Positions 1 to 38,755 of a stretch of DNA of 38,755 nucleotides are shown here, in pieces (positions within the stretch are counted from its first letter, which is position 1; the number at the start of each line of letters is the position of its first letter). Under the pieces are notes generated by a model, which was not told where the DNA came from, did not search any database, and saw nothing but the letters and a program-made list of their open reading frames with translations. The stretch covers positions 1 to 38,755 of the forward strand of contig NZ_JAAXLT010000174.1 of NCBI RefSeq assembly GCF_013285555.1. Direction: 5' to 3'. The DNA is from Candidatus Cyanaurora vandensis. Lineage in GTDB: Bacteria > Cyanobacteriota > Cyanobacteriia > Gloeobacterales > Anthocerotibacteraceae. The position numbers were made by a program, and so were the translations under genes.

Positions 1-87
1 ACTCGCCACCGCTCTCTGGAAGAGTATTTCCTGGACCTCATCGGTGAACCCGACCGCGCTGAATCGGGTCTGTCCTGGATGCGCTAG
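1..87 (+). CDS. C-terminal end of a gene cut by the window edge, possibly ABC transporter ATPase
   Basis: Frame 1 is open from the first base and ends at a TAG at 85-87, giving 28 residues. The tail contains SLEEYFLDLIGE, which resembles the C-terminal end of ABC-type ATP-binding proteins, where a 'SLEEYFL' segment often follows the nucleotide-binding domain. The catalytic part lies outside the window, so the assignment is a guess from a short tail. The gene ends 12 bases before the left inverted repeat of the insertion sequence that follows. Confidence 0.4.
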   Translation, partial: TRHRSLEEYFLDLIGEPDRAESGLSWMR

Positions 88-99
88 GAACTAGCCCAG

Positions 100-1266
100 G
101 GGAGCATCTCACTTTTGCAAGGGGTGGGGTAAAAAATGGATGAGATTAATGGAGCCGTGTCTGAGAACCGCGATGCCCCTGTCTTCAGAAGAAATGCAAG
201 AAGTCCAAGCCCACATGAAAAAAGTGGCTGCCATCCTTCACCGCAATACTCCCGCTGAGCAATTGAAGTCCCTAGAAGGTATCGAGCAATCCATCCGCCA
301 GCATGTGCAGACCCATGTCAGTCCAGAATTGGCCGTTTTTTTATTGCAGAAACAACAGGCACAACGCAAGGGCGCACCCGACAGCTGCAAAGTTATTTAG
401 GTCAGCTCCCAATCACCGAACATCAAGCAGAATCCTTAGACTTACCCGCTCATACTCGTTTGAGTCCTGGATTGCAAAAATGTTGCTTACTGGTTAGCGC
501 GAATAACTCCTACGAAAGAACAGAAGAAGATATCCAGGCACCGACGGGAGTACTTGTCTCCCGCAGTACGCAACAACGGCTAGTCCATCGTCAAGAGTTT
601 AAGAGCGTGAGTGTTGATAAATCTGTTAGCGAATTGAGCTTAGACGGTGGTAACATTCGTTTGCGAAGTAATTAAAAGCAAAGTCGGTATGGCGTAACTA
701 TAAAGCAGTAAGACTGCATGAACAAGGTACAGCGGCGTACTTCCAGGAAAATGATAAGTTGGTTGAATGGGTAAATAAACAACCATTAGGGAATCGAGTG
801 ACCTGTCTAGGAGACGGGCATGATGGGGTTTGGAACTTAATAAGTCAAATGGGTAAGCCAGAGCAGCGACGAGAGATACTCGATGGGTATCATTTGGTAG
901 AAAACCTGTATAAAGTTCCAGAAACTGCTGTGCGAATCAAGGAGCTAAAAGTGCTATTGTGGCAAGGAAAAACAAATGCAGTGATAAAGCGGCTACAGGA
1001 GTGGAAGAGTTTAGAAGCGCGGAACTTTTGTAACTATTTAAGAAAGCATAAAGACCGGATTGTAAAATATGGGAAATTACAAAGGGAAAGCGTAAGCTCG
1101 ATTGGTTCTGGAGCAGTAGAGTCGGCAGTCAAGCAGATTGACCGTCGGGTACAAATTTCTGGAGCACGCTGGAATGCAGAAAACATACCCAAAGTGCTCA
1201 CCCATCGCTGCGCTTATCTTAATGGACAGCTTTATGCATAAAAGCCAGCAAAAGTGAGATGCTCCC
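100..1266 (+). mobile_element. Degenerate ISKra4-family insertion sequence with intact terminal inverted repeats
   Basis: The element is bounded by perfect 19-bp inverted repeats: GGGAGCATCTCACTTTTGC at 100-118 and its reverse complement at 1248-1266. Between them lies one transposase reading broken over three frames. The size, about 1.17 kb, is at the short end for the family, which suggests small deletions. I see no convincing target-site duplication; both flanks contain ctagc, but it is not placed symmetrically. The right end supplies the stop codon of the small minus-strand ORF that follows, so the insertion may have trimmed that gene. Confidence 0.8.
140..1241 (+). pseudogene. ISKra4-family transposase, frameshifted
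   Basis: The N-terminal part (140 to about 370) reads SSEEMQEVQAHMKKVAAIL and onward in one frame. The middle (about 372-675) continues in a second frame with QLQSYLGQLPITEHQAESL and then SELSLDGGNIRLR. The C-terminal part (about 690-1241) continues in a third frame with LGDGHDGVWNL, REILDGYHLVENL, IGSGAVESAVKQIDRR and VLTHRCAYLNG, which are the characteristic ISKra4 segments including the late glutamate of the DDE-type core. At least two frameshifts and an in-frame stop near 673 make a working protein very unlikely. The family call rests on recalled motifs. Confidence 0.85.
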
Positions 1267-1535
1267 TAGCTTCGGGATGAATGAGCTTGATGGAATAAGG
1301 ATAAGAGCAAAATCGTTGCGATGGACTCCGATGGTGATGGGTTAATCAAAACCTTGCGGTCATACTGGCGATCCGCCGCCCCCTTCTCCATTTGAGCGAT
1401 GTACGCTTCTTTGTCTATAACCTGAGAGTATTTAGCAAGACTTGTTCTTAGGTGGGCACTTTGGTAAAACATATACGCGGTCAAGGCCGCAAGCGCGGCC
1501 TTGACCAATGCTAGCAAGAGTTCAAGAGTGTTCAT
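1266..1535 (-). CDS. Small hypothetical protein with N-terminal membrane segment
   Basis: An 89-residue ORF starting MNTLELLLALVKAALAALTA, where residues about 4-24 form a plausible membrane helix or signal anchor. A charged stretch (KYSQVIDKEAYIAQMEKGAADRQ) follows. I recognise no family. The stop codon falls on the last base of the insertion sequence's right inverted repeat, so the present C-terminus may be an artefact of the insertion and the original protein may have been longer. No clear neighbour context helps; it may not be expressed. Confidence 0.35.
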   Translation of the reverse strand: MNTLELLLALVKAALAALTAYMFYQSAHLRTSLAKYSQVIDKEAYIAQMEKGAADRQYDRKVLINPSPSESIATILLLSLFHQAHSSRS

Positions 1536-1966
1536 TAGTTTTCTTCAGGATTTAGCTGTGAGTGATTGTATATCTAGAAGGGCGTGTAGGCAATAGCTGC
1601 AAGTATTTATACGAGGCCGAAATGATAGGGAGATGTTAGGTGTATTCATGTGAGCATTCTATATGTTTGTGGTAAACATATATGCCGAATAAGTACGGAT
1701 TGATTAAAGTTAGAACTACCGTGACCATATCTTTATCCACTCTTCACCCCTCTATGACTGAACGCAAGCAACTCCCGCCCATACCTCTAAACAATCCTGA
1801 TTTAATCAATTTGGAGCCGAGGCCAGTGAAAAGAACGTTTAGCACAATCCTTCGGTTAATAGTATTGCATCCGACTCAACAACCCAAGCCGCCGTATTGA
1901 CGACCTGGGTAGACGAGTTAACAACCTAGTTATTCACAACGACCCAGATAGCTGAGGCGACCGGGA
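1536..1966. other. Intergenic region with a 9-bp hairpin
   Basis: No convincing gene is seen here. The only structure is a perfect 9-bp inverted repeat, TATATGTTT at 1660-1668 and AAACATATA at 1674-1682, separated by 5 bases. It could be an operator or a weak hairpin and lacks a T-tract. A possible reading frame at 1682-1900 has no ribosome site and protein-like composition is poor. The end of the region is the 3' flank of chlH. Confidence 0.4.
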
Positions 1967-4900
1967 CTAATCTATGCCTTCAATCTTGTCTTCTAGGTCT
2001 TGATAGAGCTCTTGAAGGCGTTCGATTTGGTCGGGGGTGGATTGCCAGTAGCCGCGTCCATTGGCTTCGAGGAGGGTGCCGACCATTTTGCGGTAGGCGT
2101 TGGGGTTGAGGGCTGCCATCCGTTCAGCCATCGCGGGGTCGTTCATGAAGGTCTCGGCGGTCTCGTCGTAGACCCAATCATCCACGGCATGAGCGGTAGC
2201 ACTGAAGCCATAGGTGTTGGTCAAACGGTACTGGACCTCACGGACCCCCTCGAACCCGTTTCTGAGCATTCCCTCGTACCACTTGGGATTGAGGAGTTTG
2301 GTACGCGATTCGAGGCGGATGTTTTCTTCGAGGGTACGGACCTTAGCCTGGGCGGTGGTGGTGTCAGCTAAGTAAACCTGGGTCTTTTTGCCACGCATTT
2401 TCTCGACAATCCCGGCAACGGAACCGAGGGTCTCAAAGTAGTTGTTGACATCGCTCAGACCGACTTCGGCAGAGTCGAGGTTCTGAAAGGCACTGTCTAC
2501 GGTTTTGAGGGCGGCTTCGTGGACGGAGCGCATCTGTTTGTTGTCGAGGTCACTGCCGTAGGCGAAGGACTTGCGGGTGAGGTACATGTCGTGGAGTTGT
2601 TCCTCGCTCTCCCAGGCTCCGTTCTCCACCGCAAAGTTGACGTTGGCCCCGTAGGAACCAGCGGCGTTGGAGAAGATGCGGGTGGCGGCTTGCTCGATGG
2701 TCACGCCCAACTCGTCAGCTTGGGCCAAGGCGTGTTTGCGGACAAAGTTCATTTCTTGGGGTTCATCAAGGGCAGCGGCAAGTTTCACCGCCCGATCCAA
2801 CAGGTCCATCTGGTTCGGGAAGAGGTCGCGGAAAATCCCGGAGGCACTCACGACCACATCAATCCGGGGACGACCCAACTGAGCCAAGGGGATGATCTCT
2901 AGGCGGTTAATGCGGCCCAAGGCATCGGGGCGGGGTTCGACGCCGACGAGAACAAGGACCTGAGCCAAGGCTTCACCGTAGGTCTTGATGTTGTCGGTGC
3001 CCCAGAGGACGCAGGCAATCGTCTCGGGCCATTGGTCTTGGTTGTCCGCCCGGTAACGAATCAACATCTGGTCCACAATCCCCTGGGCGGCTTGGAGCGC
3101 GGGGCGGGTGGGGATGGATTGAGGATCGAGGGCAAAGGTGTTGCGGCCTGTGGGCAGGACGCTTGGGTTACGGACGGTATCGCCACCGGGACCAGGGAGG
3201 AGGTACTCGCCATCCAGACCTTTAACTAAGGCTCCGAGTTCGTTATCGGCAATAATGTCGCCCAGGACTTCTTCAAGAAACTGGAAGAGGGGACGGGCAG
3301 ATTTTGCATCGAGGTGAAAATCGGCGGCTTTGAAGGGGACCAGCCAGGGTTCTCCGGCGAGGTGCAGAAAATTTAATAGAGAAACCTTAGCGACCCGGCC
3401 CTGGTTATCGGCGTGGGCTTGGACCAAGGCTTGAATGGCTTGGTGAACCGTGTCATTGAGGAGCCGCTGCTGGTCCAAGGCCGGGAGGTCGCCCCCTTGG
3501 GCAGCTCGGGTAATCTGGTCCCAGTCCCAGGCTTTAGTTTGGGCCAACAATCGTTGCAGACTGGGTAGCTCTAGCTCCGGGCGGTCGAAACTCGCCACAC
3601 TCGCCAGGGTATCCACGACCTCATGGACCGTGGGCGGTAGACCGATGGTATGGAGGTCACAGGGGACCAGTTTCTCCTCAATCTCCATCAGTTGCTTATA
3701 GAGCAAGCCGACGAAAGTATCCCCGCTGGTCACGAGGTCCGTGGGAATCACCACATCCCGGTCCAGGTTCAGGGCGCGGGTCTGCTCGACGATGGCCTCC
3801 AGAATGCGGAGGGCCTTGTCGGTCTCGCGCAAGTCCCGATAGGCGGCAATGGTGGACTGCAATTCCTTCAGACCTTTATAGAGACCAGCGTTCTGGGCGG
3901 GGGGGGTGAGGTAAGAGATGATCGAGGCGTAGGAGCGGCGTTTGGCAATCGTTCCTTCAGACGGATTGTTGACGGAATAGTAATAGAGGTTGGGCAGGGT
4001 GCCAATCAAGCGGTCGGGGTAGCACTGGGAGGACATGCCAATCTGTTTACCGGGCATGAACTCCAAGGCCCCGTGGGTCCCGAAATGGACGACGGCATCG
4101 GCGTTCCAGATTTTTTCCAAATAGGCGTAGTAGGCCGCAAACCCGTGGTGGGGTGTGCAATTACGGTCAAACAACAAACGCATCGGGTCGCCCTCGTAGC
4201 CAAAGGACGGCTGAACGCCGATGAAGATATTGCCGTAGTGACGACCATAAACTAAAAGATTCTTCCCGTCGTTGTTGAAGGGACCGGGTGCGGGACCCCA
4301 ACTGGCTTCTAGGCTCTCGCTGTAGGGGGTAATCGCTTCGTATTGCTCGACGGTGAGGCGGTGGGCGACCCGGAGTTCCGGGGAACTAATCTGGGCGCGG
4401 ACATCGTTGAGGACTTCTTGTAACAATTCGTCCGGGGTCTCCGGTAGGTCCTGCACGTCATAGCCATTGGTTTGCAGGGTGGTCATGACGTTGTGGATCG
4501 AGGCAAACACGTTTAAGTAAGCCGCCGTGCCGACATTGCCCTTATCCGGCGGGAAGGAAAAGACCGTCAGGGCGATTTTCTTCTGGAGCCGGGGCTTTTT
4601 GCGGAGATTGCACCACTTGAGAGCACGACCGACGACTAACTCAATCCGGTCCTGGAGCGGAATGGCTTTCCCCGTCATCCCGTCGCGGCCCGACAATACA
4701 ATCGGCTCAATCGCGCCGTCGAGTTCCGGGAGGGCGACTTGCAGGGCGACTTGGACGGGGTGTAGTCCCAACTCCGAATCCTGCCATTCATTGGTGGTCT
4801 GAAAAACTAGGGGCAAGGCCACCATGTAGGGGCGGTTGAGTTGGGTCAGGGTGGCAATGGCGGCTTCCGGGTCATTCTGGGCAGGGCCACCAACCAAGGG

Positions 4901-5926
4901 GAAGCCCGTCAGCGACACCACCGTATCCACGAGAACCTGACCCTGAGCCGTATAAAAGAACTTCTCCATCGGCTTAGAACTGTCTAACCCGCCACTGAAA
5001 ACCGGGATCACCCGTGCGCCCTGGGCTTCAAATTCGGAGACCATGGCGACATAGTGGGCATCATCGCCCGTGATGAGGCGAGTACGCTGGAGCACCAAAC
5101 CCACCGTCGGGGTCAAGGGGTCCTTGAGGTCCGCTGGGATATCGTCGCGCTCGTTGTACCAGTGCCAGTAAGCCTTGCTCTCGGTGAACATCTCGGCAGC
5201 TAAGGGGTGCCAGATCCCCATGTCCGCAAACTCCACCGGGGGCTGGTAGGTCACCGCCGGGGGACAATCCTTTACGTAGGTCCGCACCAGCATCAGCAAC
5301 AGGTTCTCGATATTCTCTGGGGACCCGCCCAGCCAATACTGGTAGCTGAGCATGAAATTACGGGCATCTTGGGCCTTGTTGACGGGCAAGTACTTGAGGA
5401 CCTTGGGGAGGGTCTGGACCATCTTGAGCATCCCCTCTTGGAAACTGCCGCCCTTGCGCTGCCCCACCTTCCCCGCCTGCTTCTCTTTACGGTTCTTCAT
5501 GAACTGCCCAATCGCGCCCTTGGACTGCCCGATACTCTCCAAGCTGAAGGAACCCAGTTTCGAGAGGCGCATCACCTGGGGCATGGAGGGAAAAACCACG
5601 GCTGCCTGGAGGTGAGCTAGGTGCGGTTCCACGGCTTCAGCGACCTTCTGAGCTAGGTCTTCAACAAAAATCAAGGAGGCAAAGAAGATATCCGCCTGGG
5701 CGACGAGTTCCTCAAACTGGGCGTAGGCCGTCTTATCGCGCAGTTCCTCTAATAAGAAACCATCTACCTGGACTGCCACCAGGGGATTGGTTTTGTTCAG
5801 GAGGTTAACCCCTGCTGCAACTGCCGCTTGGTACTGGGGCTCTAGCACCACATAGACCAACCGGATGAGTTTCCGTCCGCGTAAAACGGGATAGATATGA
5901 CTGAGGGTGGTGACGTTGGCTAACAT
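1967..5926 (-). CDS. chlH: Magnesium chelatase subunit H
   Basis: This large cobalamin-N-type subunit binds protoporphyrin IX and, with ChlI and ChlD, inserts Mg2+ at the first committed step of chlorophyll synthesis. The 1319-residue length is normal for cyanobacterial ChlH. Recognisable segments include the N-terminal DUF3479-type region (IYPVLRGRKLIRLVY), PPDKGNVGTAAYLNVFAS, YGRHYGNIFIGVQPSFGYEGDP and VVHFGTHGALEFMPGKQ, the conserved core of CobN/ChlH proteins. The start is supported by AGGAG ten bases upstream. It is transcribed away from the hypothetical gene at 6242 across a 315-bp spacer. No chlI, chlD or other tetrapyrrole gene lies nearby. The many long ORFs on the opposite strand here are shadows of its codon bias. 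Confidence 0.97.
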   Translation of the reverse strand: MLANVTTLSHIYPVLRGRKLIRLVYVVLEPQYQAAVAAGVNLLNKTNPLVAVQVDGFLLEELRDKTAYAQFEELVAQADIFFASLIFVEDLAQKVAEAVEPHLAHLQAAVVFPSMPQVMRLSKLGSFSLESIGQSKGAIGQFMKNRKEKQAGKVGQRKGGSFQEGMLKMVQTLPKVLKYLPVNKAQDARNFMLSYQYWLGGSPENIENLLLMLVRTYVKDCPPAVTYQPPVEFADMGIWHPLAAEMFTESKAYWHWYNERDDIPADLKDPLTPTVGLVLQRTRLITGDDAHYVAMVSEFEAQGARVIPVFSGGLDSSKPMEKFFYTAQGQVLVDTVVSLTGFPLVGGPAQNDPEAAIATLTQLNRPYMVALPLVFQTTNEWQDSELGLHPVQVALQVALPELDGAIEPIVLSGRDGMTGKAIPLQDRIELVVGRALKWCNLRKKPRLQKKIALTVFSFPPDKGNVGTAAYLNVFASIHNVMTTLQTNGYDVQDLPETPDELLQEVLNDVRAQISSPELRVAHRLTVEQYEAITPYSESLEASWGPAPGPFNNDGKNLLVYGRHYGNIFIGVQPSFGYEGDPMRLLFDRNCTPHHGFAAYYAYLEKIWNADAVVHFGTHGALEFMPGKQIGMSSQCYPDRLIGTLPNLYYYSVNNPSEGTIAKRRSYASIISYLTPPAQNAGLYKGLKELQSTIAAYRDLRETDKALRILEAIVEQTRALNLDRDVVIPTDLVTSGDTFVGLLYKQLMEIEEKLVPCDLHTIGLPPTVHEVVDTLASVASFDRPELELPSLQRLLAQTKAWDWDQITRAAQGGDLPALDQQRLLNDTVHQAIQALVQAHADNQGRVAKVSLLNFLHLAGEPWLVPFKAADFHLDAKSARPLFQFLEEVLGDIIADNELGALVKGLDGEYLLPGPGGDTVRNPSVLPTGRNTFALDPQSIPTRPALQAAQGIVDQMLIRYRADNQDQWPETIACVLWGTDNIKTYGEALAQVLVLVGVEPRPDALGRINRLEIIPLAQLGRPRIDVVVSASGIFRDLFPNQMDLLDRAVKLAAALDEPQEMNFVRKHALAQADELGVTIEQAATRIFSNAAGSYGANVNFAVENGAWESEEQLHDMYLTRKSFAYGSDLDNKQMRSVHEAALKTVDSAFQNLDSAEVGLSDVNNYFETLGSVAGIVEKMRGKKTQVYLADTTTAQAKVRTLEENIRLESRTKLLNPKWYEGMLRNGFEGVREVQYRLTNTYGFSATAHAVDDWVYDETAETFMNDPAMAERMAALNPNAYRKMVGTLLEANGRGYWQSTPDQIERLQELYQDLEDKIEGID

Positions 5927-6241
5927 GCAGCGGTTGCTCCTGTGATGGACTGGTGGGAATGTGGCTAAAAAAAGAGCGAATTGTGAAGAAATCAGTCTTT
6001 AGATCATGGATTCCCACTGGGAAAAACGCAATAGAAGTCGCTATTCCGGGCTAAAACTTTACATTACTTCACGTTATTAATTATTATTAACAATCAAAAT
6101 ACTTGCCCGTCGTCCTTTACCTCATGTACCCTTCCGCAAGGTCAGCAGTAGAGCACCGCCGTGGGCTAGTTGCAAGTCAACTCAGGGGGAGAAATCCTAA
6201 ACTGAGTTAGGGCATAGTATAAACAAATACTGAGAGGGCTC
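5927..6241. promoter_or_regulatory. Divergent promoter region between chlH and the 6242 gene
   Basis: This AT-rich spacer separates two divergently transcribed genes and must hold both promoters. The stretch around 6060-6105 is very AT-rich (attattattaacaatc). Near the right-hand gene there is a 7-bp inverted repeat (aactcag near 6179, ctgagtt near 6203) and a TATAAA-like hexamer close to 6220. No -35/-10 pair is convincing enough to name a start site. Confidence 0.45.
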
Positions 6242-6742
6242 ATGGCTTTAACTAATGACTTAGAACTAACGTTTCGTAAAGCTTGGCTCCTGCTCTACGC
6301 TCAGGGCGTGGGTGAGGGTTATATCAATGCCTTGCGGCAATTCATCAAGGCTGCGATTGCCGCCTACGAGAGTGGGTATAGTTTGGAAGCTCTCAATTTA
6401 GAACTGTTGGCAGACCAAAAAGTGACCGGGGATGAGACCTTGGACGAGATGCTCCGCCTCACCGAAGAAGAATTACAGATCCGCACCAATTGGCTAAAAC
6501 TCGTTTTCATGACCCTGGACCGCGCCCGTCCCCGCGATCCCGAGGCCCCGCCCCTCACCGATGACGGACTCGATAACCTAGTCAACGGCGTGATTGATAG
6601 TCAACAGCGGGGCTATACCCTAGAGAGCCTCAAGCTAGAAATTGTCCTAGAGACGGGCGGCTCCGACCGGACACCGGGGGAGACCGCAATCCTCAGCCAG
6701 TGGATGCGCTTGGTCTTCTTGACCCTGGAACAAGCTCTATAA
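6242..6742 (+). CDS. Hypothetical protein with internal duplication
   Basis: A 166-residue helical-looking acidic protein. Two halves resemble each other: GYSLEALNLEL followed by NWLKLVFMTLD in the first half, and GYTLESLKLEIVL followed by QWMRLVFLTLE at the end. This suggests an internal duplication of about 75 residues. I do not recognise the family and see no signal peptide or membrane segment. The start is the ATG after a GAGAGG purine stretch. Its stop codon overlaps the stop of the convergent DUF2839 gene by a few bases, with no room for a conventional terminator. Confidence 0.7.
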   Translation: MALTNDLELTFRKAWLLLYAQGVGEGYINALRQFIKAAIAAYESGYSLEALNLELLADQKVTGDETLDEMLRLTEEELQIRTNWLKLVFMTLDRARPRDPEAPPLTDDGLDNLVNGVIDSQQRGYTLESLKLEIVLETGGSDRTPGETAILSQWMRLVFLTLEQAL

Positions 6743-6943
6743 AGGTTGACCCCACCAGCCCTGCCAGTTCCCGAAGCGCACCACCACCCAAATCGCCACC
6801 ACCGACCAAATACAGACCCAGGTGCTGCGGATCACGAGGTCGTAGAGTCCTTTAACTTGCGAACGGGTGAGGCCTAGGAAGACAATTTCCTCCGTCACCG
6901 TGTCATCACGCCCGAGAGCTTTTCTGCGTTGCCTATCACCCAT
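6737..6943 (-). CDS. DUF2839-family small membrane protein
   Basis: A 68-residue protein opening MGDRQRRKALGRDDT, close to the MGEAKRRKA-type start of the cyanobacterial DUF2839 family as I recall it, followed by one hydrophobic segment (about residues 41-56, VCIWSVVAIWVVVRF) and a Trp-rich end. The function of the family is unknown. GGAG seven bases before the ATG supports the start. It lies 15 bases downstream of the HHL1-like gene on the same strand, so the two are probably co-transcribed. Confidence 0.75.
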   Translation of the reverse strand: MGDRQRRKALGRDDTVTEEIVFLGLTRSQVKGLYDLVIRSTWVCIWSVVAIWVVVRFGNWQGWWGQPL

Positions 6944-6958
6944 GAGTATGCTCCGTTG

Positions 6959-7357
6959 CTACTTGCGTTTGAAAAAACTTTTCACCCGGTCCAGCCAAGA
7001 CCGCTTAAAGGGTTTAGCCACGGTCACGGGGTCACGGGGTTTGTCCGTCGCCCGGTAGCCATACTCAAAGTTTGCCTCCTGACCGCGCAACTTGGGGAAC
7101 CGTTTGAGGACATAACTATTTAAAGTTTTCTTGGAATCGTCCACCGCCTCGTCAATGCGCTCAGCCGGGGAGGCAATCGTGCCCGCCGGGAACCATCCCC
7201 CCTTAAGATCGGCCCGGATGAAAAGACTGTAGGTCTGACCGCCCTTCTCCGCGACAAACTGGTCGAGGTCCTGTTTCCCGTAATCATTAGTTTTCTTTTT
7301 AGCCGGCGTTTGGGGCTGGGGGGGCTTGCCGAAACCTTTGAAGTTCTCTTTGCTCAC
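6959..7357 (-). CDS. HHL1-like protein (DUF6523 type)
   Basis: I place the start at the GTG at 7357, giving a 132-residue protein that opens SKENFKGFGKPPQPQ. The ORF stays open upstream to an ATG at 7465, but the extra 36 residues are low-complexity and would cross the ribosome site of the divergent gene. The C-terminal half (YSLFIRADLKGGWFPAG, PKLRGQEANFEYGYR) resembles the cyanobacterial relatives of plant HHL1, a thylakoid protein involved in photosystem II protection under high light. The family link is from memory and moderately sure. The C-terminus is very basic (RVKSFFKRK). The likely operon partner is the DUF2839 gene. Confidence 0.6.
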   Translation of the reverse strand: MSKENFKGFGKPPQPQTPAKKKTNDYGKQDLDQFVAEKGGQTYSLFIRADLKGGWFPAGTIASPAERIDEAVDDSKKTLNSYVLKRFPKLRGQEANFEYGYRATDKPRDPVTVAKPFKRSWLDRVKSFFKRK

Positions 7358-7457
7358 GGGCGTACTCGGTGAAGTATTTTTATTATCTTCCCTCAGACAG
7401 AATCCGGGGACCGGGGTCGGGGGAGAGGATAAAAACAACAATGCACAAGGAGCCCTG

Positions 7458-7982
7458 ATGGTCATGTCCTCACCCCTAGCCGGGAGTACGATTGCTGGGT
7501 TATTTCAAGATGTGGCCCAGGCCCAAGCCGCCGTGATGGCCCTTCAAGACCTCGGGATTGCCCCGGATCAGATCAGCATCGCCCTTGGAGACCGGACCGA
7601 GCAGAGTGACCTGATGGATGAGACCGGGAGCGAACCGTTGGTGCGCCAAGGATTGACCAATGGCGGTTTGGGCGCGGGCTGGATTGAAGGACTGGCAAGA
7701 CTCTTGGGCGGCGAACGGGCTTTGGCGGGGTATCTCTTCAGTACGCTGGTGGGTAAAGGTATCCCCGAACGGCAGGCCCGCCATTTCGAGACCGGGTTTC
7801 TTGCGGGTGAAGTCGTCGTGGCGGTGATGAGCGGGACCCACCCGGCCCAAATCCTCGATATTCTGGAACGGCACGGCGCGGACACGGGGCGACAACTGAA
7901 TTACAACGAGGACACCCCCGTAGTAGCAACCCAAGCCCTCTCCCCAGAACCCCTCAAGGAGAACAACAATCGTTTCCCTTAG
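7458..7982 (+). CDS. YflT/general-stress-protein-17M-like protein
   Basis: The ATG at 7458 is preceded by AAGGAG with 5-base spacing, which decides this start over the longer upstream reading. The 174-residue product begins with a ferredoxin-like segment (IAGLFQDVAQAQAAVMALQDLGIAPDQIS), typical of the heat-induced stress protein YflT domain, which often appears in proteins sensing or buffering stress. A Gly-rich central part follows, and near the end the second half-domain (EVVVAVMSGTHPAQILDILERHGA). The tail after about residue 150 looks disordered. It is divergent from the HHL1-like gene with about 100 bp between them. The biochemical role is unknown. Confidence 0.7.
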   Translation: MVMSSPLAGSTIAGLFQDVAQAQAAVMALQDLGIAPDQISIALGDRTEQSDLMDETGSEPLVRQGLTNGGLGAGWIEGLARLLGGERALAGYLFSTLVGKGIPERQARHFETGFLAGEVVVAVMSGTHPAQILDILERHGADTGRQLNYNEDTPVVATQALSPEPLKENNNRFP

Positions 7983-8032
7983 GCCCCTCCGCCCCACGCG
8001 TGGGGGACCAAGGCAGAAGAGATCCCCCTAAA

Positions 8033-8051
8033 TCCCCCTTAAAAAGGGGGA
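8033..8051. repeat. Short palindromic repeat (CCCCCTT hairpin)
   Basis: TCCCCCTT pairs with AAGGGGGA around a three-base loop. The upstream context GATCCCCCTAAATCC matches a short repeat I associate with many cyanobacterial genomes. A terminator role for the gene ending at 7982 is possible but there is no T-tract. Confidence 0.5.
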
Positions 8052-8204
8052 CAAGACAGATAAGAGTCGGCTAGAGGGCGGGATGCAACCAATAATTCGA
8101 CTATTTAAAGAGCAATCGAACCGAATAAATTCCCCTCCCGCCCTCGTGAAGAGCTTTAGTTGCACGTGGGAGCTGTGCGCGGCCTCCATGGGTCGGCGGG
8201 AGCG

Positions 8205-8235
8205 CGAGGACAGGAACCTTAGGTTCTTGTCCTCG
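8205..8235. repeat. 15-bp near-perfect inverted repeat
   Basis: CGAGGACAGGAACCT (8205-8219) faces AGGTTCTTGTCCTCG (8221-8235), one base apart, with a single mismatch that would be a G-U pair in RNA. It would form a very stable hairpin in either strand. No T-tract follows, so it is not a standard terminator. It lies downstream of the broken ligase gene on the minus strand. Confidence 0.6.
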
Positions 8236-8307
8236 TAGGCTGTTGCAAGCAGAGCCAACCACTAAATCCACCGCGCAAAACTTCCACCGCCAATAGGGAA
8301 TACGAGT

Positions 8308-9085
8308 TCACCCAGCAGGCCAACCCTCAAGGACAGGAAGTTGTTGGTCCAAGAAAAGTTGTTTACAGGCATGGCGCATGACTTTACCGTTGGAAGTCTT
8401 GGGAATGGCGTTGCTTTTGAGGAGATAGATAGCATCGGCACTCAGACCATGGACCTGAGCTACAGCCCGCTGGATGAGTGCGATGACCTGGGTTGAATCA
8501 GGGCGATGACCCGGACTTAGTTCCTGGAGGACGACCAACCGTTCCTGCTGGTCCACTTCCACCCCGAAACAGGCCCCACAACCCTGACGGAGAGCCGGGG
8601 TGGGCGAAATTGGGCGCACCACTGAAAGTCGCCCGGTACTGACTAATCACTTCCAGCCAGCGTACGGGTTTTTGTAAAAAAGCGACCGGGTCCATAAACG
8701 TACAGGGCGTTTTAACGTAGAGGGCCTGGAGCAAAAACCCAATCAGCCCCCAATCGTGGAAACTCGGCAACCAACAAACTAAATGGTCCGTCTCACTGCG
8801 GTCAAAGGCGTGGGCAATCAAGTCCACGTTGTAGAGCAAGTTGGCATGACTGAGCATGACCCCCTTAGGGTTGCCCGTGGAACCCGAGGTGTACTGCAAA
8901 AAAGCTAAGGGTTGCGGGACGGGGTTGGGTTGCCAGGATTGAGCGTCGGCGGGAATCTCCTCTAGGACCACCCACTCCACGGGGGCCGTGTCGCCCAGGA
9001 GCGGACGGACCAGTTGCAGCGTCGCGGTATTCGTGAAAATACCCTGGGGAGAACAGTCGTTGAGAACCGCAAGTAACCGGGGTAA
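8308..9085 (-). pseudogene. Fatty acyl-AMP ligase (FAAL), internally deleted
   Basis: The upstream part reads LPRLLAVLNDCSPQGIFTNT, then LQYTSGSTGNPKGVMLSHAN (the AMP-binding P-loop) and WLPSFHDWGLIGFLLQALY, FMDPVAFLQKP and TFSGAPNFA, all typical of FAAL enzymes that adenylate fatty acids for loading onto acyl carrier proteins. Near 8605 the text jumps frame directly to PALRQGCGACFGVEV and ends with AIPKTSNGKVMRHACKQLF, the C-terminal domain. Roughly 250 residues between these points are missing, and the first ~100 residues are missing too, where the sequence runs out of the desaturase relic. The original partner genes are the desaturase and ACP upstream. Confidence 0.85.
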
Positions 9086-9719
9086 TCCTGTTCCTTGAAT
9101 AATTCGATGTGTTCTTGGGGCAGCCAGAGCTTGTGCCAGAAGGCACGAAACTGGGGCCAAATCAAGTCCACCTACTCGGGAGGTAAATGTTCAGCTAATT
9201 CTTGCAATGTCAACTGGAAGAAACTACAGTGGCGCAACTCATCGCGGCCCATCCTACGTAGAATATCCGCCAAGTGGGAGTCTGTCACCACCTCGCTTAC
9301 ACTCGTGTAAGCAACGTAGGCCCCATACTCCTGCAGCACGTTGTAGACTACCTGCTGTAAACGGCGGTCAATCGTAGGACTGATTTGGACTGCATCAAGC
9401 TAGGGATCATAACTTTGCCCAAAGTTGCCCTGCTCTAACCCGGCGAACTCCAACAGCGTGATATCTTCGCCCAGAGCTTTTAAACAGATCCGCAATACCA
9501 CATGGTGCAAAAACTCCTCTCCGCCCCACAACGTCGCCCAAATCTCCAACTTATAGTCCTCGCCGTAGGAGCGGTGATACCGCTTAACATAGTGGGCAAT
9601 CCCGTACTCATTGAGACAAGTACTCCGAATAAAACGCACTACGGAATCGGGAACGGCAGCACGGTCTAACACTAGATTTTTTTGAGGTCCTTGAGGTCAG
9701 ACCACAGACTGCGGCCCAT
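9080..9719 (-). pseudogene. Ferritin-like acyl-ACP desaturase, broken
   Basis: Starting from the ATG at 9719 (MGRSLWSDLKDLKKI) the frame is lost in a run of seven A's; one added A would restore it into LVLDRAAVPDSVVRF. The rest carries two diiron motifs, EEFLHH and DELRHC, matching the EExRH and DEKRH pair of soluble acyl-ACP desaturases (type-2 fatty acid desaturase family). Two in-frame TAG codons follow, after NFGQSYDP (near 9400) and after EHLPPE (near 9175), and the C-terminus is lost in the fusion with the FAAL relic. It sits 43 bases downstream of the ACP gene. An AurF-like oxygenase is an alternative reading. Confidence 0.75.
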
Positions 9720-9762
9720 GATGAAAAATTGGTCTACTGTATCTGAGTTATCCCAACTCGGG

Positions 9763-10041
9763 TCAAGCATGGGGAGCCTCCATCAATTGCAGAACTAGGT
9801 CCGCCGCATCGCTGAGGGTATGAATCTTTTCGACATTAAACGTCGAGGGCAACTTAATCGAAAAGTTATCTTCAAGCGCGACCACAAAATCTACCACACC
9901 CAAAGAATCAATCGCTAAATCTTCGCGTAGACGGGTCTGTTCGTTAAGGAGTGTTCTATCCTCAAGGCTGAGCAAATCTTGAACAATGTCAATTAACTTA
10001 GTGACAATCTCAGCTTTGACGGGCAGCAGCGTAGTAATCAT
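9763..10041 (-). CDS. Acyl carrier protein, cluster-associated
   Basis: A 92-residue acidic protein with the phosphopantetheine attachment motif DSLGVVDFV; the serine is residue 46. Helix II onward (ALEDNFSIKLPS) and the C-terminal LSDAADLVLQLM fit the four-helix ACP fold. AGGA six bases before the ATG supports the start. It is the only intact member of the ACP-desaturase-FAAL row, where it would have carried the acyl chain being desaturated. It is more divergent than a housekeeping AcpP, so a dedicated secondary-metabolism or lipid-tailoring ACP is most likely. Whether it still has a use after loss of its partners is unknown. Confidence 0.9.
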   Translation of the reverse strand: MITTLLPVKAEIVTKLIDIVQDLLSLEDRTLLNEQTRLREDLAIDSLGVVDFVVALEDNFSIKLPSTFNVEKIHTLSDAADLVLQLMEAPHA

Positions 10042-10294
10042 GGAATTCCTACCGACAGACTCCTATGCAAAATAGTACTAGGTATTTACTGTGGATCAAA
10101 TCGTTTACAAATTGTATGAATTAAGGTGTGTGAGCTAGGTCGTGGTCTACGGTTAAATAACTAATCTTTAGGCCCACTCTTCTCGAAGCTTGGCACCAGA
10201 AGCACCAATCTATAGTTGCTCCAAAAAATAAGTTTGTGAGTGCATGGCAATATTTCGATACACTAAGCTCTGAAAATTTTTCTGATTGCGGTTG
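10042..10294. other. Intergenic region upstream of the ACP gene
   Basis: This AT-rich stretch contains the ACP promoter on the minus strand and the 3' flank of the hybrid kinase gene. I see no hairpin with a T-tract and no further gene. Confidence 0.4.
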
Positions 10295-11422
10295 TTAGGT
10301 CATAAGGTGGTCTTCCTTCATTAGGGGCATCTGAATCCAGAAGCAAGAGCCCTTCCCCGGTCCTTTGGAATAAACCCCGATGTGTCCGCCCATCCCGTAG
10401 ATAAATTCACTGGCTAGGATCAGCCCCAGACCTGTGCTTTTGAAGCGTTGGTCATCATAATCGCCTTGGAGTTGGGTGTAGCGCGTAAATAATTGGGATT
10501 GACGGTCCACTGGGATACCCGGTCCCTCATCAATAAAACCGACAATGACATCGGTTTGACCCTGATTCATCTGGACTAAAACCCGCGCTTCTTCTGGAGA
10601 ATATTTAATCGCATTATTAAGTAAATTCTCGATAACATGTTGCAGCTTGTCCCGGTCCGCCATGACCACCGTAGGCAGCGTCGTTACCCCAATGTGTTGC
10701 CGTTTGATCCGCGCCACCGGGGTCTGGGTCGTCACCGCTTCCTCGACGACCTGCCCCAAGTCCATCGGCTCCAGCTTATAAAATAATTTCCCTTCCTCCA
10801 GACGGCGCAGGTCGAGCAGCGTGTTGACCATATCCGAGAGCCGGAGGACCTGTTGTTCAGTGGTATCAAGGTATTCTTCGCGCAGGTGCTCCTCTGGCTC
10901 AATCCGCATCATCTCCAAGTTGATCCGCATCACCGCAATCGGCGTTTTGAGTTCGTGACTAGCAAAGGCGAGCATATCTGACTTGAAACGGTTGAGTTGT
11001 TGTAACTGATGGTTTTTTTCTAAAATCTCTTGCTGCATCGTGTGCATCCGTAGCCCGGTGCGGACCCGCGCCAGTAGTTCCGCCACATCAATCGGTTTAT
11101 TCAAAAAATCATCCACTCCCCCATCGCGGCTTTTGATCCGGTCAGCGAGGGTATCGCGTCCGGTGATGAGGATGAAATAAATATGGCGCAACTCGGCATC
11201 GGCCTTCAGTTGACTGCATAATTCCAGACCATCCATCTCAGGCATGGTCCAGTCCGAGAGAACGACTCGGGGCTTGACGGTACGGATCAGGTGCAGGGCC
11301 TCGAAACCATCACGGGCCTCTAGCACGACATAGCTCTCCATCCTAAGACGGCTAACTAAGGCAGCACGCATACTCCAATCGTCATCCACCACCAAAAGCG
11401 TGGGTTGTTCGTTGTTTTCCAT
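10295..11422 (-). CDS. Response regulator-histidine kinase hybrid (REC-HisKA-HATPase)
   Basis: An N-terminal receiver domain (VVDDDWSMR, phospho-acceptor Asp near residue 57 in LSDWTMPEMDG, Lys in FLNKPID) is followed by a short coiled-coil linker and a histidine kinase core: H-box FASHELKTPI (His near 156), N-box NLLNNAIKYS, G1 box DEGPGIP and G2 box STGLGL. There is no membrane segment or sensor domain, so it is a soluble relay protein probably fed by another kinase. Two ATGs lie side by side; the second (11422) has the better GGAGG spacing. No output regulator is adjacent. The order REC before the kinase is common in cyanobacteria. Confidence 0.93.
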   Translation of the reverse strand: MENNEQPTLLVVDDDWSMRAALVSRLRMESYVVLEARDGFEALHLIRTVKPRVVLSDWTMPEMDGLELCSQLKADAELRHIYFILITGRDTLADRIKSRDGGVDDFLNKPIDVAELLARVRTGLRMHTMQQEILEKNHQLQQLNRFKSDMLAFASHELKTPIAVMRINLEMMRIEPEEHLREEYLDTTEQQVLRLSDMVNTLLDLRRLEEGKLFYKLEPMDLGQVVEEAVTTQTPVARIKRQHIGVTTLPTVVMADRDKLQHVIENLLNNAIKYSPEEARVLVQMNQGQTDVIVGFIDEGPGIPVDRQSQLFTRYTQLQGDYDDQRFKSTGLGLILASEFIYGMGGHIGVYSKGPGKGSCFWIQMPLMKEDHLMT

Positions 11423-11529
11423 CATCCCCTCCCCGCTTAGATCCCCAGCACCGCTATTGCAATTGTTGCCCCAACTTTAACCGATGGACCTTCTTTTTTT
11501 GCCGCATGGGACCGCTCTCGCTTTAAAGT

Positions 11530-11566
11530 TCACTTTTTCTCACTAAAGCAGTCACTTTTTCTCACT
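11530..11566. promoter_or_regulatory. Two 15-bp direct repeats, 22-bp period
   Basis: TCACTTTTTCTCACT occurs at 11530-11544 and again at 11552-11566. The start-to-start distance of 22 bp is about two helical turns, as expected for tandem sites of a DNA-binding protein. The pair lies about 110 bp upstream of the hybrid kinase start on the minus strand. No known box is matched. Confidence 0.4.
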
Positions 11567-11586
11567 TACAATGCTAAACCCCTTCC

Positions 11587-11811
11587 CTAAGCTGTAAGAG
11601 CCTTCCAGTTATCTTCCAAGGCATCGTCACCAACGTAGAGCACCGCTTTGTCTCGCCCGACTTGGTTCTGACGTTTAAAGATACCCTAACCATCCCGAGT
11701 ACCCTGGCTCCCGGCAAGTACTGGCTCGGGGCAGTGTTGGACAAAGGGAGTCTGATTAGTGAGACCAAGGAAGGGAACAATGCGACCTATGTCCCGATCC
11801 AGGTTTACTAG
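11587..11811 (+). pseudogene. C-terminal fragment of a CARDB-like secreted protein
   Basis: The frame ending at the TAG at 11809-11811 reads LTIPSTLAPGKYWLGAVLD, then SETKEGNNATYVPIQVY. This is the typical end of a CARDB-type immunoglobulin-like domain (extracellular adhesion modules). No start codon is available upstream; a stop precedes the segment. The fragment is about 74 residues, followed by a good terminator, so it is probably the stranded tail of a deleted secreted protein. The neighbouring metalloprotease is also secreted, so a related origin is possible. Confidence 0.5.
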
Positions 11812-11877
11812 GCCCTTTGACAAATCCAGCTCGCTGTAGTAGCATTTGATACGTGAGGAGTTAGATAAGGTCAAGAA

Positions 11878-11924
11878 AACACCCTGGAGTCGAAACACGG
11901 ACAGACGCCCAGGGTGTTTTTTTT
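11878..11924 (+). terminator. Rho-independent terminator
   Basis: AACACCCTGG (11878-11887) pairs with CCAGGGTGTT (11909-11918), followed by an uninterrupted run of T. It would end transcription from the CARDB-like fragment before the metalloprotease gene. Confidence 0.8.
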
Positions 11925-12033
11925 ATGGGAACTTTACTGAATAAAGAGTTCGTAGGTTTGGTAATGGTTATCGCTCTTTCCCTTTGCATAATGGTATTTC
12001 TTGTTACCGAGTACCTTTACGTAAGGTTTTTCC

Positions 12034-12933
12034 ATGAAACGCTTCAGTGCAATTTTGGGATTGGTAATTTTGACGGTCCTCCCGGTCCAAGCCCAAGAGG
12101 GATTCACGGTGAATGGTACAGGGTTTACGAATCAAGCCGCTTTCATTGAGAGCGGTGCCCGGTGTGGCGTGAAGGACCCCAGCCCTCAACAACGAGCTGA
12201 GATCCAACGGACCTTGGACCAATGGCTGAAGAACAACCGCAGTTCCGCTGCTGTGACCAAAAATATCCCTGTCGCTTTCCACGTGGTCTACAGCGGCTCC
12301 ACCGGGAATATCTCTGATACTGCCATCGCCGCCCAGATCCAAGTCTTGAATGATAGCTACGCCGATAGCGGGTATACCTTTACCCTGGCTTCGGTAGACC
12401 GCACCAATGACAGCACTTGGTTCAAGATGACCCCCGGTTCCACTGCCGAGCGCAACGCCAAGACCGCCCTCAACATTTCACCCCAGACCCGGCTCAATTT
12501 CTATACCGCCAATCCCGGTCAAGGTTTGCTGGGCTGGGCTACTTTTCCGTGGAGTCTTAGCAGCAGTCCGACCCAAGATGGCGTGGTAGTGCTCTATTCC
12601 TCCCTACCCGGTGGGACGGCAGTACCCTACAACGAAGGTGATACCGCGACCCATGAAGTCGGGCATTGGCTGGGGCTATACCATACCTTCCAAGGCAGTG
12701 GTTTCCGGCAGAACGGCTGTCTCAATCCCGGCGATTCCGTGAGTGATACCGCCGCCGAACGTTCCGCTGCCTACGGTTGCCCGACCGGACGCGATAGCTG
12801 CACCACGGTGGCGGGACTCGACCCTATCACCAACTTCATGGATTACGTGGACGATTTTTGTATGTTCGAGTTCACACCGGGTCAGGCTACCCGGATTAAT
12901 AGCTCAGTCGCCACCTATCGTCCTCTACTGTAA
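12034..12933 (+). CDS. Secreted zinc metalloprotease, M43 (pappalysin/cytophagalysin) family
   Basis: Residues 1-20 (MKRFSAILGLVILTVLPVQA) form a clear signal peptide. The mature part contains the extended metzincin site HEVGHWLGLYH with zinc ligands at His207, His211 and His217 and catalytic Glu208, followed by the Met-turn in NFMDYVDD (Met269). A cluster of cysteines after the site (GCLNP, GCPTGRDSC, FC) fits the M43 family. At 299 residues it is a minimal catalytic domain without the C-terminal sorting or PKD domains often seen. It probably degrades external protein. It stands alone between two terminators and is uncommon in cyanobacteria, suggesting acquisition. Confidence 0.92.
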   Translation: MKRFSAILGLVILTVLPVQAQEGFTVNGTGFTNQAAFIESGARCGVKDPSPQQRAEIQRTLDQWLKNNRSSAAVTKNIPVAFHVVYSGSTGNISDTAIAAQIQVLNDSYADSGYTFTLASVDRTNDSTWFKMTPGSTAERNAKTALNISPQTRLNFYTANPGQGLLGWATFPWSLSSSPTQDGVVVLYSSLPGGTAVPYNEGDTATHEVGHWLGLYHTFQGSGFRQNGCLNPGDSVSDTAAERSAAYGCPTGRDSCTTVAGLDPITNFMDYVDDFCMFEFTPGQATRINSSVATYRPLL

Positions 12934-12946
12934 AAACGTTTAATTA

Positions 12947-12992
12947 CTGTGAATCCAGTCCTCAGCTTGCGGACCGGGTTCACAGCTTTTTA
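12947..12992 (+). terminator. Rho-independent terminator after the metalloprotease gene
   Basis: CTGTGAATCC (12947-12956) pairs with GGGTTCACAG (12976-12985) with one G-T pair, followed by CTTTTT. It lies 14 bases after the stop codon and may also serve the convergent Uma2 gene. Confidence 0.75.
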
Positions 12993-13006
12993 GGACGTCT
13001 CGCAGC

Positions 13007-13771
13007 CTATGCGGGTGGGTAATCGGGGTTAATGCCCCGCGCTCGTAACAGCTCCTCTAACCGCTCTGCCCGTTGCTGTGCCTGTTCTGCCCGTTGCTGT
13101 GCTTGTTCTGCCTGTTCCTCTAGTCGTTCTACCCGTTGTTGAGCTTGCTCTGCCCGTTGTCGTTCTGCCGCTTCTGGCAACGGCATAAGCTGTCCCTGGG
13201 CACTAAACCAGCGTAACTGCCGCTCATGAATGCCGAGATACAACTCAAGCTGCTCACTCCATAACCACCCAGTCTCAGTCGGCGTAATCGCCTCATACTG
13301 ACTATTAACTAGATGAAATCCCGCAAACTCCATCGTCTGAGGATGAAACCAGAAATAATTAGGCAAACGCCACACGTCTTGATAAAGCTGCTTTTTGGCT
13401 CCTCGGTCCACCGTTGCCGTTGAGCTTGACAGTAACTCAATTACCACATTTGGATATTTGCCTCCCTCTTCCCAAATTGTCCAACTGCGGCGGTCTTTCT
13501 TCTCCGCCCCCAGCACCACAAAAATGTCTGGACCCCGAAAATCACGCCGCTTTAGTTGCTGTTCGTTGTAGTAAACCGTCAGGTTGCCGGAGATATAGAA
13601 ATCTGGGCGGTCCTGCCACCAATATTTCAACAGACGAATCAATAGGTCAATCTGGTTGCGGTGAAAGTCAGTTTCCAAGGGCGGCTCATCACTGTCTAAA
13701 TTGGTCGGAGGCCACTTAATGTCGTCTGTGACATCCTCGCTAATCAGTGGATTGGCATCAAGACGAACCAT
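13007..13771 (-). CDS. Uma2-family (DUF820) putative nuclease with coiled-coil tail
   Basis: I choose the ATG at 13771 (MVRLDANPLISED) over an upstream TTG, giving 254 residues. The core shows the Uma2 PD-(D/E)XK-like features: PDIFVVLG, PNVVIELLSSST and a YFWFHP segment near the end of the fold. The C-terminal ~65 residues are a repetitive coiled coil built from RAEQAQQRVERLEEQ-type units. Uma2 proteins are hugely expanded in cyanobacteria and their role is unproven. The repeated tail is likely to vary in length between strains. Confidence 0.85.
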   Translation of the reverse strand: MVRLDANPLISEDVTDDIKWPPTNLDSDEPPLETDFHRNQIDLLIRLLKYWWQDRPDFYISGNLTVYYNEQQLKRRDFRGPDIFVVLGAEKKDRRSWTIWEEGGKYPNVVIELLSSSTATVDRGAKKQLYQDVWRLPNYFWFHPQTMEFAGFHLVNSQYEAITPTETGWLWSEQLELYLGIHERQLRWFSAQGQLMPLPEAAERQRAEQAQQRVERLEEQAEQAQQRAEQAQQRAERLEELLRARGINPDYPPA

Positions 13772-13918
13772 GCTGGGACGCTCCAACAAAAGTATTTTTA
13801 GTATAGCCGAAGGAGAATTGAGCCATATTTCGTCCTTTAGTTAGGACGACTCAGGTAGATTCTTCTTCCCTTAAAAAGCTGTCCATTACCCACATCATTC
13901 TGGTGTAAACTTCAACCT

Positions 13919-14284
13919 ATGCCTCTGAATGACCATCTAGGCGCCTGAACAACTATCAAAACCGGAACGAATTTCTACTCGACTGGATCATCGAAACGAT
14001 GCCGCCCGGTTCTCACATTCTGGACATTGGAGCTAATGACGGGAGCTTCTATCCTGAAATTGAGCGCGTCGCCCGCCATCCTGGACTATTCACGTAGACC
14101 TGGATACAACGAAGCTGAGTCGTCACCCGCTTGGGCAAGCCCGTTATCCAGCTAACCTAGAGAAAGCAGAGATTCAACCGGAATCTTTTGATTGCGCCTA
14201 TGCCATCTACGTCGGTCCACCCAAAACCTTTCCGTGGCGCTGGGAAGGCATGGTCGAAGTCAAGAGTATCTACTTGGTAATTTG
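13919..14284 (+). pseudogene. SAM-dependent methyltransferase remnant
   Basis: Frame fragments read RLNNYQNRNEFLLDWIIET, then HILDIGANDGSFYPEIE, which is the glycine-rich SAM-binding motif I. After a frameshift near 14094 the text continues as VDLDTTKLSRHPLGQARYP (motif II with the acidic ribose ligand) and ESFDCAYAIYV (motif III region), then shifts again near 14215. At least two or three frameshifts break it and the protein is much shorter than a normal methyltransferase. It is dead. Its original substrate cannot be told. Confidence 0.7.
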
Positions 14285-14356
14285 ATGGGTCGGATGATCG
14301 AGGCGAGCTAGGACTAAATACTTACATCACAACGCCGCGCTACTGAAGCGGTTGAG

Positions 14357-14716
14357 CTAGTAGGGTAGACGGCGCAGGAGCCAGTCGTAACCCTGTTCTA
14401 GGGGATGGGCCGGAGTCCGGTCAAGTCCGTTATAAATTTTTAGGCCCAAGGGAGTCAGCCGGAAACGGTCCGTAATACCTTGACCATCCACCTCCCGGCG
14501 CAACACTCCTACCCGAATTAACCACATCAGATCATCCTCCGCACTCAACTGCGAGACCGGACGGCGACTATAACCCAACCCCTGTCCGCGCTCCCCCACG
14601 AAATCTGCCAATGGGATGCTCGCTTTGACCATGCAGGCGAGGGCTTGGTCCGTCACCGTGACACACCGTAAGGCCCGCAACGCCCGCACCTGGATCGCTG
14701 ACTCAAGACTAGTCAT
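14357..14716 (-). CDS. Npun_F0494-like conserved cyanobacterial protein
   Basis: A 119-residue soluble protein. The C-terminal half (LMWLIRVGVLRREVDGQGIT then DRFRLTPLGLKIY) matches my recollection of the cyanobacteria-specific Npun_F0494 family and looks like a winged-helix. The N-terminal half (VRALRALRCVTVTDQALACM) is helical. No function is established. It lies 40 bp downstream of the DUF2996 gene on the same strand, so the two are probably an operon. Confidence 0.6.
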   Translation of the reverse strand: MTSLESAIQVRALRALRCVTVTDQALACMVKASIPLADFVGERGQGLGYSRRPVSQLSAEDDLMWLIRVGVLRREVDGQGITDRFRLTPLGLKIYNGLDRTPAHPLEQGYDWLLRRLPY

Positions 14717-14756
14717 GATATTGCTCTAACATTTCTTCATATTAAGCAACGATGAC

Positions 14757-15155
14757 CTAGGGCGTACCCTTCACCGCCACTACTGGCTTAGTGAGCCAAG
14801 AAAGGGTCGTCGTAAATTTCAACATCAACAGTTCCACCATCGTTGCACTGTCCACCTTGACAAAACCGCGCTCCGGGGGCATGAACATCTCGCTAATCTC
14901 GCCCTTGCCCTGCCGACTACTCACCAGGGTCTTGCGGCCTTCCACCGTCTCCTCATCAAAATACAGAATAAAAGTGTAGTCCTCGCGCCCTAGGTCCCAT
15001 TCCGCTTTGAGGTTGTCGTTGCCTAGACTTAACTGTAAGTCGCGCGCCCCGGCTCCCTGCATAGCGTTAGTCAAGGCCGGTCCTAGGTCGCTGCTTAAGA
15101 ATTCCGGGAGATTCACCACGGGGGCTACTTTTTTCGGTGGTCGCTCAGCCGTCAT
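14757..15155 (-). CDS. DUF2996-family protein
   Basis: A 132-residue protein with a Pro/Lys-rich N-terminus and a central domain containing YTFILYFDEETVEGRKTL and a C-terminal MVELLMLKFTTTLSWL. These align by eye with cyanobacterial/plastid DUF2996 (typically NLYFPEEDIxGxK and LLVFGLVQRLN). The function is unknown; the family follows oxygenic photosynthesis. It is divergent from the cNMP-binding gene across about 105 bp. Confidence 0.65.
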   Translation of the reverse strand: MTAERPPKKVAPVVNLPEFLSSDLGPALTNAMQGAGARDLQLSLGNDNLKAEWDLGREDYTFILYFDEETVEGRKTLVSSRQGKGEISEMFMPPERGFVKVDSATMVELLMLKFTTTLSWLTKPVVAVKGTP

Positions 15156-15261
15156 GCCTGTCCCAAATTACTCCCCTCACTGTAGTAGTCTGTCTGGTCA
15201 GAAGCAAGCTACCCCGCTCGTCCCGGGGTTCGGTAGGATGATGAAAACTGGAGTCTGGTGC

Positions 15262-15723
15262 GTGAGTAAGTCTCTCTTTCAGCAACTCCCCGAAGTCCTC
15301 TGGGGTACCCTGGTCTCTAAAACCTTTGCGGCGGGCGAAGTTATTTGTGAAGAGGGCACACCGGGTCAAGCGATGTACATTATTCTCGCAGGCGGGGTTG
15401 TCGTCTGTAAACGGATCGAGGGGGAGTTAGATACGGTGGTGGCTCGGTTTGGGCCGGGGGAGTGTTTCGGTGAGTTCGCGCTTTTTGACCAAGCTCCGCG
15501 CTCAGCAACAGTCCAGGCGGAACACGAGACTCGACTCTTAGTTTTCAGCCGCCGGGACCTCGAAGACCTGATTACCCAAAACCCCCAACTCGCCGCCCGC
15601 TTCATGCTGGTCTTGATGGATGAGTTGACTGACCGCCTGCGCTCCACCAACGAACAGCTCTCCCAATCCATCCGCTGGGGCCTCCAATCACGGGGCTACG
15701 AACTAGAACAGGGTTTAAATTGA
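15262..15723 (+). CDS. Cyclic nucleotide-binding domain protein
   Basis: I place the start at the GTG at 15262 (SKSLFQQLPEVLWG), preceded by GGAG with 8-base spacing; an in-frame ATG pair at 15238/15241 is the alternative. The 153-residue product is one cNMP-binding beta-roll: FAAGEVICEEGTPGQAMYII, then the phosphate-binding cassette FGEFALFDQAPRSATV, which has the E and R expected for cAMP/cGMP binding. A C-terminal helical tail follows, with no DNA-binding helix-turn-helix, so it is not a full CRP-type regulator. It may act as a free-standing sensor or partner. No operon partner is evident. Confidence 0.88.
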   Translation: MSKSLFQQLPEVLWGTLVSKTFAAGEVICEEGTPGQAMYIILAGGVVVCKRIEGELDTVVARFGPGECFGEFALFDQAPRSATVQAEHETRLLVFSRRDLEDLITQNPQLAARFMLVLMDELTDRLRSTNEQLSQSIRWGLQSRGYELEQGLN

Positions 15724-16190
15724 TTGCCGGAACATGTCAATTCAAAGTTGAAGTGCAACGGCATCTAACCGCTTAAAGAATACTTCATGAGGGGAGCATC
15801 TCACTTCGGTAAGAGCTAGCGGAAAAAGTGCTGTAGATTAGTGATGTCGTGCCTGAGTAGCGAGATGGTGATTCCCACGAGGGCCGAGCGGGCTAACCAA
15901 ATCCAGCAATGGGCGGAACGACTGGCAGAGCGATTATGTGCCTTGAGAATTGATCCCGAAGCGAGCTAGGGTCCCGCCTTTGTCGTAGTCTTGCTAGGTC
16001 CTTGTTTTCTAAATGCAAAAGCAGTGCTTCTTGTGGCGGTAAGTTCTGAGCGAAGCTAGGTAGTAGGGACTACCACGCTAGGTTCTTTAGTGAAATGAGT
16101 AGTGTTTGGGACTCGTCGGCTAGTCCCAGAGACTCGGGCAGTAGGCTCTGAGAACAGTGAGGGGCTTTAGCTGTAGGGGGTTAAGCAGTC
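15724..16190. other. Intergenic region with IS remnant
   Basis: No intact gene is present. The first part carries the left end of a second ISKra4-like element (listed separately). The remaining bases to 16190 show no coding signal; several short ORFs are broken by TAG codons. Confidence 0.5.
15792..15970 (+). mobile_element. Left-end fragment of a second ISKra4-like element
   Basis: GGGAGCATCTCACTT at 15792 repeats the first 15 bases of the element at 100. The next ~60 bases also align loosely (agatta.tg, cgtg.ctgag, gatg), and a short reading follows (MVIPTRAERANQIQQWAERL) that stops at 15967-15969. No right inverted repeat is found downstream, so this is a truncated copy or a solo end. Confidence 0.5.
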
Positions 16191-16838
16191 CTAGAATTCT
16201 GGACCTTGAACTAGCGCATTTAGACCCAACTGTTGTAGAGCAATCACCATTTGTTGAACATTCTCGGGGCGACTGAAGGCTCCGACTTGGATGTAGGTCT
16301 GGCCCTGCCACTGCCTTTGGAAAGCCCCATTCACCTGTTGTTGCAACTCAGCAGAACGCTGGTAGTCCTGAGCCGGGACTAAAACCCGGGTCATGGGGAC
16401 GTAGGGACTGGGTTCTGCGACCGGGATTGTGGGTAAGTTGATGAGCGTCTGGGTCAGAGGCAGCGTGGGGACAGTAGCGAGGGCGGCGATGCGCTGAGGA
16501 GGGCGAATGGGGGGAACCTGAGCGAGCATGGGAGCCTGGACCCGAATAAAGGCCGCGAGGCCCTGTTGTTTGAGGCGGTTTGTTAAGACTTGGGCGTTGA
16601 GACCATCCCGGAAAGCTCCGGCTTGAAGATACCGCCGTCCTTTGCTGCGTCGGGCGAGGACTTGGGGTACGACTTGTTTGAGCTTGAGGGTAGTGCGCCG
16701 ACTCGCGGGCACCCAGACATAATAGGTCGGGCTAGAGACCGCTGCGACTCGAATCTGCCCCGCCTGGGCCATGGGAACCCAGCCAGCCACGAGCAGGACA
16801 GTCCACAGGATGAAGTAGAACAGGCGACGAGTCAGCAT
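16191..16838 (-). CDS. Secreted protein with two SPOR-like repeats
   Basis: The ATG at 16838 has GGAGG eight bases upstream and opens a clear signal peptide (MLTRRLFYFILWTVLLVAGW, cleavage after VPMAQA), so I prefer it to an ATG 36 bases further out. The 215-residue protein has two similar segments: RRYLQAGAFRDGLNAQVLTN...GLAAFIRV and QTYIQVGAFSRPENVQQMV...GLNALVQ. Both follow the SPOR pattern, which binds denuded septal peptidoglycan. The middle is Pro-rich. It is divergent from the radical SAM gene with only 58 bp between starts. Confidence 0.75.
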   Translation of the reverse strand: MLTRRLFYFILWTVLLVAGWVPMAQAGQIRVAAVSSPTYYVWVPASRRTTLKLKQVVPQVLARRSKGRRYLQAGAFRDGLNAQVLTNRLKQQGLAAFIRVQAPMLAQVPPIRPPQRIAALATVPTLPLTQTLINLPTIPVAEPSPYVPMTRVLVPAQDYQRSAELQQQVNGAFQRQWQGQTYIQVGAFSRPENVQQMVIALQQLGLNALVQGPEF

Positions 16839-16896
16839 AGCAGGAGCCTCCAGCACTTGGACCCAGGGTACCATTGGACCAGAACTGTGACTAGCC

Positions 16897-17910
16897 GTGC
16901 GCGTCCATATCGAACTGACCAGTCAATGCAACTTCAACTGTGCCTTTTGTCCCGAGGCTAACTTGCTGCGGCCTAAACAGGCGATGTCCTGGGACCTATT
17001 GACCAAAATCCTGCAGGAGTTGGCCCAGAGTGGACGGGCGCGGTATATCACTTTTCATGTCCTAGGCGAACCGCTGTTGCATCCCCGGTTTTTTGAGGCG
17101 GTGGCCCTGAGTCTAGAACTGGGTCTCAAGCTACACCTGACGACCAATGGCAGTACCTTGGCCTTGCGTCCCACGGATGGACCCCGCTTGGTGGATCTCC
17201 CCATCGCCAAGGTCATCCTGTCACTGCAAACCCCCGATGCAGCCAGTTTTCAGTTGCGGGGGGCCCCAGCCCGACTCAGTGCCGAACGCTACTTCGCGGG
17301 CATCCTGACCTACCTCCAGCAACACCAAGTGAGTAGTTCCCCGACCAAGGTTCATCTCAAGTTCATGGATACCAGCCCCCATCCTTTCCTAGTCCCCGAA
17401 CGGCCCTTGCATATCCTGGATGACCGCGCTGCCTTAATCCGTGAGATGACCCGCTGGTTAGTGGCATTGGGCGAAACGGCAGATTTGAGTCGCTTGAAGT
17501 TGGGCCGTTGGAACATCCTCCCGGTCCATGAACGTCTGTTTCTGGAATCCTTTCCCCTCGACAACTGGGGCGGACAGGTCTACCCGGCCCACTGGGGCTA
17601 CTGCAATGGCGCGGCAGAGCAGGTGGGTATCCTTCAGGACGGACGAGTGGTGCCTTGTTGTAAGGATTATGAGTGCGCCATCCCCCTCGGTGACCTCCAC
17701 ACTAAGACCCTAGAGCAAATCCTCACGGGTCCGGTGGCCCAAGAACTGCGCTCAGGTTTTAACCGTGGACGGGTCAATCATCCCCACTGTCAACACTGTC
17801 TGGGTGCAGATACCCCGACTAAAGCCGTATTCCGGCAGGTGGCCTCAGTCGTTTATTTCAAGGTTTACCAACCGCTCCACCGCACCCTAGGGCAGCCCCT
17901 AGAGAATTAA
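16897..17910 (+). CDS. Radical SAM protein with SPASM-like domain
   Basis: A GTG start gives a 337-residue protein opening RVHIELTSQCNFNCAFC, so the iron-sulphur CxxxCxxC ligands are Cys11, Cys15 and Cys18. YITFHVLGEPLLHP follows as the SAM-contacting GEP-type motif. The C-terminal part holds further cysteines (GYCNGA, VPCCKDYE, HPHCQHCLG), as in SPASM domains with auxiliary clusters. Such enzymes modify peptides or proteins or mature cofactors. No precursor peptide gene is obvious beside it. The substrate is unknown. The next gene on this strand is a LuxR-type regulator 77 bp away. Confidence 0.9.
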   Translation: MRVHIELTSQCNFNCAFCPEANLLRPKQAMSWDLLTKILQELAQSGRARYITFHVLGEPLLHPRFFEAVALSLELGLKLHLTTNGSTLALRPTDGPRLVDLPIAKVILSLQTPDAASFQLRGAPARLSAERYFAGILTYLQQHQVSSSPTKVHLKFMDTSPHPFLVPERPLHILDDRAALIREMTRWLVALGETADLSRLKLGRWNILPVHERLFLESFPLDNWGGQVYPAHWGYCNGAAEQVGILQDGRVVPCCKDYECAIPLGDLHTKTLEQILTGPVAQELRSGFNRGRVNHPHCQHCLGADTPTKAVFRQVASVVYFKVYQPLHRTLGQPLEN

Positions 17911-17987
17911 TTCACCATAACTTGACATAATTTAGTGTTGTAAGGTCGAGTATAAACATAGGTAGAAGTACTGGAGGCTGACAAGTT

Positions 17988-18611
17988 ATGGCAGGGTTGG
18001 CGCGGAAGTTATTGCTGGTGGATGATGACTCCTTATTCACGAGTTTGATGTCAGATTTTTTGACGGATTTGGGCTACGGCTTGGTGGTGGGCGGTGACGG
18101 GGTGGAGGGGCTGGCCCTAGCCAAGCAGCACGCGCCCGAGTTACTGATTGCCGATATCATGATGCCCAAGATGAACGGATTTGAGTTGGTCCAGACCCTA
18201 CGCGCAGATAGTCGTTTCCAGGGGTTGCCCATCATTATGCTCTCCGCGAAAGGAGAGACCGTTGACCGGATTCGTGGCCTGCATTCGGGGGCCGATGCCT
18301 ATCTCGTCAAGCCTTTTGAACTTGACGAGTTGACGGCTCTGCTCGAAGCTCTCCTGCGTCCCCGTAACCTCTCTAAAGTTGCACCACGAACGATACCCAG
18401 TGATTCCCTTGCCTCCTCTGAAAACTTGACTCCCACAGAGCATTCGGTTTTACAACACTTGGCTGTGGGAATGCTCAATAAAGAGATTGCCAAGAAGATG
18501 TGTCTGAGTACCCGTACTGTCGAGAGCCACGTCCACAGTATGCTCCAAAAAACCACCCTCACCAACCGCACCGCCTTAGCGCGTTGGGCCATGGAAGCTC
18601 AGATCGTCTAG
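17988..18611 (+). CDS. NarL/LuxR-family response regulator
   Basis: The receiver domain (LLLVDDDSLFTSL, phospho-acceptor Asp56 in LLIADIMMPKMNG, Lys in VKPFE) is followed by a LuxR-type helix-turn-helix (LTPTEHSVLQHLAVGMLNKE, STRTVESHVHSML). The length of 207 residues is normal. GGAGG ten bases before the ATG supports the start. No cognate kinase is adjacent. Its stop codon overlaps that of the convergent DUF4434 gene through one shared CTAG. Confidence 0.93.
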   Translation: MAGLARKLLLVDDDSLFTSLMSDFLTDLGYGLVVGGDGVEGLALAKQHAPELLIADIMMPKMNGFELVQTLRADSRFQGLPIIMLSAKGETVDRIRGLHSGADAYLVKPFELDELTALLEALLRPRNLSKVAPRTIPSDSLASSENLTPTEHSVLQHLAVGMLNKEIAKKMCLSTRTVESHVHSMLQKTTLTNRTALARWAMEAQIV

Positions 18612-19507
18612 CTCTTCAAAAGCCATTCCCGGTAACGTTCGTGGAGGTGATGGGCAGCAGGATAGACCGAATTGGGGCTGAGGAAGTGCGAAAACTCAAA
18701 GGTGATGAGTTTATCTACGCCAGCTTGACGGGCGGCTTCGAGTTTGTAGCGTAACTTGGGCCAGGCGATGGGCGGGAATTTAATTGGCATATCCCGGTCA
18801 AAGGTCTCGACATTGGACCAGGAGGTGAGGCCGTACTTGCGGGCTAGTCTACCGTTGAGGGCCAGATATGCGGGGAGGTCGTGGTAATCTACCTGTCCGT
18901 CCTGGAAGGCGACGATATCCACTAAGCCCTGGATACGGCTGAAGACCTGCTCCCATTCCTGCTCGTGCTGGCGCAAGGTGATGGCTGCTGCGAACTGTTT
19001 GTTACCCCGGATGTAGGGAGAGATAAGGATAGGGAGTTTTTTGAAATCACTCAAATGACGGGCCAACTGTTCGTACACCTGCATCACCCCTTCATCGAAG
19101 GTATTGATCTCGTGACTGATGTACCAACCCTGAAAGGCGGGGTGCTGTCCATAGCGGCCCCATACTTCATCAGCAAGGGCCAAATTGATGTCCACTTCCT
19201 GTTGATACTGGCCCTGATGCCAATGGACCCCAGAATCGTAGGTCCCCAAAAAGAAGACCATCCCGTGCTGTTGGGCTAAGTCTAGAAATAATTGGATGAG
19301 GTCTTCTTGGACCAAGAGGATGGGGTGAATCTGGCTGAGGACGCGGGAAGGGAAGGTAGCTTGGTTCTTGTAGCCCGCCCGGATGAGGATGACGGTATCA
19401 ATCCCGACCTGTTGCATCGCTTGGAAATCCCTGGCCCATTCCCGCGCTCCCCAGTTGGCGGCAGGGATATCATGGCTAATTTCGTCTAAGAAGGTCCCGG
19501 TGAGCAT
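18608..19507 (-). CDS. DUF4434 glycosidase-like protein
   Basis: The 299-residue protein begins GTFLDEISHDIPAANWG and continues with WARDFQAMQQVGIDTVILIR, typical of DUF4434, a TIM-barrel family related to glycoside hydrolases. Acidic residues sit in barrel positions (GWYISHEINTF, VAFQDGQVDYHD, ITFEFSHFLS), consistent with a polysaccharide-active enzyme. No signal peptide is seen, so it may act in the cytosol. It is divergent from ribE with about 30 bp between starts and convergent with the LuxR-type regulator. Confidence 0.75.
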   Translation of the reverse strand: MLTGTFLDEISHDIPAANWGAREWARDFQAMQQVGIDTVILIRAGYKNQATFPSRVLSQIHPILLVQEDLIQLFLDLAQQHGMVFFLGTYDSGVHWHQGQYQQEVDINLALADEVWGRYGQHPAFQGWYISHEINTFDEGVMQVYEQLARHLSDFKKLPILISPYIRGNKQFAAAITLRQHEQEWEQVFSRIQGLVDIVAFQDGQVDYHDLPAYLALNGRLARKYGLTSWSNVETFDRDMPIKFPPIAWPKLRYKLEAARQAGVDKLITFEFSHFLSPNSVYPAAHHLHERYREWLLKS

Positions 19508-19539
19508 AGGCTAGGGAGGATGGGTGTCTAGGATTATAC

Positions 19540-20163
19540 GTGTTCACTGGACTGATTGAAGAAGTGGGCCGGGTAGAAGCGGTCCAGGGGGAACGGTTGG
19601 TCCTCCGCGCCCGTAAGGTCCTCGAAGACATTGCCCTAGGCGACAGTATCAGTGTGGATGGGGTCTGTCTGACCGTAGTGCAGTTCCAAGCGGGACAGTT
19701 CAGTGCCCAAGTCTCGGATGAGACCCTGGACCGGACCAATCTGGGGAGACGAACGAACGGGAGCCCGGTCAACTTAGAACGGTCCCTGCGGGTGGGTGGC
19801 AAGGTGGGCGGACATTTCGTGACCGGGCATATTGATGGCACGGGGCGACTTGAGGCGCGGGTCCGGCAGGGGGAGTTCTGGGAGATGACTTTCTGGGCAC
19901 CGCCTGCTTGTCGGCGTTACCTCGCGCCCAAGGGTAGTATCAGCGTGAATGGGGCCAGTCTCACCGTGGCCCGTTGTACGGAGGAATATTTCACCGTGGC
20001 AGTCATCCCCTACAGTCTGGAACAGACCAATCTACAGACCCTCGCGCCCGGTGAGGCAGTGAATCTAGAGGGGGATGTACTAGCGAAGTATGTAGCTAGG
20101 TTGATGGGGCAACAAGTAGCCAACGTCGACCTGGATTTTTTGACGGAACATGGGTACAGCTAG
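19540..20163 (+). CDS. ribE: Riboflavin synthase alpha chain
   Basis: This enzyme converts two 6,7-dimethyl-8-ribityllumazines to riboflavin. The GTG start opens the invariant MFTGLIEEVG sequence. Two lumazine-binding repeats follow: GDSISVDGVCLTV and VTGHIDGTG in the first, KGSISVNGASLTV and NLEGDVLAKYV in the second. The length of 207 residues is normal. No FMN riboswitch and no other rib gene are seen here. The TPR-like gene follows closely and accD after that, so the three may be co-transcribed. Confidence 0.97.
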   Translation: MFTGLIEEVGRVEAVQGERLVLRARKVLEDIALGDSISVDGVCLTVVQFQAGQFSAQVSDETLDRTNLGRRTNGSPVNLERSLRVGGKVGGHFVTGHIDGTGRLEARVRQGEFWEMTFWAPPACRRYLAPKGSISVNGASLTVARCTEEYFTVAVIPYSLEQTNLQTLAPGEAVNLEGDVLAKYVARLMGQQVANVDLDFLTEHGYS

Positions 20164-20199
20164 TTGGGGCACACTAAAACAAGTTTGGACCTGACCGCG

Positions 20200-21078
20200 A
20201 TGAATGTTACTACCTCCACTTCTGCCCCATGGTCCCGTTGGCTCAACCCCCTAGTGCTGGTCAGTTTGACCTTGGCGGTGGTCCTTTACCAGTGGCCCCG
20301 CTCGGACCCCGCCCAACGCTCCACCGCAGTCCTGACCGCGCCGCCCGTCTTGCCGCGTCCTGAGGTAGCCCGTTTTCTGGCCTTTGGGTTGACTAGTCTG
20401 TGGGCGGATTGGTACTGGTTACAATTTGCTCAGTATTTCGGGGATGCCCCGGCCCGTGAATTGACCGGGTATGACTACAGCGACGATTACTTAGAACTCA
20501 TTACCCAGCTTGATCCCCGCTTCGTCTCGGCCTACACAGCGGCGAGTTTTGCCATGGCCCAATCCCAACAGGACCCCGATGGAGCTTTAGCCTTGATGCG
20601 GCGGGGGATTGACTATAACCAGGGCGTGGACCTGCCGCTCAAGTGGGACCTCTACCGCGCCTATGCCGGAGTTGCTTTTTTGTACAAGAATGATTACACG
20701 ACGGCGGCTCGTTACTTTGAGGAAGCGGTCAGTCTCCCCGGTGCGCCCTTGGTGTTGAAAGCATTTGCAGCGGCTTTTTATCGGGCGGGTGATGATTGGG
20801 AACGGGCGATCCCGCTCTGGATTGACGTGTACTTGACCAGCCCCACCCCGCAAGTGAAAGGCCGCGCCCGTCATCAGCTAGAGCGCATGGGCGTGTGGCT
20901 GAACCTCTGGGGACCCCCGCCAGCCCGACGCACCCCCGACCCGGCCCTACTTAAATTCCTCAAGCTCGGTGAATGTAGCCAAAAATCTTTCCCCGCCGTC
21001 CCCCTACCCGGCTTTCAAGCCAGTTATGTCCCCTTGGCCCAGGTCCGCACCGCTTGTTCTAGTAGACAGACTCCCTAA
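20200..21078 (+). CDS. Membrane-anchored TPR-like protein
   Basis: I choose the ATG at 20200 (MNVTTSTSAPWSRW) over an upstream TTG at 20164. Residues about 15-33 form a membrane anchor (LVLVSLTLAVVLYQW). The soluble part has helical pairs that look like degenerate tetratricopeptide repeats (RFVSAYTAASFAMAQ, GALALMRRGIDYN, AARYFEEAVSLPGAP), with an unusual WADWYWLQFAQYFGD before them. I recognise no named family. The protein is probably held at the membrane as a scaffold. The stop codon is 36 bp before accD. Confidence 0.75.
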   Translation: MNVTTSTSAPWSRWLNPLVLVSLTLAVVLYQWPRSDPAQRSTAVLTAPPVLPRPEVARFLAFGLTSLWADWYWLQFAQYFGDAPARELTGYDYSDDYLELITQLDPRFVSAYTAASFAMAQSQQDPDGALALMRRGIDYNQGVDLPLKWDLYRAYAGVAFLYKNDYTTAARYFEEAVSLPGAPLVLKAFAAAFYRAGDDWERAIPLWIDVYLTSPTPQVKGRARHQLERMGVWLNLWGPPPARRTPDPALLKFLKLGECSQKSFPAVPLPGFQASYVPLAQVRTACSSRQTP

Positions 21079-21114
21079 AATCGTTACAATACCTAGGAAC
21101 CTTGGGGAAACACC

Positions 21115-21978
21115 GTGTCCCTGCTGGATTGGTTTGAAACTCGCAAAAAAGAAGTCCAGTCGCCCGTCCCCCAACCCCAGCAACAGCGGGAAATCGCCGA
21201 GGGTTTGTGGACCAAATGCCGTGGCTGCGGTACCTTGCACTACACCAAAGACTGGGAAATTAATCAGCAGGTCTGCTCTTCCTGTGGCTACCACGCTATG
21301 GTCGGCTGCCGTCAACGCATCGAACAACTGATGGACCCAGACACCTGGGAACCCCTCGATGAGCTAGTGTGCTCGCTGGACCCCCTCCAGTTCACGGATC
21401 TGCGCCCCTATAGCGAACGCATTCGTAAATCCTTGCAGTCCACAGGACTTACTGATGCCGTCTTGACGGGTGTAGGCCGGGTCCTGGGTAAACCCTTGGC
21501 CTTGGCGGTGATGGATTTCTCCTTCATGGGCGGCAGTATGGGTTCGGTGGTGGGCGAAAAGATTGCCCGACTGACGGAAATTGCCACCCAACGCTCTTTA
21601 CCCCTAGCGATTTTCACCGCCTCAGGAGGAGCAAGGATGCAAGAGGGGGTCTTGAGTCTGATGCAGATGGCGAAGACCTCAGCAGCCCTAGAGCGGCACC
21701 GCAGTGCCCGTCAACTCTACATTGCCGTCTTGACCCATCCCACCACGGGGGGCGTGACCGCGAGTTACGCCATGCTCGGCGATGTAACCCTGGCAGAACC
21801 GGGCGCGATGATTGGCTTCACTGGACCGCGCATCATTGAGCAGACCCTCAAGCAAAAGCTCCCCGAGGGTTTCCAGACTGCCGAGTACCTGATGGAACAT
21901 GGCTTTGTGGATATGGTCGTGCAGCGGGCTAAACTCCCGGCGACCCTGGTCCGGTTGTTGAGTCTGCATGGGTACTGA
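21115..21978 (+). CDS. accD: Acetyl-CoA carboxylase carboxyltransferase subunit beta
   Basis: AccD and AccA form the carboxyltransferase of acetyl-CoA carboxylase, making malonyl-CoA for fatty acids. The N-terminal zinc ribbon is present (KCRGCG and VCSSCG; Cys35, 38, 54, 57). The crotonase-like core follows with [38 protein letters not shown] and [11 protein letters not shown]. The length of 287 residues is normal. The start is GTG. The last ~50 bases overlap the end of the convergent CTDH gene. Confidence 0.97.
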
Positions 21979-22342
21979 GGGGTTTTAGGCTCAAGAGTTC
22001 CTTGGCTGAGGCCAAGAGACGCACCCGTAGGTAATCAATCTGCCCGTCTCCTAGCTGGAAAGTCCATTCCACGCGCACCCCAAAAGCCGGAGCCTGCACA
22101 AATCCCAGCACGACGGGAGCCTCGGCTGGACCCGTCACGGTCTCGGGGTGGCAGGTCATCCCTTGGGCTTTGGTGGCAAGATAACGATGAATCGCGCCGT
22201 TACCCTGAATCGGACCGTCCAAGGGGGCATGGAGGATACCCTGGATACCAAACAGGGCGGCTACCTGCTCCAGGCAGCCCCCATTTATCCCCAAGAAGTA
22301 ATCCCGGACCAAAGGCAGGTCCGAGAAGAGAGGATCAACCAC
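21929..22342 (-). CDS. OCP C-terminal-domain homologue (CTDH), NTF2-fold carotenoid-binding protein
   Basis: CTDHs are stand-alone relatives of the C-terminal regulatory domain of orange carotenoid protein. They form carotenoid-binding dimers that can pass pigment to helical carotenoid proteins. The text [22 protein letters not shown] and [13 protein letters not shown] follows the OCP C-domain closely. By my alignment the two residues that hydrogen-bond the keto-carotenoid are kept: Tyr15 (VRDYF) and Trp93 (EWTF). I choose the GTG at 22342, which overlaps the stop of the upstream HCP gene by 8 bases (GTGGTTGA), suggesting translational coupling; a TTG at 22375 is the alternative. The tail after KPL overlaps the end of accD. 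Confidence 0.85.
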
Positions 22343-23036
22343 GTTGGGCAATACCCGAGGGTTCGTTAGGTTCAACCGGGCTGCTGCCCATGCGGTTGGC
22401 GATATCCCGGAAGAAAGTGATCTGTTGCTCGAAGTCGAGGTTCTTCACCGCTTCAAAGGACTTGTTGCCCGCATCCGTGAGTTCATAGCCTTCTGGTACG
22501 CCAGTTACATCGCCGCCCATGCGCTGAGCGATGAGATACCAAATGGCGAGTTTATTGTTCTCGGTTTGGCTGCTGTAGGCACGGCTCAAGGGGATGTCGT
22601 CGCCACGCACGATGGCACGTTGGGCTTCGAGTTGATCATCACCCTTGGCTAAGCTATTGAACTCGGTGAAGAAACCGCTGGCAAGCTCGGTATTCGCCGC
22701 GCCGAGAGCTGCTGGAGTCACGGATTCACCCATTTCACGGTAGAGGAAGTAGAAAACGGCTAGTTTATCGTCCACGGATAACCCATCAAATTGGTTATCG
22801 GAGGAGCGCACGTCTTCAGAGCGGATCTGTTCGGGCGGCACATCGTTCATCAGTTGGTCAACGATGTCAGAAATTTCTTGGGAGGAGACGCCGCTACCCG
22901 TGGCTGGGGCTGTGGTTGTACTCGCGTCGGTATCATAGGCTTGATCGCGGGGATGCTCAACGCCACGGTCATAGGCTTGTTCAACCATTGCCGAGATCTC
23001 TTGCTGGGACTTAACCGGGTCAGTGCTCTGGGTCAT
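22335..23036 (-). CDS. Helical carotenoid protein (OCP N-terminal-domain homologue)
   Basis: Residues about 80-225 match the all-helical carotenoid-binding domain of OCP: DKLAVFYFLYREMGESVTP, then ENNKLAIWYLIAQRMGG, GYELTDAG and LDFEQQITFFRDIANRMG. Such HCPs quench singlet oxygen or phycobilisome excitation when loaded with a keto-carotenoid. The first ~75 residues are an unusual polar extension (QEISAMVEQAYDRG and a similar QEISDIVDQLMNDV), where HCPs normally start near the domain. The ATG at 23036 has AAGG eight bases upstream; a GTG at 23057 is possible. The pair with CTDH forms a split OCP. Confidence 0.88.
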   Translation of the reverse strand: MTQSTDPVKSQQEISAMVEQAYDRGVEHPRDQAYDTDASTTTAPATGSGVSSQEISDIVDQLMNDVPPEQIRSEDVRSSDNQFDGLSVDDKLAVFYFLYREMGESVTPAALGAANTELASGFFTEFNSLAKGDDQLEAQRAIVRGDDIPLSRAYSSQTENNKLAIWYLIAQRMGGDVTGVPEGYELTDAGNKSFEAVKNLDFEQQITFFRDIANRMGSSPVEPNEPSGIAQRG

Positions 23037-23145
23037 GAGTGGTACCTTTTTTGACACAATCTCAAAATAGCTGTTTCATATATACCTCTCCTTCTCTCCC
23101 AAGTTAGACAAGCTTCCGAATCCCTGTGTTATGCTGGGTCAGTGA

Positions 23146-23484
23146 CGCGGGGTAGAGCAGCCTGGTAGCTCGTCGGGCTCAGACCGCAATTCAGGGGCAA
23201 GGGTTTCGTCGAACACTTGCTACACCAAACCTGATTCTGCCATGGGCTGTGCAGGGAGAAATCCTTGTATGAATCCTGCCAAATTCGGGGAAGCCTCTGA
23301 CGGGGTAATCCCGAGCCAAGCCTCAGTAATGAGGAAGGTGTAGAGACTTGATGGCAGGCACCCACACAGGTAATGCTGAGGGTGAAGGGAAAGTCCAGAC
23401 CACAAACTGCGCAAGCAGGCAGCGGAAGCTGTAGTGGTACGCATAACCCGAAGGTCACTGGTTCAAATCCAGTCCCCGCAACCA
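23146..23484 (+). tRNA. Initiator tRNA-fMet(CAU) interrupted by a group I intron
   Basis: Exon 1 is 23146-23179 and exon 2 is 23442-23484; joined they give a 77-nt cloverleaf ending in an encoded ACCA. The acceptor stem CGCGGGG/CCCCGCA has the C1-A72 mismatch of initiator tRNAs, and the anticodon stem carries the three G-C pairs (TCGGG/CCCGA) with loop CTCATAA. The anticodon is CAT once the intron is removed. The D arm (GAGC...GCTC) and T arm (ACTGG TTCAAAT CCAGT) are intact. The insertion point lies between U33 and C34 of the anticodon loop. Confidence 0.95.
23180..23441 (+). ncRNA. Group I intron in tRNA-fMet, ORF-less
   Basis: The 262-nt insert fits group I rules: the 5' exon ends in U (23179) and the intron ends in G (23441). 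Conserved core segments appear in order: P-like ATTCGGGGAAGCCT (23283), Q-like AATCCCGAGCCAAGCC (23307), R-like TGTAGAGACTTGATGG (about 23339) and S-like GAAGGGAAAGTCC (23384). These resemble the cyanobacterial tRNA introns (IC3 type). No homing endonuclease ORF is present. I could not settle the P1 guide pairing by eye. The bases CA flank both junctions, so the exact cut was chosen by the U/G rule. Confidence 0.92.
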
Positions 23485-23493
23485 ACAAAGTAA

Positions 23494-23534
23494 AGTGCCA
23501 ACAGTCTTTCGGACTTGTTGGCACTCTTGCTTTT
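23494..23534 (+). terminator. Terminator of the tRNA-fMet transcript
   Basis: AGTGCCAACA (23494-23503) pairs with TGTTGGCACT (23516-23525), with an inner GTC/GAC pair, followed by CTTGCTTTT. It lies 9 bases after the tRNA end. Confidence 0.8.
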
Positions 23535-24160
23535 ATGGTGTTTAATTACTATTTTCCCATCACTATCGGTATAGAAATGCAACAACCCCAAGTCAATCCC
23601 AACTTGTGTACCGGTCTCTGGCTGGGGTTCTGAGCGTTCTATGGCAATACAGAATTGCACATAGTAGCCATCGGTTCGACGCACTATCCGTACTCTTTTA
23701 ATCTGCTCCACTGCATAGAAACTTAAATCCCTTGTACCGATTAGCCTAAAACATCCTGCATTATTTTTATCGGTGAGGGTTATACGTTTACGGTCGTCAG
23801 ATAACTTCCATCCGGTAGTTTTATATTCTACTGACCGAGTATTTTTCTTGAACTGTGGATAGCCTTTCTTGCCGCGAGTTTGTTTATTGCAGTTATCATA
23901 AAACCTGGAGATAGCAAACCCGCCCGTTCAATACTGGCCTGTCTAGCCTGCGAGTTAAGTTTAGCTGCCCATTCATATTCTTGTGCTAAATCAGGACAGA
24001 GCTTATACAAATCATTCTTATTTAGCCCCTGATTATCCAGCCAATAACGCAGGGCTTTATTACGAATAAATTGAGCCGTACGGATGGCTGCATCTAGCTT
24101 GCCATACTGTTCGGGTTTTCCTTGAAGCTTTGATTGGAGGATTACCCTGGGGCACAGGGA
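23530..24160 (-). pseudogene. IS200/IS605-type TnpB, frameshifted and 3'-truncated
   Basis: The N-terminal part reads TAQFIRNKALRYWLDNQGLN and QEYEWAAKLNSQARQASIERA. After a frameshift near 23920 it continues as AISRFYDNC, TRGKKGYPQFKKN, RSVEYKTTGWKLSDDRKR, then VRIVRRTDGYYVQFCIAIER and GIDLGLLHFYTDSDGK, which is the first RuvC aspartate motif. Everything after that, including the other RuvC residues and zinc finger, is missing: the frame runs into the tRNA-fMet terminator. No tnpA partner remains. TnpB is an RNA-guided nuclease; this copy is dead. Confidence 0.85.
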
Positions 24161-24232
24161 AAGGGTGGGCCGACAACGGCCCACGAACGCTTGAGGAGAG
24201 TCGATAGGCTTCCGTGGCCGGAGGCCATGCCG

Positions 24233-24345
24233 CTACGCATCAAGAGGTAACTCTAGGGCTTCTAACTGTTGTAGAAGTTCGGCTTCCCCCTGGACGCGGG
24301 CGGCCTGGTCCAGGATGGTGCGGGCGCAGCTTGCTGTAGCTTGTC
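24233..24345 (-). pseudogene. C-terminal fragment of an unknown gene
   Basis: The frame ending at TAG (24233-24235) reads ARTILDQAARVQGEAELLQQ and then LEALELPLDA, a plausible helical protein tail. Upstream the frame is not supported by a start codon. I do not recognise it. It may be a stranded tail left by the TnpB-related rearrangement, or chance. Confidence 0.25.
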
Positions 24346-24395
24346 CGCTCTATGGAGGGGTTAGGCGTCGGAGAATGCGCGGGAGTATTCACTTC

Positions 24396-24794
24396 TCATT
24401 CCACCTTTCGTAGTTTGGAGTACAGGTGCAAGTAGGTCTTGCCCAAGTGGTCTTCTAGCTCCTCGATGTTCTCGCCTTGCACCGGGCCCATTAGGATGGC
24501 GCCGCTCCCCTTGCCTTGCCTTGCAACTACAGGAGGAAGACGGCGTTCGCGGTCTACCGCATAACCAGGAATGCCGGAGTCAGCCGATCGATTAAAGCCC
24601 TTAACGCAAAAGAGTGCAAAGCCGAGAAGCTCCTGGTCTTTGGAGAGTTTGCGATACAAGGAATTATGATTCGAGGGACCGCCGGATTTGGCACCGTAGT
24701 AGAGCTCTAGGTAGAGACCATTAGGAACGAGCGGCGCTGCTGACGCCGCAACCGAAACAAGCGCGAGCACCAACGCGGAATTCAGCTTGAGCAT
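24396..24794 (-). CDS. Small secreted protein of unknown function
   Basis: A 132-residue product with a clear signal peptide (MLKLNSALVLALVSVAASAA, cleavage before APLV). The mature part includes YLELYYGAKSGGPSNH, LGFALFCVKGFNRSADSG and ILMGPVQGENIEELEDHLG. One cysteine only. I recognise no domain. No partner gene is close; the nearest gene upstream is the DUF2887 protein, more than 350 bp away. Confidence 0.6.
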   Translation of the reverse strand: MLKLNSALVLALVSVAASAAPLVPNGLYLELYYGAKSGGPSNHNSLYRKLSKDQELLGFALFCVKGFNRSADSGIPGYAVDRERRLPPVVARQGKGSGAILMGPVQGENIEELEDHLGKTYLHLYSKLRKVE

Positions 24795-25159
24795 TTGATG
24801 GATTCCGAAGCGACTGATGGATGTGCGGCGCCTAACCAGTGATTAGACAGTTTCTGGATATCTTCACGGGAACTGGATATCTTCACGGGGAGAGGATCAC
24901 AGGATTTGTGCAGGATATCACGTGCCGAACCTGACCCTGATGACCGCCTGTAATACTGGCGAGGCATAGCCTAAAAACGGGAACACTAGATAACCTCTCG
25001 GAACTCTTCGGGAAGCTTACAGCCCCTCTGCCCCATACCCTGTCAGGCACAGGCGTGGTGGGGGACCAAAGCGGAAGAGGTAAGGCAAAGGACAAGAGAG
25101 CATTTTAGTTCTTGCTCCCCTACCTCACGTGGTGGGGTAGGGGCTGGGGGTAGGGGGCC
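24795..25159. other. Intergenic region with direct and dispersed repeats
   Basis: No gene is supported. A 17-bp motif CTGGATATCTTCACGGG occurs twice in tandem (24854-24870, 24873-24889). The segment 25021-25080 repeats the sequence at 7981-8021. A 12-bp stem with a short loop (25117-25143, CCCCTACCTCAC facing GTGGGGTAGGGG) lies just beyond the 3' end of the DUF2887 gene and may terminate it, although no T-run follows. Confidence 0.5.
24854..24889. repeat. Tandem 17-bp direct repeat
   Basis: CTGGATATCTTCACGGG at 24854-24870 and 24873-24889, separated by AA. The period of 19 bp suggests slippage duplication or a two-site operator for the gene downstream on the minus strand, whose start lies about 60 bp away. 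Confidence 0.6.
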
Positions 25160-25981
25160 TCAAGGCTGTACAGACTGGACTTGCGCCACGCTCAGCCCCA
25201 GAATTTGCGCCGTCTCCTCGACTGAGAAGCCTCGTGCCAAGAGCGCGGGAACAGCTTCGAGTTTGCCTTCGAGTTTGCCTTCGAGTTTGCCTTCCTTTTT
25301 GCCGCGAACTACCCCAGCTTGCTCCCCTTCTACCCGGCCTTCTTCCTTGGCCTCTTGGTATACCCGCGTTTTGCTAAGCTCTGTGAGTCCGAATGCCATC
25401 TCTAATTCCCTCCGCTCGCGCTCTGGAAACTTGTACACCAATAATGTACTCAATAATTCCAGAATCTTCTCCTGGGCTAACCCTTGCTCCACTTCCGCTT
25501 GGACCCGTTGCACCACCTGCGCCACCCGCCGCTGTAGCTGGGGCTTGGATACCACTACCAGTTGTAGGATGTTTAACCGCAAGGAGCCGGGCTGTTGCGC
25601 TATCGGCTTGAGGTACAACCGATGGAGTAGGCCGCTCTCTTCAAAATTCTGGTAAAAAACGGGTACCCCAGGGTCCAGACTGGGACGGGCGAATAGCACT
25701 ACGGCTCGCCAATCTCCGTAGTAGCGTTTCTGCTTGAGATAAAGGGCAATCTCACCAAAGAGACGGAGGTAGAAGTGCTTATCTTTTTGGAATTGACACT
25801 CCAGGAAGTAGAGGGGTAGTCCTGGGTGAGCGGGTAGGAGCAGACCGTCAAAGCGGAAAGTGACTTGTTTAACTTCCTGGGTCTCAAAACGGTAGGAAGG
25901 GACGGGGGGTTGACCGAGCAACTCCAGGAGCAAGGTGGGATAGAGGCGGAATAATTCGTAGAGGATGGTATCGGTTTTCAT
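25160..25981 (-). CDS. DUF2887 / Rpn-family putative nuclease
   Basis: The 273-residue protein opens KTDTILYELFRLYPTLLLEL and continues with VTFRFDGLLLP and LYFLECQFQKDKHFYLRLF, the pattern of cyanobacterial DUF2887 proteins within the PD-(D/E)XK Rpn group; FDG, ECQ and K supply the D-E-x-K nuclease residues. The C-terminal part has a GKLEGKLEGKLE repeat encoded by a 12-base unit (ttcgagtttgcc) repeated in tandem. A helix-turn-helix-like end follows (FSVEETAQILGLSVAQVQ). These genes are widespread, often multicopy, and their role (recombination-promoting nuclease in Rpn) is poorly defined. Confidence 0.82.
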   Translation of the reverse strand: MKTDTILYELFRLYPTLLLELLGQPPVPSYRFETQEVKQVTFRFDGLLLPAHPGLPLYFLECQFQKDKHFYLRLFGEIALYLKQKRYYGDWRAVVLFARPSLDPGVPVFYQNFEESGLLHRLYLKPIAQQPGSLRLNILQLVVVSKPQLQRRVAQVVQRVQAEVEQGLAQEKILELLSTLLVYKFPERERRELEMAFGLTELSKTRVYQEAKEEGRVEGEQAGVVRGKKEGKLEGKLEGKLEAVPALLARGFSVEETAQILGLSVAQVQSVQP

Positions 25982-26147
25982 CGGTGGGCTGGGGGTTTGC
26001 AGGAATTGTACCCTCCGGTCATGGTGTCGTCATCGCTGCCCCTAAGAAAGGGGCTATTTGAGGGGTCTGAAAACTTAAGGTTTGTGCAAACGAGCAAAGT
26101 TAACGAACGTTGCTATGATGTACCGTGACCAAACCGAGCAGGTCCCC

Positions 26148-26618
26148 ATGGCGCAAGATACGCAAAAACAGCAAGAAGTGCTGGAGCGGCTGAAGCAACG
26201 CTGGACAGCCCACGCCGAGGCCCTCCACCCGGATGCGGTCGCCGAAGATACTGCCACTGAAGAACTAGCCCTGAACGCCGATGGCTATCCCGAGACGGGG
26301 GAACTCAACCGCTTTTTGATTGAAGTCGAGCAGTTTATTCCGATCCTCACCCCCAACCCTGAACGGGCCAATGTCCGTCTCAATGCCCGTAAACTAGCCT
26401 CCTCCAGCTTTGTTGGCAATCTCGTCCAATGGTTGGGCGGGACGGAGTTTGACCCGGAGACCTCGACCACCACCCTTGAAGAACTGGAACAACGTATCCA
26501 AGAAGTTAAGTTGTTTCGGGACTTGCTCAAGGGCCTACTCACCGAGGTCCAAATGGAAGTTGATGGCCTCGATTCTCTGATCCAGATTCGTCTAGCTCAA
26601 AAAACCCCAGGCGGCTAA
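26148..26618 (+). CDS. Hypothetical helical protein, first gene of the sulfotransferase operon
   Basis: I start at the ATG at 26148 (MAQDTQKQQEVLERL), preceded by GCAGG; upstream ATGs at 26082-26118 lack a ribosome site. The 156-residue product is acidic and largely helical, with coiled-coil-like ends (EVLERLKQRWTAHAEAL; LEELEQRIQEVKLFRDLLKG). No membrane segment, signal peptide or known domain is seen. The stop is 2 bases before the next ATG, so it is translated with the sulfotransferase genes and may be a structural or carrier subunit of their system. That role is inference from context only. Confidence 0.75.
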   Translation: MAQDTQKQQEVLERLKQRWTAHAEALHPDAVAEDTATEELALNADGYPETGELNRFLIEVEQFIPILTPNPERANVRLNARKLASSSFVGNLVQWLGGTEFDPETSTTTLEELEQRIQEVKLFRDLLKGLLTEVQMEVDGLDSLIQIRLAQKTPGG

Positions 26619-26620
26619 CC

Positions 26621-27553
26621 ATGCGCGTACCGCAACCGCTTATCATCCTCTCGCCTCCTAGGGGCTTCTCGTCAGTGGTCTCCACGGTCATCGGACAACA
26701 CCCCGAACTCTATGGCTTCCCGGAACTCAATATCTTCCTGGGCGACCAGATGTCCGACATCAAAAATTACTTCCGGGGCACCTATCCAGGGGGCTTGCTC
26801 AGAACAATTGCCGAACTCCACGCTGGCGAACAGACGCTCGCCACGGTCCTGGATGCCTATGCTTGGTTGGAACAACGGTTGGATTGGCCTACCAAAAAGA
26901 TGTACGACTACATCCTCTACTGCATCGCGCCCAAGATTGGGGTCGAGAAGAGCCCGCGCACCTGCACCAAACCCAAACACCTCCAGCGCACTTACGCCTA
27001 CTACCCCAAAGCCTACTACCTGCACCTGACCCGTAACCCGGTCGCCGCCCGTAAATCCATCCGCGAGTTCGCTGAGGCCATGCGCCGCAAACGGGAGAAA
27101 TATTCCGATGCGGAAGCCTACGCTGACAAGATTGCCATGTTTATTCATGACCCGGTGCTGATGATGGTCTGGTACCGGATGCACGACAACATTCTCAAGC
27201 TCACGGCTGAGCTACCCGTGGGCCAGACGATGCGGATTCGCGGGGAGGACGTGTTGTCGGAGCCGGAATTTTATTTGACCCAGTTGGCGGCTTGGATGGG
27301 AATTCGCACCGACGCGGAGGCGATTGAGGAGATGAAACACCCCGAGAACTCGCCCTACGCCTGTCCCGGCCCCGCACCTCTGGCCCCCGGTGGCAACGAC
27401 GGGAAATTTATGCGGGACCCCTACTTGCGGGTGGGCAAGATTAAAGAAGCCTCCGTTCACAAAGAGATTGAGAAAGCCGGCTTGCTCAAAACCTGGGGTG
27501 AAGACTTTTCCAAACGCTTCCTCCGCATGTCCGGCACCATCGGCTATTACTAA
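26621..27553 (+). CDS. Sulfotransferase-family protein 1
   Basis: These enzymes transfer sulfate from PAPS to a hydroxyl or amine of a sugar, lipid, peptide or small molecule. The N-terminal PSB loop for the 5'-phosphosulfate is IILSPPRGFSSVVSTVIGQH. The 3'-phosphate-binding segment is YLHLTRNPVAARKSIREF, with the expected Arg and Ser. The length of 310 residues is normal. It is about half identical by eye to the next gene over the whole length (SPPRGF, FPELN, PKIGVEK, LHLTR, RGEDVLSEP, NDGKFMRDP), so the two are a tandem duplication. The acceptor is unknown. Confidence 0.87.
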   Translation: MRVPQPLIILSPPRGFSSVVSTVIGQHPELYGFPELNIFLGDQMSDIKNYFRGTYPGGLLRTIAELHAGEQTLATVLDAYAWLEQRLDWPTKKMYDYILYCIAPKIGVEKSPRTCTKPKHLQRTYAYYPKAYYLHLTRNPVAARKSIREFAEAMRRKREKYSDAEAYADKIAMFIHDPVLMMVWYRMHDNILKLTAELPVGQTMRIRGEDVLSEPEFYLTQLAAWMGIRTDAEAIEEMKHPENSPYACPGPAPLAPGGNDGKFMRDPYLRVGKIKEASVHKEIEKAGLLKTWGEDFSKRFLRMSGTIGYY

Positions 27554-27574
27554 CCATCTACCCCAAACCCAACC

Positions 27575-28513
27575 ATGGCTGACAAAAGACTCCTGATTAT
27601 CCTTTCGCCGCCCCGGGGTTTCACATCGGTGGTCTCGACCATGATTGGGCAACACCCGGACCTCTACGGCTTCCCAGAACTGAACTTGTTCTTTAGGGAC
27701 ACGATTGAGGAGACGATGTATCTCCACGTCAAGTCCCGGAAAGAGGGCCTGTTCCCCTACCCCGATGGTCTCCTGCGGACCCTGGCTCAACTCCACGACG
27801 GCGTGCAGACCACTTGGACGATTTATAAAGCGGTCACTTGGCTAGAGAAACGGCTCCACTGGACCACCAAAAAACTCTACGACTACCTCCTCGATCTAAT
27901 CCATCCCAAGATTGGCGTCGAGAAAACCCCCGGTACCGCCACAAAAATCGCCAACATTGAGCGGGCACATCTCTACTATCCCCAAGCCCATTTCTTGCAC
28001 TTGACCCGCCATCCCATCTCCGCCAAACGCTCCATGGAAGAGTTCTACGAGGAGAAGCGCAAGCTCGAAGAGAAATCCAAAGTAGATACCGTTTCCCAAG
28101 TCTTGCCCCTAGAGATTGTAGATACCCGGATGTGGTACCACATGCACCGCAACATCTATAACTACACCGACACGATGGCCTTGGGTCAATGTATGCGGGT
28201 GAAGGGCGAGGACCTGCTCTCGGAGCCGGATCTATACCTCAAGCAGGTCGCTGAATGGCTGGGGGTCAGGAGTGACCCCGAGGCGGTCGAGGCGATGAAA
28301 CACCCGGAGACCTCCCCCTACGCCAAGGTCGGTCCGTTCCCAGCTTGGGCCGGGAACGACGGTAAATTTATGCGCGACCCCAAGCTCAGACCAGGCCGGA
28401 TCAAGGAACCTTCTTTGAAAGGCGAGATCGAACACGGTAATATGCGCGGGGTCCTCGGTGAGGACTTCATGGCTCGCTTCTCCACACTCACACGGAAAAT
28501 GGGGTACTGCTGA
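27575..28513 (+). CDS. Sulfotransferase-family protein 2
   Basis: A 312-residue paralogue of the preceding gene, 21 bases downstream. It keeps the PSB loop LLIILSPPRGFTSVVSTM and the 3'-phosphate-binding segment FLHLTRHPISAKRSMEEF. Differences concentrate in the middle (residues about 45-65 and 165-190), where acceptor specificity usually lies, so the two probably act on different positions or different substrates, or form a heterodimer. The stop TGA overlaps the next gene's ATG by one base (TGATG). Confidence 0.87.
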   Translation: MADKRLLIILSPPRGFTSVVSTMIGQHPDLYGFPELNLFFRDTIEETMYLHVKSRKEGLFPYPDGLLRTLAQLHDGVQTTWTIYKAVTWLEKRLHWTTKKLYDYLLDLIHPKIGVEKTPGTATKIANIERAHLYYPQAHFLHLTRHPISAKRSMEEFYEEKRKLEEKSKVDTVSQVLPLEIVDTRMWYHMHRNIYNYTDTMALGQCMRVKGEDLLSEPDLYLKQVAEWLGVRSDPEAVEAMKHPETSPYAKVGPFPAWAGNDGKFMRDPKLRPGRIKEPSLKGEIEHGNMRGVLGEDFMARFSTLTRKMGYC

Positions 28514-29715
28514 TGGTTATGCAACTCAACACCGCCGTGGCCCGCTGCACGCTGATGGGTGCCGATCACACTCAGGAACGTCTGGCGGGGACCATTGCCT
28601 GCGCCCATGCCCAGTTCCAGGGCCGTCTGTACCTGAGTGTCCTCTACGCTTTCCTAGAGGGCGACCAAGACCGGGGGAAGGTCCTTTGCTACACGGGTGA
28701 GACCTGGGAGACGGTCTTCCAAGCCCCATTCGTGGACGCTGAAGAGGGCTTCTTCCAGAGCTCTGAGGCTTTGTACAGCACAATGGCAGTTTTTCAAGGG
28801 ACGACGGATACCGCACCCTGTCTCTATGTGAGCCTAGTCTCGGTGGTCGGGGCCTTGTTACTGCGCTCCGAAGACGGGACAAATTTTGAAATCCTGCGCG
28901 AGGATAGCCTGGGTACACCGGGTCTATTGGGTTTACGCAAACTGTTGGTGGTCGGGGACCGGCTCTATGCCCTGGCGTTGGGCACGACAGAGGAGACGCC
29001 GACGGAATGGAGTGAACTTCCCAGTATTTATGTCACCCACGATCTCCAGGCTGGGGATTGGCAGACTGTTAGTACCGCCAACTTTGGGCAGTCCACCAAT
29101 GAGGGCATCGCTGAGATCGGGGCGTTTGAGGACCAGATTTTCGCCGCCACTGTCAACCGTGAGGATGGTTGCCAATTGTGGCGGTCAGCTCTGACGGACG
29201 GGGACTGGCAGGAAGTATTCATCAAAGGGGCAAGCCGATTTGTCTTGAACCAATTAGTGACCGGGATGGCGGCCTTTCAGTCGGATTTGTACATGGTGAC
29301 GGGGATCTCGCCCTTGAGCTTGATGGAGGCCAAGGAGTTTAACTTCGTTGCCCCCGAGGTCCTGCGCGTCCACCCCGACAACAGCTGGGACCTGATTTCT
29401 GGGACACCACGCTTCAGTCCCTACGGCTTGAAAATACCCCTGAGTGCCCTAGGACCGGGCTTCAACGAGCCGACCAACACGCGGATGCCCTTCCTTCTAG
29501 CCCACCAAGACAGGCTCTATGTGGGGACCCAGGGGTTCAAAGGTTTCCAGATGTGGTCTTCCGCCGATGGCGAGGACTGGTCGCCAGTGGAGTTAGAGGG
29601 GGTCCGCCAGAAACGAATTTTGACTGCCCGTTCTACGCCCCTCGGTCTAGTCCTGGTCCTGGATATCGGGACGGAGCAGCACACGACGGGTTTGGAGATC
29701 TGGGTCGCCCAGTAA
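28513..29715 (+). CDS. Beta-propeller-like protein, last gene of the sulfotransferase operon
   Basis: The ATG overlaps the previous stop codon (TGATG), so translation is coupled. The 400-residue protein has repeating units in which a short blade ends with a WETVFQAPF, FEILREDSL, WQTVSTANF, WQEVFIKG or WSPVELEG-type strand, preceded by motifs such as GRLYLSVL, DRLYALAL, DQIFAATV, DLYMVTG and DRLYVGTQ. That is the pattern of a six- or seven-bladed propeller of the sialidase/kelch kind. No signal peptide is present. It may bind or present the substrate of the sulfotransferases. No catalytic residues can be named. Confidence 0.78.
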   Translation: MVMQLNTAVARCTLMGADHTQERLAGTIACAHAQFQGRLYLSVLYAFLEGDQDRGKVLCYTGETWETVFQAPFVDAEEGFFQSSEALYSTMAVFQGTTDTAPCLYVSLVSVVGALLLRSEDGTNFEILREDSLGTPGLLGLRKLLVVGDRLYALALGTTEETPTEWSELPSIYVTHDLQAGDWQTVSTANFGQSTNEGIAEIGAFEDQIFAATVNREDGCQLWRSALTDGDWQEVFIKGASRFVLNQLVTGMAAFQSDLYMVTGISPLSLMEAKEFNFVAPEVLRVHPDNSWDLISGTPRFSPYGLKIPLSALGPGFNEPTNTRMPFLLAHQDRLYVGTQGFKGFQMWSSADGEDWSPVELEGVRQKRILTARSTPLGLVLVLDIGTEQHTTGLEIWVAQ

Positions 29716-29718
29716 TAT

Positions 29719-30327
29719 TTATTGGACTTTGACCCGGGAGTGGACTTCTTTGACTCCACTCACCCCACGGGCCAAGGCCACGACTTGGCTAGCTTCGGTT
29801 TGGCTGGAGACTCGGCCCTGGACGGTCACAACCCCGGCGGTGGACTGGACGGTGAGTGCCCGTTCGGGGAGGTTGAGTTCGAGTTGGTTACGGACTTTGC
29901 TGGCGAGGTCAGCGTCAGCCGTACTGATCCCCTGGGTTGCGGCTTCTCGTTGCTCGATGGCGCGGGTATCAGATTGTAATTGGCTCTGACGGACTGGGCT
30001 GGTGGCATCTTCACGGGCAGCGGCGGAGTCATTGGTAGTAGCGGTCTGGTCCTGTTCAGAAGTCATCGTCTCCGTGCGTTCCGTCGGGGCGAGGTAATCA
30101 GGCCGTTTCTCCGCAGTGGCGACATTTTCGCCCGTCTGCCCGCCTTGGACCAAGGCACGACCAGCGGCTTCATTTAGCTCGCGGGCATCTTCACCAGCGG
30201 CGACTTGGCGTTGTTCGCCGTTGGCCTCGGTACGGGTCGTGGCACTACCTGCTTGTTCCCGGTTCCCGCCACAAGCAACTAAACTCAATGTCAAAAGTAA
30301 CCCCATCCCCATGGTCAATCGTTGCAT
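29719..30327 (-). CDS. BON-domain lipoprotein
   Basis: The signal peptide ends in a lipobox LVAC with Cys19, so the protein is a membrane-anchored lipoprotein. A long low-complexity Gln/Thr/Glu-rich linker (about residues 25-135) leads to a C-terminal BON domain (DLASKVRNQLELNLPER then VVTVQGRVSSQTEASQVV), which binds phospholipid or maintains envelope integrity in OsmY-like proteins. The length is 202 residues. It is convergent with the beta-propeller gene, with only 3 bp between stops. Confidence 0.88.
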   Translation of the reverse strand: MQRLTMGMGLLLTLSLVACGGNREQAGSATTRTEANGEQRQVAAGEDARELNEAAGRALVQGGQTGENVATAEKRPDYLAPTERTETMTSEQDQTATTNDSAAAREDATSPVRQSQLQSDTRAIEQREAATQGISTADADLASKVRNQLELNLPERALTVQSTAGVVTVQGRVSSQTEASQVVALARGVSGVKEVHSRVKVQ

Positions 30328-30418
30328 GAGCCAGCCTACAAAACGTTCAGGTATATCCTAAAAATTCTGATGCTGACTTAGCCTCTTTCCTGAGGGGGTA
30401 AGTTGGACCGGACCCCAT

Positions 30419-31723
30419 TTAAGTTTCATCCGCTACAGAAACCAAGCGTTCGATGCGGACTTGGCGAGATTCAAGGACCGTGACTATGACCTCACTGTCG
30501 GGGACCGTCACGGAATCCCCAGGCAGAGGCGGACGTTGGAGGTATTGATGGAGCAGACCGCCCACAGTCACATGGTCGTCACGGGGCAGTTCGAGGTCAA
30601 GTTCGTTATTGACGACGGCTAGGTGGGCGTGGAGTTTGAAGACCCCACTCTGGGGACCCAGGCGTTTGAATTCCTGTTCTTCCTCCACGTCATACTCATC
30701 GCGGATCTCCCCGACAATCTCTTCGAGGAGGTCTTCGAGGGTGACGAGCCCCACGGTCCCGCCGTACTCATCACAGACAATCGCCATGTGGCGGCGGTCG
30801 CGTTGCATCTCACGGAGGAGTTCAGAGGCTGATTTAGATTCTGGGATAAATGTCACGGCACGGAGCAATTCCTTGACTTTCTGGGCATCTCCCAACTCAG
30901 GCCGCCATTCGCGTAGCAGGTCCTTGGTATGGAGAATCCCGATGATATTGTCAATTACTTTGTCAAAGACAGGTAGACGGGTGTAATCGGTCTGCCCGGC
31001 CAGTTCCCGCGCCGCAATGAGGGATTGCTGGGCTTCGATGGCGACAATCTGGACCCTAGGGACCATCAGGGTCCGTACACTCAGATCCCCTAACTCCACC
31101 ACCCCGAACAGCATTTTACGTTCCTGCTCGTTGACCTCCCCACTGTCCCGGGCAAACTCAATCATCGTCTTGATCTGGTCCGTGGTCACCGCTCGGTCGG
31201 CATTGTGGATGGGATTACCCGTGGCCCGGAGCAAAATATTAGTCAAAAAGCTGAGGAGTTTGACAAAGGGTGAACCTATCTTGGAGAGCCATTCCAAGGG
31301 GGGTGCAACGAATAGCGCAATCCGCTCGGGGTAGAGTAGAGCAATTTTTTTGGGGAATAGCTCCCCCAGGACTAGGGAGAGGACCGAGACCCCCAAGGTC
31401 ACCAGGATAAAAGCGGCATTCGTACTCACCTCACCCAGAAACGGCTCTAAGGCTAGGGCCAAGGGCACGGATAAACCCACGGCGGCATTAGCTGAGGTGA
31501 AAAAGGCCGCAAACGTGACTCCCACCTGAATCGTTGCCAACATCCGGGTGGTATCCTCAGTCAGCCGTTCCACGGCCTGAGCAGCTTTGTCCCCTTTGTC
31601 TAAAAGCTGTTGCAACCAAGTCCGGTCAACTGAGACAATCGCAATCTCGGCGCAGGCGAAAAAAGCGTTGATGACGACGAGAAGGGCAATGATGCCTATT
31701 TCTGTGCCTATTTCAGCAGCCAT
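30419..31723 (-). CDS. Hemolysin C/CorC-family membrane protein (DUF21-CBS-CorC)
   Basis: The N-terminal DUF21 domain has several membrane segments (IIALLVVINAFFACAEIAIV; VLSLVLGELFPKKIALLYPE). A pair of CBS domains follows (VRTLMVPRVQIVAIE; IVCDEYGGTVGLVTLEDLLE) and a C-terminal CorC/HlyC domain (FKLHAHLAVVNNELDL). The length of 434 residues is normal. Family members act in Mg2+/Co2+ efflux or homeostasis, with CBS domains sensing nucleotides. No operon partner is evident; the M50 peptidase is divergent. Confidence 0.92.
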   Translation of the reverse strand: MAAEIGTEIGIIALLVVINAFFACAEIAIVSVDRTWLQQLLDKGDKAAQAVERLTEDTTRMLATIQVGVTFAAFFTSANAAVGLSVPLALALEPFLGEVSTNAAFILVTLGVSVLSLVLGELFPKKIALLYPERIALFVAPPLEWLSKIGSPFVKLLSFLTNILLRATGNPIHNADRAVTTDQIKTMIEFARDSGEVNEQERKMLFGVVELGDLSVRTLMVPRVQIVAIEAQQSLIAARELAGQTDYTRLPVFDKVIDNIIGILHTKDLLREWRPELGDAQKVKELLRAVTFIPESKSASELLREMQRDRRHMAIVCDEYGGTVGLVTLEDLLEEIVGEIRDEYDVEEEQEFKRLGPQSGVFKLHAHLAVVNNELDLELPRDDHVTVGGLLHQYLQRPPLPGDSVTVPDSEVIVTVLESRQVRIERLVSVADET

Positions 31724-31830
31724 TGTGTCCTGGAGTAACTCATCTCAGTCAGCGCACCTCCCCATAATACGCCACCTTCCTAGCCCACGGGGTTCCTTCG
31801 CTAGACTGGGGAAATGTTCTGGCTTAAGCG

Positions 31831-32523
31831 ATGCAAACTACCGCGCCAACGACCACCCTCCGCACCGCCCTCAACCCGACAACAATCTTGGTCATCCTGG
31901 GCTTAGCCCTGGGGTGCAGTTTATTTTTATGGGATAACCCCTTGTTGTTGCCCCTCAAAGTGTTTACGGTCTACATCCATGAAGCCTGTCATGCCCTAGC
32001 ATCTATTTTGACGGGAGGACGGCCCCTGACCTTGCAGGTGAGCTTGAATGAGTCGGGACAGGTCTTGAGCCGGGGTGGTTTCTTCCCAGTAGTGGCCTCG
32101 GGGGGTTATGTGGGGACAGCAGCAATTGGCGCGATTTTGATTGCCCTGAGTCGCCATCCGTACCTCCAAAAAGCCTTTGTCGCTCTACTCTGTGGGCTAT
32201 TGCTCTATCTGACGGCGACGGTCCTCCAGATTTGGCAGTGGGAATTCTGGGCCGGGGCGTTGCTGGCGGTAAGTTGGCTCTGGTTCAACCTCAAGGTGCC
32301 GCAGTTGGCCCTGTTCTTGAATCTTTTTATCGGTAGTTTCTTGTGTGTTTACTCTGTCCATGACTTCCAGGACTTTTTCTATGCCGTGCAGTCTACCGAC
32401 GCGGGTATCCTGGCGAACGGTTTGGGGCTGCCCTTTCTGGCTTGGCCCATTGCCCTCATCTGGATCGTTCTCAACCTCACCATGATGTCGCGCGCTATCA
32501 GCTACGCTCTCAAGTCACATTAG
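31831..32523 (+). CDS. M50-family membrane metallopeptidase
   Basis: A 230-residue protein with about six membrane segments. The zinc-binding motif HEACH (His50, Glu51, His54) follows the first helices, in the arrangement of short M50B-type intramembrane proteases. A C-terminal ...DAGILANGLGLP lies where the second metal ligand (an NxxPxxDG-like or DG motif) is expected. Such proteases cut membrane-anchored regulators. No substrate is evident. Its stop overlaps by 4 bases the convergent Uma2 pseudogene. Confidence 0.82.
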   Translation: MQTTAPTTTLRTALNPTTILVILGLALGCSLFLWDNPLLLPLKVFTVYIHEACHALASILTGGRPLTLQVSLNESGQVLSRGGFFPVVASGGYVGTAAIGAILIALSRHPYLQKAFVALLCGLLLYLTATVLQIWQWEFWAGALLAVSWLWFNLKVPQLALFLNLFIGSFLCVYSVHDFQDFFYAVQSTDAGILANGLGLPFLAWPIALIWIVLNLTMMSRAISYALKSH

Positions 32524-33092
32524 AGAAAAAATTCTCTGACCGTAAAGCTAACCGTGGGGACCGCTAGGGGTTCAAGGGTCATGGTCTCGGTCAGGACACG
32601 CAACAGCCCATAACCCGCACTTCCCGGCTCGCGAAAAACCTGTAGTTCCCGGGCTTGTACGTCTAGGACCCAGTATTCACCAAGGCTGAACCGGGCATAG
32701 AGCTTAGATTTCACTTAAACGTCAAAAAGTAAACTGGAATTGGCGACTTCAATCAGTAAATAAATATCCTCGGCCCTGGGATGGTGGTCACTGTATTCCC
32801 CCGGATTAGGTCTAACCACGGTGATGTCAGGTTCTGGCTCTGTATCGTTGCTCAGGCTGATAGGCAACTGTAGACAAACATCTACGGCTTCTCCTAGCCG
32901 ACGATTTAATATCTTACTGGCTCTTCTAATCACGCTAGCGTGAAGGGGATCCTGGGGGCTCATCTGTATGATTTGTCCATCAATGAGTTCCGTACGCTCC
33001 TCAGGTCCTAACATCCCGACTTCAGCCATGCGGTAGTATTCTGCCACCGTCCAACGGCGTAGACTAACCGCAGGCTGACGTAAGGTTGTCAT
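32520..33092 (-). pseudogene. Uma2-family gene interrupted by one TAA codon
   Basis: Residues 1-125 (TVAEYYRMAEVGMLGPEER, ELIDGQIIQMSPQDPLHA, PEPDITVVRPNPGEYSDHHP, YLLIEVANSSLLFDV) are a normal Uma2 N-terminus. A TAA follows, and the same frame continues with VKSKLYARFSLGEYWVLDVQ to a normal C-terminus. Total length would be 190 residues, exactly usual for the family. A single base change from GAA (as in family members) would explain it. It starts 3 bases after the infB stop codon on the same strand. Confidence 0.8.
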
Positions 33093-33095
33093 CAG

Positions 33096-35801
33096 TTACA
33101 CCAAGGAACGTTTGCGCGTGACCATGCGGAAGGTCTCGATGAGATCGCTCTCTTCCCAGTTGCTGAACTGGTCGGAGCCAACCCCGCACTCAAACCCAGT
33201 TGCTACTTCACGGGCATCATCCTTGAAGCGTTTGAGCGAATCCACTTGTCCCTCAAAGACAACTGCCTTGGCACGGCGGACGCGCATCTGACAGTTACGG
33301 ATGACCTTACCCTCGCGGACATAACAACCAGCAATCTTGCCCAACTTACCGACGGGAATGACCTTGCGGACCTCCACAACCCCCAGCCTTTCCTCGACGA
33401 GTTCAGGCTCCAATAGACCTGCCATCGCGTCTTCGGCATCTTCGAGGAGTTTGTAGATGACATCATATTCGCGGATGTCTACCCCACTGTTGTCAGCCTG
33501 AGTGCGGGCGTTGGGGACAATCGTGGTGTTAAAGGCGAAGATTACCGCCCGGGAGGCCAACGCTAGGTCAATATCTGCTTCTGAAACCTCACCCGCTGCC
33601 GTCAGGAGAATCCGGAGCTGGACTTTGGTCTGGGGCAGTTTATTGAGTGACGCAATGATGGCCTCGACGGAACCCTGGACATCTGCCTTGAGGATCAAGT
33701 TGAGTTCCTTGAGTTCGCCTTCTTGGGCCTGGGCCGAGAGAGTCCCCAGACTGATGCGCCGGGTAGATAACTGGTTGTTGAGACGCAAGTTGCGGGAGGT
33801 CACGGTCCGCTCCTCGGAGATCCGGCGGGCCTCGCGTTCGTCGGCGTAGACCTCTAGCTCATCCCCAGCGGCGGGCACCTGCGAGAAACCCATCACTTCC
33901 ACCGGGATCGAGGGAGAAGCGAGGGTCACGGGCTGGCCCTGGTCATCAAACATCGCCCGTACTTTACCCAGGACTGGACCGACCACGAAGGTGTCCCCGA
34001 CACGGAGGGTCCCGTTTTGGACAAGAACCGTTGCCACGGGGCCTTTATTCTTGTCCAGGTGGGCTTCAATAATTGTGCCCTTGGCGTTGCGGTCGGGGTT
34101 GGCTTGCAAGTCGAGGATGTCAGCCTGCAAAAGCAACATTTCTAATAACAAGTCGAGGTTGATACGCTCACGGGCACTCACCGGGACCATGATCGTCTCG
34201 CCGCCCCATTCTTCGGGCACCAAGTTGTACTCAGCTAGTTCCTGTTTAACACGGTCAGGGTTGGCATCGGGCTTGTCTACTTTGTTGATGGCAACTACAA
34301 TCGGCACCCCGGCAGCCTGGGCGTGGCTAATCGCTTCTTTGGTCTGGGGCATTACCCCGTCATCAGCCGCCACCACGAGGACGGCAATATCCGTGACCTT
34401 GGCTCCCCTCGCCCGCATCGCCGTAAAAGCGGCGTGTCCAGGCGTGTCCAGAAAAACCACCCGCCGGACGGTATCCCCGGTCGGCACAGGCACCACGTAG
34501 GCCCCGATGTGCTGGGTGATCCCGCCCGCCTCGCCTTGGGCGACTTTGGTGGTCCGAATGGCATCCAGAAGGGAGGTTTTGCCGTGGTCAACGTGACCCA
34601 TGATCGTTACAACGGGCGGACGAATGAGGAGGTGGTCGAGGTCGGCTAAATCCAACATCTCGGTCTTGTGGGCATCTGCCACCACCCGGTCTCCGCGCTG
34701 GACCTCAAACCCGAGTTCAGCAGCAACCATCTCGGCGGTGGGGATTTCAAGGAGTTGGTTGATCGTCACCATGACGCGCTTGAGGAATAGGGCTTTAATC
34801 AGTTCCGTGGGCGGTAGGCGCATCTGAGCCGCCAAGTCTTGAATCGAGGTCGCACCCGTTAAGACAACGATTTTGGGGACGGTGGATTCTTCAACCGCAC
34901 TGCCCCGTTGACTCCGGCCCACAGGACCACTACCGCCCCCGGAAGAACTACTACTCCCAGCCGGAATCGGACGACTCGGACCCTTACGCGGAGCCGGGGT
35001 GGAACGAGTGGGCGCACTGGGGGTTTTGGCGGTGGGACGACTGATGGCATGGCGCGGAGTCTCGGCTCGCGCCGGTTCGCCTGCTTTAGCCGGGGTTGCT
35101 GTCTTGCGCTTGCTCTTGGCACTAGCTTCCTCAGCCTCCTCCTCCTCTTCACGGCGAGTCCGTTTAGGCTTGAGGCCAGGGGGCGGCTCTACAGCAGTAG
35201 CGACTTTAGGTGTGGGCAGAGGGGGCAAGGGGAGTTCTACGGGCGCGACGGGGACTTCAACCACAGGCGGCGCGACAACGACGACCGGAGGCGTGGCTTC
35301 TACCTTGGGTGGTAATGCTTCCACCTTAGGTAAGGGGACTTCCACAGGGGCAGGAGGCGTAACCGCCACGGGTGGTGGGGGCAATTCCACGACGACGGGT
35401 TTTACTACGGGTTCGGGCAGGACTACGACCGGAACGGCAGGAGCCGGGATAACCTCAGCAACGGCAGGCACTGGCTCAGGTGCAGGGGCCACCACTAATT
35501 CTGCAGCAGGACGGACGACTGCATTGACGGGCGGACGGTACACCTGAAGAATTTGTTGCTTACCACGGGTATCCACCACCTCGGGGGACTTCGCCGCGAT
35601 GGCAGGCTTGACTCCAGGTTTCATGCTCCCCGCACTCATCCGCGTTGTGCGGACAGCCTTACGAATTGCTTGGGCCTCTTCCTCGGTGATGGTGCTACTG
35701 TGGCTCTTGTAAGTGATGCCCAAGTTGTCACATATGACCAAAATATCCCGGTTTTCACGGTTAAGTTCTTTGGCTAAATCGTAAATTCTCACAGTTCGCA
35801 T
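33096..35801 (-). CDS. infB: Translation initiation factor IF-2
   Basis: IF-2 positions initiator tRNA on the 30S subunit. The start is the ATG at 35801 behind a perfect GGAGG with 7-base spacing. The N-terminal IF2_N helix ([19 protein letters not shown]) is followed by a long Pro/Ala/Val linker and an Arg/Glu-rich stretch to about residue 320. The G domain carries GHVDHGKTS (near 405), DTPGH and NKVDK, followed by domains II-IV ending at [18 protein letters not shown]. The total of 901 residues is normal. The long linker is typical for cyanobacteria. Confidence 0.98.
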
Positions 35802-35813
35802 CAGCAATCCTCC

Positions 35814-36095
35814 CTATCCACCCGCAGGTGTTGTATTACTCACGCCTAACCTCATCCACAGTGCGTTGTATACCTCGGTGGGTACCCGGGCCTTGAGTAC
35901 CTTACTGAGGCGGTCTTTGCGCTGGGCCTGCTTCAGACAGGGCAACGTCGGACACAGATAGGCGGAGCGTCCCATGCCCCAATCTAATTGTACTTGGTGA
36001 GAAGGCCAGACTCGGACAACCCGCCAAAAAGATTCTCTACCGTCCTTACGGCGGCAGGCTAAACAGGAGCGTGTCTGAATGATTGGTTCGGGCAT
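35814..36095 (-). CDS. rnpM: YlxR-family RNase P modulator
   Basis: A 93-residue protein with TRSCLACRRKDGRESFWRVVR and the conserved GRSAYLCPTLPCLKQA segment. YlxR (RnpM) binds RNase P RNA and lowers its activity in Bacillus subtilis. It usually sits between nusA and infB. Here infB follows 12 bp downstream, but psbH lies upstream and no nusA is seen in the window. A co-transcribed ylxR-infB pair is likely. Confidence 0.9.
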   Translation of the reverse strand: MPEPIIQTRSCLACRRKDGRESFWRVVRVWPSHQVQLDWGMGRSAYLCPTLPCLKQAQRKDRLSKVLKARVPTEVYNALWMRLGVSNTTPAGG

Positions 36096-36181
36096 AGCTT
36101 GACCGCTCTACCCTAACGCACTAACTTCCAATCGGAAAGAGGGACCCAGCGGCTCCCCATCCTTAGGTTATGACCGGACGA

Positions 36182-36376
36182 CTAACGCCAGGGTGTGGTA
36201 ATAAACCCAGGAACCGAGAGGGACCCGTTAAACAACTGAATGATGATGATTAAGAACAAACCAAACAGGACGATCAAAGCACCCATCACGGGGGTCGTTC
36301 CCCAGCCGGGGGAGGCTTTGCCGTATTCCGAGTTCAGGGGCTTGAGTTGGTCGCCTAACCAAGTGCGGATCGCCAT
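36182..36376 (-). CDS. psbH: Photosystem II reaction centre protein H
   Basis: I place the start at the ATG at 36376, giving [20 protein letters not shown], the standard 64-residue PsbH. One membrane helix ([19 protein letters not shown]) precedes the lumenal [15 protein letters not shown] end. It binds beside CP47 and supports photosystem II assembly and QB function. AAAGG lies 7 bases upstream of the ATG. The upstream extension as far as 36568 is not real: it crosses psbN and the promoter region. The gene diverges from psbN. Confidence 0.97.
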
Positions 36377-36412
36377 GGGCTGCCTTTGGGACGGAAAATT
36401 TACATTGCGTAT

Positions 36413-36445
36413 ATTATAGAAGAGTAATTTAAAAAATTCCACACC
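36413..36445. promoter_or_regulatory. psbH promoter in the psbH-psbN spacer
   Basis: On the minus strand a perfect TATAAT lies at 36418-36413, about 36 bases before the psbH start codon, placing transcription start near 36406. The -35 position (TGGAAT, 17 bp upstream) is poor, as for many photosystem genes. The same short AT-rich spacer must drive psbN in the other direction. Confidence 0.5.
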
Positions 36446-36577
36446 ATGATCCCCGCTCAAGTGATCATTTACGTCATTGTCGCCGCCCTGGTTGCCATCA
36501 CGGGCTTTGCGGTCTACACAGCCTTTGGTCCGCCTTCCAAGGCTCTTGAAGACCCCTACGAGATGCACGAAGACTAG
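36446..36577 (+). CDS. psbN: Photosystem II protein N
   Basis: A 43-residue protein ([20 protein letters not shown], then [20 protein letters not shown]) with one membrane helix. Despite its name PsbN is not a subunit; it is needed for early photosystem II assembly and repair. The conserved FGPPSKxLxDPxEMHED end is intact. It is too short for many ORF callers. The stop TAG is immediately followed by the GTG of the next gene with no gap. Confidence 0.97.
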
Positions 36578-37381
36578 GTGGACGATTGGTCCTTCACGCG
36601 CTTCAATGAGACCCTCGGGCCCTTATTTACGCCTGAGCGCGGTCTGGTGATGGATTTGGCGGGCGTTCATTTTATTGATCCCTATGTAATCGCGGGTTTG
36701 GCGATGGCAGAACTGAGTCTGGAGCGGTCCATCGTCCTTTTGCATCCCGAGGCCCCGGTCCTCTCCTACCTGCGCCGGATGAATTTTCCCTACCGGGAGA
36801 ATCGGACCCCGACCCAACCCACCCAAGACGAGGAGAGTCCAATTCTCCTAGAACTTTTTCGGATTCACTCGCGGGCAGATGGCGATACCGTTGCTCGTCA
36901 GGTCCTACACAGTCTGCAACAACGGCTGGGCTACACAGCTAAGCTGGCCCATACGGTTTTTGATGCCTTGAGTGAGGCTTTCCAGAATAGTTTGGAACAT
37001 GGCGGCTGGGCTCCTCTAGTCATCATGCAGGTATTCCGTCGGCAAGACCCCCTCCATCAACGACTCGTCCTTGCGGTAGTGGATGCCGGGGTAGGCATTC
37101 CCCATTCGTTGCGCCAAAACCCGGCCTACAGCGAAGTCCGCACCGACCGTCAGGCCCTGCAACTGGCCTTAAAACAGGGGGTCTCGGGGGTAGCAACGGA
37201 CCCAACGCGGGGTCAAGGATTGTGGCATCTCCAACAGATTTGTCAACGCTATGGGGGACGGCTGACGGTTCGTAGTGGTACAGCCCAAGTCTTCCGGGGT
37301 CCCGATAAGTTGCTATGGTTCCAGACCCCGCCGATCCCGGGGACCCAGTTGCGGCTGGAGTTATTTCATCTCCATCAATAA
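36578..37381 (+). CDS. STAS-like plus HATPase regulator (RsbW-type ATP-binding protein)
   Basis: The GTG start abuts the psbN stop, with no intervening base. Residues 1 to about 80 look like a STAS/SpoIIAA-type domain ([20 protein letters not shown]). Residues about 130-265 form a GHKL ATPase: N-box [17 protein letters not shown]1 box VDAGVGIP, G2 box [10 protein letters not shown]. There is no H-box, so it is an anti-sigma/serine-kinase-type regulator rather than a histidine kinase. A fused antagonist-like and kinase-like unit could be self-regulated. The partner is unknown; co-expression with psbN is suggested by the junction. Confidence 0.8.
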
Positions 37382-38755
37382 CTACAGGATTCCTAGGGCG
37401 CGGCGGAGAGCAGCGAGGGCGCGATTGTAATCAACGATGGAGTTGAGTTGGTTGACGCGGGCTTGGGTCAAGTCCCGGTCAGCAATTAAGACATCGGTCT
37501 GGGTCCCTACTCCAGCCTCCAGACGCAGACGGGCCAAGACTAAACCTTCTTCGGCGGAGACCACAGCGGTGTTATTAGTCGCAATCCGCTCATTGGAAGT
37601 CTGCAACTGGGAAAAAGCACTCTCCACCCCAAAGCGCACACTGTTGAGGATATCCACATAACGGACACGGGCAGATTTGGCATCGGTAATGGCTTGGTCG
37701 GCTAGGGCACGGGCGGCCCCCCCATCAAAAATATTCCAGGTGACTTGTACGCCCGCGCTGTAGCCCGTGTAAATCCCCGAAACCCGGTCTAAGAAGTTGT
37801 CATAGGCTTCACCATTAACAAAAAGACTCACTTGAGGATGGATATTACCGTAAGCCGCTTCTTCCTGACCACGGGCCACCCCTTCGAGCGCAAGTTGCTG
37901 GTTGAGTTCGACGCGCTGACGGAAGGCTTGGAGGATGCTTTCTTCGAGACCCATCTGCCAATCTTCGCCGCGTGCCACGGGGTCCTCAGCCCGGACCTCC
38001 GTGGGCCGCTCAAAATTGAGGAGACGGGCCAAGTTCTGCTGGCTGACCCGTTGGTTATTTTGGAACTGGAGATTCTGTTGGACAGCGTTGGCGAGTTGGA
38101 CATTAGCCTGGAGGACCGCAAATCGCGTCCCGGTCCCGGCGGTAAGCTGGGCTTGGGCATCGCGGAGGGTCGCCTCGGCGGACCGGACGGAAGCCGCACC
38201 AATCGTCAAGTTGCCATCGGCGGTCTGGAGGTCGTAGTAGGCGGTGATGATACTACTAATTAAATCTTGACGGATACGTTCATAGTCGAGGCGCGTGGAC
38301 TGGAGACTCTGGGCGGCGGTGCGGATCTGACCGGAGACCAGCCCCCCAGAATAAACTCGCCAGTTGAGACTGACCTGACTCGTTAGGGGCGCACTCTCAG
38401 TGGAGTTGGAGAAACCGCCGGTATTGGTACCGCTGGTATTGACAAACGTCGCCCCCGACGAACTGGCACGAGCAGCGGCAGACTGACTGTAGGTCGAGGT
38501 CGCACTGAAACTAGCGGTGGGCGACAGTCCCGCCTCGGCACCCCGTACCCCAGCCTCACCACGCTCAATAGCAAGCTGGGCTAAGGCTAACTGGGGGCTG
38601 CGGGCGAGGGCAAGGGCGATCGCATCCTGAAGTTTGAGGGGACGGTTAACCTGGGCCTTAAGTTCAAAGGCCGTGTTGGGTAAAGGGGGTACTGTCGGCT
38701 CCAAGGGGGTCAGGTTCGTAGCGCCGGGGCTGGCAGTCTGGGCGGAGACGGGAAT
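37382..38755 (-). CDS. TolC-family outer membrane efflux protein (5' end outside window)
   Basis: The frame is open to the window end; a TTG near 38704 is not the true start because the upstream text (IPVSAQTASPGATNLTPLE) reads like the end of a signal peptide (VSAQT). The mature part has the two TolC/OEP repeats, each with long helices and a beta segment (LQDAIALALARSPQLALAQL; VSLNWRVYSGGLVSGQIRTA; ESILQAFRQRVELNQQLALE; VQVTWNIFDGGAARALADQA). This family forms the outer-membrane channel of efflux and type I secretion. The cognate pump lies outside the window. Confidence 0.93.
   Translation of the reverse strand: MPVSAQTASPGATNLTPLEPTVPPLPNTAFELKAQVNRPLKLQDAIALALARSPQLALAQLAIERGEAGVRGAEAGLSPTASFSATSTYSQSAAARASSSGATFVNTSGTNTGGFSNSTESAPLTSQVSLNWRVYSGGLVSGQIRTAAQSLQSTRLDYERIRQDLISSIITAYYDLQTADGNLTIGAASVRSAEATLRDAQAQLTAGTGTRFAVLQANVQLANAVQQNLQFQNNQRVSQQNLARLLNFERPTEVRAEDPVARGEDWQMGLEESILQAFRQRVELNQQLALEGVARGQEEAAYGNIHPQVSLFVNGEAYDNFLDRVSGIYTGYSAGVQVTWNIFDGGAARALADQAITDAKSARVRYVDILNSVRFGVESAFSQLQTSNERIATNNTAVVSAEEGLVLARLRLEAGVGTQTDVLIADRDLTQARVNQLNSIVDYNRALAALRRALGIL

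Follow-up and report, generated by a model that had tools for sequence, protein, structure and literature searches.

Group I introns of the cyanobacterial tRNA-fMet gene have been known since the 1990s and are reportedly the subject of work by Biniszkiewicz et al. in 1994 and Paquin et al. in 1997. The intron described here shares with these introns the gene, the insertion in the anticodon loop and the intron class. Passages in two later papers cite work from the 1990s on them (PMC8450103, PMC3610870), and the tRNAscan-SE 2.0 paper names Gloeobacter violaceus as a carrier and counts 36 bacterial genomes in which fMet or Ile2 predictions are missed owing to group I introns (PMC8450103). A passage in PMC12641178 cites a 2025 preprint on tRNA introns of Patescibacteria. 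The fMet intron of Synechocystis PCC 6803 (655 nt, PMC1995217) belongs to the same family but encodes the PD-(D/E)XK endonuclease I-Ssp6803I, whereas our copy has no ORF and no such endonuclease was detected in its genome. The group I introns of tRNA-Leu(UAA) in cyanobacteria and plastids likewise interrupt a tRNA anticodon loop; however, they sit after U34 rather than between U33 and C34 and form a separate clade (100/100). Introns of tmRNA also occupy a structural RNA, and a systematic search extended the range known for them from 2 phyla to 21 (PMC11915505). They lie in the T-loop of tmRNA rather than in an initiator tRNA, and mostly lack endonuclease genes, which 4.1% of them have. In the papers that could be searched, few of them from subscription journals, we found no description of how far the fMet intron family extends.

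We identified a tRNA-fMet initiator gene, split in two, at 23146-23484 on the forward strand of the window (the whole 38,755-nt stretch of DNA analysed). Its parts, and a hairpin that follows, are:

23146-23179, forward strand: 5' exon of tRNA-fMet (34 nt, tRNA positions 1-33), ending GGGCU; identical or near-identical in relatives
23180-23441, forward strand: group I intron (262 nt), ORF-less, starting CA and ending in the omega-G; assigned from RF00028, structure, covariation and empty-site comparison
23442-23484, forward strand: 3' exon of tRNA-fMet (43 nt, C34 to the encoded CCA), beginning CAUAACCCG; assigned from the spliced cloverleaf
23493-23534, forward strand: terminator-like hairpin 3' of the tRNA, with a weak T tail (fold -25 kcal/mol, z -5.8)

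With the insert removed, the spliced sequence folds into a 77-nt cloverleaf. This bears out the perfect initiator cloverleaf of the original prediction, as the hallmarks of an initiator are all present: a C1xA72 mismatch, three G-C pairs in the anticodon stem, A11-U24, the anticodon CAU and an encoded CCA. The insertion between U33 and C34 of the initiator tRNA also places the intron in the bacterial tRNA-fMet intron family. Since both joints carry CA, the sequence alone leaves the cut position free to shift by up to two bases. The rules for group I introns (a U preceding the 5' site and a G ending the intron) support the cut between U33 and C34, and so do related genomes. The split gene of genome G003 and the intact genes of G004 and G006 have identical 5' exons and almost identical flanks upstream and downstream, and differ at the U33/C34 point by one 266-nt insert. 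Judged by this comparison, the insert in these relatives is one clean insertion, and the occupied and empty alleles fix the boundaries. The placement of a 262-nt insert exactly between U33 and C34 was thus correct to the base.

ARAGORN run without introns found no tRNA in the window. Run with introns, it called the split gene tRNA-Leu(CAG), because CAG stands at the start of the intron, and the split fMet genes of relatives were misread as tRNA-Ser(CGA). Genomes with such a gene can therefore seem to have no initiator tRNA. The hairpin at 23493-23534 was not flagged by a simple terminator scan; inverted repeats that resemble it were seen 3' of the gene in the loci of relatives.

Several neighbouring features were identified. 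Broken pieces of an IS605-type transposase (23463-24184, reverse strand; PF01385 on one piece) lie directly beside the tRNA 3' end. We considered an IStron, in which a group I intron and an insertion sequence form one element, and rejected it: the IS605-type fragment is truncated, lies on the other strand and is situated outside of the intron, at and beyond the 3' exon. On the other side of the gene (21929-23057, reverse strand), a protein with the N-terminal domain of the orange carotenoid protein (OCP; PF09150, 1.1e-49) adjoins a small protein weakly matching the SnoaL/NTF2-like type, an arrangement as in split OCP pairs. Further away are a Cyano-1 RNA (11847-11925, forward strand, 43.1 bits) and two adjacent similar genes (26621-28513, forward strand), the first of which matches sulfotransferase PF13469.

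Identification of the insert as a group I intron, proposed originally from the letters of the DNA, is upheld by the Rfam model and by a complete set of helices, P1 to P9, with covariation. The Intron_gpI model (RF00028) matches 23227-23413 with 62.4 bits (E 1.2e-13, cut-off 50), and nothing else in the genome assembly matches this model. No candidate ORF was found within the 262 nt, in agreement with the ORF-less intron predicted. The elements, all on the forward strand, are:

23177-23181: 5' strand of P1 (exon G31, C32 and U33 plus intron C1 and A2), pairing with 23243-23247
23243-23247: internal guide sequence UGGGC; GGGC is present in 114/114 introns with a located P3/P4 anchor
23250-23269: P2 hairpin with a GAAA loop; 8 of 8 pairs changed on both sides
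23275-23281: 5' strand of P3, pairing with 23352-23358; 6 of 7 pairs changed on both sides
23284-23315: P4-P5; standard pairs 94.5% in P4 and 74.4% in P5, the inner P5 as drawn being weak
23316-23338: P6 and P6a with a GUAA loop, from the family alignment
23345-23348: 5' strand of P7 (GACU), pairing with 23392-23395; 100% standard, the guanosine-binding helix by homology
23359-23384: P8; 99.4% standard pairs
23399-23438: P9, enclosing P9.1 and P9.2, from the family alignment
23407-23418: P9.1 with a GCAA loop; covaries
23419-23432: P9.2 with a GGAA loop; covaries

We drew the structure on the window copy and examined it across 110 distinct, aligned fMet introns. All of the drawn pairs in the window copy are standard, with none non-standard. 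Over the 110 introns, 88.9% of pairs are standard as drawn and 31-40% after a shift of the partners by one to three columns, a comparison that favours the drawn pairings since they were drawn on the window copy; the two-sided changes lie in other sequences. Many such changes were found among the 110 sequences in P2, P3, P6a, P8, P9, P9.1 and P9.2. The P3-P8 core with its P3/P7 pseudoknot is present, with standard pairs at 93.5% (P3), 100% (P7) and 99.4% (P8) across the 110; two-sided changes in the core are mainly those of P3 and P8, and P7 is nearly invariant. At columns conserved in at least 97% of introns, the window copy departs from the family at 0 of 74, and by this measure the intron shows no sign of decay. 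The GNRA loops on P2 and P9 hint at a possible assignment to subgroup IC3.

P1 as drawn has only five pairs, which we count against our explanation. The first four pairs are standard in 110/110 introns and the fifth in 82/110. The first intron base is C or U in all, and pairs with GGGC of the guide along with G31, C32 and U33; the second is A or G throughout, faced by a U in about three quarters of introns. Introns start with CA, CG, UA or UG in 115/115 fMet introns, as P1 requires, and the U.G wobble at the 5' splice site (U33) is found in 110/110. The terminal G, at 23441 in the window, is present in 115/115, by construction, as the search pattern demanded it.

We consider it almost certain that this tRNA-fMet gene carries a group I intron from the fMet family long known in cyanobacteria, on whose splicing initiation would depend and which would now be an inherited passenger. 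The precursor tRNA would fold into the P1-P9 ribozyme, with the guide UGGGC paired to exon bases G31, C32 and U33 and the first two intron bases, and U33 held in the U.G wobble. A guanosine bound at P7 would cut on the 3' side of U33. UG of the guide, once released, could then pair with C34 and A35 of the 3' exon to form P10, after which U33 would attack behind the terminal G and the exons would join to give the anticodon loop CUCAUAA. Catalysis and the splicing steps are drawn from established group I biochemistry, as is the P10 exchange, which we only infer because the bases of the 3' exon do not vary. If no other initiator gene is present, every translation start would depend on this reaction. 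An intron that encodes no endonuclease would be a passenger inherited with its host, in a family that is mobile elsewhere.

The suggestion that this might be the only initiator tRNA gene holds within the assembly, a 234-contig draft that is 93.8% complete. Blastn of the spliced tRNA against the assembly (E<=10) returned just the two exons and short partial matches rather than an intact gene, and the tRNA model and pattern identified no second initiator gene there. The 39 Rfam tRNA matches in the genome represent 38 anticodon types, a nearly full set; two other tRNAs with CAU are present, both without initiator features, and tRNA-Val(UAC) was not found in the draft. In the class, a split fMet gene was identified in 27 of 390 genomes and an intact one in 341, and in 26 of the 27 no intact gene was found beside the split one. 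The one genome with both (G008) is 8% contaminated, and the proteins encoded upstream of its two loci are only about 90% alike. We thus read it as two mixed strains with two versions of the locus rather than as a genuine double carrier. Three single-contig genomes, G001 (from the family of the window genome), G003 and G005, have the split gene only, G005 with an additional 36-nt 3' fragment. Translation initiation very probably depends on splicing of the intron in this organism; as the assembly is 93.8% complete, this is very likely and short of proven.

Should the split gene be a dead copy with an intron that does not splice, an intact initiator gene would have to lie in the unassembled part of the genome. 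The assembly is indeed a draft, 93.8% complete, and it yielded no match for at least one tRNA that would be expected (Val-UAC). However, the intron has no broken pair and no departure at the 74 near-invariant positions, the exons match the genes of relatives, and both the single-contig genome of the same family and the other carriers have the split gene without a detected intact one (26 of 27), so that we regard a dead copy as highly improbable. Given 234 contigs, a foreign intron-bearing contig could also have been joined by assembly or binning, but the gene sits inside a 38.8-kb contig, its exons are 97-100% matched to those of relatives in the order (families f1 and f3), and the intron falls within the clade of the order (98/96). 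This artefact we consider the least probable explanation of all, and hardly credible.

The fMet intron is present in six of nine genomes of the order Gloeobacterales. No tRNA-Leu(UAA) introns were detected in the nine, and that gene is intact in the window genome; a tRNA-Leu-type intron was in any case rejected, given its different site and clade. The fMet introns of two families, f1 and f3, fall together in a single clade (98/96), and the window intron is about 78-84% identical to these relatives over its full length. The tree test does not reject a union of the two f1 copies (p-AU 0.78) or the addition of the f2 copy. The intron core of another genome, labelled 'Gloeobacterales cyanobacterium' (L089), is identical to that of G008. 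Recent lateral acquisition of a working intron, which competes with the descent part of our explanation only, would account for the patchy occurrence across the class (27 of 390) and for the mixture within one genus, where G003 and G005 have the split gene and G004 and G006 the intact one. Set against this are the supported clade of f1 and f3 introns, the acceptable union of the two f1 copies and the lack of an endonuclease gene in the intron, with no I-Ssp6803I relative detected in the genome in a search that had no positive control. Thus recent acquisition is unlikely, although a real contender. As the copy falls in the supported clade of its own order and lacks a homing endonuclease, which sets it apart from mobile introns, local vertical descent with losses is, on the sequences compared, the simpler reading. 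The lateral movement expected originally fits the family as a whole, and this copy less well.

We scanned a collection of about 85,000 species with a 29-base pattern of the split fMet 3' exon, and recovered at least 115 stretches. Nearly all of the matches listed have the 5' exon GGGCU upstream, at 207-349 nt, at about 510-700 nt or, once, at 952 nt; L060, L086, L123 and L140 are not established as introns. Among the matches listed, the same position is occupied in genomes or MAGs assigned, by record title, to Cyanobacteriota and about a dozen other phyla (roughly 12-14): Omnitrophota, Chloroflexota and Rhodothermota, which recur, and Bacteroidota, Nitrospirota, Pseudomonadota, Uhrbacteria, Thermodesulfobacteriota, Vulcanimicrobiota and single cases of others. 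Many of the genomes are MAGs, and single cases may be binning errors. The initial view that such introns occur in a scattered set of cyanobacteria was right as to cyanobacterial carriers and too narrow as to range. No split fMet gene was matched in viral contigs. In a tree, 114 fMet introns are parted from 17 tRNA-Leu introns by a 100/100 branch, the separation that the proposed phylogeny was to examine; L187 was left out of the final tree, as it forms a very long branch inside the fMet clade when included.

Long members of the family (about 600-695 nt) mostly have an ORF like that of I-Ssp6803I, and the one such ORF that was checked matches PDB 2ost (E 1.5e-66, PF11645). The 952-nt intron (L105) encodes a LAGLIDADG endonuclease (PF03161, 1.4e-13), not a PD-(D/E)XK enzyme. 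Other unusual sequences were noted. An fMet-like gene of Shewanella (L123) has an anticodon loop short by two bases, with GGG directly before CATAACCC and no intron. Chloroflexota-type fMet inserts (L091, L093, L125) form a divergent group with unusual 3' ends (e.g., GAGCGTTTG and GAACCGG). L187, in genome G004 with its intact fMet gene, is a group I-like intron of 199 nt that scores 33.4 bits, under the cut-off, and interrupts a tRNA read as Arg(UCU). The 36-nt fragment of G005 (C1:1288901-1288936, in L201) duplicates the 3' end of tRNA-fMet and lies about 2 kb away from the split gene, which itself ends without CCA; the fragment looks like the attachment site of an integrated element.

One could go further, and view the fMet intron as an old bacterial element, spread over a dozen phyla, that predates a deep split in the order and is retained in sole initiator genes because its guanosine-dependent splicing couples initiator tRNA supply to the GTP pool. 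We consider this reading very unlikely. Our preferred reading, of a functional intron inherited within the order, adds a new host genome, from the family that we take to be that of Anthocerotibacter, to an already known kind of intron, and the host belongs to a little-studied, early-branching lineage. Here an essential and probably single-copy gene would rely on a predicted ribozyme in an early-branching order of cyanobacteria. In practical terms, the misreading by ARAGORN hides the initiator tRNA in genome annotation. Nearly identical relatives that naturally have or lack the intron at this site would allow its cost to be tested cleanly. As a simple 29-base pattern finds introns at one position in many phyla, fMet introns are more than a cyanobacterial curiosity, and it is the wide range of the family that merits further attention.
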